Position numbers and translations under genes: made by a program
Shown here: one piece after another, positions 1-61,846 of the stretch
How positions within the stretch are numbered: position 1 is the first letter of the stretch
Layout: every line of letters starts with the position of its first letter
Notes under the pieces: model-generated
The model's input: the letters and a program-made list of their open reading frames with translations, nothing else
Databases searched by the model: none
What the model was told of the DNA's origin: nothing
Assembly (NCBI GenBank): GCA_028713895.1
Contig: JAQTNH010000001.1
Span: forward strand, 1 to 61,846
Direction: 5' to 3'
Source of the DNA: Candidatus Nanoarchaeia archaeon
Lineage (GTDB): Archaea; Nanobdellota; Nanobdellia; CSSed11-243R1
Length of the DNA stretch: 61,846 bases

Positions 1-84
1 GATGTGTACAATGAGAAGAGAATGCACTCTGCACTCGGATATCTATCCCCGATAGAATTCGAGGCAAAGGAGGAGAAAAATTGA
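1..84 (+). pseudogene. 3' end of an IS3-family transposase (partial)
   Basis: The first 27 codons read in frame 1 end at TGA and give a peptide containing YNEKRMHSALGYLSP. This matches the C-terminal tail of the DDE integrase core of IS3-family OrfB, where YNxxRxHSALGYxSPxxFE is characteristic. Such enzymes cut and join transposon ends. Only the tail is inside the window, so whether the copy is intact cannot be told. A candidate terminal repeat follows at 101-122. Confidence 0.8.
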
Positions 85-100
85 TAATGGAGCTAGTTCA

Positions 101-122
101 TGAGTCCACTATGAAGGGTTCA
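101..122. repeat. Candidate right terminal repeat of the IS3-family element
   Basis: Shortly after the transposase stop the sequence runs TGAGTCCACT then ATGAAGGGTTCA. Read inward from the right this begins TGAACCCTTCATAGTGGAC, which fits the TG...CA ends of IS3-family elements. The left end is outside the window, so the pairing cannot be tested here. Confidence 0.4.
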
Positions 123-277
123 CTCCAATTGTCTAATCAAATCGTCTGTTTCCTTTATTTTATCGCTCTTTTTCTGTTCTACCATGAACTATGTAACCGT
201 GTTTAATTCTAAAAACTTTGCTATGTCGTGGAATAAACATATTTTCCCGGTTTTGAGTATATTTTAATCTTTTTCTA

Positions 278-1213
278 CTACTTACCAGAATCGGTTGTGA
301 AATATTTCGAGAGATATTGAAATAAAACTTGGGTTTGGATTAATACAAATTCTGCATCCGCGTGATCAAGACTGTATCCAGGTTTTTCATGACGACCGTC
401 ATCATGGCAGAATTGACATAATGCCCCAAACATCGCACCGACGCGTAAGCGCTTGTGATCATCCGGGACATCTTGTATTATACCATTTAAAAATTCTTGA
501 AAATTAGCTGAGGATATATTTCTTAATTCAGGTTTCCCCAGCTTCTCTTTTACCATGTATTCAAATGCCCGATAGCACCATAATACACAATCAGAACTTC
601 GTCCTTCGGTATATGCAGTTTTTGCTGTCTGTAATCTATTATACCCTTCTTGAAGTAATTTATTATTGGAATCTTCTGAGAACTTAATTTCTATTAATTT
701 AACCTTGTCATATTGCCATGGATTAAGAATTTTTGTCACCCAATGGGACTGGGGAATGTTTAATAATACTTCTCCTGTTGCAATTTCTGTGAAGATGCCC
801 GCGGTGCGTTCTATCTCCACCAATGCACGTATATCTAATTTAAGATTTTTTAGATCCCTAGCCTTCCTTTGTTCTTCGAGAGTTGTTATATCCATGTAGC
901 AAAGGTGGGCACTAAGCATTATTCTTCCAGATTTTGTTTTATCAGTGTATGACGAGATTTTCTTAGTTAATTGAAATCTGCTATAACAGGATAGAGATAT
1001 GTTGTTTATCGATAATTCTGCATCCAAATGAATAATACTAATTCGATTTTGAGGACCTTGAGGGGCAAGGATATCCATAATTGGATTTATTCTATAGGAA
1101 ATAGGTATTTCTAAATTCGGATGTGATATCACCCCAGATCCGACAATCTCATTTTCATTTATCTCCAATTCAATAGGGCTTTCTAAATCGATAGATAATG
1201 CGCCTTTTGTCAT
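278..1213 (-). CDS. Uncharacterised protein with a helical HEPN-like C-terminal half
   Basis: About 311 residues, no signal peptide or membrane segment. The N-terminal half (about 1-180) looks like a beta-rich domain; the C-terminal half (about 190-311) is helical, with a stretch rich in Y, C, W and R followed by FCHDDGRHEKPGY and a final amphipathic helix. The C-terminal part resembles HEPN-like or abortive-infection-type helical domains found beside mobile elements, but the usual RxxxxH motif is not clear, so no activity is claimed. The ORF can open at a TTG at 1222, but an ATG three codons in is the likelier start. It stands between the IS3 remnant and the recombinase, on the recombinase strand. 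Confidence 0.6.
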   Translation of the reverse strand: MTKGALSIDLESPIELEINENEIVGSGVISHPNLEIPISYRINPIMDILAPQGPQNRISIIHLDAELSINNISLSCYSRFQLTKKISSYTDKTKSGRIMLSAHLCYMDITTLEEQRKARDLKNLKLDIRALVEIERTAGIFTEIATGEVLLNIPQSHWVTKILNPWQYDKVKLIEIKFSEDSNNKLLQEGYNRLQTAKTAYTEGRSSDCVLWCYRAFEYMVKEKLGKPELRNISSANFQEFLNGIIQDVPDDHKRLRVGAMFGALCQFCHDDGRHEKPGYSLDHADAEFVLIQTQVLFQYLSKYFTTDSGK

Positions 1214-1280
1214 GTTTATCAAAAATCAATATCCCAATAAAATTATATATATTTTTCTCCTTCAATTAGTTATGAATGTC

Positions 1281-1481
1281 TTATTTTCCCGATTTTGCCA
1301 TGGCGGATTCATATCCCGTAGCCTTTGAGTGTTCCAAAAGGCGGTCAATGGCCTCAGCGAAGGAAATGCCCCTCTGTTCCCCGCCCTTCCAGTAACAAAG
1401 TCTGTCATAGACCGCTTTGGGTATGGTCAAGGTCTTACGCTCTATCTTCACGGGTTCCTGAACTTTCTTTTGGCGTGGCAT
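1281..1481 (-). CDS. Small VapB/DUF217-like antitoxin-type protein
   Basis: A 66-residue basic protein. Residues about 15-55 contain TLTIPKAVYDRL and later ISFAEAIDRLLEHSK, the pattern of archaeal VapB-like antitoxins (short beta strand, then helices ending in xxFSxxIxxLL). The chosen ATG lies inside the 3' end of the recombinase gene, so the two overlap by 47 bases and are probably co-transcribed. No VapC-type toxin gene is adjacent. It may therefore be an orphan antitoxin or a DNA-binding accessory factor for the recombinase. The family resemblance is seen; the role is inference. Confidence 0.6.
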   Translation of the reverse strand: MPRQKKVQEPVKIERKTLTIPKAVYDRLCYWKGGEQRGISFAEAIDRLLEHSKATGYESAMAKSGK

Positions 1482-2694
1482 GATTTTCCACAACGATAGG
1501 ACTATATTTAAATTTTATTCCAAAATAATGATTGCATTTCGAACAGGAATATCGCTGGATTTTAGGATGGCTCTTTCTTATCAGGAACCCCTTCTTGCTA
1601 ACGAACGTTTTTTGATAGCATTTTGGGCACTGTGGCATGTCTTTCTTTACCTCTTCGTGCGGATATGGAGTGAATTCATATTTGCAATGATTACACTTGT
1701 ATTGCTGCAACCTCCCGACGACGGGAGAGGTCCGCCACCCGTGTTTGAACACGGTCAGGTTGTTGTTGCATCGCGGGCATAACGGCATGTTGTTTTTGCT
1801 CTGGATGAACTCATGAATTTTGGGATCCGAACCATCGTATGCATTGGTTATCTCTTCCTTTTCAATGCTGAACTTGCGATTCTTGACTCCGTATTGGGAC
1901 CGCTCCTTTAGTTGCTCTTGGACCTTTTCAAAGAGTTCCTCAGGGATCAACTGGAGCTCCTTGTGGTATGTTTCTATCCCATTGTAAATATAATACCCAA
2001 GATAAACCCTGTTTCTCAAAATCCCCCATAACGTAGCCAGCTCCCATTTTCCGCTTCTTTTCGTAGGAAAACCTTGGGAATTGCAATAATGCTTCACCTG
2101 AAGTATGGATTTCAGCTCAAGATATTTCTCGAATATCTCTTTGACATCTTTGCTTTCGATAGGATTGAACTCGAGATGCCCCGTTTCCATATTGTAGTTA
2201 TAGCCATACGGCGAATGCGATCCTTTATAGAATCCCCTTTCAAGCCTCACCCTCATTCCCATCTTGCTTCTCATCATGAAAACCCTTCGCTCCAACGAGG
2301 AAATGAGGCCTAAAATGCCGATAACGAACTCGTTGTAGGGGCTGTCATCGTTCGGTGTCGGTTCCTTGATTGAAACCACCTTTACCTCATTCTTATTCAA
2401 AAAGTGGAGCAGGGCAGGGAAGTCCATGTTGTTCCTGCTCAGGCGGTCATACTTCCAGATAATGACTTTCGTGTATTCTCCGCTCCACGACTGCTCAAGC
2501 AGCTTCTGAAGACCAGGGCGCTCCATATCCGAGCCTGAGAAACCAAGGTCCCTGTAGACGCGGACCACCTTCAGGTTCTCCTTCCCGCAGAACTCCCTAA
2601 TCTCCTTGTATTGGCCTTCGATTGACCAGCCGTTCTCAGCCTGCTCCATCGTGCTCACTCTAAGGTATATTGCCACATTCGTTGGTTCATCCAT
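1435..2694 (-). CDS. Serine site-specific recombinase with two C-terminal zinc ribbons
   Basis: A 419-residue member of the resolvase/invertase superfamily. The N-terminal resolvase domain starts VAIYLRVST, where the Ser of RVS is the expected nucleophile that attacks DNA, and has the matching IIWKYDRLSRN motif. A recombinase domain follows (about 150-270, with RGFYKGSHSPYGY and GILRNRVYLGYY). The C-terminal third carries two CxxC pairs of pairs (CPRC/CNHC and CPKC/CSKC), giving two zinc ribbons instead of the more usual coiled coil. An upstream GTG is possible, but the ATG at 2694 has GGGGTG six bases before it and is preferred. It probably integrates and excises the surrounding element. Confidence 0.92.
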   Translation of the reverse strand: MDEPTNVAIYLRVSTMEQAENGWSIEGQYKEIREFCGKENLKVVRVYRDLGFSGSDMERPGLQKLLEQSWSGEYTKVIIWKYDRLSRNNMDFPALLHFLNKNEVKVVSIKEPTPNDDSPYNEFVIGILGLISSLERRVFMMRSKMGMRVRLERGFYKGSHSPYGYNYNMETGHLEFNPIESKDVKEIFEKYLELKSILQVKHYCNSQGFPTKRSGKWELATLWGILRNRVYLGYYIYNGIETYHKELQLIPEELFEKVQEQLKERSQYGVKNRKFSIEKEEITNAYDGSDPKIHEFIQSKNNMPLCPRCNNNLTVFKHGWRTSPVVGRLQQYKCNHCKYEFTPYPHEEVKKDMPQCPKCYQKTFVSKKGFLIRKSHPKIQRYSCSKCNHYFGIKFKYSPIVVENHATPKESSGTREDRA

Positions 2695-3073
2695 TGAAAA
2701 CACCCCTGTTTAAACCCGGTTCGAAAAACAGTGCTATATAAAGACCATAGGCGAAGTATATATAGTAAATAGGAAAAGTGTCGGTAAGGCCGCATGTATT
2801 ATTATATACTTTTCGGTCAGTCATTGTATTTAAACTTTCTTGCATGAGACTTTCAAAGCCAGTATATGGTGTATGAGGTATATATAGTTCTGTGGGGGAG
2901 CGGATAGAACGCGTGAGGGAATCAGGTTGTACCTATACGCCAACTGACAGTATTAGGAAATCCACTGATTCGGTTATTTTTTATCTATTTGATGAACGGA
3001 GCCGTATTTTCAACTAACATTATTGTCTTGAAAATTATAATGTAGCCTCACAGCCATTTACTTTAAGTTTTCT
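2695..3073. promoter_or_regulatory. Intergenic region with the recombinase promoter
   Basis: No convincing gene. On the minus strand a TATA element (TTTATATAG, about 2733-2741) sits some 40-48 bases upstream of the recombinase ATG. A second TATA (ACTATATATAC, about 2756-2766) follows a diverged copy of the 24-base box seen at 9748, 9837, 11521 and 24568 (here 2765-2788, beginning CTTACC on the minus strand). An attachment site would be expected near here but no core repeat can be identified from one copy. Confidence 0.5.
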
Positions 3074-3802
3074 TCATATAGACGACACCGATGTGTGAAA
3101 AGTATACTTAAGAAATCGACGTTTAAGATTTTTATATAATATCGCATATACTATTCCAGATAAAGGAATAATAAGGATTGTATTTAAACCTGAGATGAAA
3201 ATTAGCAACGCCCAGAGAAAAATTCGTAAATTGTGGTCCGCTGTTAATATACTCTGAGATATAACAAAAGGAAAGATCACTTGAATCAAAGTAGGAATTA
3301 GATAGATAAAAAAAATTGTGCGTCTATGACCCTTGGTAATCTTATCGCTGAAAGTAAATGAATCAGATATGTTATTTTTTTCATCTATTATTGCGTATTG
3401 ACATTGTGCGAATGTCAAGAATAACATAATACCCGGTATTATCAAAAGCATGAATCCGAGTATTGTGACAAGTCCGAAAAGAATATATGTTGTCCATATA
3501 CGAATTGGATGGGACAATATGATACGTGTGTTTTCTATAGTAGGACGAATATCAGAAACGATATTCAGACAATATTTGTTCCAAATAGCATAAACAAAGG
3601 GTATTAAGAAAATCCCCAATGAACCCGTTATCAATAGTGCATATAGCCCGAGTGTTCCACACATATTTAAAAGAAAACTAATAAGCGTCATTATCGCCGA
3701 AAAAATAATTAATTGTTTGGCATTGACTTTGAAATACTTATACCCGGATTTTATCAATAAATGAATATTAACATTTTTAGTTACTTGCGATTTGCTATAC
3801 AT
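3074..3802 (-). CDS. Multi-pass membrane protein next to the RHS gene (candidate immunity protein)
   Basis: 242 residues with about five or six hydrophobic segments (near 30-55, 58-85, 105-130, 165-188, 193-222). The stretch with LLIIPGIMLFLTFAQ followed by IIDEKNNISDSF resembles YciC/UPF0259- or DUF975-like membrane proteins, in which a PGI turn is followed by a cytoplasmic loop. The ATG is 31 bases after the RHS stop codon on the same strand, so the two are probably one transcript. A small gene right behind an RHS gene is where immunity proteins sit in bacterial RHS systems, and the RHS tail contains a hydrophobic stretch, so a membrane-acting toxin with membrane-bound immunity is possible. 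That role is inference. Confidence 0.75.
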   Translation of the reverse strand: MYSKSQVTKNVNIHLLIKSGYKYFKVNAKQLIIFSAIMTLISFLLNMCGTLGLYALLITGSLGIFLIPFVYAIWNKYCLNIVSDIRPTIENTRIILSHPIRIWTTYILFGLVTILGFMLLIIPGIMLFLTFAQCQYAIIDEKNNISDSFTFSDKITKGHRRTIFFIYLIPTLIQVIFPFVISQSILTADHNLRIFLWALLIFISGLNTILIIPLSGIVYAILYKNLKRRFLKYTFHTSVSSI

Positions 3803-3833
3803 ATATTATCTCTGTTTCTTTTTATATCTGGTA

Positions 3834-6800
3834 TTAAATATCACTATATTTACATCTAAATAGAGTATTTCCAAATGCGGGTGGATAATAACCATATACA
3901 CTTATTTCTAATCTTCCACCTCCACTAGCACATGTATATAATGTCCATGTAAGAAGTAGTGAAATTACTTTTATAATATAACTAGCAAGCGCTGCGGGAG
4001 CTGGAAATGGAATTATTTGCGTTGTAGAATATTTAGTGGGGGCGAGTTTTTCTGTTAATTTGTGATTTAAATCAATTCTATACCCAATACCAATTTTTAC
4101 ACCGAACACTTTCTTAGTTATTTCTGATATTTTTATTTTATAAAAATCCCAAGAAAGAGTACCCCATTGAATAGGTTGCGGTGGCCTATTTTTCCCACTC
4201 GGATCTTTGTAATTCACAGGATCATTTCCGCAATAATCGTACAGATTCGTCATATACTGTATTTTATTGCTCCCCCCGCTGCACCCGCACCCGCATGGCC
4301 CTCCAGAAGGTACGGACTTGAACGCGATGGGGTCCGCGCTCATGAACCTGCCAAATTCTGGTTTATACATCCTTGCCCTGTAATCGTACAGCCCCGTTTC
4401 GATGTCTTTGGTTCTGCCTGTAAAACCATACCCGCTTGTTGATACACCTCCGTTCCCGAACGCGCTGAACGTGTAAGTCAGCACGTTGTTCCCGGTTGAG
4501 TCGCTCTCAGCGATGACGCTGCCAATGCTGTCGAAGTAATTGTAATGTATACCGTTCGAGTCCTTGTACCCAAGAGTTTCGTCGATGAGTGCGGGGTTTT
4601 GGACGTACCTTAGTTGTGTAACACCGGTTGTATTCATAACGAGAAGCCGTGCATCTCTTTCGCAGATATAGAACTCAGTGCTAGTGGACGTGATCTTCGC
4701 CATGCGCTTTCCGAGCGGGCAGATGACATACGTTATCGTGCTGGTATCGGGAAGAGTAACGCCGATAAGATAATTTTCGATATTATACTGATATTGGTAT
4801 CTATCCACTCCATCGATGCCAGATTCATCAACGACGTTGCCATTGGCATCATAGAGGATCGAGCGATACGGATCGATACTGTACAGTTTATTTTCATTAT
4901 CGTAATAATATGTGGTTGTGGAAGCGCCGCTGACCATCGTAAGCCGGTTGCCATTCGCATCGTAGGTGTAGTTGATTTCTGTCGTTGCGTTCTTTTCTTT
5001 CGTCAGTTCCCCGCGGTCGTTGTAGGTGTAGTTCGTGTACGAACTCCCGGTTTTCTTCGTCGTTACCTTGCCCATAGCATCGTATGTATAATCGATTTGC
5101 GGGATATTAATACTATGCGGTATTATCGACGCCAAATTGCCCACGGAGTCGTAGGAATATGTGAGATAGCCGCCGAAGGGATAAGAGAGGTTCGTTCTAC
5201 GGCCTAACTGGTCGTAACTGAAGTTGAAGTAACCGCATTCGGGGTCCTGGATGCGGATTAGGCGGTTGAGCGAGTCGTAGGTGTAATTCGTCTTCTTGTT
5301 GTCTGGATTGGTCATGGACAGCACGTTGCCGTTGCCGTCGTATGTGTATGCGATTGTTTTCGTGAATGAGCCGTAATCCACTGTGAAGTTCAGTAAGCGG
5401 TTCATGCTGTCGTAGTTGCTCGTGAGTTTGCCGTTGTTACCTCCGTCTATCTCCTTCACGTTGCCGTTGGAGTCATACTGGTATGAAACATTGTTGAGGT
5501 ACGTTCCAGCATCTTCTTCACCGTCGTAGTACCTTTTCTCAATAAGCCTATTCAGACTGTCGTATGTCATTTCTATGTAGCTGTCGTTACCCTGCATGAT
5601 GCCGACGAGATTGCCGTTGGAATCGTAATAATATTCGGTCTCGTTCCCACCGCGGGAGGTTATCTCGATGAGCTCGTTGATGCTGTCGACCGAATACGAG
5701 GTGTAATTCCCCTTCTTGTCTGTGAAGTTGACGATGTTGCTTGCGGAATCATAGGTATACTGCTCGTAGTACCCGAGTGGGTCTGTTATCATCGTCATGC
5801 GATTGAGCGAATCATATGTGTATGTTATTTTTTGATCCAGTTTGTTCGTGTAATTGACCTTGTTGCCTGCCGCGTCGTAGCCGTAGGTCTCGTTCTTGTT
5901 GTTCGGGTCCGTCGCCTTGATCAGGCGGTTCATTGAATCGTAGGTATATGTCCAGTTCTTGCCTGCCTTGTCCGTGAACGTGATGAGGTTCCCGTTCTTG
6001 TCATAGACCCTGTATTCCGAGTATCCGTAGGAGTCCATGGTCGAGTTCTGAACGTTGAGCGCGTCATACGTATATGTCGTGGTTGCGCCGTTCTTGTCTG
6101 TGTATGTCAGTACATTACCTACTCCATCGTAGGTGTAATTCTCGTATTCTCCCTGCGGGTCGCGAACGGAGGTTGCACGATTAACTGAATTGAACGTCAT
6201 ATTGGTATACTTGTCGTTCTTGTCCTTGTATGTTATCATGTTCCCGTTATTATCATACCCATATGTTTCTGTTTCATCTTGCGGGTCCGTTGTAGAATTG
6301 ACCCGGTTCACTGCTGTGTACGTGCGGTTCGTGTACTGGTCGTTTTTGTCCTTATACGCAAGCATATTCCCTTCCGCGTCGTATGCGTAGGTCTCGTAGT
6401 CCGAGCCCGTTTGCGTCATCGTCTGCCAATTGAGGTGATTGTAGTAATAGAAGGTGGTCTGGTCGTTTTTATCCGTGTAATTAGTGACCATGCCGTTCTT
6501 GTCGTAGGTCCAATGGTCGGACTTGCTGTCAGGGTCGGTAGATACGGTCATGCGGTTGAGGTAATCGTAGGTATACGTGTAATTGTAATTGTTCTCATCA
6601 GTGTATTCGATCTCGTTGCCTGCGGCATCGTAGCTATATGTTTTTGTCTCTCCTTCGGGATTTGTGATCTGGTACACCTTCCCGAACGAGACGTTGTAAG
6701 TATAGTTCGTGTATTGCCCAAGCGGGGTCCGGTCCGTTTTCAAGTTTCCCTCATCGTCATAGGTCCGGTTCGTATACCCCCCTGCCGCGTCCCGTGTAGA

Positions 6801-9701
6801 AGTCACCCAATCGTTATTATTATAGGTATAGGAAGTCTGATGACTCCTCGCGTCCGTCTCGCTCGTCTGCCTGCCGACCGCGTCATAGTCGTATTGTGTA
6901 TCATTTCCAGTCGGGTCCTCGATGTCGGTGGTTTGACCCCTTGTGTTCAAGGTATATGTGTATGCATTGCCGTTGCGGTCCGTCTTACCGGTCACGTATC
7001 CCTTGGTGTTGTAAGTGTAGTTCTCATATTTATTCAAGGCGTCCTTCACACCGGTAAGGTTTCCGTATGAATCGTAATAATAGCTCGTTTTATGGCCGTT
7101 CCTGTCCGTAGTCGAGTTCAATTCTGAGAGATACGGCGAATCATGGTTGTTCCAGGTATTCCGAGTCACGTTTCCGTAGGCGTCCGTGACGTTCAGCAGG
7201 TTCCCGCGTGAATCGTAAGTATAGTTCGTGTAGTATCCCATCTTGTCCATATGCGAGACCAGATTCATGTTTGAGTCCCAGGACTCGATCTCGGAATACC
7301 CGTTATGATCAGTTATTTGCGTTGGATTGCCTTCATTGTTGTACCATATTGCCGTCTTGTAGCTTCTGGCATTTGTCGCGGTCGTGTTGGCAAGATAATA
7401 TGTAATGTCGTATCTTGAGGTCAGACTATTGATGTAGGTCGTAGTAACCGATTCTTCCTCGTACTCCCCGTATTTTATCTTGGATACGCGACTGAGCGTA
7501 TCATATACAAATCCGTCGATATGACCTATCCTGTCCACGTCCCCGATGAGAAGATCGCTACTGTAGAAATATCTAGTTTCCTTGTCCAAGGCGTCCGTAA
7601 CGGTCTCAAGATTCCCGCTCGCGTAGGTGTAACTTACTGACCGTCCCATCCGGTCCGTGACGGAACTGATGAGATTGTCCTCATAGTAACTGATGTTCAG
7701 GGTCTGTCCCGAATCATCGTTCACCTGGGTAAGCAGGTCGCTCGTATACGTGAAATTGAGATTGTTTCCGCTCTTGTCGACAATCTTGGTCAGATACCCA
7801 TCACGGTCGAACTGGCAATACATTCCGCTCGGGTAATATAATTTGAAATCATTTACACTCAGAACAAGATTGGAATATACACCCGTAGGCGAGGCGTAAT
7901 TTCCGCCACTGGTTGGAAGGTATGTCTCGAACGAGCCATCTGGCTGGTATATCCTTACGAAGCTTTCGCCATCAAACAATGAAATATCATAGTTGGATGT
8001 CCATCCGTAACCGAAATACGACAAGACATCTTTATTCGCGCTGTTGTATACGCGATCGATTGACATGGCGTCCCCGCACCCGCGGCAGCTTACGGAGATG
8101 TCCGTCTTGGCAGCATGGACGAGGTTGCCGCTGACAGCATTGACCTGATCGTCGATATAGTAGTTCCAGTCCTGCTTGCCGGTGTTCATGACCTTTATCG
8201 GGGGGTCCGAGTTGTATTCCGCCTCTATCTGCGTTGAAGACAGAGCATAATGGAAGATCTTGGTATTGTCCTGATAACCATAATAATAATTGCTGGCTCC
8301 ATTATAGCTTCCAACAGTGACTATATTTGTATTATATGATATCAAACCAGATATCGACGAGGAGGTTTTCACCAATTCGCCATTGACGTAGATCTTCAGA
8401 TATGTCCCGTCCCACGTGCCTGCGACATGGGTCCATCTATTGAAGGTAATGCCGGAGTCAGTTCTCAGTTCCTGGTTGCTGCCACCGGCGGCGTTCAAGA
8501 CCGTGATATCACCATCGTTGTGGATCTTCAAACCATATGAATAGTACGGTTGTCCTCCGGTGTTATATGGTTTCGATATAATGTTGTCATGCTCGTCTGC
8601 GCTTATTGGGAATATCCAGGATTCCAGAGTGAATTCTTGAGGTTGGTAACAATACGCATTCGTATGCGAGACGTAATCACCGGTGCCATCAAGATACACA
8701 CAATATCCGTTCGGGTTCTGGACGTCGACCGCATTTCCATTGAACGTCCCGTCCTTGTCGAACTCGGATTGGTCGTAAGCGGTATTTGTGTTCTCTTCGA
8801 ATGTATAGTTCAACAATATGGCATTCTCGGGCTTTTGCTGGGCATGGGCGGACAATACCGTCGATGAGAGCGCATCGTTCCCTATATGAACTTCGTCAAT
8901 CAAGCCGTCGAAGAACCTCGTCTCACCTTCAGACTGACCTATGTAACACGTATAAGCGAAATTATTCATGCTACCGGACACCGACGCGGAATTGACCTGC
9001 GTTCCGTTTATCCATACTTTAACGGTCGAACCGTCCCACGTGCCTGCGACATGATACCATGTGCCGGTTGCGAGCCTGGACGGCGAATACAATATAGTTG
9101 CTGGTGTTCCTCCGGAGATGTGGAAGGCAAGATATCCCCCTTCCAGATACAGATAATGCTGCCATTTCTTCGTTACAATCCTATCATAACCCGTGATCGT
9201 ATCCGGTTTTACCCACGCCTCTGAGGTTATGGAATCCCGCCCCGCCGCTAATGTAGCAGATGTTCCGCAATTGATATAGTCGTTGGTGCCGTCAAAGTCG
9301 AAACATCCTCCATATATACCGCTTGTGGACCGCGTGGCTCCGGAATCCGTGCCGTCGTTTGCATTATCTGTGAAATCATCCGCGTTATTGCCCGAGGGTT
9401 CGTTGAATGCCCAGTATCCCGCATAACTTACGGGGCCAACGGATTCTGTCATCATCTCGTCCTGATAATACTTCGAGCCGTTCTGGTGTTTCCCTATCGA
9501 TTTTTGGATCTTCTTCTCTTTTTCCGCGAATATCTCTTCGGGGGTCTTCTCATGGTTTGTATTGTTCCCGCGGGTCTGATCGTTCGAAAAGAAGGGCATA
9601 CCACCAGATGACTGGTAAGGTATGTCGATTGTGGAACTGGCTATCATCAGTCCGACGCAGAACATTGCCGCAAACACTATCCCGAACTTGAATTGTGACA
9701 T
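3834..9701 (-). CDS. Giant secreted LamG/RHS (YD-repeat) protein
   Basis: 1,955-1,958 residues. Order: N-terminal hydrophobic signal or anchor (about 8-28), two LamG/concanavalin-like domains (about 95-290 and 295-505), a DUF6531-like entry segment (VSGNLVHAAKTD, about 525), a long YD-repeat array (about 600-1700), the RHS core with GLYDYRARMYKPEFGRFMSADP (about 1770) and the boundary motif YKDPSGK (about 1840), then a tail of about 118 residues unlike the rest, with one hydrophobic segment. In RHS proteins the repeats form a shell that encloses the C-terminal tail, often a toxin. The ORF can open at GTG 9710, but that GTG lies in the GGTGAT site four bases before ATG 9701, the likely start. 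A membrane-protein gene follows at once; an HTH gene lies upstream. RHS proteins are uncommon in archaea. Confidence 0.93.
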   Translation of the reverse strand: MSQFKFGIVFAAMFCVGLMIASSTIDIPYQSSGGMPFFSNDQTRGNNTNHEKTPEEIFAEKEKKIQKSIGKHQNGSKYYQDEMMTESVGPVSYAGYWAFNEPSGNNADDFTDNANDGTDSGATRSTSGIYGGCFDFDGTNDYINCGTSATLAAGRDSITSEAWVKPDTITGYDRIVTKKWQHYLYLEGGYLAFHISGGTPATILYSPSRLATGTWYHVAGTWDGSTVKVWINGTQVNSASVSGSMNNFAYTCYIGQSEGETRFFDGLIDEVHIGNDALSSTVLSAHAQQKPENAILLNYTFEENTNTAYDQSEFDKDGTFNGNAVDVQNPNGYCVYLDGTGDYVSHTNAYCYQPQEFTLESWIFPISADEHDNIISKPYNTGGQPYYSYGLKIHNDGDITVLNAAGGSNQELRTDSGITFNRWTHVAGTWDGTYLKIYVNGELVKTSSSISGLISYNTNIVTVGSYNGASNYYYGYQDNTKIFHYALSSTQIEAEYNSDPPIKVMNTGKQDWNYYIDDQVNAVSGNLVHAAKTDISVSCRGCGDAMSIDRVYNSANKDVLSYFGYGWTSNYDISLFDGESFVRIYQPDGSFETYLPTSGGNYASPTGVYSNLVLSVNDFKLYYPSGMYCQFDRDGYLTKIVDKSGNNLNFTYTSDLLTQVNDDSGQTLNISYYEDNLISSVTDRMGRSVSYTYASGNLETVTDALDKETRYFYSSDLLIGDVDRIGHIDGFVYDTLSRVSKIKYGEYEEESVTTTYINSLTSRYDITYYLANTTATNARSYKTAIWYNNEGNPTQITDHNGYSEIESWDSNMNLVSHMDKMGYYTNYTYDSRGNLLNVTDAYGNVTRNTWNNHDSPYLSELNSTTDRNGHKTSYYYDSYGNLTGVKDALNKYENYTYNTKGYVTGKTDRNGNAYTYTLNTRGQTTDIEDPTGNDTQYDYDAVGRQTSETDARSHQTSYTYNNNDWVTSTRDAAGGYTNRTYDDEGNLKTDRTPLGQYTNYTYNVSFGKVYQITNPEGETKTYSYDAAGNEIEYTDENNYNYTYTYDYLNRMTVSTDPDSKSDHWTYDKNGMVTNYTDKNDQTTFYYYNHLNWQTMTQTGSDYETYAYDAEGNMLAYKDKNDQYTNRTYTAVNRVNSTTDPQDETETYGYDNNGNMITYKDKNDKYTNMTFNSVNRATSVRDPQGEYENYTYDGVGNVLTYTDKNGATTTYTYDALNVQNSTMDSYGYSEYRVYDKNGNLITFTDKAGKNWTYTYDSMNRLIKATDPNNKNETYGYDAAGNKVNYTNKLDQKITYTYDSLNRMTMITDPLGYYEQYTYDSASNIVNFTDKKGNYTSYSVDSINELIEITSRGGNETEYYYDSNGNLVGIMQGNDSYIEMTYDSLNRLIEKRYYDGEEDAGTYLNNVSYQYDSNGNVKEIDGGNNGKLTSNYDSMNRLLNFTVDYGSFTKTIAYTYDGNGNVLSMTNPDNKKTNYTYDSLNRLIRIQDPECGYFNFSYDQLGRRTNLSYPFGGYLTYSYDSVGNLASIIPHSINIPQIDYTYDAMGKVTTKKTGSSYTNYTYNDRGELTKEKNATTEINYTYDANGNRLTMVSGASTTTYYYDNENKLYSIDPYRSILYDANGNVVDESGIDGVDRYQYQYNIENYLIGVTLPDTSTITYVICPLGKRMAKITSTSTEFYICERDARLLVMNTTGVTQLRYVQNPALIDETLGYKDSNGIHYNYFDSIGSVIAESDSTGNNVLTYTFSAFGNGGVSTSGYGFTGRTKDIETGLYDYRARMYKPEFGRFMSADPIAFKSVPSGGPCGCGCSGGSNKIQYMTNLYDYCGNDPVNYKDPSGKNRPPQPIQWGTLSWDFYKIKISEITKKVFGVKIGIGYRIDLNHKLTEKLAPTKYSTTQIIPFPAPAALASYIIKVISLLLTWTLYTCASGGGRLEISVYGYYPPAFGNTLFRCKYSDI
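4900..7700 (-). repeat. DNA encoding the tandem YD-repeat array
   Basis: The coding sequence is built of degenerate units of about 20-22 codons. They encode YTYDSLNRM-like and YDANGN-like segments alternating with TDP or TDKN turns, and the DNA repeats forms such as gtcgtaggtgta at regular intervals. These are internal gene repeats, not a mobile repeat. They could cause assembly collapse or recombination. Confidence 0.85.
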
Positions 9702-9747
9702 AGATATCACCGTTATTTAGTGGTCAATTGTGTTTTCAGATAATATA

Positions 9748-9771
9748 CTTTATGGGCATACCGTTGGTAAG
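9748..9771 (-). promoter_or_regulatory. 24-base dyad box upstream of the RHS gene, proximal copy
   Basis: On the minus strand the box reads CTTACCAACGGTATGCCCAT then AAAG, and is followed directly by TATATTATC, an archaeal TATA-like element 35-45 bases upstream of the RHS start. Three other copies share the form TTACAAA(C/T)GGTGTA..CC.TAAA. The TTAC...GTAA-like symmetry suggests a dimeric regulator; the position just upstream of TATA suggests activation or competition with TFB. Confidence 0.6.
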
Positions 9772-9836
9772 GTCAAAAGAAAAGACAACGCTTCAAACTG
9801 TTGCTGGATAATTTAAAAAAAATATTGATATATTAA

Positions 9837-9860
9837 TTTTACGGATACACCGTTTGTAAG
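9837..9860 (-). promoter_or_regulatory. 24-base dyad box upstream of the RHS gene, distal copy
   Basis: Minus-strand reading starts CTTACAAACGGTGTATCCGT and runs into TTAATATATC, a TATA-like element. It begins two bases after the stop codon of the HTH gene at 9862-10347. With the copy at 9748-9771 it gives the RHS gene two stacked box-plus-TATA units, which suggests a second start site. Confidence 0.6.
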
Positions 9861-9861
9861 C

Positions 9862-10347
9862 CTATTTCAATCGGTATTTTTTAATGTATTTTTCTTGATA
9901 AAATTCAATTATTCCGCGCTTCAAGAGTTTTTGCAGAGAATATGAAACGATCTGTTGGTTGAATCCGGTTTTTCTTGATATCTCGTCCTGACTTAATCCT
10001 ATAACTATGTTAAGTGTCCGGTATATTTGCTCTTGTTTTTTGCTTGAAAATAAGGGCGCATGTCTTGAACCTGTCCCATCATTGTAGAGTCGGATGTATT
10101 TTCCATCTTTTATGAACCTGATCTTTTCTTGACGTTTAAGCTGATGAACATGATGTGCTATGCGGTTCCTGGAACCACAACAAGCTTTGCATATGTCACA
10201 TATACGTAAGCCTGGCTGTTTTGATATTATATTTAGAATTCGTTCCTGTATATTGTTTGAATTTGATCTTAATGTAACTATTTCATCCATTGTTATATAT
10301 GGGGGAACTTGTGCGGTCACCGTAGTCGTTATTGGCTGTCCTGTCAT
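9862..10347 (-). CDS. Transcription regulator with two winged-helix domains
   Basis: 161 residues, soluble. The first winged helix (about 30-90) includes ILNIISKQPGLRICDICKA, then RNRIAHHVHQLKRQEKI and a wing strand ending KYIRLY. The second (about 105-160) has LSQDEISRKTGF followed by QQIVSYSLQKLLKRGII. This two-domain layout is common in archaeal MarR/ArsR-like regulators. An AGAGGTGA ribosome site lies eight bases before the ATG. The gene is upstream of RHS on the same strand, with two dyad boxes between them, so it is the first candidate for the protein that binds these boxes (inference). No ligand domain is visible. Confidence 0.85.
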   Translation of the reverse strand: MTGQPITTTVTAQVPPYITMDEIVTLRSNSNNIQERILNIISKQPGLRICDICKACCGSRNRIAHHVHQLKRQEKIRFIKDGKYIRLYNDGTGSRHAPLFSSKKQEQIYRTLNIVIGLSQDEISRKTGFNQQIVSYSLQKLLKRGIIEFYQEKYIKKYRLK

Positions 10348-10525
10348 TAATGATTCACCTCTGCCCGTCTTGGGAAACCTTGCGTATTCCCTATTTCTAT
10401 GCTCATCTCTTACACTCCGTCTGCGCCTATTCTTCCCCTAAGTCTGATTTTTTTCAGAGGGATTTACACGGGGACTCTTCGAATTTGACTGAAATTGAAT
10501 ATGCTAATGAACTAAGGTATTTATA

Positions 10526-11260
10526 TTAACTTTGGGACACTTCTTTTAACGTTATATGAAATCTGCGAAAATCCCTGTTTTTTCTCCGGAGTGGGGAAGA
10601 AGAAGGTTGTCTATCATGTCCTTGGAATATTTCTCCTACGTTCACATTCTTTTTAGGCTTGCGAACCGCAAGGATGTTCGCCCGTTCCTCTTGATCCGGG
10701 AATCTCTTGAACAGCACGTCGATCTTTGTATAATGCTGGATGATCTCTTTTTGAATTAGGGGGATCATCTCTTTTGAAGGGTCGATTTTTATAGTACACT
10801 CGAACACCTCATTCAATCGCCCATATTCAATGCTGCGGATAATCCCAAACGCATCTTCGAGGTTCCGTATGTTTTTTAACATCTTTTTTACGGATAGTTT
10901 TCCGATCGCCTCGAATTTCATTATCATTTCCGGATGGGCGGGGGCCGTAAGAACGGTCTTGGACAGAACCTTCTGAACGGTTTCAAGTTCGAACGCATGA
11001 CGTTCTTCGTCAGAGGCCAGGTCGTTGAATATTATGGCAGCGTCCAGGACATCTGAGAACAATCCCACGAATCCCCGGTATAATCCTACCATTGCTTCTT
11101 CATTGTCGATCGCCTGCTCGAAAAGGTTGCTCACGGTTTTTAATTTCTTCATTACAGCCATAGATTCAGAGATCGTAGAGATTGAGCCTGTTTCGTCCAT
11201 TGGCCTGAGTGAAGGGACCGATGTCGTTTTTGATTGTATAGAATGTTCCGATGACCTCAT
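10526..11260 (-). CDS. Ferritin-like / rubrerythrin-like four-helix protein
   Basis: 244 residues. After a Ser/Thr-rich start, a helix with FEQAIDNEEAMVGLYRGF (about 47-65) supplies possible ligands E53/E54, and the next helix has DEERHAFE, an ExxH motif at 85-88, as in ferritin-like diiron proteins. Two later helices include SIEYGRLNEVFE and KEIIQHY. The last spacing is ExxxH, not the usual ExxH, so the second half of a diiron site may be altered. No rubredoxin domain is present. GGTGAC lies a few bases before the ATG. Members of this superfamily handle peroxide or iron, but the substrate here is unknown. Confidence 0.7.
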   Translation of the reverse strand: MRSSEHSIQSKTTSVPSLRPMDETGSISTISESMAVMKKLKTVSNLFEQAIDNEEAMVGLYRGFVGLFSDVLDAAIIFNDLASDEERHAFELETVQKVLSKTVLTAPAHPEMIMKFEAIGKLSVKKMLKNIRNLEDAFGIIRSIEYGRLNEVFECTIKIDPSKEMIPLIQKEIIQHYTKIDVLFKRFPDQEERANILAVRKPKKNVNVGEIFQGHDRQPSSSPLRRKNRDFRRFHITLKEVSQS

Positions 11261-11313
11261 TTATTGAGTCACCTTTCCTTTCGATCTTATTTTTTAAAGT
11301 TATTTGATATTCT

Positions 11314-11505
11314 TTATTGATAACATGTGTGCAAACTAGTATATATTTTTTTTTCCAGGCTTACACGCAAACGTATTAAAAGTGATATCGTTGCAAAAGT
11401 CCAAAGAAAGAGTGAAGGCGCACCGATAATAATACTAACCATCAGAGGGTGAGTGGTAAAGTAATATGAAGCGTGTTCGATGCGCCTTGATATAAGATAT
11501 GGCAA
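11314..11505 (-). CDS. Possible small single-span membrane protein
   Basis: 63 residues with one hydrophobic segment (about 20-45, containing VSIIIGAPSLFLWTFATISL) and basic flanks. A copy of the 24-base dyad box and a TATA-like stretch lie 16-40 bases upstream, which gives it a promoter. The ferritin-like gene follows 53 bases later on the same strand. No family is recognised, and it may instead be a leader region. Confidence 0.35.
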   Translation of the reverse strand: MPYLISRRIEHASYYFTTHPLMVSIIIGAPSLFLWTFATISLLIRLRVSLEKKIYTSLHTCYQ

Positions 11506-11520
11506 TAGCTAATAAATAAT

Positions 11521-11544
11521 ATTTATGGGTACACCATTTGTAAA
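11521..11544 (-). promoter_or_regulatory. 24-base dyad box, third copy
   Basis: On the minus strand the box begins TTTACAAATGGTGTACCCAT and continues into AAATATTATTTATT, an AT-rich TATA-like element. It stands upstream of the small membrane ORF at 11314-11505 and the ferritin-like gene. TACA-N5-TGTA symmetry is exact in this copy. Confidence 0.6.
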
Positions 11545-11653
11545 CATTTATCGATCTGCTTATTTTATTTCTTTATGAACTCAATACTGGACTAAGACTA
11601 AAGTATGGAAGCGCACCAATAAACAGGGTGATACGACGGAATCCGTCGGAATC

Positions 11654-11746
11654 AATAGATTCCTCGGATGCTAAGAATCTGAAGATTCTGTCGCATCCAA
11701 TAGGATTCCTAGTATGCTAGGAATTTCTTTGGAAATTCCGTCGCAT
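11654..11746. repeat. Two tandem imperfect copies of a hairpin-forming repeat
   Basis: Copy 1 (11654-11696) and copy 2 (11699-11746) share the frame aatag-attcct-atgcta-gaat, then ttc-gtcgcat. Each contains inverted pieces such as attcct with aggaat, and gaatct with agattc, so each could fold into two hairpins. A partial third unit (cgacggaatccgtcgg) lies just before. It resembles small palindromic repeats or a structured RNA; no coding role is seen. Confidence 0.6.
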
Positions 11747-11873
11747 GTTGAGAGTAAATTAATAAAAGTGGGTTAAAACTATAGTGCGCCTCCGAACATA
11801 TTATTGCATTCTTTCGTATTAAACCTTCTGCCCCAATCAACCGTCATCCGTCATCGTTCCATTCCGGAAGAAA

Positions 11874-12413
11874 TCATTGCCAGGTCATCCTGAAGAACCA
11901 TGCCCTCTCGTCATCCTCTGATTTCTCTTCCATCCTGACCTGGCCGGACCTTCCGGCGAGGTCCATGATGCCCTGGAGCATCCCGTGATAGTATTGCGCC
12001 CATACCTCGTTGCTTTTCCCGTCCTTCGACCATAGCGTCATCTTGACGAGGACCAATCCGTTCTCCACGCTTACCATCTCGAACCTGCCGACGAGGAACA
12101 GATTGTCCTGGCGCTTGTTCGTGCTGAACACTTCCTTCGGATCCTTGCCCTTGAACATCGGAAGCCAACGCACGTCGCCAAAGAACACGTCGTGCCCGAC
12201 CTTGTACGCCAACTTGGTCTTTTTATCCGGTATCATCTGCAGCATCTTGTCCAATATCCCACAGAAATCGGAATAGGGATACCAACGCTCCATGTCGTAT
12301 CTCTTCCCTGCAACGCCGAGCTTTTCGATGGAATCCTCGCCCATTCTCTTCTTGGCGAACAGGATGGCATGCAAGAACAGTATTCCCTTGACTTTAGGTT
12401 CCTTAATCTCCAT
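11874..12413 (-). CDS. Uncharacterised protein, possibly DUF2378/TIGR02265- or V4R-like
   Basis: About 179 residues from the ATG at 12413. It has no signal peptide or membrane segment. The N-terminus (KVKGILFLHAILFAKKRMG), the central RYDMERWYPYSDFCGIL and the closing beta segment AWFFRMTW loosely recall small ligand-sensing domains of the heme-NO/V4R or TIGR02265 type, but no diagnostic ligand residues are visible. GC content is clearly above that of the kinase and zincin genes nearby. The ORF opens 18 codons further up at 12467, but that extension has an atypical Thr-rich composition. No partner is adjacent. Confidence 0.6.
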   Translation of the reverse strand: MEIKEPKVKGILFLHAILFAKKRMGEDSIEKLGVAGKRYDMERWYPYSDFCGILDKMLQMIPDKKTKLAYKVGHDVFFGDVRWLPMFKGKDPKEVFSTNKRQDNLFLVGRFEMVSVENGLVLVKMTLWSKDGKSNEVWAQYYHGMLQGIMDLAGRSGQVRMEEKSEDDERAWFFRMTWQ

Positions 12414-12467
12414 CGTGGTAGTTATGGAGGGGGACGTTAATAAGGTTGTCTGGTTCGTGCATATCAA

Positions 12468-12889
12468 AAAGCCCGTTCGACCCGAACACCGTCAGAAGAA
12501 TGGCATCAAGACCTAAGGAATAAGACAGCAACGTGAAAAAAAACTATATCCACACCAAAGCCGTAATATAATAAAAAGAGAATATCAATTACAGCGATGA
12601 TAAACGCCAAGGGGGAAACAAATGACGACGCTCATACAAGAAGAGAACAACGTGCTCCTGCTTTTTCAAAAAGTCCAATGCGTAAACTGCGATTACGACG
12701 CGCACAGACCGTCAAGGTCGTCAACCCCGAACGGACATAACATGATCAATGATCGGATCATCTGACATTTTATTACATGATTTTTCAATATAAACCGAAC
12801 GTTGGCATTCAAGATTGAAGAAAATCTCCTGGCCACATGCCAAACGGACCGCGCTATCGGCGCGTCCCGGTCATGAGAGGACGAAACGT
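12468..12889. other. Intergenic region with one possible small gene
   Basis: A plus-strand TATA-like stretch (taatataataaaaag, about 12562-12576) precedes the 47-codon ORF at 12622. Downstream of it no further gene is supported. An overlapping minus-strand ORF (12693-12986) runs into the STAS-like gene and looks like a shadow. Confidence 0.5.
12622..12765 (+). CDS. Possible small protein with a CxxC pair
   Basis: 47 codons, ATG preceded by AAGGGGGAAACAA, a fair ribosome site, and a TATA-like element about 50 bases upstream. The product has one CVNC motif in its middle and is otherwise polar. It could be a degraded end of a larger zinc-ribbon gene or a genuine small gene. No family is recognised. 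Confidence 0.35.
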   Translation: MTTLIQEENNVLLLFQKVQCVNCDYDAHRPSRSSTPNGHNMINDRII

Positions 12890-13261
12890 TCACCTTGAGT
12901 CGTACAGCCATTTCATGGCCTCGGAGACCTTCACGAATGTCTTGAAATCGAATCCGCCGTTGTGGACGTTTTCCATGAGCGCGCATTCCCGGGGATCGGC
13001 ATCATTTTTCTTCGTTAACGCCGCGATCTTCGTGCCAGGCGGGAAAAAATCGCGCTCAGGGACGGAGAACTCGTAGATGTCTATTATCGAAATCATCCGA
13101 TCCAAGTCCCTCACGTCGATGAGAACGTTCCTAACGCCGTTCTCCTTCATCAGCCCAACAACATCGCTGCGGGCGTTCCAAATCTCTTGTTGGTCCAAAT
13201 GCCCGGAGAGCCGGAGTTTGACCAAACGGCATTCGGCATCGACGGTCAGCTCATTTATCAT
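12890..13261 (-). CDS. STAS / SpoIIAA-like protein
   Basis: 123 residues, soluble. The pattern RLVKLRLSGHLDQQEI, then VRNVLIDVRDLDRM, then a final helix with FVKVSEAMKWL is that of SpoIIAA-like STAS-fold proteins with alternating strands and helices. Members bind partner proteins or small lipophilic ligands. The serine phosphorylated in true anti-anti-sigma factors is not evident. A TATA element on the minus strand (TTTTTATATTC, about 13284-13294) is about 28 bases upstream of the ATG, so the mRNA is probably leaderless. Confidence 0.75.
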   Translation of the reverse strand: MINELTVDAECRLVKLRLSGHLDQQEIWNARSDVVGLMKENGVRNVLIDVRDLDRMISIIDIYEFSVPERDFFPPGTKIAALTKKNDADPRECALMENVHNGGFDFKTFVKVSEAMKWLYDSR

Positions 13262-13581
13262 CCTTTTGTCGAAAGGATTACGAATATAAAAATCTTTTTA
13301 CGAAAAGCGAGGTTTGCGGGCGCATGTCTTATCTAATCCCAGACCAGCACGATAAGGATTGTTCCAATTATTTTTAAAACCAGGTAAATTCCTCGTTATC
13401 ACGTACCTGTATGCATAATCACGTTATTGCAGATATAATAGCAGTGATTATAATTCAGCGCCTTTTTTACATGTTTTGAAGAATTCTCAAATCCGCGCCA
13501 TCACTAAATATCCTCGGACGATACATGTCGCGTAGGGCTGTTTGAACGGACTATCGCGATCTGCGCCGGATTGTCTTAGCT
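13262..13581. other. Intergenic region, little recognised
   Basis: The left end holds the promoter of the STAS-like gene. The remainder is of mixed composition with several short AT-rich stretches (for example gatataatagcagtgattata near 13430-13452) but no ORF, tRNA or convincing stem-loop. Confidence 0.5.
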
Positions 13582-13899
13582 ATGGCGTTCGTCCGCGAAT
13601 GCAAAGGAGAGACCCCATTGAGTAGCGGTCCGAAGTTCGAAATGGAATTGGGCGACGGCAAGGAACTCGCCTGGGACAGGCTTCAGGAAAATGCTCCGGA
13701 GCTGGGGGTCACCTTCATAGGCAATGTGCGGGAGGGGCGGTTCTTTGGCAACGGGATCGTGGGGCATTACGCGATCAGGCAGAATTCCCTGACAATAACG
13801 ATAACGGTGATGGACTTTCCAGCTTCCGAGATATACACGGAGAAGGCCATCAAGGACGCCCTGAAAAAGCTTTTTGCCTCGGCTTTGGAGAATGGATAG
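13582..13899 (+). CDS. Small uncharacterised protein, weakly like PHA-system proteins
   Basis: 105 residues. After a polar start it alternates strands (GVTFIGNVREGRFFGNG, then SLTITITVMDF) and closes with a helix (EKAIKDALKKLFAS). This order resembles the small polyhydroxyalkanoate-system family, in which a strand pair is followed by a DxP turn and a helix; the resemblance is weak. A longer minus-strand ORF overlaps it completely but has a much less protein-like sequence. No clear ribosome site is seen, so the start is uncertain. Confidence 0.5.
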   Translation: MAFVRECKGETPLSSGPKFEMELGDGKELAWDRLQENAPELGVTFIGNVREGRFFGNGIVGHYAIRQNSLTITITVMDFPASEIYTEKAIKDALKKLFASALENG

Positions 13900-13979
13900 G
13901 TTGGTAAAATATCTAATAAAACCAAATCGACGGCTGGCTCGGTTATTACTGTTTTTTTCATGAAAAACCGCGTTTTCAT

Positions 13980-14234
13980 TTAAATATTCTTTAAAGTCTG
14001 GCTTGCCTCGTTGCAATTCGGATTCTGCCGGTATTTACTGTATCCAGAGGCATAATTGCATACGCGGCATTTGAGATTGTCCTCATCATACTCTTTTCCA
14101 TAACAATTAGGAACAAACACTGATTCGAACTTGCAGTCATTGGCAGCCTGACATTTAGCGCAGAATGCAGATTCATACTTGTAGTTGGGATAACAAATCC
14201 TTGTCGTAGGCTTGCTTTTTTCAGTGGATTCCAT
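13980..14234 (-). CDS. Small cysteine-rich protein
   Basis: 84 residues with eight cysteines, among them FCAKC, NDC, NCYG and CRVCNYA. The spacing suggests one or two metal-binding knuckles. It is the last of a run of minus-strand genes after the ArdC-like gene and is probably part of the mobile-element cargo. A strong hairpin lies just upstream. No known family is recognised. Confidence 0.6.
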   Translation of the reverse strand: MESTEKSKPTTRICYPNYKYESAFCAKCQAANDCKFESVFVPNCYGKEYDEDNLKCRVCNYASGYSKYRQNPNCNEASQTLKNI

Positions 14235-14245
14235 AATAATAGAGA

Positions 14246-14280
14246 TACCCCACCAACCGGGCGCTATGATTGATGGGGTA
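14246..14280. terminator. Strong hairpin between two cargo genes
   Basis: TACCCCACCAA pairs with TTGATGGGGTA (ten of eleven positions complementary) around a 13-base loop. It lies 20 bases past the stop codon at 14301 and 12 bases before the next start. On the minus strand it is followed by TCTCTATTATTATGG. It could stop or attenuate transcription between the genes, or act as a protein-binding site. Confidence 0.55.
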
Positions 14281-14300
14281 CCTTTACAATAAAAAGTTTA

Positions 14301-14696
14301 TTACTTTTTCTTTCTGCTCTTTTCACCAGTGGCAATCAGGCTCATGTCCCTGATATTGTCGTCACCGAATGAATACCCGACTTTGTTGTTTCCGTAGTCC
14401 CATTGCCTGTATGCTGCCTCGACTGCTACGGGTTTGCTGACCTTCAACTGCTCGTTGATGTCGTAGATGATCTTCGGAAGCTCGTCCAGCCCTGGCTTCT
14501 GGCGGATTTTCTTCTCTATCTTGAACCCGTCCTGCTCCTTATATCCCCTGTCTGTGTTCGCTCTCCAGGACATCTTTCCGATGTCTGTTGTGAAATACAC
14601 CTTCGCAACCTTCTCGTCCTTATCAGTTTTCAGGACAAGGTCATCGATTTCTATCCGTCCCCTCGGGATCTCTGTCTTCTTAACGTCTTTTGTCAT
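14301..14696 (-). CDS. Uncharacterised mobile-element protein
   Basis: 131 residues, soluble, basic at the C-terminus (KSRKKK). The middle looks like mixed strands and helices (VAKVYFTTDIGKMSW; LPKIIYDINEQL). Two start codons lie six bases apart; the second (14696) has GGAGG eight bases before it and is favoured. The start overlaps the end of the 56-residue gene at 14680-14850 by 17 bases, so translation is probably coupled. No known family is recognised. Confidence 0.7.
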   Translation of the reverse strand: MTKDVKKTEIPRGRIEIDDLVLKTDKDEKVAKVYFTTDIGKMSWRANTDRGYKEQDGFKIEKKIRQKPGLDELPKIIYDINEQLKVSKPVAVEAAYRQWDYGNNKVGYSFGDDNIRDMSLIATGEKSRKKK

Positions 14697-14850
14697 TGTC
14701 ATCCCCTCCGTTCTTGAACGCCACGAGGGCCTTTTCCATGCCGTCTACCTTGACGGTCAGCCATTCCTGTGCTCCTTTCCTGTTTATCCAGACTGCAACG
14801 TCATCGCCTTTGTAGTCCGGCTTTCTTGGTACGAATTCTTCTTCTTCCAT
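14680..14850 (-). CDS. Small acidic protein between the ArdC-like gene and its follower
   Basis: 56 residues starting MEEEEFVPRKPDYKGDD, then VAVWINRKGAQEWLTVKV, ending in a basic tail. The ATG is preceded by GGAGG with an eight-base spacer, an excellent ribosome site, 12 bases after the stop of the ArdC-like gene, and its own stop lies inside the next gene. The tight packing makes it a real gene although it is short. No known family is recognised; a short fold of strands is likely. Confidence 0.7.
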   Translation of the reverse strand: MEEEEFVPRKPDYKGDDVAVWINRKGAQEWLTVKVDGMEKALVAFKNGGDDNDKRR

Positions 14851-14862
14851 ACTTTTGCCTCC

Positions 14863-15801
14863 TTACACCCCACTTGTTTTATTAAGAATATAGTCGCAGG
14901 CTTTCTGCGCCTGTGAGCCGGCTATCACAACGAGTTTGCTGTCGCTATGAAGTTTCTTTAGCCAATTGCTGATGTAACTGGCTGAGTTGTCAATTGTCTT
15001 GTTCTCGATGCCTGTCATCGAGCAAAGGAATGATGCGCCCATTTCAGCAACGAGTTCTTCCAGAGAATAATTCGGGTCTCCGAAGGCGTGGATGTCTGCA
15101 ACGCCTTTCCTGTTGAGCCTGTCTTTATGGCCAGTTGAGTGGGTTAACTCGTGGAACTTGGTGCTGTAATAATCTTCAATGGCGTTGAAGGATTCAATCA
15201 GCGGTATCTGGATGATGTCCAAGGATGGGGAATAATATGCCTTGTCCCCGCCATGCTGTAAAGATGGCTTGGTTAGCATCTCTGAACTTACTTTTTCGCA
15301 TTCTTCGATTGGATTGAGGTTCTTTTTTGAAACTGGTTCGGGTATATATTTTTCAAGACCTGTGCATTGCTCGACGTTGTAGACCCGGTAATATCGGATT
15401 ATTGGAAATCTTCGTGCTTGTTTTTTTACTTGGGATTCCGTGATGGTATCATAGTCTTCATCGTCTTGCTCATCCTCGTCCTCATTATCAGTTTCAGGCT
15501 GCTTCATTTGCCTATATTCAAGCCACTTGAAGAAAACAACCGGGGTGGATTCTTTCAGTTCTTCATCCTTGATACTGCCGCCAAGCTGTTTGATTTGTTT
15601 GTAACTTAGCCACCATGGTGCCTTGAATGGCATTGCACCCAGTAGAAATGGGTTTATGCCTCGATAGGGATACTTGCTTACCAGATTCTTCGGGCATCCT
15701 TGTTCTGCATCCCAGGGCTTGTGCCAGGGTACTACTCCTTTTTCAAGCATTGCGATTATCTTGTTTGTGATTACATCATATACCTTGCTGTTGAATGCCA
15801 T
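14863..15801 (-). CDS. ArdC-like antirestriction protein with zincin domain
   Basis: 312 residues. The N-terminal part (about 5-140) has the ArdC signature: VPWHKPW, YRGINPFLL, APWWLSYKQIKQLGG and VVFFKW, a single-stranded-DNA-binding fold; an acidic insert interrupts it at about 102-120. The C-terminal part has HELTHSTGH (HExxH at 217-221) and the downstream Glu segment YSLEELVAEMGASFL, the zinc-peptidase-like site of the family. Plasmid ArdC protects incoming DNA from restriction during transfer. Finding it in an archaeal island supports horizontal arrival on a conjugative-type element. It leads the minus-strand run 15801 to 13980. Confidence 0.9.
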   Translation of the reverse strand: MAFNSKVYDVITNKIIAMLEKGVVPWHKPWDAEQGCPKNLVSKYPYRGINPFLLGAMPFKAPWWLSYKQIKQLGGSIKDEELKESTPVVFFKWLEYRQMKQPETDNEDEDEQDDEDYDTITESQVKKQARRFPIIRYYRVYNVEQCTGLEKYIPEPVSKKNLNPIEECEKVSSEMLTKPSLQHGGDKAYYSPSLDIIQIPLIESFNAIEDYYSTKFHELTHSTGHKDRLNRKGVADIHAFGDPNYSLEELVAEMGASFLCSMTGIENKTIDNSASYISNWLKKLHSDSKLVVIAGSQAQKACDYILNKTSGV

Positions 15802-15843
15802 AAAAACCTCCTTGGATTAAAGTGATTTCTTATAATGCGATTT

Positions 15844-16203
15844 CTAGTATTGTAGACCTTTTAGGGTGATATAGTAAAAAGTTACCTTGCCAGAAGGATA
15901 ATCGAATCTGGAAACATATAATGGATTTAGGAACGAAATGCCGTTTTTTTCTTTGCTAAGATGAACTTTTACGAATTGGTTTCCCATTTCTGGAAGGTCA
16001 GTAATATCAACATTAGTCCCTTCAATAAAACCTTTCTTCACAAGAATGTTCAGAACCTTTGTGAGATCCTTTTCGCATAAATGCAACTCGCCCTGAAGCT
16101 CTATAAAATGGCGTGGTGATATTTGGAGCAATTCAAGGGTTAACAACAGATTACAATTCCTTGCGATATGATCTCTTTTTATTTGTTTTATTTGATGCCT
16201 CAT
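15844..16203 (-). CDS. Small regulator with a probable winged helix
   Basis: 119 residues. The N-terminal half (about 15-65) contains LLLTLELLQISPRHFIEL then EKDLTKVLNILVKKGFIEGT, typical of a helix-turn-helix plus recognition helix; the rest forms strands that may dimerise or bind a ligand. It is divergent from the zincin gene at 16297, sharing a 93-base intergenic region. A regulator beside an HExxH protein recalls ImmR/ImmA-type control pairs of mobile elements; that comparison is inference. Confidence 0.6.
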   Translation of the reverse strand: MRHQIKQIKRDHIARNCNLLLTLELLQISPRHFIELQGELHLCEKDLTKVLNILVKKGFIEGTNVDITDLPEMGNQFVKVHLSKEKNGISFLNPLYVSRFDYPSGKVTFYYITLKGLQY

Positions 16204-16265
16204 TTCTTGATTTACGCAAGGGGTTCATAAATAGGGGTGGTGGGAACGACCTATTGATTCAGCAA

Positions 16266-16274
16266 TTTTATATA
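16266..16274 (+). promoter_or_regulatory. TATA box of the zincin gene (leaderless)
   Basis: TTTTATATA is centred about 27 bases before the ATG at 16297. Archaeal transcription starts about that distance downstream of TATA, so the mRNA should begin at or next to the start codon, and no ribosome site is present. Confidence 0.6.
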
Positions 16275-16296
16275 GAATGATTTTATTAAGAAAAAT

Positions 16297-17139
16297 ATGA
16301 CAGAACAAGCGTTTTTATCTGAATTAATTAAAAACGATGATATCTTTATAAAAATAAAAGAATATAAGGGCATACATTTTTATTTCGAGGGCCAAGTTTC
16401 TAAAAAAGAGATGGCGATTTTAAAAACTGATGAAAATTATGAAAAAGATTTGTTAGATATTTATGCATTTAGTATTGATTTCTTTCATCTTACGCCTATT
16501 CCAAAATATTTTGTATTGTCCCAATATTTACCACCTGATAATTTATTGGCATGTGCGTTTAACGATGGAATAAAAATATTTTTAAATGATTCTTGCCCCC
16601 AATTTTTTTGGAAGTGGATTATTAAAACTACAATAATGCATGAAGTTGGTCATATTTATATCGCACGAAAAAATAATCAACCAATTTTATTTAGAGATTC
16701 CGAATTTACAATAAATAAAATATGGGAAGCGATGGATAATGATCTTCAGGTTAATGAAAACCTTCCTAATGAGGCAAAAGTACTGATATCTAATTTAATA
16801 TGTTTATCAATCCTTGATTTTACACAACAGAATTGTTTGTTAGAACCCTCCCTAAATGGATTGCCTAATGAAATATGGTTATATGATGCAAATTTAAGTC
16901 ATCTCTTAAGGCGAATGTATTCGATACCTCGTGATAATCGGAAAATTCTTGATTTTTTAAATGATGGAAAAGAAATAAAACATCCATATATCCAAGAAAT
17001 TAGAAATGTCATTCTTAATAATGATTATTCCAAATTCGTTGAGATATCTGATTCTAAAAAAGTAATTGATATTATATTAAATTGTATGTATCTTCCTAAT
17101 GATAAATATCATAATATTATTCTAAATTTAATGAAATGA
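16297..17139 (+). CDS. HEVGH zincin-type protein, ImmA/IrrE-like
   Basis: 280 residues, no signal peptide. TTIMHEVGHIYIARK places an HExxH zinc motif at 115-119, and the acidic helix IWEAMDNDLQVNENLP about 35 residues later could supply the third ligand. The arrangement resembles ImmA/IrrE-type cytosolic metallopeptidases, which cleave repressors, but the overall match is weak. The gene is markedly AT-rich compared with neighbours on either side, a sign of separate origin. It diverges from an HTH gene and precedes the methyltransferase cluster. Confidence 0.65.
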   Translation: MTEQAFLSELIKNDDIFIKIKEYKGIHFYFEGQVSKKEMAILKTDENYEKDLLDIYAFSIDFFHLTPIPKYFVLSQYLPPDNLLACAFNDGIKIFLNDSCPQFFWKWIIKTTIMHEVGHIYIARKNNQPILFRDSEFTINKIWEAMDNDLQVNENLPNEAKVLISNLICLSILDFTQQNCLLEPSLNGLPNEIWLYDANLSHLLRRMYSIPRDNRKILDFLNDGKEIKHPYIQEIRNVILNNDYSKFVEISDSKKVIDIILNCMYLPNDKYHNIILNLMK

Positions 17140-17215
17140 CTGGTTTTATAGAAAAATACATTATACGTTAGTTCCTACTTATCGTTTTTATTTAGGCAAT
17201 GAATAATAGTATTTT

Positions 17216-18073
17216 ATGACATTTATTAAAATAAACTTTCAAGTAGGTTCTTGTATAAATATGAATGAACTAACGAAAGACTCCATTGATCTTATCGTTA
17301 CTAGCCCACCCTACTTCAATGCCTTGAATTATGATTCCAAGAACAAGAATAACAGATCTGATATGGATTACAATCAATTCCTGAAATGGTTGGGAGATTG
17401 TTTCAAAGAATGCTTAAGAGTCCTTAAACCCGGGCGAATGTGCTGTGTTGTAATATCCACGGTGTTGTATAATCAGAAATCTTATGCCCTTCCTTACCAC
17501 TTCGTTTCGTTGATGGAACAATTGGGATTCGAGTTCCATCAGGATATCATATGGCGAAAAATGACTGCCAACACTAAAAGAGTGGATATTACGGTTCAAA
17601 ATCCATATCCTGGGTATTATTATCCTATCTTCACGTTCGAACATATCCTCGTCTTCAAGAAGCCTGGACCTAAGATTTATTCAGGGAGAACCCGAAAAGA
17701 AAGGTTTGAGAGCAGAATCCCCATTAATGAGTTCTTTGTAAACGAGATATCCAATAATGTCTGGAACATCAACACCATCGCGCCGTACCAATACGATCAC
17801 CCCTGCCCGTTCCCCGAAGAAATCCCGCATCGCCTGATAATGCTTTATTCATACAAGGGGGATGTTGTCCTGGACCCGTTTCTCGGCTCTGGAACAACTG
17901 CAGCCGTGGCCTTGGCAATGAACAGGAGGTTCTGCGGTTATGATATTCGAAAGAGGTATATCGACCTGACCCGAAAGCGTCTTGATGAGCCCGTTTTCCT
18001 TGGTAATGGATTTTCCTGCGAATACAAGAAACTGCCACGAAAGCTACTCAGCCCGAAACTGAATCTAATGTGA
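17216..18073 (+). CDS. DNA methyltransferase, probably N4-cytosine type
   Basis: 285 residues. The catalytic motif TSPPYFNALNY (about 29-39) comes first and the AdoMet-binding motif VVLDPFLGSGTTAAVA (about 217-232) last, the beta-class order. SPPY, not DPPY, is typical of N4-cytosine enzymes, although some N6-adenine enzymes share it. The target domain lies between (about 110-200). No restriction endonuclease is adjacent, so it may act alone, protecting or marking the element. A coiled-coil gene follows after 6 bases and an MT-A70 gene after that. Confidence 0.88.
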   Translation: MTFIKINFQVGSCINMNELTKDSIDLIVTSPPYFNALNYDSKNKNNRSDMDYNQFLKWLGDCFKECLRVLKPGRMCCVVISTVLYNQKSYALPYHFVSLMEQLGFEFHQDIIWRKMTANTKRVDITVQNPYPGYYYPIFTFEHILVFKKPGPKIYSGRTRKERFESRIPINEFFVNEISNNVWNINTIAPYQYDHPCPFPEEIPHRLIMLYSYKGDVVLDPFLGSGTTAAVALAMNRRFCGYDIRKRYIDLTRKRLDEPVFLGNGFSCEYKKLPRKLLSPKLNLM

Positions 18074-18079
18074 GGTGAT

Positions 18080-18535
18080 ATGGAAGATTCTGATAAGACA
18101 GAAAAGGATTATTGCAGACTGCCAGAAACAATATTCTTGGAAAGAAAGGACCAGCATTCGGATAGCAAAGACTCGGTTCTTGAAGATATACTTAGCCTGA
18201 AGGAAAAACTCTTGCAGCAATCCATTGACGAACTCACCAAGCTTATTGAAGAGCGCCTACAAATAAAACAAAAGGTTTTTACTGACCTGGACAAGGAAGT
18301 ATCGAGGACACGAAACGTAACATTGGAAACCCTTACCAGAAAAGCCTATAACAGCACCCTCGAGAACTCTGAAATCATCCCTTTTGAGATTTGGATCAAC
18401 AAGCTCGAGAAGGGCAAAATCGATGAGAACGTTCAGTCCTGGCAGGATATTGTTGACCTGAGAAAGCAGATCATTACCTTAATGACCAAACTAATCGAAT
18501 CAAAAGAAAAGAAGAGGATGTTTGATGAGAAATGA
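18080..18535 (+). CDS. Coiled-coil protein between two methyltransferase genes
   Basis: 151 residues, highly charged, mostly helical. A coiled coil covers about 35-75 (LKEKLLQQSIDELTKLIEE...) and another helix is at the C-terminus (about 125-148). GAGGTGAT precedes the ATG closely, and the gene is packed between the methyltransferases (6 and 15 bases). It may hold the two enzymes together or act as a specificity subunit, which is inference. No known family is recognised. Confidence 0.7.
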   Translation: MEDSDKTEKDYCRLPETIFLERKDQHSDSKDSVLEDILSLKEKLLQQSIDELTKLIEERLQIKQKVFTDLDKEVSRTRNVTLETLTRKAYNSTLENSEIIPFEIWINKLEKGKIDENVQSWQDIVDLRKQIITLMTKLIESKEKKRMFDEK

Positions 18536-18550
18536 TGGGGTAATTACAAA

Positions 18551-19066
18551 ATGATATCATTTCCAAAGAGAAAATACAAAACTATCTTAGCCGACCCGCC
18601 TTGGAAGTATGGGAAAGGATGGGGTTGGGGAGCAGGTAATTATTATAAATTGATGAGCCTAAGAAACATTTGTAAGTTACCCATAGACACCATTACCTCT
18701 GAAAATGCCCATTTATACTTATGGTGCCCAAACTCAATGCTAAGGGAAGGGCTTGAGGTAATGAAAACATGGGGATTCCAGTTTAAAACGATAATCACAT
18801 GGATTAAAAACAGGTCAATATTTGGATACTATTTCAAAGGACAAAGCGAACAATTATTGTTCGGAGTCAAAGGAAGATTGCCGCCGAGAGATAGAAAACA
18901 AGTGACGATTATTCATGGGGAAGTCCGAAACCATTCAAGAAAACCCGATGAGCAATATTCATTGATAGAAAAGGTATCTTCTGCCCCAAGAATAGAACTT
19001 TTTGCAAGGTATCGCAGAAACGGCTGGGACGCTTGGGGAGACCAGGCTCCGAAGAATTTGTCATAA
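18551..19066 (+). CDS. MT-A70 family adenine N6-methyltransferase
   Basis: 171 residues. ILADPPWKYGKGWGWG (catalytic DPPW at 15-18), then YLWCPNSML, FKTIITWIKN and PRIELFARYRRNGWDAWG are hallmarks of the MT-A70 family, which in prokaryotic elements methylates DNA adenine. It is close to the minimum size for the family, without a target-recognition domain. It follows the coiled-coil gene after 15 bases and leads to the VirD4/HerA-like ATPase 62 bases on. Confidence 0.92.
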   Translation: MISFPKRKYKTILADPPWKYGKGWGWGAGNYYKLMSLRNICKLPIDTITSENAHLYLWCPNSMLREGLEVMKTWGFQFKTIITWIKNRSIFGYYFKGQSEQLLFGVKGRLPPRDRKQVTIIHGEVRNHSRKPDEQYSLIEKVSSAPRIELFARYRRNGWDAWGDQAPKNLS

Positions 19067-19128
19067 TGCATGTGTGATGAGGAGCAATAATCCTTAAAGT
19101 CATGGCCATAGATCCTGGAAAATAATAA

Positions 19129-21132
19129 ATGATATCACAAAAAGAATTGAAAGAGGAATTTAGGAAGCTGACGCCTGTTTTAGGCAGCAAAGCAGATAGA
19201 CTCTGGCTTCAATACATTACCGGAGATAATGATGAGAAACAGGAAATTCAGGACCTTCTGCCGATCCTTTCCAAACAGCAATTGAACGAAACATATCATG
19301 AAGACAAGATAATCCTTCCCCCACCTCCTAAGGAGCAGGCTTCAGGGGAATACCCAATCGGAGACATTGAATATGCAGACAAAACATTCTATCCTTTCGG
19401 CTTGAGAGAGGACGAATGGGTCCAGCACCTGACCATTTTCGGGCGTTCAGGCTCAGGGAAAACAAATCTGGTATTCGGTTTGGTAAGGACATTTCAGGAG
19501 CGGAAGAAGCCGTTTATCATATTCGACTGGAAGCGAAACTACAGGGACTTGTTAGCTGATTCCAAGAACGATTTGCTGATTTTCACAGTAGGCAGGGCTG
19601 CAAGCCCGTTCAGGTTCAATCCGCTCATTCCCCCGCCCAATACTGACCCTGAAGTATGGCTGAAGAAGTTGATCGAAATAATAGCCCATTCCTATTTCCT
19701 GGGCGAGGGAGTCATATACCTACTTCTGAAAACGATAGACTCGATTTATCGCAAATTCAATGTATATTCTCAGAAACCTGACAAATACCCCACAATGCTT
19801 GACGTCTTTGAGGAACTGAAGAATCTCAAACTCAAAGGGAGGGCATCGCTGTGGCTTGCATCCACAATCAGGGCGGTTTTCTCTATGTGTTTCGGAGAGG
19901 TAGGCAAGGTGTTCTGCATTCCTAATAAAACTCCAATAGAATCGCTGCTGAACCAAAATGTTGTGTTTGAGCTTGATGCCTTGACAAACACAGACAAGAT
20001 ATTCTTCACAGAGGCCCTTCTCCTTTGGATCTATCAATACCGCCTCGCAGAGGGGAAAAGGGAGACCTTCAAGCACGCTATGATCATCGAGGAGGCTCAT
20101 CATGTGCTCCTGAAAATGAAACAGAAGTCAAAAGGCGAGGAAACCATCACAGACATTATCCTGAGGGAGATCAGGGAATTGGGGGAATCGCTCATTATCG
20201 TAGATCAGCATCCAAGCCTTATCTCTCCGACAGCGATAGGAAACAGTTTTTGCACCATAGCAATGAACTTGAAGCACATGGAAGACATCCGCATCATGGA
20301 CGATTCGATGCTCCTGAACAACAGGGAATTCATCAACAGGCTCCCAATAGGCTATGGAATCGTCAAACTCCAAGGGAGGCACTACGACCCCTTCCTGATA
20401 AAGATACCCCTGTTTTCGATTAAAAAGGGGGTTGTGAGCGATTCGGACATAAAGGAACGAATGGCAGGTTATTCAGGTTATTCCAACCCGGAATGCGGTT
20501 GTTTAACGGATTCCAAGGAATTTTCAGATATTCCAAGTTCGGATAAAGTAGGCGAAGTGGAGCTCAGGTTCCTGCTGGACCTGCACGAGAACCCGTTTAC
20601 ACCTGTCAATGAGCGGTATAAGAGATTGGGATGGAGTTTCAGGGAGGGGAACAAGGTTCAGAAAGAGTTAATCGATAGGGAATATGTAAAAACAGTTACA
20701 ATTCCAATACAGAAGGGAAGGATCACACTATTTGATATTCTGGATAAGGGCAAAAAAGAACTCGGTTTCTTAGGGGTCAACTTCTCAGATACTCAAAGAA
20801 AAGGGGGAATTGAGCATAAGTATTGGGTTAATCAGGCAGCAGAACACTACAAGAAACAGGGGTATCAGGTTGAGATAGAAAAGCCGATTGGAGAGGGGAA
20901 GGCTGTTGATATTGTTATCAGTATGGGGGATGAAACGATTGCTGTGGAGGTTGAAACTGGAAAATCAGATGCGATGGAAAATGTCAATAAGTGCCTGAAT
21001 ACAGGATTCAAAGAGATTATGGTTATAGCGACCTGCAGGGAGGCTTATCAGAGAATAAAAAACCAAATTGCAAAACATGTGGATACAGATAACGTAAAAA
21101 TTGACCATGTTAAAAATTATATGTTTGATTAA
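19129..21132 (+). CDS. VirD4/TraG/HerA-like ATPase with C-terminal nuclease-like domain
   Basis: 667 residues. The Walker A motif GRSGSGKTN is at 105-113, followed by FIIFDWKRNYRDLL, and Walker B reads HAMIIEEAHHVL at about 316-327. A sensor-like segment, LGESLIIVDQHPSLISPTAIGN, follows. This is the pattern of HerA/VirD4-type DNA-translocating ATPases. After about residue 480 comes a winged-helix-like region and then (about 570-667) a domain with AVDIVISMG and IAVEVETGK, fitting the D...ExE/K site of PD-(D/E)XK nucleases. With the serine recombinase and ArdC it suggests a transfer or packaging engine of an integrative element. No relaxase gene is visible in the window. Confidence 0.88.
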   Translation: MISQKELKEEFRKLTPVLGSKADRLWLQYITGDNDEKQEIQDLLPILSKQQLNETYHEDKIILPPPPKEQASGEYPIGDIEYADKTFYPFGLREDEWVQHLTIFGRSGSGKTNLVFGLVRTFQERKKPFIIFDWKRNYRDLLADSKNDLLIFTVGRAASPFRFNPLIPPPNTDPEVWLKKLIEIIAHSYFLGEGVIYLLLKTIDSIYRKFNVYSQKPDKYPTMLDVFEELKNLKLKGRASLWLASTIRAVFSMCFGEVGKVFCIPNKTPIESLLNQNVVFELDALTNTDKIFFTEALLLWIYQYRLAEGKRETFKHAMIIEEAHHVLLKMKQKSKGEETITDIILREIRELGESLIIVDQHPSLISPTAIGNSFCTIAMNLKHMEDIRIMDDSMLLNNREFINRLPIGYGIVKLQGRHYDPFLIKIPLFSIKKGVVSDSDIKERMAGYSGYSNPECGCLTDSKEFSDIPSSDKVGEVELRFLLDLHENPFTPVNERYKRLGWSFREGNKVQKELIDREYVKTVTIPIQKGRITLFDILDKGKKELGFLGVNFSDTQRKGGIEHKYWVNQAAEHYKKQGYQVEIEKPIGEGKAVDIVISMGDETIAVEVETGKSDAMENVNKCLNTGFKEIMVIATCREAYQRIKNQIAKHVDTDNVKIDHVKNYMFD

Positions 21133-21370
21133 ATTTTATGACCATAATAAATCTCTTTTTTTTAATGGGCGAATATAGTAATTTAGGTTTACCAATGATA
21201 AGTTATCTACAATATAATGCATAACAATACTCTTTTTGAATTATAGCAAATTAGTTCATGTGGTTATAAGTTACCTTGTTTGATTTATTGCTAATCCATT
21301 AAATAATCATAGAGGTTACTTATCTGGAAATAAATAACTATATAAATACAGATGGTGTAGTAACTTTAGG
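21133..21370. promoter_or_regulatory. AT-rich intergenic region with a TATA box
   Basis: A run of eight T follows the ATPase stop codon and may serve as its terminator (21166-21173). Short related words (ggtttacc, gataagttatc, ggttataagttacc, ggttacttatc) recur and partly mirror each other. A TATA box (ctatataaat, 21339-21348) lies about 28 bases before a GTG at 21371. Confidence 0.5.
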
Positions 21371-21577
21371 GTGATAACATTGGATAAAATGCCAGAAGTA
21401 CAAGTAGAATATAACCACATAAATTTTTTATGTCCATTTGTTGAAGATTGTGCTGGACCATTATATAAAAATCCAACTTTACATGGGTACTGCCAAAAAA
21501 GAGAAGACTGGGAAGAATGTGAAACATATATGAAAAAAGTGGGAAAAGAAAAAAGGTATTACTTGGATCGAAATTAA
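21371..21577 (+). CDS. Small protein with four spaced cysteines
   Basis: 65-68 residues. Cysteines occur in FLCPFVEDC and, about 20 residues later, GYCQKREDWEEC, a likely metal-binding site. Two starts fit: GTG at 21371, placed for a leaderless mRNA 28 bases after TATA, or TTG at 21380, which has GGTGAT four bases before it as in many genes of this genome. It stands alone between the transfer ATPase and the kinase operon. No known family is recognised. Confidence 0.6.
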   Translation: MITLDKMPEVQVEYNHINFLCPFVEDCAGPLYKNPTLHGYCQKREDWEECETYMKKVGKEKRYYLDRN

Positions 21578-21629
21578 TGAAAAGTTGAGGACCGATATTT
21601 ATTATGAAAATAATAATATACTTAGGTTG

Positions 21630-23258
21630 TTAACTAAAAAAATAATTAAGTAGTTCTATAATAATTATTGCAATTACACCTGTAACAATAATCCATCGCG
21701 GGTCTATTTTAATATCTGTCTCTTCTTCATCGTAATATCTAATTAAGCCAGCGCTTGAAGGGGGGGCCGTACTTTGTGTATTATAGGTAGGTGTTTCTGA
21801 AAAAATATTTGTTGAAACATTAATAACATAGTGTTCATGGTCTATGTTTTTAGTAATATCAATATTTTTAATTAAAAAAGTTATTGCATTATATGCGTCT
21901 TCAATTTTATCGTACCTATATTGCGGGTTAAAAGCAATGAACTTTTTAAGTATTTCACGAACATTATTATCAGGAATGCGATTTAATATTGTATCTAAAT
22001 TAGTATTTTCAATTGGTTTTTCCATTATCTTTCCACCAAAACTGATATATATTTTTTCATAAACATGGTGGCCAGTAAGTAATTCAAAAAAAATTGTTCC
22101 TAAACTGAAAATATCACTCTTTTCTGTGGCAGTTAAATCCATACGGGGTCTATTATGGGGGCTATTTGCTAGATAAAACTTTGCACATAGCCCATCTTTT
22201 TTTATTATTGTATCAAGGTCAAGAAGTATTATTTTTTCATTTTTATTTATAATAATTTGTTCATGCTTTAAATCTTGGTAAAGCAATCCTATAGAATGCA
22301 AATGAGATAAAACTTCTGCAATATCTAAAATTAGTCCAAGTATAGTACCTAATTTCTTATTACTTAATAGATTTATAATATCATTATTAATTGAATGAGA
22401 TAATACATCCCCATCAATTTTTTTCACAAGAAGAAAAAGAAATCTTTTCTCTATGTGATAACTCACGATATTACATAAATTTGGATTGGGATTATTTTTC
22501 AAAAGATATAATACCTCAGAAATTTCAATTAATTCAGCAGGATTTATATATCTGACTTTTAAAATATAATCCACATCACTACTTTTATCGTAAGTTAGAT
22601 AGACTACACTCTTCATAAATACGTTTTGATGGATTATTTTTAACACTTTTAATGAAAAATCTTGTTTAAATGTTGCAGTTATTTCTAACTGTACCCAATT
22701 TATATCGAATACTTTTTTTGCAGATTCTAAGTTAGACCATTCTTTCAACTGATTGAATAATTTATTATAAATATTCATAAAATTATTATTTAATATAGTT
22801 ATTTTATTAAGAAGTATTACTATATTTTGTATATTGTCTATATGTTCTATATATGAAATTACCCCCCATAGTACTTTGCATTCTTCCTGTAATATGAGTG
22901 AGAATCCAGGGGGAGGATTCATTATCTGGTGATTTATTTTTTCAATTTTTTCTAAAGTATCATTATAGATTTCTTTGTTATAATTAAAGAGATTAAAATC
23001 TTTAAAAATAGATATTTGAATTATATTTTCTTTTAAGAAATGGAATTCGAAGCGAGTATTTAATGAGTCTTCTTGATTGATCCACGGTATTTTTAAATCT
23101 TGCAATTTTGGATTGAATATTTTTATAACATCATATCTATTATTAGCTTTGATTATTTCATTGGTATTATTATATTTGTTAATTATCTCATAAAAATTCA
23201 CTTGATTATCACACCACAGAAAGAACAGGGAGATATTCTCAAAGACATCTTGAGTCAT
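21630..23258 (-). CDS. Tail-anchored protein kinase-like protein
   Basis: About 542 residues. The C-terminal two thirds hold a Ser/Thr-kinase-type domain: a possible Lys in YILKVRY, the catalytic loop LLYQDLKHEQIIINK (HRD replaced by YQD, Asn by Gln), LLDLDT in place of DFG, and KSDIFSLGTIFFELLTG. The last 23 residues form a membrane segment (WIIVTGVIAIIIIELLNYFF), so the kinase faces the cytosol. The first 230 or so residues match nothing known. The reading frame opens earlier at a TTG, but the ATG at 23258 has AGGT before it and avoids overlap. It is very AT-rich and co-directional with the membrane protein just upstream. Confidence 0.82.
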   Translation of the reverse strand: MTQDVFENISLFFLWCDNQVNFYEIINKYNNTNEIIKANNRYDVIKIFNPKLQDLKIPWINQEDSLNTRFEFHFLKENIIQISIFKDFNLFNYNKEIYNDTLEKIEKINHQIMNPPPGFSLILQEECKVLWGVISYIEHIDNIQNIVILLNKITILNNNFMNIYNKLFNQLKEWSNLESAKKVFDINWVQLEITATFKQDFSLKVLKIIHQNVFMKSVVYLTYDKSSDVDYILKVRYINPAELIEISEVLYLLKNNPNPNLCNIVSYHIEKRFLFLLVKKIDGDVLSHSINNDIINLLSNKKLGTILGLILDIAEVLSHLHSIGLLYQDLKHEQIIINKNEKIILLDLDTIIKKDGLCAKFYLANSPHNRPRMDLTATEKSDIFSLGTIFFELLTGHHVYEKIYISFGGKIMEKPIENTNLDTILNRIPDNNVREILKKFIAFNPQYRYDKIEDAYNAITFLIKNIDITKNIDHEHYVINVSTNIFSETPTYNTQSTAPPSSAGLIRYYDEEETDIKIDPRWIIVTGVIAIIIIELLNYFFS

Positions 23259-23274
23259 TTTACCTAAACCTCGT

Positions 23275-24492
23275 TCATTGTTCTCTATTTCCAATCAATT
23301 TGATTTGTAAATCCCAAAATTCTATATCATCCGTATTAATATATGTCAATTGATATAATTCATTTTCATATAACACTAAAATTTCTTCGTCCGTTTCCCC
23401 CACTAATATGATTATATTGTTTTCTCCGATTTGAAAAAAACCTGTATTTATAGGAATCTCCAAAGAGGCGAAGTTTGAGATTAAATTTCCTTTATCATCA
23501 ATCCGTCTTTCTGTATGAACATAAGAATTTAAATAAAAAGCAAATTGATTATTAATATAAACAGACGCAGGGCCTTCTTCTATGTTAGGATCTATATCTC
23601 TAGTTTTCATTATAAGGTACATTTCTTCTCTTTTGTGTGATAAATTAAATTGTTTAACATAAAAATTTCCTTCATGATTTGGTGCCTCAGGGAATAGATT
23701 GGAATTGTTTACATCTCCAATATGGTGAGGCTGGGAGTCTAATACTATATATTCAATAGTTGGTTGGGATATAGCGTTTTTTAAAAATGATACTCCAGAA
23801 AATATTAATCCGAGCACACTACCCAGTAATATAAAAATTTCTAAGTAACTATATAACGATGTTTTCTTTATTAGGTAATCTAATCGTTTTGGTTTCTTTT
23901 TTCGAATTAATTTTGATGATGATTTTTTTAGATTCATATTATCCTGTATACGAATATTAGTTTTGGATTGTTGAAGTTGTATTTTAGTATATTTTATTTT
24001 ATTGTAGGTATTGGTATTTGTTTTTTTTAATATAAAGGAAATACTTCGTTTTTTTTGTTTGTGATTAGTGTCAAAAATAAAATGATATTCATTACTTTCT
24101 GGAATAATTATATTATTACTATCTATAAAAATGTTATTTTTTTTATAAATTGCTAAATATTCCTTCTTTTCCAGATATTTATTAAATTCTTTCTCAGTTA
24201 ATATTAAAAAATGAAAAGATTTTTTATTTTTTTCTTTAATTAACCATTCTAGTTCATCAGTTATACTTAATTCAAAATTAAAACTTTTATAATCTGCTCC
24301 ATTGACGAAGAATGTTTTTTCCAATAAAATATCATGAGAATGTCGATGAGTTTTTTTTAATCTGCATTTATTTTGAATTTTTTGTTGTTTCGTTTTTTGC
24401 CATATCGCGATAAGAATAGCAACTATGATACCTATTAAACTGATAATAACACCGATAATAGAAAAATGGCTTTCGATAGTATTCCATATCAT
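23275..24492 (-). CDS. Two-span membrane protein with an outside beta-sandwich, kinase partner
   Basis: 405 residues. Membrane segments are at about 8-28 and 220-240. The basic stretch after the first one suggests that residues 30-215 are cytosolic and the C-terminal 165 residues are outside. The outer part contains ASVYINNQFAFYLNSY and later FFQIGENNIIILVGE, a pattern like galactose-binding or jelly-roll beta sandwiches. The gene ends 17 bases before the kinase start, so the two are surely one operon. A sensor that hands a signal to the kinase is a reasonable inference. Like the kinase it is very AT-rich. A dyad box with TATA lies upstream. Confidence 0.75.
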   Translation of the reverse strand: MIWNTIESHFSIIGVIISLIGIIVAILIAIWQKTKQQKIQNKCRLKKTHRHSHDILLEKTFFVNGADYKSFNFELSITDELEWLIKEKNKKSFHFLILTEKEFNKYLEKKEYLAIYKKNNIFIDSNNIIIPESNEYHFIFDTNHKQKKRSISFILKKTNTNTYNKIKYTKIQLQQSKTNIRIQDNMNLKKSSSKLIRKKKPKRLDYLIKKTSLYSYLEIFILLGSVLGLIFSGVSFLKNAISQPTIEYIVLDSQPHHIGDVNNSNLFPEAPNHEGNFYVKQFNLSHKREEMYLIMKTRDIDPNIEEGPASVYINNQFAFYLNSYVHTERRIDDKGNLISNFASLEIPINTGFFQIGENNIIILVGETDEEILVLYENELYQLTYINTDDIEFWDLQIKLIGNREQ

Positions 24493-24567
24493 TAAACTAC
24501 CTTCAATTAGATATATATGTTATATTATTTAATTTATTACTCTATAGGTATGACTCAATTATAAAGA

Positions 24568-24591
24568 CTTTATGGTTACATCATTTGTAAA
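24568..24591 (-). promoter_or_regulatory. 24-base dyad box, fourth copy, kinase operon
   Basis: The minus-strand reading begins TTTACAAATGATGTAACCAT and leads into AAAGTCTTTATAATTG. It has the most perfect symmetry of the four copies (TTACA-N5-TGTAA) and stands about 75-100 bases upstream of the membrane-protein start. Confidence 0.6.
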
Positions 24592-24655
24592 TACCTGATT
24601 TATTTACAATATTGAAGAGGATTTTAACATATATCAAGAACGAATCTGGGGGCTG

Positions 24656-24707
24656 GTTCACTTAGGTTCTATTTCCCGAAGTAGAATCTATGAAAATCTA
24701 AGCGAAC
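24656..24707. other. Nested hairpin, possible structured RNA or site
   Basis: Outer arms GTTCaCTTAG and CTAAGcGAAC pair over nine bases with one opposed mismatch. Inside them GGTTCTA and TAGAATC form a second short stem around tttcccgaag. The whole spans 52 bases between the kinase promoter and the HTH gene. It could be a small RNA, a terminator for the HTH gene on the minus strand, or part of a recombination site. Confidence 0.45.
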
Positions 24708-24830
24708 AGGTCATGAGAAAACATGTAATTATGCACAAAATTATCGGATATTTTTCTAAATATAACGCGAAAAACTATCCGTATCTCGCATTATTGTTGG
24801 TAACTTAGAAACTCCAAGGTTGTACGTGAG

Positions 24831-25295
24831 CTAAACAAATATAAAACGCTTCTCCCCCAATTTTCGTACACACTTCGAAATAAAAACCAATATCTGCCCC
24901 ATAAATTTTATATTCTTTTTCAAGCTAACAACAACAGATCTCAGAATAAACAGTGTGTTATTCTTCGAGCATAAAATCCTCATTCCCATAAATACCAGAT
25001 ATTTCCCATATTCTGGATTTATCGAGTACTTCTTCTTTTTGTCCTTGATGAGTATATTGAAATTCTTCAGGTCCTGGAGCTCTTCATAGGTGGTTTTATA
25101 GTTCCTATGTATCCTGCGGGCAATCTGTTTTGTGCTTAAATTCCTGTTTTGCATTAAAAGTACAAGAATGTCTTCTTCAGTATTGTTCCTTACCAGCTTA
25201 AAGTGGTCTTTGTAAATCTCTGCTGTTTTCTGTTGTTCCATTACGCTGTCACTCAGTAGATAATAGTAATTACGTATCATTAATAAATATTTCAT
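24831..25295 (-). CDS. Winged-helix regulator
   Basis: 154 residues. The middle (about 38-90) reads EEDILVLLMQNRNLSTKQIARRIHRNYKTTYEELQ-like: a helix, a turn and a recognition helix followed by ILIKDKKKKYSINPE, the wing. The C-terminal segment is basic and hydrophobic (FILRSVVVSLKKNIKFMGQILVF) and might be a membrane-associated or dimer helix. It lies upstream of the kinase operon on the same strand and is the second candidate to bind the dyad boxes. The start at 25295 has GGGGAG just before it; a later Met (MEQQK) is also possible. Confidence 0.7.
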   Translation of the reverse strand: MKYLLMIRNYYYLLSDSVMEQQKTAEIYKDHFKLVRNNTEEDILVLLMQNRNLSTKQIARRIHRNYKTTYEELQDLKNFNILIKDKKKKYSINPEYGKYLVFMGMRILCSKNNTLFILRSVVVSLKKNIKFMGQILVFISKCVRKLGEKRFIFV

Positions 25296-25445
25296 TCTCC
25301 CCTTTAAGCAGATAATAAGGTATTACCCAGCAGGTAAGACATTAAAACATGAACGGACAATTCAATTCTGGAAATTTCCAGAACTCGTTCTGGCAAGCCT
25401 ATTTCTATACTCCAATCCTAGCTCATTTTAAAGGAGATGAAAACC

Positions 25446-25661
25446 ATGAAAGACGGATACACATTTATAAGCGGCTTCAAAGGAAAGATCCGCCAGAAGA
25501 AATACTCGTTCTACCAGCCAATAGACAAAACCATAATACGGAATCTCGATAAAAGAAACGGGGACCTGGTTTTCTATTACTATTGCACTACAAAGGACGG
25601 AAGACCTGCTATAATCGCCTTTATGGACGGTAAGAACAGGTTCGGAAAGGAGGGGATGTAG
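25446..25661 (+). CDS. Small uncharacterised protein
   Basis: 71 residues, basic, strand-rich (GDLVFYYYCTTKDG, then PAIIAFMDG). AAGGAG lies eight bases before the ATG at 25446; an in-frame ATG three codons earlier overlaps this site and is less likely. First of three short co-directional genes ending at 26286. No known family is recognised; mobile-element cargo is likely from the context. Confidence 0.6.
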   Translation: MKDGYTFISGFKGKIRQKKYSFYQPIDKTIIRNLDKRNGDLVFYYYCTTKDGRPAIIAFMDGKNRFGKEGM

Positions 25662-25676
25662 ATCGACCCTAACCAA

Positions 25677-26024
25677 TTGAAATCAGAACTGGACCGTTTC
25701 ACAGGAACCCTGGAGTATCATGCTTCGAGTTTTGGGCACATTCAGCTTACAGACGGGGTTGATTACCTGCGCGAAAAAGCCAAATGCAGCTGGCTTATTG
25801 ATATCATCGAATCGTACAATGACTGCCATAGGATAATCAAGAATATGCCTTTCCAGCTCTGGGAACTGTCCGTAAATGAAAACAGGACTGCCTTTGTCTT
25901 TTGCAGGGATGGGAATAAGAAATCGCCAATAATAACCCAAAAAGTGGCATATACAGACTTTCCTTTGGACAGGATAAAACTATACTGTATTGACAAGGTT
26001 GTAATGCTACCATCGGAATACTAA
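25677..26024 (+). CDS. DUF6876-like protein
   Basis: 115 residues. The order FTGTLEYHASSFGHIQLTDGVDYL, then KCSWLIDIIESYND, then FQLWELSV matches the DUF6876 pattern (FTGT...Y...TDGV.YLa......WLlD.I) found in phages and mobile elements of bacteria. Its function is unknown. The only available start is a TTG at 25677, 15 bases after the previous stop. The presence of this family in an archaeon supports transfer. Confidence 0.7.
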   Translation: MKSELDRFTGTLEYHASSFGHIQLTDGVDYLREKAKCSWLIDIIESYNDCHRIIKNMPFQLWELSVNENRTAFVFCRDGNKKSPIITQKVAYTDFPLDRIKLYCIDKVVMLPSEY

Positions 26025-26040
26025 TTTTAAAGCGGTAAAA

Positions 26041-26286
26041 ATGATAACATCACAGAAACAACAAATTAATGGACTTTATGAAATAGCTCTAGGACGGTTA
26101 AGGGAGCTGAGCAGTCAAGCACATTCAAAAAGCGGAATTATCAGATTTCCTTTGGTATTCGGAAAACTTTGCAGGAACTTCTGTATCAACAAAAAACAAT
26201 GCTGGGAGCTCCTTTTCGCACTTAGAGAGTGTAGGGTTATTGAAATTGTGCCGTATCAGGGGATTAAACTAATGGCCATGGAATGA
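26041..26286 (+). CDS. Small helix-turn-helix-like protein
   Basis: 81 residues, basic. RFPLVFGKLCRNFCINKKQCWELLFALRECRVIEIV looks like a winged-helix core in which the second helix ends in a reading helix and a strand follows. It lies 16 bases after the DUF6876-like gene and may regulate this small cluster or replication of the element. Its stop is two bases from the convergent nuclease-like gene. Confidence 0.55.
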   Translation: MITSQKQQINGLYEIALGRLRELSSQAHSKSGIIRFPLVFGKLCRNFCINKKQCWELLFALRECRVIEIVPYQGIKLMAME

Positions 26287-26288
26287 GG

Positions 26289-27518
26289 TTAATTTGCAAT
26301 ATTTATCAAATGCAAAGAAAGACGTACCTGTTTCTTATTATCACCAATCTGCGAAAATTCATATAAAAATGAAGTTGGCGAAATCGGTTTTATTAACGAT
26401 TTATAGTTTGAATGAGTTTTTATCAACTCTTTGCATTTTTCAATCAAATCTGTAAAATTAGCATTTCTTGAAAATATAACATAACTACATCTTGTGTCGT
26501 TCCAGGTTAAATTACTTAATAATTGATTGATCCCATTTAAAAAATATTTATTATCATGCCAAATCTTGAATTCAGCAATAAACACATTGTATTTTCCTTG
26601 TCTTATTAATAGGTCAGTCTTGCCTGTGTGATTGAATGCTTCCGTAGAAACTGTGCCTTTATAAGCACTATTCAGTGCTATGAAAAAAATGTCTCTCAAT
26701 GACTCCTCATCCCTGTCTCTTAACCTTTGAGATGTCCGTTCTAGGTTTATTCCAAGTTCATCGATATGTTTGATAATTTCATTAAAAATTGACATGTCCA
26801 AAATATATTCTTTCTCAGTATCGCTTATAGGTTTTTCAAGTATTTTCAAATCTATTCTATATTTAGGAGCGATAAAACCGATATTAACTGTTTTGCTCTC
26901 TTCTTTAGCTGGAATATCCGAATTTGCAAATATCTGTTGATCTTTTGTTAATTTTTCTCTTCGCTTTGATAAAAGGGTATTGATTAAATTTTGTAATCGA
27001 GAATTGAATGCTTGAATATCTGAATTTGTCCATTCAACATATTCCTTAAAGATGTCCAGTTCTCTTTTTATCTCTTTTTTAACTAGCTCTGAAGAATTTT
27101 CCTGATCGGAAAAAAATGGTACTTTGAAAATAAGTTCATTTTTCATTACGTCCCAATCTCTGGGAAAAACGGTTGTATGAGTGTTTGGTGTATATAAGAA
27201 CAGATTCTGATCTCCTTTGTAAGACATATGAATTTTGATTACTCTAGCTTTTTTGAAAATTGGCCTATTTTCTCCAGAATCAAAAAACGCCATGTAATGT
27301 GGATCATTGGAGATATCAATATCGATTTCACCACCATCTGTTCGGACTGGATCACTTAATGAAATTGGGTGTATTGTGTGTCTTGTTAAAAAAATCGCTG
27401 TTAATGCTTCATTACTATTCTCAAGTTCATTAAGAGTTAAACTATATACTTCTTTTTCTACATTGAGTTTCTTTGTTTCTAGATATTCTCTTAACCAATT
27501 TCCTATAAATAAGTCCAT
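26289..27518 (-). CDS. PD-(D/E)XK nuclease-like protein with a unique N-terminal region
   Basis: 409 residues, soluble. The C-terminal part (about 285-400) has HTGKTDLLIRQGKYNVFIAEFKIW, in which D...ExK matches the metal site of restriction-endonuclease-like enzymes, followed by the supporting segments NGINQLLSNLTWND and SYVIFSR. The first 280 residues contain helices (about 135-200) and no recognised domain. Proteins of this shape often belong to defence systems. Two methyltransferases lie in the same island, but about 7 kb away and on the other strand, so they are not an obvious pair. It is the last accessory gene before EF-1alpha. Confidence 0.72.
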   Translation of the reverse strand: MDLFIGNWLREYLETKKLNVEKEVYSLTLNELENSNEALTAIFLTRHTIHPISLSDPVRTDGGEIDIDISNDPHYMAFFDSGENRPIFKKARVIKIHMSYKGDQNLFLYTPNTHTTVFPRDWDVMKNELIFKVPFFSDQENSSELVKKEIKRELDIFKEYVEWTNSDIQAFNSRLQNLINTLLSKRREKLTKDQQIFANSDIPAKEESKTVNIGFIAPKYRIDLKILEKPISDTEKEYILDMSIFNEIIKHIDELGINLERTSQRLRDRDEESLRDIFFIALNSAYKGTVSTEAFNHTGKTDLLIRQGKYNVFIAEFKIWHDNKYFLNGINQLLSNLTWNDTRCSYVIFSRNANFTDLIEKCKELIKTHSNYKSLIKPISPTSFLYEFSQIGDNKKQVRLSLHLINIAN

Positions 27519-27633
27519 ATTATGATATTAGCGGAAGAGTATTTAAAAACTCCTTATCAAAATTCACATGTGGTCAATATTATAAAAACAAAAGAAATAA
27601 AAAGAAGTAATGTCTAAATAATTAGTTTGTACC

Positions 27634-28902
27634 CTATGCTCTTGGGACCAAATCAATGCAGAATCCTGCGCCGACAGTTTCTCCCATGTCTCTTACGACA
27701 AAGGATGCAAGCTTTGGAATGTCTGCTCTTCGCTCAAGCACAACTGGCTTCTGAGGCTCAAGAAGAACCATTGCTGCGTCCCCTGTTTTAAGCATGTCTG
27801 GGTTTGTCGCTGCCACTCCGCCTGTCTTAGGGTCAATCTTTGTCTTCAATTCCTTGAACTTCACTGCAACCTGTGCGGTGTGCGCATGAAGAACCGGCGT
27901 GTAACCCTTTGTTATTGCAGTCGGGTGGTGCAGTACGATAAGCTGCGCTGTGAATTCCTTTGGCACAGATGGAGGCTTCTCTGCCGGGCCCAAAACGTCC
28001 CCGCGCCTTATCTGTTCCTTTGTGACTCCACGCACGTTGAATCCGACATTGTCGCCTGGGAATGCTTCCTGCATCTGTTCGTGGTGCATCTCGATTGACT
28101 TGATTTCACCTGCGACATCAGACGGCTGGAATACAACCTTTTGTCCGACTTTCATGATTCCTGTTTCAACTCTTCCTACAGGGACGGTGCCGATTCCAGT
28201 GATTGAATATACGTCCTGGATTGGAAGCCTCAATGGAAGTGTTGTTGCCTTTTCAGGCTCCTTGAGCTTGTCAAGTGCCAGAAGCATTGTGTCGCCTTTC
28301 CACCATGGCATCTTTGCGGATGGCTTTGCAACGTTCTCTCCGAGAAGAGCTGCCATTGGTATAAAGTTCAGGTCTGTTGGCTTCACTCCAACGCCTGCGA
28401 AAAGCTTCTCGATTTCCTGCTTTCGTGCAAGGAATTTGTCTTCTGCATAGTTCACAGTGTCCATCTTGTTTACGCCAATGATGAACTGCTTTATTCCAAG
28501 AACTTTGCAAAGGAACGCGTGCTCTTTTGTCTGAGGCTGGATTCCAGAGGCGCAGTCAACTACAAGAACTGCTGCATCTGCCTGAGATGCTCCTGTAATC
28601 ATGTTCTTGACAAAGTCCCTGTGTCCTGGCGCGTCAATTACAGTAAAGTAATATTTTGGTGTCTCGAATTTCATATGTGACAGGTCGATTGTGACTCCTC
28701 TTGCACGCTCTTCTTTTGTAGCGTCCATGACATACGCGAATTCGAATGTTGCCTTACCCAGTGATTCTGCTTCTTTCTTCAATTTGTCTATTTCCTGCTG
28801 TGAAACTGTTCCAGTTTCGAAAAGCAGTCGTCCTACGAAAGTTGATTTCCCATGGTCAACATGGCCTACAACTACGAGGTTTATGTGTGGTTTTGCTGCC
28901 AT
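27634..28902 (-). CDS. tuf: Translation elongation factor 1-alpha
   Basis: 422 residues. GTPase that brings aminoacyl-tRNA to the ribosome. GHVDHGKST (P-loop), DAPGHRDF (G3) and NKMD (G4) are present, followed by the two beta-barrel domains ending in the family-typical GFCIDL region. GGAGGTC precedes the ATG. It lies downstream of EF-2 on the same strand with 72 bases between, preserving part of the archaeal str order. It marks the left edge of the conserved chromosomal block. Confidence 0.98.
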
Positions 28903-28974
28903 CTTAAAACGACCTCCTAAGTCATTACTATAATGTTGATTATAACTTTTCTAAAGTTTATCCCTTTTTAAATC

Positions 28975-31167
28975 TTACTGGTTCTCAGTGAGCCCTTTTC
29001 TCTGGCGTATTTTCCTGACTGTCTCGTCCTGTATGCTTGCAGGGATTTTTTCGAATGCCGAGTCCTGCAATGACCAGAATGCCCTTCCTTCGGTCTCGCT
29101 TCGCAGGGTGTCGGTGAATCCGAACATTTCCCCAACTGGAAGCTTGGCTTTTACAACCATCTGCATTCCTTCCTGGTTGACATCAAGCAGCTGCCCCCTG
29201 CGGGACTGGATAAGGCTGCTTATTGCGCCAAGATATTCTGCAGGCGCATCAATCCTGATGGTCTGCACAGGCTCGAAAAGAGTGGGCTTTGCATTCATAA
29301 TTGCCGATTTTATTGCATCACGGACTGCAGGAATAACCTGTGCGGGCCCGCGGTGGATTGCATCCTCGTGAAGAGTTGTATCTGTCAGGCGGACAATCAT
29401 TCCGAATCCCGGCTCGCGCGCCATCGGACCCTGCTTCATGACTTCCTTGAACGCTTCAATACAAAGTTCCTCGACTTCCCCGATGTGAACGATTCCCTTT
29501 GTGTTGTCAATGAAAAGGTTCTTGTTGAAAATCTCCCAGACTTTTTTTGCATCGTATCTGTCCAGTCCGCCCGCTTCGAGCTTGTCCCAGATTTCGCGCT
29601 CGTTCTTCTTCATCTTTGTATCATAAATTTCCTTTTTCATCATCATCTCCAGAATCTTTGGAGGCACAGGCTCGACCTGCATGATGAACTTGTTGTGCTT
29701 GTTAGGAGATTTCCCCTCAACTTCAGGCGAAATGCCGTTTACAGTCTCGCGGTAAACAACAATCGGCTCAGATGTCTTGATTTCAACATTTTTCTCTGTC
29801 TTGATTCGGTTCTCTATGATTTCCAGATGCAAGTCCCCCATTCCGTGGATGAGGTGCTGCCCTGTCTCGTTGTTGATGTCAATGACAAGAGAGGGATCTT
29901 CCTTTGCAACCTGGCGCAGAACTGCAACGAGTTTTGGCAGGTCCTTCGGGTTAAGCGCCTCAATTGCCTTTACAATAACAGGCTCGAAAATGTGGCTGAT
30001 TTCCTCGAACGGAGTCTGCGGCTCGGTTGTGATTGTCTCTCCGACTGAGCTGTTTACTCCGCTGATTGCAACAATGTTTCCTGCTGTGATTGAATCAATC
30101 GGCTCGCGCTTGACTCCTTTGTAGAAGAATATGTTGTTGATTTTGCTGGGTGTCTTTGCGCTGTTGAGCCAGACATCCATCCCGCGTGTCAGTGTTCCTG
30201 AGAACAATCTGCCTGAAGAAAATTCCCCGCCTCCGTGCTTGTCAACTATAATTTTTGTGATGATGAACCCGACTTTTCCGTTTGTGTTGCAGCTAGCCAA
30301 ATCCTTTCCAAACTCGCTCTCAATATCTCCGTGCCAGATTTTTGGAATCCTGTATTTCTGCGCGTCAATAGGATTTGGGTGGTGCTTGATAACCATGTCA
30401 AGCATGACTTCACTCAGGGGCGCTGCTGATTTGAGCGCTTCCTTGCGGGCGTCGCCCTCTGTTTCCATGTAAATCTTGTAAATATCCTTGAACGATATTT
30501 TCTTTTTCTCCATAAACGGAAGTGATAATGCCCAGTTCTCGCGCGCTGAACCGAATGCAACGCTGCCTTCTTTTACGCCCACTTTCCATTTCTGCTTGAA
30601 TTCAGGCTCTGCAATCTGCTCGATAAGATTGTTGAAGTCAGCAATAATCTTGATTATTTTCTTCATGATTTCCTCGGGAGGAAGCCTGAGCTCTGTGATT
30701 AGCCTGTCAACTTTGTTTATGAAAAGAACCGGCTTGACACGCTCCCTCAGTGCCTGCTTCAGGACTGTCTCGGTCTGAGGCATAATTCCTTCTGCCGCGC
30801 AGACAAGAACAAAAGTTCCGTCAACCGCCCTCATTGCACGGGTTACGTCCCCGCCAAAGTCAACGTGGCCCGGCGTATCGATAAGATTGATTATGTATTC
30901 TTTTCCCTGGCATTCGTGGACCATTGAGACGTTTGCAGAGTCAACTGTCATGAGCCGCTCCTGTTCGTCCTTGTGCGACCATGTTTCCATTCCTTCGTCA
31001 AGCGAACCTGCGTGCGCTTCAAGCATGAGCCCTGCCGCTGCGATAAGATTATCAGTAAAGGCTGTTTTTCCGTGGTGAATATGCGCGCTTGTGCACACGT
31101 TTCGGATTGATTCCTTGTCATTCATAAGTCGTTTAACCTTATCAGCCATTGTTTCCTTGTCTGCCAT
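28975..31167 (-). CDS. fusA: Translation elongation factor 2
   Basis: 730 residues, the GTPase that moves the ribosome along mRNA. G3 (DTPGHVDF) and G4 (NKVDR) are canonical. The P-loop reads AHIHHGKTA instead of the usual AHxDHGKT(T/S): GKT is kept but the preceding Asp is His. Domain IV ends with AIHRGPAQVIP, whose His is the site of diphthamide in archaeal EF-2, so the modification site is intact. The gene diverges from CTP synthase; EF-1alpha follows it. Confidence 0.98.
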   Translation of the reverse strand: MADKETMADKVKRLMNDKESIRNVCTSAHIHHGKTAFTDNLIAAAGLMLEAHAGSLDEGMETWSHKDEQERLMTVDSANVSMVHECQGKEYIINLIDTPGHVDFGGDVTRAMRAVDGTFVLVCAAEGIMPQTETVLKQALRERVKPVLFINKVDRLITELRLPPEEIMKKIIKIIADFNNLIEQIAEPEFKQKWKVGVKEGSVAFGSARENWALSLPFMEKKKISFKDIYKIYMETEGDARKEALKSAAPLSEVMLDMVIKHHPNPIDAQKYRIPKIWHGDIESEFGKDLASCNTNGKVGFIITKIIVDKHGGGEFSSGRLFSGTLTRGMDVWLNSAKTPSKINNIFFYKGVKREPIDSITAGNIVAISGVNSSVGETITTEPQTPFEEISHIFEPVIVKAIEALNPKDLPKLVAVLRQVAKEDPSLVIDINNETGQHLIHGMGDLHLEIIENRIKTEKNVEIKTSEPIVVYRETVNGISPEVEGKSPNKHNKFIMQVEPVPPKILEMMMKKEIYDTKMKKNEREIWDKLEAGGLDRYDAKKVWEIFNKNLFIDNTKGIVHIGEVEELCIEAFKEVMKQGPMAREPGFGMIVRLTDTTLHEDAIHRGPAQVIPAVRDAIKSAIMNAKPTLFEPVQTIRIDAPAEYLGAISSLIQSRRGQLLDVNQEGMQMVVKAKLPVGEMFGFTDTLRSETEGRAFWSLQDSAFEKIPASIQDETVRKIRQRKGLTENQ

Positions 31168-31272
31168 TTGTATACCTCTTTTTAAGCTAAAATGATAGAA
31201 TAAACAAATTATAAGCGGTTTTTAAGGTTTACGCCAGATGAAAGATGTCACTAAATTAACGTTCAGAAACAT

Positions 31273-31280
31273 TTTTATAC
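31273..31280 (+). promoter_or_regulatory. TATA box of CTP synthase (leaderless)
   Basis: TTTTTATAC ends 21 bases before the ATG and is centred about 25 bases before it. No ribosome site is seen in the intervening AT-rich sequence, so a leaderless transcript is expected. Confidence 0.55.
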
Positions 31281-31300
31281 CCAAAATTTTTCTCTAACTT

Positions 31301-32929
31301 ATGCATACCAAATATATTTTTGTCCTTGGCGGAGTACTTTCCGGCTTAGGAAAAGGAATCGTGACATCTTCTATCGGCAAGCTTCTGCAAAGCAAGGGGT
31401 ATACTGCAACTTCAGTCAAAATAGACCCGTACATAAATCTTGATGCGGGAACAATGCGCCCGACCGAGCACGGAGAAGTGTGGGTGACTGAAGACGGCGG
31501 AGAGATTGACCAGGACCTAGGCAACTACGAAAGATTTCTGGGAAAAAATATCCCAAAGCGCCACAACATCACGACAGGGCAGGTATTTCTTTCAGTGATT
31601 GAGAAGGAGCGAAAGCTTGAATACGGCGGAAGGGATGTTGAGATGTTCCCTGACATAATCAACGAAATAAAATCCAGAATAACTTCTGTGGCAGATGACA
31701 ATGATTTTGTGCTGGTTGAAGTCGGCGGAACAAGCGGAGATTTGGAAAACCAGCCGTTCCTTCATGCGTGCCGCGAGATTGGAAGGGAGCATCCGTCAGT
31801 CTACATACTTGTAACATATGTCCCGTTCCTGCGCAATGTCGGGGAGCTCAAGACAAAGCCGACACAGCATGCTGCAATGAACCTCAGGCAGGTTGGCATA
31901 TTCCCGGACTTCATTGTAACGCGCGGAGAGCGCAAAGTTGACGAGCCGCGCAAGGCAACAATCGGGAAGCGCTGCTTTATTGACAGCGAAAATGTAATTG
32001 ATGACCCTGACCTGGAGTCTATATACCAGGTTCCGATGTTTTTTGAACAGCAGAAATTCGGGGAGAAAATCCTCAAGAAGTTCGGCATAAGCGCAAAAGA
32101 AGGCGCGCCTGGAATGGCGAACTGGGAAGAGCGCGTGAACAAGCTTATGCACTCGGACAAGGTTGTGCGGATTGGTGTGGTCGGGAAATATGTCAAGCAC
32201 GGAGACTCCGAGCACAAGGACGTTTACCTTTCGGTGCTTGAGGCGCTGAAGCATGCATGCGCTGAAATCGGAGTGAAACCAAACATCGAGCAAATACAGT
32301 CCACTTTAATTGAAGAGCAGGGCACATCTGCTTTGGAAAAGTATGACGGCATTGTTGTGCCTGGAGGGTTCGGGGCAACAGGCACAGAGGGAATCATCAC
32401 GACAATAAAATACTGCAGGGAGAACAATGTCCCTTTCCTTGGATTATGCTACGGCTTGCAGATGGCTGTGATTGAGTTCGCGCGAAATGTGTGCGGAATG
32501 GATGATGCCAATACCACCGAGATTAATTGCGACACACACTATCCTGTTATTGATTTTATGCCTGAACAAAAAGATTTGATTAAGCTCAAGCAGTACGGCG
32601 CAACAATGAGGCTCGGCGCATATCCTGCTGTGCTGAAAGAAGGAAGCAAGGTGCGGGAGATTTACGGACAGGAATTTATTTCCGAGAGGCACAGGCACCG
32701 CTATGAAGTCAACCCTGAATTCATTGAGCAGCTTGAAGAGAAAGGACTTGTGTTTTCAGGACGCTCTCCAGACAGACGTTTGATGGAGTTCCTTGAACTG
32801 CCAAATCATCCTTTTTTTATAGCAACGCAAAGTCACCCCGAGTTCAAGTCGCGCTTTGAAACGCCATCGCCGCTGTTCAAGGGATTTGTCAATGCAGCAA
32901 TCGGTAAAACTGTTCAGAAGACGCTTTGA
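31301..32929 (+). CDS. pyrG: CTP synthase
   Basis: 542 residues, full length. The enzyme makes CTP from UTP, ATP and glutamine. The N-terminal synthase domain starts FVLGGVLSGLGKGIVTSS with KIDPYINLDAGTM. The C-terminal glutamine amidotransferase has the nucleophile Cys in FLGLCYGLQMA and the His/Glu pair in SHPEF. The 3' end overlaps the convergent glycerol-1-phosphate dehydrogenase gene by 41 bases, so the last residues of both are encoded on opposite strands of the same DNA. Confidence 0.98.
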   Translation: MHTKYIFVLGGVLSGLGKGIVTSSIGKLLQSKGYTATSVKIDPYINLDAGTMRPTEHGEVWVTEDGGEIDQDLGNYERFLGKNIPKRHNITTGQVFLSVIEKERKLEYGGRDVEMFPDIINEIKSRITSVADDNDFVLVEVGGTSGDLENQPFLHACREIGREHPSVYILVTYVPFLRNVGELKTKPTQHAAMNLRQVGIFPDFIVTRGERKVDEPRKATIGKRCFIDSENVIDDPDLESIYQVPMFFEQQKFGEKILKKFGISAKEGAPGMANWEERVNKLMHSDKVVRIGVVGKYVKHGDSEHKDVYLSVLEALKHACAEIGVKPNIEQIQSTLIEEQGTSALEKYDGIVVPGGFGATGTEGIITTIKYCRENNVPFLGLCYGLQMAVIEFARNVCGMDDANTTEINCDTHYPVIDFMPEQKDLIKLKQYGATMRLGAYPAVLKEGSKVREIYGQEFISERHRHRYEVNPEFIEQLEEKGLVFSGRSPDRRLMEFLELPNHPFFIATQSHPEFKSRFETPSPLFKGFVNAAIGKTVQKTL

Positions 32930-34100
32930 GAGATAACGCCTGTTTTTTCATTGCTTTTCCTATCTGATAGTCTGTTACATTTTTAAGAATCGTGTAGCGC
33001 GGACGGATGGTTCTGGCTTTTATTGCAGCAGTATAACATTCCTTGTCTGAAACGCCCAATTGTTCTGCTGTGATTGGGGCATCCATATACTCCAATGTTC
33101 CTCTGACAGGTTTCCATTCAAGACCATGCAGGTAAGCGCAGATGATTGTCCCGACACCTACAGGATAGCCATGCGGCAAATTGCTTCTAAGCGCGTGGGA
33201 GAAATTGTGCTCTCCGCCAGAGATTGGTTGGGTGCTTCTTGTTGCGTATGAAAGGGTTCCAGCCACGCCAATCCCAGTCACAACCATATCCATAAAATTT
33301 TCTGTAATCTGAATCTTGCCGTTCTTTTTGTCCAGATTATTTATTAGCTCCATGAATGCCAAGCTTCCCTCGCGCAGTGCAGTATAAAGCCCCCTGCTGA
33401 ACTGGATATCTTTGGATTTAGTATGCGCGAGTTTCCAGTCCTCGCAGGAAACATATTTTGCCATTATATCGGCGCAGCCAGAATTCAAGTTGGGGGAATC
33501 CCGCAGAGTTTTGGTGTGCGCAATCATGCGGTTCGGGTGCTTTCCTGTAACAGAAACTTTTTTTCCATCGACCTCAATGCTTGCAAATGAAGTTGATGCA
33601 CTGTCGCTTGTAAGCTGAGTAGGTATAGTCACATATGGAAAATTCTTGTATGAAACAATCTTTCCAAGGTCAGTTATTTTCCCGCCTCCGACTGCAAAAC
33701 AGATATCATAATCGCTATTCTTTTTTATTGCATCTGTAAAGTATTCTGAGATCTCGCCTTTCTTAACAGCGACGAGCTGGTCGAACAAGCGTGCAACGCC
33801 CCAATCAGTCAGGGTCTTGTCCTCATAAACAACATATTCAACTGAATCAAGCCGTTCCCCAAGGGCTTCAACAACATCCTTGCCAAGTTTATCGTAAGTG
33901 TTTGGCCCGGTTATGACAAGAGCGTTCTCTGAGGGCAGGTCAGACAGAATCCTGTCAATAGAACTTGCTATCCCGTTGCGCTCAATAAGCAGATTAAAGT
34001 GCAGGTCTATCGAATTTTCGCTCTCGCTCTGGCTGTTAATGTAGCTCTTAAGAGCGGATTTCATTGCGAAACGCTCTATTTTTGTTTTTAAGCCTGGCAT
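32889..34100 (-). CDS. egsA: sn-glycerol-1-phosphate dehydrogenase
   Basis: 403 residues. It reduces dihydroxyacetone phosphate to sn-glycerol-1-phosphate, the backbone that sets archaeal lipid stereochemistry. The nucleotide-binding site is GGGKITDLGK, followed by TIPTQLTSDSASTS; metal ligands are expected in GGEHNFSHAL and LPHGYPVG. It is somewhat longer than many family members owing to an N-terminal extension of about 40 residues. It follows uS7 on the same strand with 60 bases between. A member of the three-copy TCAC motif lies in the gap. Confidence 0.95.
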   Translation of the reverse strand: MPGLKTKIERFAMKSALKSYINSQSESENSIDLHFNLLIERNGIASSIDRILSDLPSENALVITGPNTYDKLGKDVVEALGERLDSVEYVVYEDKTLTDWGVARLFDQLVAVKKGEISEYFTDAIKKNSDYDICFAVGGGKITDLGKIVSYKNFPYVTIPTQLTSDSASTSFASIEVDGKKVSVTGKHPNRMIAHTKTLRDSPNLNSGCADIMAKYVSCEDWKLAHTKSKDIQFSRGLYTALREGSLAFMELINNLDKKNGKIQITENFMDMVVTGIGVAGTLSYATRSTQPISGGEHNFSHALRSNLPHGYPVGVGTIICAYLHGLEWKPVRGTLEYMDAPITAEQLGVSDKECYTAAIKARTIRPRYTILKNVTDYQIGKAMKKQALSLKASSEQFYRLLH

Positions 34101-34133
34101 AGAAAATTAAACTAAAGAGAATGTTAAAAAGTT

Positions 34134-34155
34134 ATGTCACGAAAAACGAGTAACT
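34134..34155. repeat. TCAC-A(n) motif, copy 1
   Basis: ATGTCACGAAAAACGAGTAA then CT. Two further copies occur at 46178 and 48174. Each lies 25-75 bases upstream of a minus-strand start codon. The outer GTCAC/GT(G)AC words are near-inverted. Confidence 0.45.
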
Positions 34156-34159
34156 AGAA

Positions 34160-34759
34160 TTATTTGCTTGCGCCGGCTTGCCTTTCTGTCTCGCCGCATT
34201 TTGAGACTGCGAATGACTTTGAGTCGTTCATTGCCGCGTTCATTATCTCGTCTGCAAGGCCCTGCTCTATTGTTATTTTCTTTGCTGCAGTGGACTGGAA
34301 AGTTCCCTGTACAATCCATCGCAATGACATGTCAACCCTTCGCTGGGGCGCTGTATCCACTTGTTTTGGCACGCGTATTCCGCCCATCTCGATTACTGTG
34401 ACTTCCTCGCGCGGCGCTGTGTTTTGGACAGCCTTTACAAGAACTTCAATAGGATTCTGGTGAAGCTTCTGCTCAATTATGTGGAATGATGCCTCGACTA
34501 TTCGCACGTGAGTTGAGGATTTTCCTGAGCAGAACTTGCTTGTTCTCCAGTGCTTCTTTCCCTTGTGCCCGGGGTTTTGCAGCTTCTGGATTAATCGCTC
34601 TACGATGTGAACATTTGATTTTCCGAATTTTTTGTATGCCTGCCGCCCGAATGTGCACGGGACAATTATCGGCTTGAGATTAAGGTATTGCCTGAGCCCT
34701 GGGTCGTCTATCTTCACGCCTGCCGAGGGATATTTGTTGAAAACTTTTATCTCAGACAT
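34160..34759 (-). CDS. rps7: Ribosomal protein uS7
   Basis: 199 residues. Small-subunit head protein that binds the 3' domain of 16S rRNA. Archaeal-type sequence with VERLIQKLQNPGHKGKKH and ALVKAVQNTAPREEV-like core, plus GGIRVPKQVDTAPQRRVDMSLRWI. It follows uS12 by 7 bases as the last ribosomal gene of the operon. Confidence 0.97.
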   Translation of the reverse strand: MSEIKVFNKYPSAGVKIDDPGLRQYLNLKPIIVPCTFGRQAYKKFGKSNVHIVERLIQKLQNPGHKGKKHWRTSKFCSGKSSTHVRIVEASFHIIEQKLHQNPIEVLVKAVQNTAPREEVTVIEMGGIRVPKQVDTAPQRRVDMSLRWIVQGTFQSTAAKKITIEQGLADEIMNAAMNDSKSFAVSKCGETERQAGASK

Positions 34760-34766
34760 TTTAGAA

Positions 34767-35207
34767 TCATCTCACTGGTTTTTCCTTTCTTCCTGCCATG
34801 ATTTCTTTTATTGCGACTCCGTTAAGCTTTACTACACGGAATTTGATGCCTGGCATGTCACCGTATGCCCTTCGCTGCGGTGCGCCAAGTCTTTCGAGTG
34901 TGACTACATTGTGCTCATCAATCTTTTTAATGCAACCCGGGCCGTAACCTGCGTATGCTGAAACAGGGCGCCCGTTCTTTATAATCTGCGCCTTGATGCA
35001 TTTTCGCAAGCCTGAGTGCGGCTGCTTGACTTCCACTTCATATTTCTGAAGAACAATTGCTTTTGCAAGAGGTGCTCCCTCGAATGGGTCGTATTTCTTG
35101 TAGGCTTTTGTTTTCATGCTCTTTACGTCCTTCTTCGCGTAAAGAAACTGTTCCCTGCGCTGCCTAAGCTTCTTTCCTGCGTTCAATCCGCGCGGTTTAT
35201 TGCCCAT
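34767..35207 (-). CDS. rps12: Ribosomal protein uS12
   Basis: 146 residues, decoding-centre protein. GNKPRGLNAGKKLRQRR is the archaeal/eukaryotic N-terminus; KQPHSGLRKCIKAQIIKNG and VVTLERLGAPQRRAYGDMPGI-like segments are typical. Normally it sits right after NusA; here two unknown genes lie between. Confidence 0.97.
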   Translation of the reverse strand: MGNKPRGLNAGKKLRQRREQFLYAKKDVKSMKTKAYKKYDPFEGAPLAKAIVLQKYEVEVKQPHSGLRKCIKAQIIKNGRPVSAYAGYGPGCIKKIDEHNVVTLERLGAPQRRAYGDMPGIKFRVVKLNGVAIKEIMAGRKEKPVR

Positions 35208-35299
35208 TTTTGAGTCCTCTTTTTATTTTTATATAGTAAGGTTGAAATTTTGACGCTTTATAAAGATTATGCTCAGAATTCGGCTGTTTACGCCCAAAA

Positions 35300-35638
35300 T
35301 TATTTTTTCTTTGGCTCAGGGGGTTTCAGCACTTTTTCGTAGAAATTATCAAGGTCCTGTTTGGTGTGAATCTCAACTATCATCTTCAGAGATTTGTTGC
35401 TTTTAACATCTATCATGTCATAACGAAGCTCAAGTTCATGCCCGGTGTTAATAAGGCCATTCAGTTTTTTATAAGAGCCGTCCTCACTGTTTTTGTCTGC
35501 GTAGTAAATGGAAAATTTCTTTTCAAGCCCAGGGATGTCTGCTGTCGCGTCAAATTTGGGTATCTTCGGCACAATACTGAAATAATTGCTCTCCAATTTT
35601 AATACAACTTTCTTGTCAGTTTTCCCTGTAAACGTCAT
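35300..35638 (-). CDS. Uncharacterised protein inserted in the ribosomal operon
   Basis: 112 residues, soluble, beta-rich start (VVLKLESNYFSIVPK) and a helix at the end (DNFYEKVL) followed by a basic tail. AGGAGAT lies just before the ATG, so it is translated. It shares its strand and probably its transcript with NusA and uS12. No known family is recognised. Confidence 0.65.
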   Translation of the reverse strand: MTFTGKTDKKVVLKLESNYFSIVPKIPKFDATADIPGLEKKFSIYYADKNSEDGSYKKLNGLINTGHELELRYDMIDVKSNKSLKMIVEIHTKQDLDNFYEKVLKPPEPKKK

Positions 35639-35686
35639 GTATCTCCTGTAGCAAATAATGTTATAAAAAGTATTCGGTTGAAAAAC

Positions 35687-36376
35687 TCAGAGGTTGTCAG
35701 CCAAATCAATCGCCTTGAGGAATGCGGGCTCGTCCTGAAATTCCATGAAATAGATTCCAGGCACGCCTGACTTGTTTCCTTTTATGAACTCAAAGTATCC
35801 TGTTTTTCCATGCAGATGATTGTAGATTTCAAGAAGGTCTGATTCAGGGATGTCATGCGGCTTCTTTACTATGCTCCCCTCGCGGACATATGCGAGCCGC
35901 AGGAATTCCGCCTCTGCTGCACCAGAGGAAATTGCGCGGATGTCTGTCCAGTTCGGGCGCTTGTAGAACTCAAGCAGGAGCTTTCCGTCCTTGTTGATTG
36001 CTGTGCCGACATAGCCGTCTTCAGTCCCCTCGACCATCTCGGTTATAAGAATAAAATACATGTGCGGCTGCGGAATTGAGTCCATGAACTCCTTCACCTG
36101 CTCCCAGGTCCTGCAGTTGTCAATCCATTTCTTCTCGAACCCTTTTGAAATCTTTGGGGATGAAATCAGGACTGTGGGCTTGCGCTTCTCAAGGAACTCG
36201 CAGATTTTCTGCTGGAACTCCTCCCGTCCGTACAGGGCTGCGTCAACATAGCGGACATTAAGACAGGGCAGAAGCATGTTATGGAGAAGGTGGTGCTGTT
36301 TTTCCTTTTTGTAATAGTCTATAGATAAGACTCCTGTATTAATCCAGTCCTGTATTGTAGGATAGCGTTTGACCAT
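35687..36376 (-). CDS. Uncharacterised protein inserted in the ribosomal operon
   Basis: 229 residues, alternating strands and helices (VRYVDAALYGREEFQQKI; TVLISSPKISKGF; YFILITEMVEGTEDGYVGTAINKDGKLLLEFY). The second half might bind a nucleotide or RNA, but no motif is decisive. It stands between NusA (128 bases upstream, with four small hairpins in the gap) and the 112-residue gene. Confidence 0.7.
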   Translation of the reverse strand: MVKRYPTIQDWINTGVLSIDYYKKEKQHHLLHNMLLPCLNVRYVDAALYGREEFQQKICEFLEKRKPTVLISSPKISKGFEKKWIDNCRTWEQVKEFMDSIPQPHMYFILITEMVEGTEDGYVGTAINKDGKLLLEFYKRPNWTDIRAISSGAAEAEFLRLAYVREGSIVKKPHDIPESDLLEIYNHLHGKTGYFEFIKGNKSGVPGIYFMEFQDEPAFLKAIDLADNL

Positions 36377-36399
36377 TGTAGATTTCCCTTAAGGCTCAT

Positions 36400-36477
36400 T
36401 GCGATTACATCGCGACATTGTGGCTACACCACGATGCTTCGAGATACAATCTCAAAGTGCCCAGAGACAAAGTCTCT
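36400..36477. repeat. Row of four tiny hairpins
   Basis: Four consecutive inverted repeats with very short loops: TGCGAT-tac-ATCGCG (36400-36414), TTGTGG-ctaca-CCACGA (36418-36434), GAGAT-aca-ATCTC (36441-36453) and AGAGAC-aaa-GTCTCT (36463-36477). They fill the gap between the NusA-like gene and the 229-residue gene. Four in a row is not chance-like; function unknown. Confidence 0.65.
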
Positions 36478-36504
36478 AGGTTACGAACGAAGTGAGTGAA
36501 AGGC

Positions 36505-36933
36505 TTACTGGATATTGATTTCGTCAAAGTGGAAGTATTTTTCAAGAAGCTCGCGCGCAGTCTTCATCTTTGCCTTTGCCATGCCCATATTTGCCGCATC
36601 CTTTGTGATTTGCGCATGCAGCGCTTTTGCACCGCTGCTTTTTTCAGAAACATAGGCGCTGTTAATCTTTATCGGGCGGAAGATGTTTGCCAGAAATTTT
36701 ACAGGGTCTTCGGAGAACTCAAGCACCTCAACGCGCTTTTTCAGCTGCTCTTCAAGGTTCCTTATGTTCTGCCCGCCTTTTCCGATTGCAAGCCCTGCCT
36801 GCCCTTCGCTGACAACAAAAGTGAGCTTGTTCTTTTCCTGGTTGAATATGCAGTCCTTCACGTTTGCTTTCGTAACCTTTTCGAATAAAGAAATGAATCC
36901 GATGTCGTCAAGTGAAAGTTTTATCCTCGCCAT
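36505..36933 (-). CDS. nusA: NusA-like KH-domain protein
   Basis: 142 residues, the short archaeal NusA made of two KH domains without the bacterial N-terminal and S1 parts. KH signatures are VVSEGQAGLAIGKGGQNIRNLE (GxxG-like AIGKGG) and VEVLEF, then IKINSAYVSEKSSGAKALHA. It probably binds RNA in transcription termination or translation. Next to eL30 (4 bases), as in most archaea. Confidence 0.93.
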   Translation of the reverse strand: MARIKLSLDDIGFISLFEKVTKANVKDCIFNQEKNKLTFVVSEGQAGLAIGKGGQNIRNLEEQLKKRVEVLEFSEDPVKFLANIFRPIKINSAYVSEKSSGAKALHAQITKDAANMGMAKAKMKTARELLEKYFHFDEINIQ

Positions 36934-36937
36934 TAAA

Positions 36938-37219
36938 TCATCCCTTCACTATTGCCGCGATAAGCACGCTGTGCGTCCGCTTAAGAGCAACTCCCAAATC
37001 CTTTGAGTCTCCCTGGAATGCAACAAACTGTATGCCTGAAAGGCCTGCGTAATACTCAAGCTCGCTTTTCATCTTTTCAGGTATGTTGGTTGCATAAAAA
37101 AGTTTTGAGACAAGTCCCTGCTTAAGCGCACGGGTCACGCTGTTTGTTCCGTATGTGACCTTCTTGGCTTCGAGAGACTTCTCTAATTCTTTCCGAATGT
37201 TCGAAGTTTCATCTGCCAT
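36938..37219 (-). CDS. rpl30e: Ribosomal protein eL30
   Basis: 93 residues of the L7Ae/L30e fold. Typical pieces are VTYGTNSVTRALKQG, KLFYATNIPEK and LGVALKRTHSVLIAAI. Archaeal and eukaryotic large-subunit protein, in its usual place between RNA polymerase A'' and NusA. Confidence 0.95.
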   Translation of the reverse strand: MADETSNIRKELEKSLEAKKVTYGTNSVTRALKQGLVSKLFYATNIPEKMKSELEYYAGLSGIQFVAFQGDSKDLGVALKRTHSVLIAAIVKG

Positions 37220-37240
37220 AATATATTACCCCCAATATCA

Positions 37241-38425
37241 TCAGTCTTTCTTTTCTTTTTTCTCTTTCTTCTCTGCTTTCTCTTCCTTTGCTTCCTCTGT
37301 CTTCTTCTTTCCCATTGCCTCGCTTTCAATCTTCAGCTTGACAATGCCTGTCCCTACCGGAATAGGCTGGTTAATCATTACGTTCTCAATGACAGAGGAG
37401 ATTTCATCGCTCTCTCCGTACATTGCCGCGTTGAACAAATGCCTGAGCGGGACTTCGAAGCTCGCGCGCGCAAGCACTGAGCTCTTTGCGCCTGAAATGC
37501 CGTAACGCCCGATTCCGCGGATGCTGCCTGTGTTTGTCATCGCATCTGCAAGAAGCATAAGGTGCCTGGGGTCAACCTCAATTCCCTGGTTTCTCAAAAC
37601 GTCAAGGGCTTCCTCAACTATCACTGTGCGGGCTGCCTCGATTCCGAGCACTGAGAATGTCTCGAAAACATCGTTCGTCTTTGTGTTCTCGATGTCAACC
37701 TCTTTCATTGCAAGGACTTCGCGAAGGTTTGAGCCTGCCGTCTTTATCATCCAGACATCCCCTACCTTGACAGGAAGTACCTGCTTGATTCCCTCGATTC
37801 CTGTGATGTGAGTCTCCTTGACTTTTACACGGAAACCATAAAGCTTGCGAAGGTCTACTTCCTCTTCCTTGGGGCGTATCCCAATCATCATGTCTCCGGT
37901 TGTTATCTTGGCTGTCTTGAAATTTTCCTTGACCATGTTCTGGACGTATTTCTCTGTCACGCCGTAGTGCTTTACCTTGTTCTTGTCAAGATAAACTTCA
38001 ACCCTCATCTTTGCCAAATCAACATTAATCTCGCTTGTAATGTCCTCAAGCTTTACATCAACAATGCTGAGGGCTATCTCCTCGGCCTTTGACTCGCTTG
38101 TTGCATGCGAGGACTTAAGATAAATCTCCATTGCGGGCGTTGTAGGCTCGCGCTTTGCGTCAAAGATTTCTATAAGACGCGGAAGGCCCTGCGTGACAGT
38201 CATCTCACGCGCTCCAGCGAGCCATTTGGTTCTCATGGTAAGCTGTGTGCCAGGCTCTCCAAGTGACTGTGCTGCTATGACTCCGACTGCTTCGCCCGGA
38301 ACAACACGCGCCTTGGCGTACTGCTTCTCAGCCAGTTTAAGCAGATTTTCATACTGCTGCTTGTTGAGTTTCATGTCTTCTTTCAGCGCTTTCAACTGGT
38401 CTTCAACTGATTTTGGGAATTCCAT
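37241..38425 (-). CDS. rpoA2: RNA polymerase subunit A''
   Basis: About 394 residues, the C-terminal part of the largest subunit. [26 protein letters not shown] (bridge helix/trigger loop) is conserved, as is [24 protein letters not shown]-like sequence near the end. A Lys/Glu-rich tail closes the protein. The ORF opens at GTG in AGGTGAT, which also contains the stop of A'; the ATG four bases further is the likely start. Confidence 0.97.
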
Positions 38426-38430
38426 GAGTA

Positions 38431-41070
38431 TCACCTCAGCTCCTCTTTTGGAATCAATAGTTTTCCATTGTCTGATTTTGAAACATCGATTCCGTCTGCG
38501 CCGTACTCAAACTGCACGATTGTGCCGGATGCGCTGCGCACTGTGTTGTCGTATGTGACTGAAAGGTCCTGCATGGCATTGATGAGGCGTCTCTGAAGAT
38601 AACCCGACTTCGGCGTTCTCATTGACGTGTCCATGATTGAGTCCCTTCCTGTTATTGCGTTGAAGAAGAACTCGTACGGGTTGAGCCCTGTCTTGTATGA
38701 GCCCTTGATGAATCCGCGCGCAGCTGGCTTGATGTTTCCCTGCTCAAAGTGCGGAAGAGTGCGCTCGTTGTAGCCGCGGTAAATACGCGTTCCCCTGATA
38801 TGAACCTGCCCTACCGCCGCAGCCATGAGCGCGATGTTCATTGCCGAGCCTCGGGCTCCGGAGCGGGCCATCAGCATTGTTGCATTGTTCTCATCAACAA
38901 TGTACCTCTCTGCAATCTTCCCTGTCTTGTTTCTTGCGCGGTTGATGATTTCAATTATCTTGAACTCAACTGTTTCCCTGAGTGTCCTTCCAGGATAGGG
39001 CTTAAGCTTCCCTTTTTTGGACTCCTCAAGCACTTCATCGACTTTCTTTTCTGCAAAATCAAAAGTGTCCTTGATTTCCTGGCGCGCTTCAGGCGGAAGG
39101 TCTGTGTCTGTGACAAGGGTTGTGAACCCGAGCTTCTGAAGGGTTGCAATTCCGAGCAGTGAAGCTTTCTGTATGAACTCAACCGCTTCTTCCATGCTGT
39201 GCCTATTGATTATTGCCTGGATAAGCTTTCCTTTCCCTGCTTCAGGGCCGATTGCTTTTGAATCAATCAACCCGGATACAAGCTTTCCCTTGCTTATCTT
39301 TACAAAGTCCTCGAACTGGCAGTCCTCTTTCTTGCATACGTGCTTCGGGACTGTCTTTGTGCTTCCCTCATAATCCACTTCAGGAAGAATCATTGAAAAT
39401 ATCTGCTTGCCAGAATAATACGGCTCGTCCTTCAAAGTTTTTCCCGGCTTCTCAGGCAGCTCAAAGATGCCGACCCGCGAAAGAAGCTCTGCCGCATCCT
39501 GGCGTGAGAAAAATTCCTTGTGCTTTGTCAGGAGGTAAAGCCCCATTATGTGGTCCTGCGAGCATCCTATGATTGGGAGCCCGTATCTTGGAGTGACTAT
39601 GTTCTGCGTTATGCTGAGCAAAAGTTCTGCTTCTGCGCGGGCTTCCTCGGTCTGCGGAACGTGCAGGTTCATTTCGTCGCCGTCAAAGTCTGCGTTGTAT
39701 GGCACGACTGCGCTAAGGTTGAGGCGGAATGTTTTGAATGGCAGAACCTTTACGTAGTGCGCCATTATGCTCATCCTGTGCAATGATGGCTGCCTGTTGA
39801 ACAGAACAATGTCCCCGTCCATCAGATGGCGCTCAATAATATATCCTGGCGCAAGCTCTGCAAGGATTACATCGCGCGTTTCATCAGAAACTCTTTTTCT
39901 CTTGCCGTCAGGCGTGATAACATAATTTGCGCTAGGGTATTTGTCAGGGCCATCCTCGACAAATTTCCTCAGGTGAGCCATGTTCCATTCAGTCACCCGC
40001 TCGGGGATTGTGAGCTCTTTTGCAATTTTTATCGGGACTCCAACCTGGTCAATCCTGAGCTGCGAGTCAGGGGAAATAACTGTGCGCGCGGAAAAGTTCA
40101 CCCTTTTTCCTGCAAGGTTTCGCCTGAATCTTCCTTCCTTTCCCTTGATTCTCTCCTCGAGAGTCTTCAACGGGCGTCCGCTTCTGTGCCGTGCAGGCGG
40201 AACCTGCGCAACGTTGTTTGAGAATAATGTCGTGACGTGATACTGAAGCAAATCCCACAAATCCTCGATGATAACTTCAGGCGCTCCTGCTGAAAGGTTC
40301 TCGAACAGGCGCTGGTTTGTCCTGACTATGTCGCCGAGCTTGTGAGTCAAGTCATCCTCTGAACGTTCCCCGGATTCGAGTGTGATTGACGGGCGCACAG
40401 ATACTGGCGGAACCGGAAGCAATGTGATAACCATCCATTCGGGGCGCGCTGTGCGTGCATTGAGGGCAATCAGTGGCAAATCTGCGTCAGGTATCCGCTC
40501 AAGCCGCTCGCGAACATCAATTGGCGTGAGCTTTCTGCCGGACTCAACAAAGATTGACGGCTTCATGAGCTTTACTTTGTCCTGCTTTGATTCGCACCAC
40601 GGGCACTTGCGGATTGTTTTTGTCTTGTTTATCACGTGCGCTGCAACTGCAAGAACCTTCTCATTGACTTCCCCGTTGGTGGATGAAATCTTTTCAAGAA
40701 GCTTTGCATGCTCGTTCGGATGAACCAGAACGCGCCCGCATGTCGAGCAGGTTGAACGAAGAATATTATAGATTGTCGGAACGTATCTTATGTGAAGCAC
40801 AGGGCGCGCGAGCTCAATGAAACCAAAATGCCCCGGGCACTCGCGGACTTTTGCACCGCATGTTCTGCAGCGAAGCCCTGGGTCAATGACTCCCATTTTC
40901 AGGTCCATGAGAGAGCTGTCTATGGGGTAGCCGTCTGCGTCATAAAGCTCGGGCGTGATTATCTTTACCACGCTCATCTTCTTAACCATGTCTGGCGAAA
41001 GCATTCCAAAGTCTATGGAAGCTATTTTTTCGCGGACAACTTCATTGAATGTTCCTTCGTCCATCATCAT
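38431..41070 (-). CDS. rpoA1: RNA polymerase subunit A'
   Basis: 879 residues. Active-site [12 protein letters not shown] carries the catalytic Mg-binding aspartates. N-terminal zinc ligands are in [16 protein letters not shown], with further CSTC and CPWC pairs. Splitting of A into A' and A'' is the archaeal norm. GGTGATTC precedes a run of three ATG codons; any may be used. Confidence 0.98.
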
Positions 41071-41077
41071 GAATCAC

Positions 41078-42880
41078 CTAGTATTTTGGTTTAACATTAA
41101 GTTTCGGATAGATGCACATTGATTTCAATTCATCAAGCAAAAGCTTGAATGCATAGCTCAGTTCAATGTAAGTCACTGGCGCGCTTTCTCCGCACACAGG
41201 GCACATCTCCTTGTTCTTGAACTGGTTGTACACTGCAAGCAATCCGCAGTTCTTGCAAACAGGCTGGATTGTCCTGTCAGAATCAAAGCGCTCCTTGAGC
41301 AGCAGTGCTGCACCGTGCGCGACAAAGCAGTCCTTCTCCATCTCTCCAAGCCTGAGCCCGCCTTCTTTTGCGCGCCCCTCTGTTGGCTGGCGTGTAAGAA
41401 GCTGGACCGGCCCTCTTGAACGTGCGTGCATCTTGTTTGCAACCATGTGCTTTAATCGGTAGTAGTACTGGCTTCCGACAAATATTCTTGCCTTGAGCTC
41501 CTCGCCTGTGCGCCCGTCAAAGACAGTTTCAGAACCGTCTTCCTTGAAGCCTGACTCGAAAAGCATCTTTCGCAGTTCCATTTCAGGGACTTCCTGGAAT
41601 GCTGTTGCGTCGATTGTCTTTCCTGTCATTGCCCCGACTTTTCCGCCTATTATTTCAATAAGGTGCCCGACTGTCATACGCGACGGGATGCCGTGCGGGG
41701 AGAATATAATGTCCGGAACTATTCCGTTCGCTGTGAATGGCATGTCCTCTTCAGGCACAATGAGCCCGATGACTCCCTTTTGCCCGTGACGCGATGCGAA
41801 CTTGTCCCCAAGCTCAGGGATTCGCTGGTCCCGTATCTTCACTTTTACGAACTTGTTTCCTTCCTCGGATTCTGAAAGCATTACTGAATCAACAACGCCC
41901 TCCTCTGCGTTGGTTATTGTTGTTGATGTCTCGCGCTGGGCCTCTGTGCCCACGCGGAACTCCTCGAGTGATGCAAGGAATCGTGGCGGTGAAACCTTTC
42001 CGACAATCACATCGTTAGGCTCGGTCACTGATTCCGGCGCGATTATTCCGTCCTCTTCAAGATATCTGTAAGCGTGCTCGTTGCGGTAGCCCTTGATTTC
42101 CTTGTCTGGGATTGCAATCAGGTCTGTCTGTCCGCCAGGATATTTCAGCTCCTCGCACTTGTACGGGCGGAATGTTGTTGCCCTGAACAGCCCGCGGTCA
42201 ATGCTTGCGCGGTTGATGACAACTGCGTCTTCCATGTTGTAGCCTGAGTAAGGCATTATTGCGATTGTTATGTTCTGCCCTGCCGGGTGCGATTCAAACT
42301 TTACAAGGTCATACATCAGTGTCTTGACAATAGGCACCTGCGGGTAATGTATGATGCTGACATCTGTGTCTGCGCGTATCGGCAGGTTTGCCGCATACAT
42401 TCCAAGCGACTGCTTTATCATCTTGGAACCGAGCGTGATACGGAACGAAAGCGAATGTCCTGCATACGGAACCATGTTTGCCTGGGGGCCCATGATTACT
42501 GTCGGAGAAAGTTCAAGATGCGTGTGAGCTGGAGTGAGTTCGTCCTCGAAAACCCCAATCAATGAATTCTCTTCCTCGTCTGCGTCAAGGTATTCAACAA
42601 TCCCCTCTTTCACAAGCTCGTCCCATTTCAATTCGCCGTTCTGCAGCCTGGTGATGTGTTCATCTGTAAGAAGAGGCTTCCCGTTCTTTACTATAAGCAA
42701 TGGCCTGCGTGCCCTTCCCTTGTCTGTGCTTATTGCAACAGAATCTTCCTTGTCATTGTATGAAACATTAGTCTCTATTGGAAGCGCGCCTTTCATGCGC
42801 ATTTCTTTTACCTGCTCCATAAGCGCTTTATAGTTTTGATGTTCCCCAATATATTTTCCGTTAAGGAATACGCCTGTCAT
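41078..42880 (-). CDS. rpoB1: RNA polymerase subunit B'
   Basis: About 600 residues, C-terminal half of the second-largest subunit: ELGDKFASRHGQKGVIG, the MTVGHLIEIIGGK region and the zinc ribbon CKNCGLL...CPVCGE near the end. Start chosen at ATG 42880 with GGTGAT four bases before it; the GTG in that site gives the longer ORF. The stop of B'' is embedded in the same site. Confidence 0.97.
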   Translation of the reverse strand: MTGVFLNGKYIGEHQNYKALMEQVKEMRMKGALPIETNVSYNDKEDSVAISTDKGRARRPLLIVKNGKPLLTDEHITRLQNGELKWDELVKEGIVEYLDADEEENSLIGVFEDELTPAHTHLELSPTVIMGPQANMVPYAGHSLSFRITLGSKMIKQSLGMYAANLPIRADTDVSIIHYPQVPIVKTLMYDLVKFESHPAGQNITIAIMPYSGYNMEDAVVINRASIDRGLFRATTFRPYKCEELKYPGGQTDLIAIPDKEIKGYRNEHAYRYLEEDGIIAPESVTEPNDVIVGKVSPPRFLASLEEFRVGTEAQRETSTTITNAEEGVVDSVMLSESEEGNKFVKVKIRDQRIPELGDKFASRHGQKGVIGLIVPEEDMPFTANGIVPDIIFSPHGIPSRMTVGHLIEIIGGKVGAMTGKTIDATAFQEVPEMELRKMLFESGFKEDGSETVFDGRTGEELKARIFVGSQYYYRLKHMVANKMHARSRGPVQLLTRQPTEGRAKEGGLRLGEMEKDCFVAHGAALLLKERFDSDRTIQPVCKNCGLLAVYNQFKNKEMCPVCGESAPVTYIELSYAFKLLLDELKSMCIYPKLNVKPKY

Positions 42881-42885
42881 TATAA

Positions 42886-44391
42886 TCACCTGACCTTCTC
42901 AAGGCCGATGCCTTTTAGTTTTTTGATTACTTCAGATTCGGAAAGCTCTGGCTCAGTTGAAATCTCGCATGTGATTGCCATGTTCTTTCTCAGCCCTACG
43001 TTCACGCCCTCTGGCGTTTCGGATGTGCAAAGTTTTCCCCAGTGCGTGGGGTGAAGGTCGCGTGCCTCAAAGTTCTCGCGGCTCGCTGTAAGAAGAGATA
43101 CTACCCTTCGCAGGTGTGAAAGTGTTGCGTAATGGTTCAGCCTGTCGAGATGCTGCGACAGTCCGTGGCGGTCGCCTATCCATTCGCCTGTTGCAAGAGC
43201 TGAACGCAAACGTGAAGTCAGAAGCTGCGAACGAATGATTGACTGGAGGTTCGGTATCTTTCCCCGCTTTACAAGGCGCTCGAAGTTGTATTTCATGTCG
43301 CCCATTATTGTCCTGAATGCGAACCTGAAAAGAAGCTCAAGCGAATCGCCGCAAAGGCTCAGGCGCTTGTTGCCGTAGTGGTCCTTGTCATCAGGGTTGA
43401 CATCCCCGTATGAGACCAAAAGAAGTTTTTTGACTGCCATCGCAAGGAAATATGCCTTGAGCAGCCTGTCATCCTTTGAGTGGCCGACATGCGGAAGGAA
43501 GAACTTGTCAATTACTTCCTCTGCGCGCTCCACTCTTTTTTCAGGAATCATTATCCCTATTTTCTTGCCGAGATATTCAAGCGCTGCGTTCTGCGTCTTT
43601 CCCTCTTCCTGCGCTTCGTACATGTTTATGTACAAATCAGATGAAAATTTCGGGTCAGTTGAAATCGCCTCAATGATTTCCTGGTCTTTTTTCATGCCAA
43701 GGGCTTTCATGAGGAGTGCGAAAGGAACTTTCTGCAGCTTTGTGAATGAGATGTAAACCATCCCGTCCTTTCCCTTTTCTATTGTGTGCGGTATGTTGTA
43801 CTGTCCGTCCCCGCTGAAAATCTTTGCTGAGAAAGGCAGTGTTCCGGTTGAAACCTTGTCAACAAGAACCTTGTTTGTTATGAGCTCTTCAACAATTACG
43901 ACCACACGCTCGGTGCCGTTGATTATGAAATATGAGCCAGGGTCATCAGGGTCCTCGCCTGATTCTATGAGCTCTTCGCGTGATTTTCCGTGAAGATAGC
44001 AGTTCTCTGAGCGAAGCATTACAGGTATGCTCCCTATCTGGACTGTCTGCCTGTCTTTTTCTTCCCCGCTCTGGACTATGCTCATCTCAAGCATGATTGG
44101 CGCCTCGTAAGTAAGGCTTCGTAACCTGGATTCCATCGGCATGATTGCGCGCCTTGAACCGTCTGCTTCTTTTATAATCGGCTTTTCAACCCAGATTTTT
44201 CCGAGCTTTATCCTCAAATCGCGTATCCCTATGGGAAGAATATCAGGAACAACATCGCCAACCTCGTCAACAACTTTCTGCATCCCTATCCGCAGGAACT
44301 TGTTGAAGCTCTTGATGTTGTGCTCTGTAAATGACTTCTCTTCGAAGTATTTTTTAAGCAAAAATTTTGAAATTTCTGAAGTTACTATCAA
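42886..44391 (-). CDS. rpoB2: RNA polymerase subunit B''
   Basis: 501 residues, N-terminal half of the B subunit: PVMLRSENCYLHGKS, FIINGTERVVVI and HPTHWGKLCTSETPEG are hallmarks. B is split as in many euryarchaeal and some DPANN lineages. The start codon is TTG at 44391 and overlaps the stop of rpoH (TTGA), indicating translational coupling. Confidence 0.97.
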   Translation of the reverse strand: MIVTSEISKFLLKKYFEEKSFTEHNIKSFNKFLRIGMQKVVDEVGDVVPDILPIGIRDLRIKLGKIWVEKPIIKEADGSRRAIMPMESRLRSLTYEAPIMLEMSIVQSGEEKDRQTVQIGSIPVMLRSENCYLHGKSREELIESGEDPDDPGSYFIINGTERVVVIVEELITNKVLVDKVSTGTLPFSAKIFSGDGQYNIPHTIEKGKDGMVYISFTKLQKVPFALLMKALGMKKDQEIIEAISTDPKFSSDLYINMYEAQEEGKTQNAALEYLGKKIGIMIPEKRVERAEEVIDKFFLPHVGHSKDDRLLKAYFLAMAVKKLLLVSYGDVNPDDKDHYGNKRLSLCGDSLELLFRFAFRTIMGDMKYNFERLVKRGKIPNLQSIIRSQLLTSRLRSALATGEWIGDRHGLSQHLDRLNHYATLSHLRRVVSLLTASRENFEARDLHPTHWGKLCTSETPEGVNVGLRKNMAITCEISTEPELSESEVIKKLKGIGLEKVR

Positions 44392-44657
44392 GCTGAACCC
44401 CCCACTACAATCCGATAATATTTTGAAAGCCCTGCTGTCTTTGCCTTGCGCACAAATTCAATGACATCCCCGCCTTTTCCCTTCAAAGCCCTTACAACAG
44501 CGTCTGAATGTGAAATCTTCGGGAGCTGCACAGATGATATGTTGTATTTTTCAAGCAGCGCCTTTTTTTCATCCTCGCTCAGAATGCGGGAGATTGGAAC
44601 GTATTTGCTTTTGAAAATGTCTATTTTTATCTCTTCAGATGGTTTTTCCTCGGTCAT
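44388..44657 (-). CDS. rpoH: RNA polymerase subunit H
   Basis: 89 residues, ortholog of eukaryotic Rpb5 C-terminal domain: VPISRILSEDEKKALLEKYNI and LPKISHSDAVVRALKGKGGDV, ending YRIVVGG. First protein gene of the polymerase operon, 31 bases after tRNA-Lys on the same strand, with GGGTGAC before the ATG. Confidence 0.96.
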   Translation of the reverse strand: MTEEKPSEEIKIDIFKSKYVPISRILSEDEKKALLEKYNISSVQLPKISHSDAVVRALKGKGGDVIEFVRKAKTAGLSKYYRIVVGGSA

Positions 44658-44688
44658 GATGTCACCCTCTCAACAGAACAATCATAAG

Positions 44689-44793
44689 TGGCCCCTACGG
44701 GATTTGAACCCGTGACCCTCTGGTATCTTCCAAATTCAAATAAATTTGAAATAATTAAAAGCCAGATGCTCTGCCAGGCTGAGCTAAAGGGCC
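44689..44793 (-). tRNA. tRNA-Lys(UUU) with a 31-base intron
   Basis: Acceptor GGCCCTT pairs with AGGGGCC, the T arm is ACGGG-TTCAAAT-CCCGT and the D arm AGCTCAG..GAGC. The anticodon stem TCTGG/CCAGA closes the loop CTTTTAA, giving UUU. A 31-base insertion lies after position 37, the canonical archaeal site. The mature length is 74 bases; CCA is not encoded. Confidence 0.93.
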
Positions 44794-44945
44794 GTTTGAA
44801 TGAAAAGTTTATATTTGAGAGAATTGTCTGAGCAGGCACGTTTTGGGGGCTAAACATAACATTTCGGCAACTTTTTGCATTTATAAGTATTGCGGTTTTG
44901 ACAGAGAAGCCAAAAATAAAGAGAAAATAAGAAAAAAAGGTTATT

Positions 44946-45407
44946 TTATCGTTTTTCTGGAGTCATTTTGTTGAGCAGCCAGCCTGCAAATGCACCAGCA
45001 ATTGTGTAGTCAAGCACAAGCACAATCAGGGAGCCGAGCATGTATGCCTGCGTGTGTATTGTAAGGAAAACATTCATCACATACAACGGCGCTGCCGCAA
45101 TAATCCCGTAAAGGAATCCCAGCCTAAGGCCCTCCTTAAAATTGGTGTGCGGTATTGTTGACTGTTCAAGCAGATAGAACACAACTCCGAAAATAACTGC
45201 TGCACCCACGATGTAGGATATGAATCCTGCCATTCCTGCACCTGCATTAAACGCAGGGTTTACCATGAAATCCTGCCAGAATGCCATGCCGACAATGAAC
45301 TCTACAAGCGCAATTCCGACAAGCCCGGCAAACATTGTTGCAAGAATCCTTTTCAAATCGAACTTGAAGTAAAGCCTTGATTTCGCCTCATGTTTTGTCT
45401 TCGCCAT
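44946..45407 (-). CDS. Four-span membrane protein, unknown
   Basis: 153 residues with four hydrophobic segments (about 22-42, 58-82, 92-115, 120-140) and a short basic N-terminus, so the N-terminus is probably inside. GGTGA lies four bases before the ATG. It stands alone upstream of tRNA-Lys on the same strand. No known family is recognised. Confidence 0.75.
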   Translation of the reverse strand: MAKTKHEAKSRLYFKFDLKRILATMFAGLVGIALVEFIVGMAFWQDFMVNPAFNAGAGMAGFISYIVGAAVIFGVVFYLLEQSTIPHTNFKEGLRLGFLYGIIAAAPLYVMNVFLTIHTQAYMLGSLIVLVLDYTIAGAFAGWLLNKMTPEKR

Positions 45408-45450
45408 TAATTCACCTCGCTTACAAAATAGGAGTCAGAGCTTGTTTTAA

Positions 45451-46143
45451 TTACTTTTGATTGGGTTTGGATACTAAAGAAAATGTAAATCTTGGCTCGC
45501 CTTCAGGCTTAAATATGGGTTTTTCTTGGCTGCCAACATTTTTTTGCATCTGGATAAGGATAGAATCAAGGTCTGCTGAATAAACAAGCTTTGCAAATTC
45601 AGAGCAGTATTTAGGTTTGTCTTCAGGATTGCTTGGTTCAGGACTGTCTGGTTTAGGTTTGTTTGATTCAGGACTGTCAGGCTCTGGCTTCTTTGATTTT
45701 TTGGTTATGCCCACAATAACGCCATCCCCTGGGTATCCTGCAAGCTTGAAAATTGCCTGCCTGTACTTAAAAACAGAAATTTCTGCTGAATCCTTCTCGC
45801 ATTCTACAAACAACGGGCCTGAGATGTAGTAACACACTTTTTTTTCTATCTTGTTCGCGACATATTTTGTACCCTGCAGCGGCAGGATGAAACCGTTACC
45901 ATGAAGGAAGAACTCAAAGACCTCGGGCTCATAACCTTCAATCACATCTTCAAGCAGCCCTGCGTTTGTCAAATCAATCCTGTGCCGAATCGCAGTCTCA
46001 TCAATTCCGTCCTTTTTTGCAAAACATTTGTGCTGTTTAATCTTCTCTTCCTCTTCATCCTGAAACGGCTTGAGCATTGACTTTATGCTCTGGTCAGTAA
46101 AATAAGAATATGTTGCCGCGTATCCCAAAATTTCTTCAAACAT
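45451..46143 (-). CDS. Uncharacterised protein with a Pro/Glu/Ser linker repeat
   Basis: 230 residues. A globular N-terminal part (about 1-150) is followed by a low-complexity linker in which KPEPDSPES- and KPKPDSPEPS-like units alternate, then about 45 residues of strands. The linker DNA repeats a 24-base unit. TATA (ATTTTATAAG on the minus strand) lies about 25 bases upstream of ATG 46143, supporting that start over the earlier TTG. No known family is recognised. Confidence 0.7.
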   Translation of the reverse strand: MFEEILGYAATYSYFTDQSIKSMLKPFQDEEEEKIKQHKCFAKKDGIDETAIRHRIDLTNAGLLEDVIEGYEPEVFEFFLHGNGFILPLQGTKYVANKIEKKVCYYISGPLFVECEKDSAEISVFKYRQAIFKLAGYPGDGVIVGITKKSKKPEPDSPESNKPKPDSPEPSNPEDKPKYCSEFAKLVYSADLDSILIQMQKNVGSQEKPIFKPEGEPRFTFSLVSKPNQK

Positions 46144-46177
46144 AACAAATAACAAAAAAGGGGTTCTTATAAAATTA

Positions 46178-46199
46178 ATGTCACGAAAAAAGAGGGACT
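46178..46199. repeat. TCAC-A(n) motif, copy 2
   Basis: ATGTCACGAAAAAAGAGGGA then CT, in the divergent promoter region between the 230-residue gene and the beta-CASP gene. See copies at 34134 and 48174. Confidence 0.45.
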
Positions 46200-46256
46200 C
46201 CTTTGCAAAAGTTAATGTTTAAAACAATGCGTTTTGTTAAAAATAGCGGTGTAAAA

Positions 46257-47606
46257 TTGAAAATAACATTCAACGGCGCAGTAGGGCGCGTTACAGGCTC
46301 ATGCTATCTTGTCGAAGCTGGAAACCAGAAAGTAATTGTAGAGTGCGGAATGTTCCAGGGGCTTCCGGAAGTCCAAGAGATGAATTACCTCCCTTTTAAC
46401 TTTAATCCAAAAGAAATTTCTGCGCTGATTCTTACGCACAGCCACATAGACCACTGCGGACTTGTGCCAAGGCTTGTGAACGAGGGTTTCACTGGGAAAA
46501 TATGGTGCACAACCGCAACACGCGACCTGTGCGAAATCATGCTGCTGGACAGCGCGCATGTGCAGGGGATAAAAGAGCGGGAGGAAGAAGGCGGGCCGCA
46601 GATATACAATGAACTTGATGTCCGTAAGACAATGAAGCACTTCAGGACAACAGAGTATGGAGACATGTGCGAGATTGTACCCGGCATAACAGCCCGGTTC
46701 CGCGATGCAGGGCACATACTGGGCTCTGCAATAGTGGAATTGTTTGCGGAAGAGAACGGTAAAGTAAAAAAAATTGTTTTCTCCGGAGACCTGGGGCCAA
46801 AAAATGTCCCTATTGTAAAAGACCCCGAGATAATTCCTGATGCAGACTACCTTGTACTTGAATCAACCTACGGAGACAGGCTGCACAGGGGATTTGAGCA
46901 GCGCGAAGAAATGCTGCTTGGCGTAATAAAACATATATTCCAAAAAAGAGGAAAGCTGTTCATACCCTCTTTTGCAGTGGAGCGAACGCAGGAACTGCTT
47001 TACAGAATCCGCGGATTCATCGAGAAAGGCGTGCTGCCAAATGAAAAAGTTTACCTGGACAGCCCGCTTGCAATCAAGGCAACAGGAATTTTCGAAAAAT
47101 ATTTTGACTTGTTTGACAGGGACGCGCGCGCAATAAGAAAGCCGTTCCATTTCAGCGGACTCGAATACACCCGCACAGTCAACCAGTCAAAGAGGCTGAA
47201 CAATATCCACGAGCCTTTCATAGTCATAGCAGGCAGCGGAATGTGCACGGCAGGGAGAATACAGCACCACCTGCGCAACGGGATTGACAACCACAACAAC
47301 GGCGTGCTTTTTGTAGGCTACCAGGCAGAAGGAACTCCTGGCAGGGCGATAAAAGAAGGCGCAAAATCAGTTGAATTGTTCGGGGAGAAGCACCAGATAA
47401 GGGCAGAAATATTCTCAATTGACGCATTCTCAGGGCATGCAGACTACCATGGCCTGCTTGAATGGGTGAACGGGTTCAAGGAAAAGCCGAGGAAAATCTT
47501 TTTGGTGCACGGCGAACCCAAATCAGCAGAATCGCTGAGAGAAAAGCTCGAAGCACACGGATACCATGCAAAAGTCCCGAAGCTGCACGAAAGCTTTGAG
47601 CTTTGA
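46257..47606 (+). CDS. Beta-CASP ribonuclease of the CPSF/RNase J superfamily
   Basis: About 450 residues. Metallo-beta-lactamase motifs are ILTHSHIDHCG, DAGHILGSAIV and FSGDLG; beta-CASP motifs are ESTYGDR, IAGSGMCTAGRIQHHL and FSGHADYHGLLEW. There is no KH domain, so it is aCPSF2-like, not aCPSF1. Such enzymes cut or trim RNA. The family usually begins KITFNGAVGRVTGS, and a TTG at 46257 is preceded by GGTGTAAAA, so this start is preferred; in-frame starts at 46203, 46215 and 46227 would add 10-18 residues. Confidence 0.9.
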   Translation: MKITFNGAVGRVTGSCYLVEAGNQKVIVECGMFQGLPEVQEMNYLPFNFNPKEISALILTHSHIDHCGLVPRLVNEGFTGKIWCTTATRDLCEIMLLDSAHVQGIKEREEEGGPQIYNELDVRKTMKHFRTTEYGDMCEIVPGITARFRDAGHILGSAIVELFAEENGKVKKIVFSGDLGPKNVPIVKDPEIIPDADYLVLESTYGDRLHRGFEQREEMLLGVIKHIFQKRGKLFIPSFAVERTQELLYRIRGFIEKGVLPNEKVYLDSPLAIKATGIFEKYFDLFDRDARAIRKPFHFSGLEYTRTVNQSKRLNNIHEPFIVIAGSGMCTAGRIQHHLRNGIDNHNNGVLFVGYQAEGTPGRAIKEGAKSVELFGEKHQIRAEIFSIDAFSGHADYHGLLEWVNGFKEKPRKIFLVHGEPKSAESLREKLEAHGYHAKVPKLHESFEL

Positions 47607-48119
47607 TCAGATATATTTGAGTCCAAGACGTTTTGCTTTTGCAATCAATTTATTTCTTTTTTTGATTTCTTCAGGAGACATATCCTTTTTGGGCGCTAAT
47701 CCAGATTTTTTAGATTTTATCAATTGTATGTATTTATCGGGATTTCTTGCATATCTCATGAACTCTTTTTCCCATTCCCCATTAATATACCGGCTAACCA
47801 TAATTTCATGCAATGGCGGCTTGTAAGATGCATTTATGACTCCACAGCCAGCATGATATAACCATAATGTATTTTTCTCTGGTGCAGGTTTATCGTACAT
47901 TAATCTTATTTCGAAATCGTATAAAAATAATTTTTTGCCCACAAGATTAACGTCATCAATATATTTTATTCTCTGCCCAAGTGCAGCAGCAAATTTTTCT
48001 GCCGCAGGTATTATTGTTTTTACTTTACACTCATGTTCATTAACAAGATATTCAATTTCATTGGTGTTCATTGTTTTGGCTGCGTTACTGAATAACTCAT
48101 CCGGCTTAGACATCATCAT
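47607..48119 (-). CDS. Uncharacterised protein
   Basis: About 170 residues, soluble. The middle (KLFLYDFEIRLMYDKP; WLYHAGCGVINASYKPP) looks like a strand sheet, and the end is a basic helical tail (KKRNKLIAKAKRLGLKYI). Its stop is adjacent to the convergent beta-CASP stop. Several in-frame ATG codons lie at the start after AGGAG. No known family is recognised. Confidence 0.65.
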   Translation of the reverse strand: MMMSKPDELFSNAAKTMNTNEIEYLVNEHECKVKTIIPAAEKFAAALGQRIKYIDDVNLVGKKLFLYDFEIRLMYDKPAPEKNTLWLYHAGCGVINASYKPPLHEIMVSRYINGEWEKEFMRYARNPDKYIQLIKSKKSGLAPKKDMSPEEIKKRNKLIAKAKRLGLKYI

Positions 48120-48173
48120 CACTCCTAGAACCTCACACTTAAGAAATAATCAGCAAAATAATATTATAGATGT

Positions 48174-48195
48174 ATGTCACAAAAAACCAGTGACT
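48174..48195. repeat. TCAC-A(n) motif, copy 3
   Basis: ATGTCACAAAAAACCAGTGA then CT. This copy has exact GTCAC-N9-GTGAC-type symmetry and lies about 55-75 bases upstream of the gene at 47607-48119. Confidence 0.45.
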
Positions 48196-48274
48196 CATGC
48201 AGAATCAGATGAGAAATAATAATAAATAAAAACAAAAAATTAAGTTATATGCTTGGGAATATCTTGATATTGTC

Positions 48275-48466
48275 TTAATATTCTCTTTTGGGCCTGCGTT
48301 TTGCGTAGCAGTCCTTGCAATAAACTGGTCTTCCTTCGATTGGCTTGAAAGGAACTTCTGTTTCTGCGCCGCAATCTGAGCAAGTTACCTTGTGCATTTC
48401 GCGAGGTGCAGAACTTCTGTCAAAGTTTCTTCGTCCGCCAAATCCCCTTCGTTCGTCATTTTCCAT
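48275..48466 (-). CDS. Small zinc-ribbon protein
   Basis: 63 residues from ATG 48466 (GGTGA before it). After a basic Gly/Arg/Phe-rich start comes VTCSDCGAETEVPFKP and then GRPVYCKDCYAKRRP, the CxxC...CxxC ribbon of a small family common in DPANN archaea and candidate bacteria. The Arg/Gly start suggests RNA or DNA binding. Confidence 0.8.
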   Translation of the reverse strand: MENDERRGFGGRRNFDRSSAPREMHKVTCSDCGAETEVPFKPIEGRPVYCKDCYAKRRPKREY

Positions 48467-48594
48467 TTTAATTTTCACCAAATTCTTGGTAAAAGAATAA
48501 TCTGTCTGTGGATTTATAATCCTTTCCTTTTGGAATTCTGTTGGTACTGGAAGTTAAAGTAAACTTTTAATAATAGCGCTAATTTTAGTATGCC

Positions 48595-49164
48595 ATGAAC
48601 GAGCTAAAACACACAGAGGTAGAATTAAAATTCCCCTTACTGAACCCTAATGAACTGGTTGACAGATTGAACTCAATCGCCAAATCCGATAAACAGGGAA
48701 ATTTTCAAAAAGACACTTATTATAACCCCGCGCACAGGAATTTTTTAAGCGTGAGGCCTGTTTTTGAATGGCTCAGGCTGCGGGAATCCAAAAAGGGATT
48801 CAGCTTAAACTATAAGAAGTGGCATAATGGTGGCGGAGCCAATGTGGTTTCTTGCGATGAGTTTGAAACGAAAGTAGACGATATTGAAGCATTAAAGAAA
48901 CTTTTTGAGAATCTGAATTTTAAGGAACTGGTAACTGTTGAAAAAAACAGGAATATGTGGGATTACAAGGACACGGAGATAGCGATTGATGACGTCAAAG
49001 GGCTGGGCAATTTTATTGAGCTCGAAGCAAAGGGGAATTTTACCAGTATTGAAGACGCCAAAAAACATTTGTATTCAATCCTCAGGGAAATCGGCGCAAA
49101 AGTCGGAGAGCAGGATTTTGAAGGATACCCCTTTTTGTTACTGAAAAAGAAAGGGCTGTTATAG
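48595..49164 (+). CDS. CYTH-domain protein (class IV adenylyl cyclase / ThTPase-like)
   Basis: 189 residues. The motif EVELKFPL (ExExK) at the start, paired charged strands (WLRLRES, FSLNYKKW, FETKVDD) and AIDDVKGLGNFIELEAKG are those of the triphosphate-tunnel CYTH fold. Archaeal members may hydrolyse triphosphates or make cAMP; substrate cannot be told. TATA (ttttaataata) lies about 28 bases before the ATG. Confidence 0.88.
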   Translation: MNELKHTEVELKFPLLNPNELVDRLNSIAKSDKQGNFQKDTYYNPAHRNFLSVRPVFEWLRLRESKKGFSLNYKKWHNGGGANVVSCDEFETKVDDIEALKKLFENLNFKELVTVEKNRNMWDYKDTEIAIDDVKGLGNFIELEAKGNFTSIEDAKKHLYSILREIGAKVGEQDFEGYPFLLLKKKGLL

Positions 49165-49194
49165 CGCCAATAATAAATCAAAATTGATGGCTGC

Positions 49195-49464
49195 CTATTT
49201 AATGCGATATTCAAAAATCTGGAGAAGCTGCTTCTTGACCTCTGCCTTAACATCCTTTGTTTTGAGGATATAGTCAGGAAACTTTGGCGCGGAATCATCC
49301 TTAATGAAAAAGCCGTACATCTCTGCCTGGTCAGTGATTTCCTCCCATGCATCGTTCCAAACCTCATTCCATGCAATCTTTTTTGTCCCGATTTCATCGA
49401 TAATGTTGTCAACTGCTGCGCTGACGATTGATTCCTTTGACACTTCTTTTTTGTCGCCTGTCAT
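49195..49464 (-). CDS. Small uncharacterised acidic protein
   Basis: 89 residues, helical, with Trp-rich segment IAWNEVWNDAWEEITDQ. Follows the CCC1-like transporter gene after 12 bases on the same strand, so probably co-transcribed. No known family is recognised. Confidence 0.65.
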   Translation of the reverse strand: MTGDKKEVSKESIVSAAVDNIIDEIGTKKIAWNEVWNDAWEEITDQAEMYGFFIKDDSAPKFPDYILKTKDVKAEVKKQLLQIFEYRIK

Positions 49465-49476
49465 TTTAAAACCTCT

Positions 49477-50199
49477 TTAATTAGCCCCTGGGAAAAGTAT
49501 CCCGAAAACAATGCCTATCGCATAACCTGCGAGGGCTGCAAGCATTCCTATGACTGCAAGCTCGATTCCGCTCCTCAGCGGGTTGCCGACTGTTGTCTTT
49601 GCCTTGTAGACGCCCACAAAGAAAAGCACAATTGTCGAGACAATAAGCGCTACAATAACCGCTGTTTTTATGGGAAGGAAAAAGAAAGGAGTTGCAGGAA
49701 TGAATGAGCCAATCAGCGCAGAGATTCCCACAACTGATGCAGTTACTAAAAGATTATTTTTTGGGGGATTAAGCTTCAGCTCCTGTGACATCATCACATC
49801 AAGCCATCGCTGCTTGTTTGAAGTTATGTGTTTGACAACCCTGTCAAGCAATGAGCCCTTGAATCCCAATTTTGTGTATATTTCGCGCACTTCTTTTGTT
49901 TCGGTTTTTGGAACCGCCTCTATCTCTCTCTTTTCGCGGTTCTCTTCTGACTTATAGTAATCATGTTCTGCCTTGAATGAAGTGTATGCAACAGCCGCCA
50001 TTGAAACTGATTCTGCAAATGCGGCTGCCATTGCCGCAACAATAACTATGGTTTTGCTGGTTGTTGCAGTCGCAACCCCCAAGATAACCCCCAGAACATT
50101 AACAAGCCCGTCCTGCCAGCCCAGGATAAAGTCCCGTAGCCATGAGCCTTTTGCATGCTTTTCAACATTAATTTTCCTTATAGTTGCCTGCCTCGCCAT
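49477..50199 (-). CDS. VIT1/CCC1-like metal transporter
   Basis: 240 residues. The N-terminal WLRDFILGWQDGLVNVLGVILGVA and AESVSMAAVAYTSFKAEHDYY segments mark the VIT1/CCC1 iron/manganese exporter family; four to five membrane spans are visible (about 30-50, 55-75, 145-195, 205-235). An open frame extends 61 codons upstream, but it would overlap the divergent gene and is not family-like, so the ATG at 50199 is used. Confidence 0.88.
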   Translation of the reverse strand: MARQATIRKINVEKHAKGSWLRDFILGWQDGLVNVLGVILGVATATTSKTIVIVAAMAAAFAESVSMAAVAYTSFKAEHDYYKSEENREKREIEAVPKTETKEVREIYTKLGFKGSLLDRVVKHITSNKQRWLDVMMSQELKLNPPKNNLLVTASVVGISALIGSFIPATPFFFLPIKTAVIVALIVSTIVLFFVGVYKAKTTVGNPLRSGIELAVIGMLAALAGYAIGIVFGILFPGAN

Positions 50200-50302
50200 G
50201 CTTAAAATAAAAGCGTGCTGATTTAAATAATTGAGCAACAAACAAAATGCTTTTAAACAAGATATTAGTCTACTCTTTAGGTGGGGTTCTGGAAGTGATT
50301 GA

Positions 50303-50788
50303 ATGGTGTATAGTTCAGAGGACCCATATTTTGAAACAATAAATGCAGCGATAATCATAGTTCCTGATTCAACAAACCACAAGGTGGATTATTTCAAAGG
50401 GGCTGGAGACGGCAAGATAGAAGTATACCAGCCAGAACTAAATATGTGCGGCCATGACTTTAGAATCGAATCCAATAAAATAAATTGTCTTCTCTATAAA
50501 AAAGTCGTGTTTGTCCCCTTGAAAACAAGTCTTGAGATAACAACATATACTAGTCTTAGAAATGAAACCCAGAGGATACCGCTTGAATTCGCAGTATCAA
50601 GAGTGGATAGTGCAACAGGCATTGAAAAAGTTGTCTCAAACATAAAAGCTGAGATATACAATCAGTTTACAGAAGATAATGCAAAACGTGTAACTCGCTT
50701 TGTCAGAAGGTATATTTATCCAAACTCGCTTCGCAAACCAAACCGTCCTGCCAGCCGAGCGTCTATGCGGAGTTCTGGAAGTGGCTGA
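50303..50788 (+). CDS. Uncharacterised protein, tandem duplicate A
   Basis: 161 residues with a beta-rich body: AAIIIVPDSTNHKVDYF, SNKINCLLYKKVVFVPLKT and SNIKAEIYNQF. The protein after it (50788-51234) matches across the full length, so this is a tandem duplication. Even the leader is duplicated: GTTCTGGAAGTG occurs just before both start codons, here at 50285. It ends in a basic/Ser tail (RASMRSSGSG) that the second copy lacks. No known family is recognised. Confidence 0.75.
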   Translation: MVYSSEDPYFETINAAIIIVPDSTNHKVDYFKGAGDGKIEVYQPELNMCGHDFRIESNKINCLLYKKVVFVPLKTSLEITTYTSLRNETQRIPLEFAVSRVDSATGIEKVVSNIKAEIYNQFTEDNAKRVTRFVRRYIYPNSLRKPNRPASRASMRSSGSG

Positions 50789-51234
50789 TGGAAATTGATT
50801 TGGAACAAATGTTATACCCTGTATATCTTGAAAAAGTAAGTTCGGCCATACTGATTGTTCCAGACCTGATTGCGCGCAATGTGCATTATTTTGTAGAAGT
50901 TGGTGAAGGTAAGTTCGAAGGGTATATCCCCAAACAAACCCTGTGTTCTTATGATATCAGGGGCGAAACTAACAAGATAAACAATCTCATAGGCAAAAAA
51001 GTCATGTTCGTGCCAATAAAGACAAAACATGAAATGGATGTTTACCAAACACTTAAATCCAAAACCAAGCAGGTGCCGCTTAAATTTTATGTGTTCGAAC
51101 TTGAAGGTGAAAACTTTGGAAAAGTCATATCAATGATAAAGGCAGAAATATATGACCCTTTTACTGAGATGGATGCAAATCGCGTAAGCAAATTTGTCAG
51201 CAAATACATCCCACAGGTGAGGTGTACAAGATGA
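50788..51234 (+). CDS. Uncharacterised protein, tandem duplicate B
   Basis: 148 residues. Shares with copy A the blocks AI(I/L)IVPD, NKIN.L..KKV.FVP.KT, P.(E/K)F.V and IKAEIY..FTE....RV..FV..YI. Start overlaps the stop of copy A by one base. Its own stop overlaps the NMN adenylyltransferase start as ATGA, so all three genes are translationally coupled. A role near NAD metabolism is suggested only by that linkage. Confidence 0.75.
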   Translation: MEIDLEQMLYPVYLEKVSSAILIVPDLIARNVHYFVEVGEGKFEGYIPKQTLCSYDIRGETNKINNLIGKKVMFVPIKTKHEMDVYQTLKSKTKQVPLKFYVFELEGENFGKVISMIKAEIYDPFTEMDANRVSKFVSKYIPQVRCTR

Positions 51235-51731
51235 CTACTGCGCTGTACATGGGCAGATTCCAGCCGTTGCATGACGGACATGTATCAGCCATAGAAAAAG
51301 CGCTAAAAGAGAATGACTTGCTGATAATAGGAATCGGCAGCGTCCAGTACGCCAACACAAATGCCAACCCGTTTACCCTTGAGGAACGGACCGAAATGAT
51401 TGAAGGCGCTGTTAAAGGAAGGTATCGCATTATTTCTGTGCCTGATTTTCGTAACTGCTTTGAATGGATAAATTATATTGAAAAGACTGCTGGAGAATTT
51501 AACTGTGTTTACACAGTAAATCCTGTAGCAATGGAACTGTTCAAGGAAAAAGGCTACTGCATAAAGCCCATTGAGTTCGACATTAAAATTTCCGGAACAG
51601 AAATCAGGGAAATGATTGCAAAAGACAAAAACTGGAAGAAGTTTGTCCCGCAGAGCACAGTTGATGTAATAAAAAAGGCGGGCGGAATTGAAAGAATAAA
51701 AAGCATTTACAAAAAAGGATTTATCTGTTAA
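51231..51731 (+). CDS. nadM: Nicotinamide-nucleotide adenylyltransferase
   Basis: 166 residues. It joins NMN (or NaMN) with ATP to form NAD. GRFQPLHDGH holds the HxGH-type nucleotidyltransferase motif and ISGTEIR the ISxTxxR motif. The size fits the archaeal NadM family. GAGGTG precedes ATG 51231, which overlaps the upstream stop (ATGA). The 3' end overlaps the convergent deoxyhypusine synthase by 11 bases. Confidence 0.94.
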   Translation: MTTALYMGRFQPLHDGHVSAIEKALKENDLLIIGIGSVQYANTNANPFTLEERTEMIEGAVKGRYRIISVPDFRNCFEWINYIEKTAGEFNCVYTVNPVAMELFKEKGYCIKPIEFDIKISGTEIREMIAKDKNWKKFVPQSTVDVIKKAGGIERIKSIYKKGFIC

Positions 51732-52902
51732 GCCGTTCAAGTTCGGCTTTTTGCACAAGGAGTATCTCTTTCCTGAGCTTTTTTTGGTCAACTATCCTGT
51801 TGTGCTTGTTTTTCCTTGCTTTGTCCAGGAAATCTGCAAGGAATTCTTCCCGCTTGTCCATCAATCGTTTGGGTTTCTGGACTCCACCCTTTGCCTTGAT
51901 GTAAGCTGCGATTAATGGAAATGTGATTGTGTACTCTCCCCAGACAGAAACTTTGTTATCAAGACAGGCAGAAGTATATTTTCCCCATGACACAGCTTCC
52001 TTGAATGTAGAACCTGAGAGGGCCCCTGTACGCTCGTCAGAAACAGAAAGGATGATACCTCCGCTGGAGCCGTCAAATGGAATGTAAAAAATTTCGCTTG
52101 CTGTCGGGCCAGTGGTCTGGGTAAAGTTCCGCGGACCGCCCTCTCCAAGGAATACGTTGAACTGCGGCTGTATGTTTATTGAATATGCTGCAGCCTCCAT
52201 GATGTCCTGTGTTGGGCACATGTCTGCGTTATAACCTTCAGTGGCAAGCAGAGCCAGGTCCATTCCAAGAGAATGGTTTGACTGCGAATCCAGGTAGATT
52301 GGCACGGATTTTTTTGCTGCAGTATACAGAACCGAACCTTTTTTGCTGACTGCGCGCTCATCTTTATCAAGCTGTTTGCCAAGCCCATTCAGAAGCATGG
52401 CTGAAGAATATTTCTGCGGCATTTTTGGCAACACTTTCCGCAGCAAATCCTGCAGAAGCGTGTCCTGTCCCTTGAGAGTTATCCTGTTGTGGATATTAGT
52501 ATCGTAAATCCTGGTTGTCCCGTCCTTGTACAAGTCATCGTCATCAACATCTGGCGAACCTTTGCGCACAGGCAGACTGTATGCAAAGTGCAGGTCATGA
52601 TAGGCATTTGCGCCTGTCATTGTTATTATGTCAATGTATCCCATCTTAATCAGCTCGGACATAATCCCGCCAAGTCCTGTGGGTGTAAGCGCTCCACTGA
52701 ATCCCAGCCAGACTGTTTGTCCGGATTTGACTGCTTCGGGCCACAGTTTTGCAGCCTGCGCCAATTTTCGCCCCTGATAGCTGGATTTAGCATAAACATT
52801 CTCTACCAGTTCGACAATATTGTTAGGAATAGAAAGCGGGCGAATTGGCTCTGCATCTTTCATGTATTTACTATGATTCATAGGATTTTCACAGGCACCC
52901 AT
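51721..52902 (-). CDS. dys: Deoxyhypusine synthase
   Basis: 393 residues. It transfers aminobutyl from spermidine to a lysine of aIF5A using NAD. VWLGFSGALTPTGLGGIMSELI, TMTGANAYHDLHF and FDGSSGG are typical of the family. The segment KEAVSWGKY places the enamine-forming lysine at about 308. It is longer than eukaryotic enzymes at both ends. It is convergent with nadM, whose product supplies the cofactor, an interesting but perhaps chance neighbourhood. TATA (CGTTATAAAT, minus strand) is about 25 bases before the ATG. Confidence 0.93.
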   Translation of the reverse strand: MGACENPMNHSKYMKDAEPIRPLSIPNNIVELVENVYAKSSYQGRKLAQAAKLWPEAVKSGQTVWLGFSGALTPTGLGGIMSELIKMGYIDIITMTGANAYHDLHFAYSLPVRKGSPDVDDDDLYKDGTTRIYDTNIHNRITLKGQDTLLQDLLRKVLPKMPQKYSSAMLLNGLGKQLDKDERAVSKKGSVLYTAAKKSVPIYLDSQSNHSLGMDLALLATEGYNADMCPTQDIMEAAAYSINIQPQFNVFLGEGGPRNFTQTTGPTASEIFYIPFDGSSGGIILSVSDERTGALSGSTFKEAVSWGKYTSACLDNKVSVWGEYTITFPLIAAYIKAKGGVQKPKRLMDKREEFLADFLDKARKNKHNRIVDQKKLRKEILLVQKAELERLNR

Positions 52903-53035
52903 GCTTAGTTCACAACATAATTAATTTATAACGTTTGCCATTACTCCGCAGTTGCAGAATAAATGCGCAACAACACTCTTTTTAGAATCCTGATAAAAAG
53001 AAAAACAAATAAGCGTATTTCTCGTATAATTTAAT

Positions 53036-53482
53036 ATGAAAATCTCCCTAAAAAGAGCTGCAGAAAAGGATTGGGAGAATGTATCCTTTTTTGAGAAAAG
53101 TGTTTCTGAAAGCAAATACTATAGTGCTGTCACAAAGGAAAATGAAGTCAAAGAGTACATCAAAAAGAGCCATGTTTTCCTGATTTTAAAGGATAACAAA
53201 CCAGTTGGAACAATTTCTTATGAGATGAAAGACAAAAATCATGCTTATTTGGATGGTTTGACTGTCCATCCGGATTATCAAAAGCAGGGTATTGCCAAAA
53301 AGTCAATAGAGATTTTAATGAGCGAGCTAAAAGGTATCCGGCTGATTACTCTTGTAGTCCATCCAAAAAACACGCCTGCCATTGTTTTGTACCTAAAGCA
53401 CGGATTTTATATTAACGGCTGGAAAGATAATTATTTTGGTGATGGAGAACCCAGAATTGAAATGTCCAAGGAAAACAGCTGA
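53036..53482 (+). CDS. GNAT acetyltransferase
   Basis: 148 residues, complete GNAT fold: YLDGLTVHPDYQKQGIAKKSIEILM contains the acetyl-CoA loop (QKQGIA), and the end has NTPAIVLYLKHGF. Substrate unknown. TATA-like ataatttaat directly before the ATG leaves no room for a leader; the start may be slightly downstream. Confidence 0.88.
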   Translation: MKISLKRAAEKDWENVSFFEKSVSESKYYSAVTKENEVKEYIKKSHVFLILKDNKPVGTISYEMKDKNHAYLDGLTVHPDYQKQGIAKKSIEILMSELKGIRLITLVVHPKNTPAIVLYLKHGFYINGWKDNYFGDGEPRIEMSKENS

Positions 53483-53535
53483 AAAGAGCCGCGAACATCC
53501 AAAACCTTATAAAAAATTGATTATTCATCTTTGTT

Positions 53536-53853
53536 ATGCCAATACTTAAAGCAAATCCAACACTGAAAGACTTTCAGGGATACGTCAGACAATTAGAAAA
53601 AGAGCGTGGTTTTTCAGAAGATACAATATTGCACAAATGCCTTTTTCTTGGAGAAGAGCTTGGAGAGCTGTTTCGGGCCATACGAAAACAGCAAAAAATG
53701 AAAACAGACGCTAACTCAAAATATGGTACAGTAGATGAAGAACTCGCAGACATGCTCATCTATATCTTTGCAATAGCGAACAGGTTTAACATTGATTTAG
53801 AGGGAGTATTCAGGGAAAAAGAAGAAGTAAATAAAAACCGCACGTGGAAATAA
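53536..53853 (+). CDS. MazG-like nucleotide pyrophosphatase
   Basis: 105 residues. GEELGELFRAI and, after a helix break, DEELADMLIYIFAIANRF supply the EExxE and ExxD metal ligands of the MazG/all-alpha NTP pyrophosphatase family, with the closing NKNRTW. It probably removes unwanted nucleotides. TATA (ttataaaaaa) is about 28 bases before the ATG. Confidence 0.9.
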   Translation: MPILKANPTLKDFQGYVRQLEKERGFSEDTILHKCLFLGEELGELFRAIRKQQKMKTDANSKYGTVDEELADMLIYIFAIANRFNIDLEGVFREKEEVNKNRTWK

Positions 53854-53872
53854 AAGGAAGGACAGGTCCATT

Positions 53873-54316
53873 ATGGTGATACGAAAGGCTGCAAAAAGAG
53901 AAATCAAAGAAATCGCAAAACTTATGCTTAAGGAGTTCTCAAAACCGCCATTTAACGAAAATGCTTCCCTTAAGGCTGTAATAAAAAGCCTGAATTTCTA
54001 TTTCAAAGTTGGAAAAGTCTATGTTGCCGTAATTGATAAGAGAATAATCGGGATTGTTGTCTTCAAAGTTGAGCAATATTGGGAAGGCCCGGTTGTTATA
54101 ATAGAGGACTTGGCAATAAAGGAAGAATTCAAAAAACAGGGCATTGGCAAAAAGCTTATGGATAATGTGGAAGCCTATGCAAAGAAGAATAAGATAAGAG
54201 CGGTATACTTTAAAACAAACAGAAAGTCTCCTGCAGTAAAATTCTACAAAAAACAGGGGTACAAACTCAAAAAAGAGGTTGTATCAATGGAAAAGAAAAT
54301 AAAATTAAAAGAATAA
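53873..54316 (+). CDS. GNAT acetyltransferase
   Basis: 147 residues with IIEDLAIKEEFKKQGIGKKLMDNVEAYA (acetyl-CoA loop QGIGKK) and SPAVKFYKKQGY. Follows the MazG-like gene by 19 bases, probably the same transcript. Substrate unknown. Confidence 0.88.
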   Translation: MVIRKAAKREIKEIAKLMLKEFSKPPFNENASLKAVIKSLNFYFKVGKVYVAVIDKRIIGIVVFKVEQYWEGPVVIIEDLAIKEEFKKQGIGKKLMDNVEAYAKKNKIRAVYFKTNRKSPAVKFYKKQGYKLKKEVVSMEKKIKLKE

Positions 54317-54329
54317 AAAAGATTTCTGA

Positions 54330-55034
54330 TTAGTAGCCGTATGTTGGCATTGTCTGCGCTGGTGCTGGCAGCGTGAATTCTGAATCAGAAGGCGTCGCTG
54401 TACTGAAGGATGTTGCTTCCAGCTCAGTCGTTGTCCCCTCTACAGTTGTGTACATGCCCAACAGCATCCCGTTGTCCTTGTGCAAACAAAATTTGTAATC
54501 TGCGCCATCGCTGCTTGTTTTATAACAGTATGTGACTGCTCCCGCTATTATCTTTGTTCCGTCATATGTTATGTCTGGCGTGTTTTCGAATCTTTTAGCA
54601 GTTTCTGAAGCTTCGCCTGTAACAACCGGCTGAGCCAAGTCAATCGACATTTCATAGCAGACATCCTGTCCAGTTCCAAGAGCGCAGGTGTAGTATTTCC
54701 CGTCAGTCATGATTGTCACAGCTCTGACAGGAGAATTTTCAGTGGTAATATCATATTTTATTTTGGTTCCGCTTATCACCTGCTTTATTGTGGAACTCTG
54801 AGTCTCCCCATCATAGTTGCTTGTGACATCATAAGTTATTGAATATGCTGTCAAAGGCGACATGCCCACTAAGCTGCTAAAACTGGGGTTTCCAGAAGTT
54901 GCACTCTCTGGAGCTGTGGAGAGCGCGTTCTCCTGAGAACCGCCTGTTGTTCCAGCTTCAGAAGTGTTTGAAGAAGTGCATCCTGACACCAGAATAATCG
55001 CGAATAAAAATGCCAATATAATTTTCCATTCCAT
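54330..55034 (-). CDS. Secreted lipoprotein, unknown
   Basis: 234 residues. The N-terminus has a hydrophobic stretch ending in ILVSGC with Cys19, a lipobox, followed by a Ser/Thr/Gly linker (about 20-55) and a beta-rich domain (about 60-225) with two cysteine pairs (TCALGTGQDVCYE; YCYKTSS...FCLH). Anchored outside the membrane; no known function. GGTGAT precedes the ATG. Confidence 0.8.
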   Translation of the reverse strand: MEWKIILAFLFAIILVSGCTSSNTSEAGTTGGSQENALSTAPESATSGNPSFSSLVGMSPLTAYSITYDVTSNYDGETQSSTIKQVISGTKIKYDITTENSPVRAVTIMTDGKYYTCALGTGQDVCYEMSIDLAQPVVTGEASETAKRFENTPDITYDGTKIIAGAVTYCYKTSSDGADYKFCLHKDNGMLLGMYTTVEGTTTELEATSFSTATPSDSEFTLPAPAQTMPTYGY

Positions 55035-55140
55035 GATGTATCACCTTGTATAATAAACTACATTGAAACTTAAAAAACTTCTCTTTAAAGATAAAAAAAG
55101 ATTAAAGGAATAAAAAAAAGACGCCCAGCACAGAGAATGG

Positions 55141-55281
55141 TTATTCTTTTTTTAATTCTTCCAGAATGGTTTTGGCATGCCGCAGCGCTTCAAGCACCCT
55201 CGCCTCGTCATTAGTGTTCTTAAAATATTCTAAGTGGTATATTATCTTCTTCGTTTGTTCGATTATTTTTTCTTTATCCAT
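55141..55281 (-). CDS. Small helical protein
   Basis: 46 residues, two amphipathic helices (EKIIEQTKKIIYHLEYFKN; EARVLEALRHAKTILEELKK) as in small helical-hairpin proteins. A longer frame opens upstream but the added part looks non-coding and overlaps the TATA-like attttaaatg region. No known family is recognised. Confidence 0.5.
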   Translation of the reverse strand: MDKEKIIEQTKKIIYHLEYFKNTNDEARVLEALRHAKTILEELKKE

Positions 55282-55414
55282 AACACTGAGAATGAAAACA
55301 AAATTTAAATGCCTTTCTCCGGATTGTGCATAACCGGCGTTTAGCGATATTGTTAAAAAGGGCAGGTTATATCCCTGCCTGTCTTGCAAACTCGCCAAGG
55401 AGCTGTAGTTAAGG

Positions 55415-55451
55415 GTGTCCACAAATCACAAAGTTTATTAAATGTGGGCAC
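55415..55451. promoter_or_regulatory. Dyad upstream of the Fic gene
   Basis: GTGTCCACA and TGTGGGCAC face each other across 19 bases, 13 bases before the Fic ATG. The same arrangement recurs at the end of the gene (56364-56401). It covers the promoter, with a TATA-like tttattaaat inside the spacer, so a bound protein would probably repress. Confidence 0.6.
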
Positions 55452-55463
55452 CTAATAAAGAAT

Positions 55464-56390
55464 ATGTATGTTGAGAAAAGGAAGTCCGGAAACAGCACAA
55501 AGTACTACCTTGTTTACTCTTACAGGGAACTGGGTCATGTCAAAAAGATAAGGAAATATCTGGGCCAGAACTTAAGCAAAACAGACCTGGAAAATGCAAA
55601 AAAAGAGGCCAGACAACAGATAAAAAAGCGCATTGTTGACATTGCCACTGATGTTTTCAGGTTTTCCCTGACAAAAACACAGATTAAGCGCCTGAACAAG
55701 TATAATGATAAAATCGGGATTGTTCATCTCAACAAAGAGGAATGGGACGAATTTACCAAGGCATTCACGTACAACACAAATGCCATTGAGGGCTCAAGAG
55801 TCAGTCCTGATGAGGTCAGGGCAATACTCAAACAGCAGACAGCCAGAACACCTGATGAGATTGAAACAAAAGGGGTTGCAAAAGCAGTCCAATTCATAAG
55901 AAACACAAAGGAAGAGCTTTCACTAAACCTTATAAAAAAGATACATATGATTTGCTTTAGGGGCTCCAAAAAGTTTGCAGGCGAATTAAGGCGAGTGGAT
56001 GTCGGCGTTTTTGACAGCCAGGGCAGGCTTGTACATCGGGGAGTGGATGCTGAGCATATACATCTCGCACTTTTAGATTTGGTTTCCTGGTATAAAACAA
56101 ACAAAAATAAATTCAGACCCCTTGTTTTGGCGGCAATCATCCACAACCAGTTTGAATACATTCATCCTTTTGAAGACGGCAACGGAAGAGTAGGGAGGCT
56201 GCTGCTTAATTTTATACTGATCAAGAACAGATATCCTCCGATAAACATCTCTCTGGAAGACAGAGCCGAATACTATAACACCCTGCAGGAATACCAAAAC
56301 AGAAACAATCTGCTGCCAACATTAAAATTCTTAATAAAACAGTACAAAAAGACGCTGAAGCTTGTGCCCACAAAACGAAGAAAACGCTGA
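55464..56390 (+). CDS. Fic-domain protein (putative AMP/UMP transferase)
   Basis: 308 residues. The Fic motif HPFEDGNGRVGR (234-245) is complete, including the catalytic His and the phosphate-binding GNGR. Residues 105-110, TNAIEG, match the (S/T)xxxE inhibitory motif, so activity is probably restrained by the protein's own N-terminal part. The first 60 residues are basic and carry RKSGNSTKYYLVYSY, a segment seen in archaeal and bacterial Fic proteins. Fic enzymes transfer a nucleotide to a target protein; the target is unknown. Matching dyads flank the gene. Confidence 0.92.
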   Translation: MYVEKRKSGNSTKYYLVYSYRELGHVKKIRKYLGQNLSKTDLENAKKEARQQIKKRIVDIATDVFRFSLTKTQIKRLNKYNDKIGIVHLNKEEWDEFTKAFTYNTNAIEGSRVSPDEVRAILKQQTARTPDEIETKGVAKAVQFIRNTKEELSLNLIKKIHMICFRGSKKFAGELRRVDVGVFDSQGRLVHRGVDAEHIHLALLDLVSWYKTNKNKFRPLVLAAIIHNQFEYIHPFEDGNGRVGRLLLNFILIKNRYPPINISLEDRAEYYNTLQEYQNRNNLLPTLKFLIKQYKKTLKLVPTKRRKR

Positions 56391-56401
56391 TTTGTGGTCA
56401 C
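56364..56401. promoter_or_regulatory. Dyad across the 3' end of the Fic gene
   Basis: GTGCCCACA, inside the last codons, faces TGTGGTCAC, just past the stop, across 20 bases. Both this and the 5' dyad continue with CCTAA. The same word layout at both ends of one gene is unusual. Confidence 0.55.
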
Positions 56402-56429
56402 CTAAAACTTGTATAAAAAAATAAAAATT

Positions 56430-56547
56430 CGCCCGAGCCGGAATTCGAATCCGGGTCACAAGCTGTCTGCAAATTTCTTTCCCAGGCTTTCTTCTGAAGA
56501 AAGGCTGTTCGACAGGCTCGTATCCTAGGCCACTAGACTACTCGGGC
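56430..56547 (-). tRNA. tRNA-Asp(GUC) with a 45-base intron
   Basis: Acceptor GCCCGAG pairs with CTCGGGC; T arm is CCGGA-TTCGAAT-TCCGG. The anticodon stem CGAGC/GCTTG closes a loop with CTGTCG, giving GUC. The 45-base intron after position 37 starts AACAG and ends GCAGAC; CTGTC before it can pair with GACAG at its end, as needed for a bulge-helix-bulge. Mature length 73. Confidence 0.92.
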
Positions 56548-56549
56548 AT

Positions 56550-56649
56550 TTCCGCGGGGGGAGAATCGAACTCCCAACTTCAAGGGTTCAACTGGTTTTC
56601 CAGATTATCCAACTACAGCCTTGCACTCTACCTTTGAGTTACCCGCGGA
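56550..56649 (-). tRNA. tRNA-Tyr(GUA) with a 26-base intron
   Basis: Acceptor TCCGCGG pairs with CCGCGGA; T arm GGGAG-TTCGATT-CTCCC; D stem ACTC/GAGT. Anticodon stem CAAGG/CCTTG with loop start CTGTAG gives GUA. An intron of about 26 bases follows position 37. It is two bases upstream of tRNA-Asp on the same strand, so both come from one transcript; TATA-like CTTTTAAAAC lies upstream. Confidence 0.92.
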
Positions 56650-56687
56650 ATAAAGATTAGAGAAAATTAAAGTTTTAAAAGCTTTTC

Positions 56688-57041
56688 TTACTGCGTTCCT
56701 TGTATCCCTATTATTGCAGAAGTGACATAACCCCATTGGTGGTTTTTCCGGGCGTATTTGTCAGTGAATGAAACCGCGATGTAGTCCCCAATAGTCGGGG
56801 CATGATAACTGGTTTTAATCCTGTACTCAAGGTCTTTTTTGAATTTCGGCTTTGACGAATCAGGGCATGAAGCGCGAAAAATCAAGTAATAGTCCTCAAT
56901 AAGAGCGCTGATTAAATTAATTTTTGCGGATTTTTCTCCAAAAAAGAACATGCCGTCCTTAACCCAGTATTCATTGCCATATTCACCTATGAATGTCTTT
57001 CCCTCGAAATCCCTCCACATAATCCCGCGTGACAGTTTCAT
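56688..57041 (-). CDS. Uncharacterised protein
   Basis: 117 residues, beta-rich with several aromatic residues (MWRDFEGKTFIGEYGNEYW; YYLIFRASCPDSSK). It precedes the tRNA-Tyr/Asp pair on the same strand. No known family is recognised. Confidence 0.65.
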   Translation of the reverse strand: MKLSRGIMWRDFEGKTFIGEYGNEYWVKDGMFFFGEKSAKINLISALIEDYYLIFRASCPDSSKPKFKKDLEYRIKTSYHAPTIGDYIAVSFTDKYARKNHQWGYVTSAIIGIQGTQ

Positions 57042-57096
57042 TTTTCCAAGCCTTGAGAACCCCCTAAAATGTGAATGCTGATGCTGTTTTAAAAGG

Positions 57097-57504
57097 TTAC
57101 TTAGTATCCAAAATGTCAGTTATCTCTGAAAACGCACGATATGTCCAGAGGGTTCTGCCGTTTTTGTCTTTGCTGTTAAAGCCGAGGATTAACAAAAGCC
57201 CTGGCTCTGGCTTTTGCCCATATTCGTTTATTAGCTCGTCCAGAACAGGCAGATAAAGATAATGCTTGTCTATGCTTTCTGAAAATGTGTATTCCCCTTT
57301 TTTCCAGTGCTTGAATCTTTTACTTGCATTGGTTGTTTCGAAATTCTCTTTTTTGAGCGCAGCAATCCTGAACAGTTTCCCCTCTGTACTGTTTGGGCAC
57401 ATGAGGTCAATTACAGTCCCGTCTTTTTCTATTGCATAGCCCAAGTTTTTTGTTTTTATAGTCTTTCCAAAATAAGGCGCAAGGTTCCTGCTTTCGTATG
57501 CCAT
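57097..57504 (-). CDS. Uncharacterised protein
   Basis: 135 residues, mixed strands and helices (GYAIEKDGTVIDLMCPN; PGLLLILGFNSKDKNGRTLWTYRAFSEI). Together with the 117-residue gene 55 bases downstream it may form a two-gene unit. No known family is recognised. Confidence 0.65.
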   Translation of the reverse strand: MAYESRNLAPYFGKTIKTKNLGYAIEKDGTVIDLMCPNSTEGKLFRIAALKKENFETTNASKRFKHWKKGEYTFSESIDKHYLYLPVLDELINEYGQKPEPGLLLILGFNSKDKNGRTLWTYRAFSEITDILDTK

Positions 57505-57653
57505 TTAAGATAAACACCAATAAAATAAAGAAAAATGGATTTTAAAACATTTTTGAGATTCTATTTATAAGTCACTACTAAAAAGTAGCGAAAGAGCAAA
57601 GGTTTATAAAGAGAGTTGGATTCTTTAGTATACAGATAAACTGGGGTGGAATA

Positions 57654-59135
57654 ATGGACCATAAAAAGAAGATTAGAGAGGTTATAAATTTTGTAAATGC
57701 TAATTTCATCGCGGAACAAAAAAGGAGTATCTTCAATCCAGGCGTGCCGTTAAGGCAGATTTTGGATGAAAAGTGCGAATTAGACGCTTCAGAAGCGCAG
57801 AAATTTGTCACAATAACCACAACTCTCGCTTATCTTAATTCTATAATGGGCAATAATACATTGCTTAAGGGTGAATCGGGAACAGCAAAGACACAGCTCT
57901 GCAAGACAATTGCAAGCGTGTTATACCAGCTTCCTATTGAGTTCATGGATTTGGAAAGAATAGCAGGAACCCCAAAGACCACAAAAGAGGACATTTATGG
58001 AAACATAAACCTTGGAAAACTTACAAAAGAAGGGAAGGTTGTTCCGTTTTTATACCTGCCATTCTATGCTCCAATGGTAATAATTGATGAAATCAACAGA
58101 TACACACCATTTGAACAGAACATAATCAGGGACGGAGTTTCAGAAGGAGTCTGGAAGATTTCCGGAATCCCAATTGAGATTGCAAAACAGTCAGTAATGT
58201 CTGCTATGAACCCAAGTAACTATGACGGAGTATGGCCGCTCAACGAGAACCTGGCAGATAACTTCGCATTGCAGCTCCAGAATCCAATCTATAACATCGT
58301 ATCACACAACAAAATAATCAATAACAGCAGGAAAAACCTGAAGGCTCTCCTTGGAGATAAAGAAATCACAAACCAGATTGAAAAATTCTATGAAGAGAAC
58401 AAGGAAGACCCTGAAAAGATGCAAAAATTCATAATTGAAAAAACAAAAGACATGAAAAAGATCCTCGAGGAAAGAGATGTGCCGTTTATTGCAAATGGAA
58501 GCATAGATGAAATACGCACAGAAATCTCAAAACAGCCATTCGGCGCTGAAACAAAGCTTATCGAATACATGCTTGTTTCAGAGATGGAGCACAGCTACAA
58601 ATACGGGGAAAACAGAAGCGAGGACCCGAAATCTGATGAAACACACGATATGAACTATGTTTCAACAATGCTGCAGAGGCCATTGAAAGGAAGATTTGTC
58701 ACAGACATGGAAAATATAGCAAAGGCAATTTCATGGTATATGAACGAAAAAAATGTAAGCATTGACGCGCTTAAAACAGCATTTGTATATTCAACTGCAC
58801 ACAGAATAAAGCCTGAAACAGACCTTGAACAGGAGATTCTAACAGAAAGAAAACATGACGGGGAACCCTCATGCTATACACCTATGCCTGTAGAATATGA
58901 ATGCGCAAAAAAAGTATTTGAAAAGGCATACGAACACTACAATGACTTCAAAAATAATGATAAAGACACAATGTATGCTCTGCGAAAGGGCATAAAGATT
59001 CTTACAAAAGATGAGAAAGGAAGCTATGCAGATGCAAAAAAACTCCTAGACAGAGTAGACCATCCAATAGCAAAACGTGTACTGGATGATATTGCAGAAA
59101 GCAAACTGAAAGAACTTGGGATTGCTGGGGCCTAA
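57654..59135 (+). CDS. MoxR-type AAA+ ATPase
   Basis: 493 residues. Walker A GESGTAKT is at 73-80 and Walker B VIIDEINR at about 141-148, followed by the sensor region VMSAMNPSNYDG. This is the MoxR/AAA_5 group, hexameric ATPases that work with a VWA-domain partner to remodel or activate protein complexes. An added helical part (about 225-330) is longer than usual. TATA (gtttataaag, about 57601-57610) and GGGGTGG before the ATG give it its own promoter. The VWA partner gene follows at once. Confidence 0.92.
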   Translation: MDHKKKIREVINFVNANFIAEQKRSIFNPGVPLRQILDEKCELDASEAQKFVTITTTLAYLNSIMGNNTLLKGESGTAKTQLCKTIASVLYQLPIEFMDLERIAGTPKTTKEDIYGNINLGKLTKEGKVVPFLYLPFYAPMVIIDEINRYTPFEQNIIRDGVSEGVWKISGIPIEIAKQSVMSAMNPSNYDGVWPLNENLADNFALQLQNPIYNIVSHNKIINNSRKNLKALLGDKEITNQIEKFYEENKEDPEKMQKFIIEKTKDMKKILEERDVPFIANGSIDEIRTEISKQPFGAETKLIEYMLVSEMEHSYKYGENRSEDPKSDETHDMNYVSTMLQRPLKGRFVTDMENIAKAISWYMNEKNVSIDALKTAFVYSTAHRIKPETDLEQEILTERKHDGEPSCYTPMPVEYECAKKVFEKAYEHYNDFKNNDKDTMYALRKGIKILTKDEKGSYADAKKLLDRVDHPIAKRVLDDIAESKLKELGIAGA

Positions 59136-59163
59136 AATTATCCAACCCTTGAGGCGAGATAAA

Positions 59164-60927
59164 ATGACAGACCTTAAACCTTCATTTGAGCGGGTAAAGA
59201 CAAATTATAGAAGGCCTCCTGTCAAAGGACCAAGAGAGATGAAGGAAGGCACTGCGCTGATAAACCTGCTTGACTGCGAGGTATCAATAAACCCAGAGTT
59301 TGCAGAAGAGCTTGCCGCAGTAAAAGGCATGGATATTGAAACAATTCTCGAAGGGCTAAATGAACATGAGTTCGGACACTATATGGAGTTCCCACGGAAC
59401 CTTTCAATGAATATTTTCCTTAGTTATAAAGCCCAAAAAAAATATGGCGAAAATGCAGAGGATGTTCACGGCTTGTTTATTGATGTAATAGACAACTGCC
59501 TTGTTTATGACAGCGGAATAAGCCAGAACGACGGCCTGAAAAAGCTAATGGAAGCATCTTTCAAGAAATTGCAGGAAAATCAGTTAAGCTCAACTGCAGC
59601 TGCAATGGCCCTGGTTTACAAGGACAAATTGTGCATTGATATTGATATTGACCTGTCCCAGTTTGACAATAAAGAGGACATAGAAAAAGCAGTGGAACGA
59701 ATCAATGGAATGACAATACGTCCGGTAGAAGATTACGGGCTGCAAAGCTCACAGTTAATCAGGTTTGGAGATGCAATCGAACCCCTGCTTAAGCATGATG
59801 GAAAGAATAAACAAAAAAGAAACGGTTCAAACGGCAGTCCTGATGAAGGAATGTACATAGACAAAGAAGACATGGAAAAAATGAGCTCAAATGAAAAAAA
59901 GGCAATTGTGGATGCAGTCAAAAAACTTTCAAAAAGCCTCCCGAAAAGAATTTATGATGAAATATCTGAAGAATTCCTTGATAACAAAAAAGTAAACCCT
60001 AAAAAAGGTTCTGGAATCGGCAGGGGAAGTACAGACACAGGATTCGCAGACGCAAAAACAATCGAATACTACAGAACTGTTGCAAAGGAATTCGGCATTT
60101 TTATACGCCCGAAAAAGAAACTTGCCGAAGACAAAACTGAAATACCAATGCATATGACAGGATATTCCCCATCAACTCCAATCAACAGGGCACGATTTGA
60201 GCATTCGGGCGGAATGATAATCCCTGGAATCACAAAAGCTATAGAGGATATTGAGATTCCATGCGTTGCAAAAAAGGACTTTGTCCCGCGACTGCTCATC
60301 TACAAGGACGTATCAGGAAGCATGGCTGACCCGCGTGAAACTAAGGATTATGCAACAATTGCAGCTGCAATATTTGCACTGTCATACAGGCGAAGCGGTG
60401 CAGAAGTAGGGGTAAGCCTTTTTGATGACGGTTCAGACGAGCTTGTTTTCAGCAGAAAGGAGGACGAACTTCTTTCGGTATTATGCGGATACAAGGGCGG
60501 GGGAACTGAGATAGACATGGAAAGGCTGAAAAAGGATTTGGAACTCAGCGAAAAACGTTCATACATTAACAGCATGTCAGAAGAAGAAATCAAAAGGAAC
60601 CCTATGATGCGGGCGTATCTCAAGAAAAATGCGCGATTGAGCACGCCTCCAAGCACAGAGAGTTCCACAGATTTTGTGATAATCACAGACGGAGGAATCG
60701 GAAACCTAAGCGAGGTGCTGAATTTCCTCAGGGAAAACCCGCAGTACAGGCCGACAATAATCCACACAGGCGACTTTGGACTGGACATCCCAGGATATAA
60801 CGGGGAAACTGGAGTTTACGAAGGAGTCCAGGTGCTGAAGGCAAACAACAGGAAGGACATAGTTGATATTGCAAAGGGAAGCGTAAAGCGGAACCTTCTT
60901 TCAAAATACTATGTGGGCAGGGATTAA
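59164..60927 (+). CDS. HExxH-motif and VWA-domain protein, MoxR partner
   Basis: 587 residues. The N-terminal part has LNEHEFGHYMEF, an HExxH motif at 68-72, within a helical domain that also carries VHGLFIDVIDN. This layout recalls DUF2201-type proteins, which join a putative metallopeptidase and a VWA-like domain. The C-terminal VWA domain has an intact MIDAS motif, DVSGS at 382-386, and IITDGG near 506. A Ser/Asn/Gly-rich basic linker lies at about 210-230. The start is ATG 59164 with GAGGCGAGAT before it; the frame opens 16 codons earlier inside the ATPase gene. Confidence 0.88.
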   Translation: MTDLKPSFERVKTNYRRPPVKGPREMKEGTALINLLDCEVSINPEFAEELAAVKGMDIETILEGLNEHEFGHYMEFPRNLSMNIFLSYKAQKKYGENAEDVHGLFIDVIDNCLVYDSGISQNDGLKKLMEASFKKLQENQLSSTAAAMALVYKDKLCIDIDIDLSQFDNKEDIEKAVERINGMTIRPVEDYGLQSSQLIRFGDAIEPLLKHDGKNKQKRNGSNGSPDEGMYIDKEDMEKMSSNEKKAIVDAVKKLSKSLPKRIYDEISEEFLDNKKVNPKKGSGIGRGSTDTGFADAKTIEYYRTVAKEFGIFIRPKKKLAEDKTEIPMHMTGYSPSTPINRARFEHSGGMIIPGITKAIEDIEIPCVAKKDFVPRLLIYKDVSGSMADPRETKDYATIAAAIFALSYRRSGAEVGVSLFDDGSDELVFSRKEDELLSVLCGYKGGGTEIDMERLKKDLELSEKRSYINSMSEEEIKRNPMMRAYLKKNARLSTPPSTESSTDFVIITDGGIGNLSEVLNFLRENPQYRPTIIHTGDFGLDIPGYNGETGVYEGVQVLKANNRKDIVDIAKGSVKRNLLSKYYVGRD

Positions 60928-60928
60928 G

Positions 60929-61762
60929 ATGACTCTTTCAACAGCACAAGCTAATTTCGGGCTGGAAGAGCTCGCTAATATAGATGGTGGCATAAAGAAC
61001 AAAGGGAAGCATAACGAGAATAGCATGACTGAGAAGCTGATGGGTGCTTATGAAGGCATAGTATATGACAAAAATTTAGGATATCTTACTCATACACTGA
61101 ATTCAGAAATAGACAATAGTCTATATTCTTATTTTACAAAGAATAAAATTGAGTATTCAGAGCAGGACATTTCTGATCTGGTTGAATACGCAAACGTAAA
61201 TGATTTTGATAAGAAGGATGTGTTTGGATTCGGGGCTTATGTTGGTTCTTTGATTTCAATGCTCACTGAAAAGAACGAGAAGCTTGGAAAGCATACTATA
61301 ATAGAGATTCCTGAAAACCATTTGGACTATCTGGGAAATAAATGTGAGAAATTTGATGTTGTCAAAATAGGGGTAAATTATGGAAGTGGTGCTTTTGCAG
61401 GCGCGAGAAAAGGAAATCTGCTTTATGTTGAAGACTGTAAAGGGAACCTGTTTGCTTATGGTGCGGGCACACGTGGTGGAAATATTAAGATGATTATTGG
61501 GACAAATGTAAGTGGGGATGATTTTGCTTATTGTGCTGGTAGAGAAAGTGGAAATATTGGGGCAATTGTCGGAGTAAATGTAAGCGGATTAAGTTTTGCT
61601 GACTATGCTGGCAATGATGATGGAAAGATTGGCAAGATTCTAAAGAACTCACGAAAAGCTGACATTGAATACAATAAAATTGTTGATGAACTAAACAAAG
61701 AGTACAACCTTGGATTGCAACAGGTCAAAGTAAGAGAACCAATAGAGTGTGGTGAATCCTGA
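60929..61762 (+). CDS. Glycine-rich repeat protein of the MoxR/VWA operon
   Basis: 277 residues. A helical N-terminal part (about 1-140) is followed by about four units of 24 residues (146-237), for example LFAYGAGTRGGNIKMIIGTN and DFAYCAGRESGNIGAIVGVN, likely a beta-solenoid. The ATG lies two bases after the VWA stop. The N-terminus MTLSTAQANFGLEEL is matched by the next gene. No known family is recognised; a substrate or structural partner of the MoxR/VWA pair is an inference. Confidence 0.8.
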   Translation: MTLSTAQANFGLEELANIDGGIKNKGKHNENSMTEKLMGAYEGIVYDKNLGYLTHTLNSEIDNSLYSYFTKNKIEYSEQDISDLVEYANVNDFDKKDVFGFGAYVGSLISMLTEKNEKLGKHTIIEIPENHLDYLGNKCEKFDVVKIGVNYGSGAFAGARKGNLLYVEDCKGNLFAYGAGTRGGNIKMIIGTNVSGDDFAYCAGRESGNIGAIVGVNVSGLSFADYAGNDDGKIGKILKNSRKADIEYNKIVDELNKEYNLGLQQVKVREPIECGES

Positions 61763-61846
61763 TGACTCTTGCAGCACAAGTAAAATTCGTGGAGGAACTG
61801 GGTGGGATAGCCCCAGAAATACAGCAAAAAGGGACACATCGGGAAG
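61762..61846 (+). CDS. Paralog of the repeat protein, 5' end only
   Basis: The stop of the repeat protein overlaps a new ATG (TGATG). The 28 codons in the window give MTLAAQVKFVEEL then GGIAPEIQQKGTHRE, which lines up with MTLSTAQANFGLEEL...KGKHNE of the gene before it. So the operon continues with a second member of the family beyond the window. Confidence 0.75.
   Translation, partial: MTLAAQVKFVEELGGIAPEIQQKGTHRE

Follow-up and report, generated by a model that had tools for sequence, protein, structure and literature searches.

The stretch of DNA analysed here, referred to as the window, comprises the first 61,846 nucleotides of a 956-kb contig. The contig comes from a tiny-genome DPANN archaeon, whose genome (1.07 Mb) is about 90% complete. 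At its right-hand end lies an operon in which a gene for a MoxR-type ATPase, a gene for a protein carrying both an HExxH motif and a VWA domain (referred to as the core protein) and genes for four paralogs with a common N-terminal tag follow one another on one strand. The features are as follows, with positions beyond the window given on the contig.

57596 to 57610, plus strand: candidate archaeal promoter read from the sequence, a BRE-like GCAAAGG followed by TTTATAAA, some 45 bases ahead of the ATG of MoxR
57654 to 59135, plus strand: MoxR AAA+ ATPase, 493 amino acids
59164 to 60927, plus strand: HExxH-VWA core protein, 587 amino acids
59365 to 59379, plus strand: HEFGH motif, residues 68-72
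59482 to 59484, plus strand: Asp107, candidate third zinc ligand
60307 to 60321, plus strand: MIDAS motif DVSGS (DxSGS), residues 382-386
60505 to 60507 and 60688 to 60690, plus strand: Thr448 and Asp509, the residues completing the MIDAS
60929 to 61762, plus strand: tagged paralog 1, 277 amino acids, with tag, helical domain, solenoid and C-terminal helix
60929 to 61015, plus strand: N-terminal tag of paralog 1, residues 1-29, predicted to be disordered
61298 to 61645, plus strand: solenoid repeats of paralog 1, residues 124-239
61762 to 62664, plus strand: tagged paralog 2, 300 amino acids, of which the window holds 61762 to 61846, the remainder continuing on the contig
62664 to 63566 of the contig, beyond the window: tagged paralog 3, 300 amino acids
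about 63563 to 64588 of the contig, beyond the window: tagged paralog 4, about 340 amino acids

The spacings given in the first-pass annotation were reproduced from the ATG codons at 59164, 60929 and 61762, namely 28 bases between the MoxR and HExxH-VWA genes, one base between the latter and paralog 1, and a one-base overlap between paralogs 1 and 2. At least two paralogs had been claimed and there are actually four, rightward extension of the contig having added two (300 and about 340 amino acids), so that the series does not end with the pair seen first; a whole-genome search revealed no copies beyond these four. The strand switches downstream of paralog 4, and scans of the operon for bacterial-type promoters and terminators stayed at or near shuffled expectation. 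Upstream, on the same strand, sequence reading recognised a 308-residue protein with a Fic-like motif, HPFEDGNGRVGR (55464-56390), and two small ORFs on the minus strand between this gene and MoxR (56688-57041 and 57097-57504) matched no Pfam family over cut-off. An empty-site test via the flanks found no syntenic empty site, the same-family genomes mostly holding distant homologs of the flanking genes.

The ATPase matches PF07726 (AAA_3) with 42.5 bits against a cut-off of 27 (E 7.6e-11), and its Walker A and B residues K79, T80, D145 and E146 are invariant in 8 homologs, which identifies it from sequence as the MoxR AAA+ ATPase that had been proposed. The other PF07726 match in the genome (L005 6933-8975, contig 130932-132974), considered as a second MoxR, reads as an MCM helicase, and the protein of the window seems to be the sole MoxR of its genome.

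For the core protein, whose best start is the ATG at 59164, the earlier claim that a single polypeptide unites HEFGH with an intact VWA MIDAS is borne out by an alignment of 33 homologs from the class of the window. HExxH is kept in 31 of them, the other two reading HGxxH with loss of the catalytic Glu, and the position of the third ligand downstream of HExxH, whose conservation in homologs had been in question, is acidic in 32/33 (Asp in 28, Glu in 4). All five MIDAS residues (D, S, S, T and D) are invariant in 33/33. The two HGxxH proteins, from loci L087 and L088, retain both His residues and the acidic ligand and are apparently catalytically dead; L087 nevertheless has tagged neighbours. 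A structural model of the core protein (pLDDT 82) matched VWA structures in the PDB by Foldseek, the best being NorD of the MoxR complex NorQD (E 1.8e-4), and the Pfam family VWA_2 (PF13519) was found in 5 of 9 core homologs, whereas no peptidase family of Pfam appeared at a meaningful level in the 9 scanned. Sequence and model together thus point to a VWA fold with a MIDAS, and HExxH with its third metal ligand predicts a metallopeptidase of the zincin type. A similar pairing is known from DUF2201 (PF13203/PF09967), which has an HExxH domain and a VWA-like domain and is often encoded near MoxR genes. None of 9 core proteins matched PF13203 at E values up to 1, and no match exceeded the cut-off in 141 genomes of the class.

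Paralog 1 was modelled with a pLDDT of 84.5, except for residues 1-29, where it falls to about 40. A helical domain (33-118) is followed by the solenoid (124-239), built with one strand per repeat, and by a C-terminal helix; the 24-residue repeats described from the sequence are visible, e.g., GNIKMIIGTNVSGDDFAYCAGRES, with the 24-residue period in the later repeats. Comparison of this fold with the PDB gave no significant match, the weak ones including leucine-rich repeat (LRR) proteins. Among the four paralogs of the window, the tag is slightly more conserved than the body (identity 0.61 vs 0.54), and identical tag residues share their codons at about the random rate (0.45).

The core family was detected in 31/378 genomes of the class at E 1e-6 and was absent from five same-family genomes searched, which marks the system as accessory. 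Phylum-wide and class-wide scans drew only the class of the window, and low-sensitivity searches for relatives in phages, plasmids and IMG/VR found none. A more divergent HExxH-VWA branch (L126-L137), with weaker or undetected MoxR similarity, also comes with tagged sets (e.g., IIGDKxKSxFDPDLAREINEK and VLGQRTRKxNIDYGLAERLN), and the system is therefore wider than the family counted.

The significance of the shared N-terminus becomes clearer in these relatives. The gene neighbourhoods of 51 core loci were read, and 29 of them contain at least two neighbours with a common N-terminus (20 by alignment and 9 by reading), such as MPIDDxLxxLE, LHRxxEDIVxQYEGLVSADAAERQ, MPLNELxGIEKREKKE, MDLxDLIKRIGIKPTNKRNEAL, and MTIKTLKPLDFGNRRVLTTEEALAQLEGYVPEK. 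The N-terminal similarity is therefore not confined to the two proteins seen first, related tags occurring in other genomes. One to a dozen tagged proteins accompany each core, and BLAST sorts their bodies into more than a dozen groups. When tag similarity was scored over the first 28 residues, pairs from one locus or genome whose bodies differ reached a median of 44, with 67% scoring at least 40 (n=66), whereas proteins with the same body at different loci remained at background (median 18, 7%, n=597), as compared with a median of 17 and 0.5% for unrelated pairs (n=3441). Since this test used genes preselected for a common N-terminus, it was repeated on all members of the core operons, where a score of 40 or more was reached by 32/185 pairs lacking body homology vs 0/149 in control operons of the same contigs (Fisher 2.6e-9, a nominal value, as pairs within one locus are not independent). 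The signal of the all-member test comes from three loci (L090, L087 and L077); a fourth that carries its tag on different bodies in the first test, L092, lies outside the operon definition.

Identical tag residues are written with identical codons at rates of 0.53, 0.37 and 0.41 in L090, L087 and L077, respectively, where 0.41 is expected. A rate so near to random argues for selection on the peptide itself and against recent copying, and the same applies to the four paralogs of the window. The tag also exceeds the body in identity in most of 19 loci compared (e.g., 0.61 vs 0.34, 0.74 vs 0.31, and 1.00 vs 0.46), and in L034, L074, L080, L085 and L093 the tags are nearly identical in DNA too, owing to recent duplication. 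Between loci, core and tag similarity correlate in a Mantel test (r 0.48, p 0.0002), a result driven by a few close pairs, with the Spearman correlation not significant, and it is given no weight in what follows. In the relatives, the tag is thus, as judged from these comparisons, a real module that follows the locus and not the protein body. The proposal that the shared N-terminus acts as a recognition tag accordingly gains strong indirect support there, from unrelated bodies under one locus-specific tag, near-random synonymous sites and predicted disorder, while the window itself supports it less strongly.

The bodies beneath the tags are of several kinds. In L039 and L096, leucine-rich repeat proteins are among the neighbours of the core. 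Nine loci of eight genomes (L040, L075, L080, L082, L093, L129, L131, L133 and L134) bear the signature of a diversity-generating retroelement (DGR), in which a template repeat adjoining a reverse transcriptase gene matches repeats in neighbouring genes. Between template and variable repeats, 80-100% of the mismatches affect one and the same template base, which is A on the DGR strand. An RVT_1 match confirmed the reverse transcriptase genes of L040, L075, L080, L082 and L093, and those of L129, L131, L133 and L134 were recognised solely from where they lie and from their sequence likeness. Variable repeats occupy the 3′ ends of tagged genes that flank the core on either side, one template serving two to four targets, and two control stretches contained no DGR repeats. 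No PDB chain, AvpA included, matched the DGR targets by sequence or profile; their position and the known folds of DGR targets (PMC5006420) would suggest a C-type-lectin fold. The genome of the window, about 90% complete, gave no RVT_1 match, no DGR was found in it, and its receptors are presumably fixed. The DGR reverse transcriptases at L080 5435-7090 and L093 6652-8307, two copies in one genome, carry a C-terminal HTH_40 domain. Tyrosine-recombinase-like genes, recognised by sequence reading, are located near the DGR-bearing loci L080, L093 and L129 and are a hint of mobility.

These observations are best accommodated, at a probability of about 0.5, by a plug-in receptor system, in which tagged cytosolic receptors would deliver what they bind to a single MoxR/zincin-VWA machine for processing. 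The motor core would consist of a MoxR AAA+ ring and a VWA partner with a built-in metallopeptidase domain, and each core would be supplied with several small cytosolic receptor (adaptor) proteins. A flexible, locus-specific N-terminal tag would anchor the receptor to the core, with an acidic residue probably engaging the VWA MIDAS in the manner of Rsa4 and Ytm1 on Rea1, where the MIDAS binds an acidic residue of the ligand that completes the metal site (PMC6624252); it is from this analogy that we infer the docking site. The variable scaffold would bind the ligand, by a solenoid here and by LRR or DGR-hypermutated C-terminal domains in the relatives. As for the direction of action, ligand binding would cause the motor to pull on the complex, so that the ligand is fed to the HExxH site or the putative peptidase is switched on; MoxR rings are reported to work on the VWA partner by means of a finger in the pore (PMC13036017). 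If each core recognises its own set, similarity of tags within a locus and divergence between loci are to be expected. Counting against the plug-in reading are the tag of the window, which is only slightly more conserved than the body, the missing RVT_1 in its genome, the origin of the all-member tag signal in just three loci with non-independent pairs, and the two homologs without the catalytic Glu.

The first-pass annotation had instead envisaged a dedicated maturation system with several clients. In such a system, the tagged proteins would be remodelled by MoxR together with the VWA protein, the peptidase would trim the tag, and the mature products would act elsewhere, for example in host contact. 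Known MoxR/VWA pairs such as NorQD do activate clients (PMC13036017; PMC9976466), and a disordered N-terminal tag would suit trimming. However, the bodies are ligand-binding scaffolds (LRR, solenoid and DGR-hypermutated C-terminal domains) in which no enzyme or cofactor site was recognised. They thus resemble receptors or adaptors supplying the machine with targets, not enzymes in need of activation, and their fold changes completely between loci, which is unusual for clients needing one maturation step. Maturation is therefore not favoured; it is possible, though rather unlikely, and ranks second to the adaptor/receptor model.

The tag might also be an address signal for export, surface display or compartment loading, with the core assembling a surface or particle structure for host contact, and a symbiosis role has indeed been suggested for DPANN DGR proteins (PMC5006420; also PMC10907252). 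Reading of the sequences makes this improbable, since the tags are short and polar with no obvious hydrophobic segment, the core proteins have neither signal peptide nor membrane segment, and no transporter gene consistently adjoins the operon in the neighbourhoods read. That the shared N-terminus is a mere trace of gene duplication, with no recognition role, would fit the closeness of tag and body identities in the window, but elsewhere one tag sits on non-homologous bodies, exceeds the body in conservation and is written in near-random synonymous codons; already weakened by these cross-locus data, such an explanation is quite improbable.

Returning to the plug-in receptor system, its likely role would lie in genetic conflict, where it would recognise and neutralise molecules that are foreign or hostile. 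What makes this role the most likely one is the mixture of scaffolds (LRR, solenoid and hypermutated), together with the patchy distribution, the recombinase-like genes and the likeness to bacterial MoxR-vWA-DGR sensors; interaction with a host cell or symbiont is a possible alternative. No effector gene or PADLOC family was recognised, and among known PADLOC defence systems the best match was mad8, with E 0.01 on the ATPase of the window, the others being weak. A more tentative and broader reading is that DPANN archaea may possess a receptor-based, immune-like machine, in which a short locus-specific tag connects interchangeable recognition proteins, a subset of them subject to hypermutation through reverse transcription, to one motor-peptidase, in the way that substrate adaptors connect to the proteasome or a ubiquitin ligase.

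Several characterised systems share parts of this architecture. Bacteria have MoxR-vWA ternary conflict systems, in some of which the vWA protein is fused to a DGR sensor (Kaur et al. 2020, PMC7159879; Dore et al. 2024, PMC10907252). These VMAP/iSTAND systems likewise combine MoxR, vWA and variable recognition modules, some of which are DGR-diversified sensors, whereas the present one is archaeal, its vWA protein has an HExxH domain, and its receptors are separate, several per locus, under a common N-terminal tag. The scanned operon proteins of the window gave no VMAP or iSTAND match in Pfam or NCBIfam, bpMoxR (E 0.0086) staying below cut-off. Judged by its genes, the system resembles the bacterial MoxR-vWA sensor systems but appears to differ in its core and in its modular tags.

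NorQ/NorD and other MoxR/VWA chaperone pairs (PMC13036017) share the MoxR ring and a VWA partner with a DxSxS-T-D MIDAS, and the VWA domain of NorD is the closest PDB match of the core model. NorD is, however, not described in that paper with an HExxH domain, and NorQD has one client, compared with one to a dozen tagged proteins here. Rea1/Mdn1 with Rsa4 and Ytm1 (PMC6624252) is an AAA motor in which the MIDAS grips an acidic residue of a client domain and serves as a working analogy for tag docking; unlike the present system, it consists of a single giant protein of eukaryotic ribosome assembly, whose client uses a folded UBL domain and not a disordered tag, and detailed homology is not proposed.

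AvpA-type archaeal DGR variable proteins (PMC5006420 and PMC4372165) are similar in that the DGRs of DPANN/Nanoarchaeota diversify orphan proteins, but an ATPase or vWA context is not mentioned in the searched text of these reports. A 2024 study (Dore et al., PMC10907252) found no link to conflict domains for the DPANN DGRs it examined. Within the open-licence literature, no paper describing tagged MoxR/zincin-VWA loci was found. In the present loci the operon of a MoxR/zincin-VWA core includes DGR targets, and in homologous operons elsewhere the tagged position is taken by LRR, solenoid or helical proteins. No cellular partner has so far been known, to our knowledge, for the DGRs of DPANN archaea. 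The purpose of the hypermutated proteins becomes testable through what the tag binds, and one core with many exchangeable adaptors would be a new architecture for MoxR-VWA machines. Three loci (L079, L121 and L124) have MoxR and HExxH-VWA cores with different neighbours and no evident tagged paralogs, L079 resembling L121; the core may work in another context there too.
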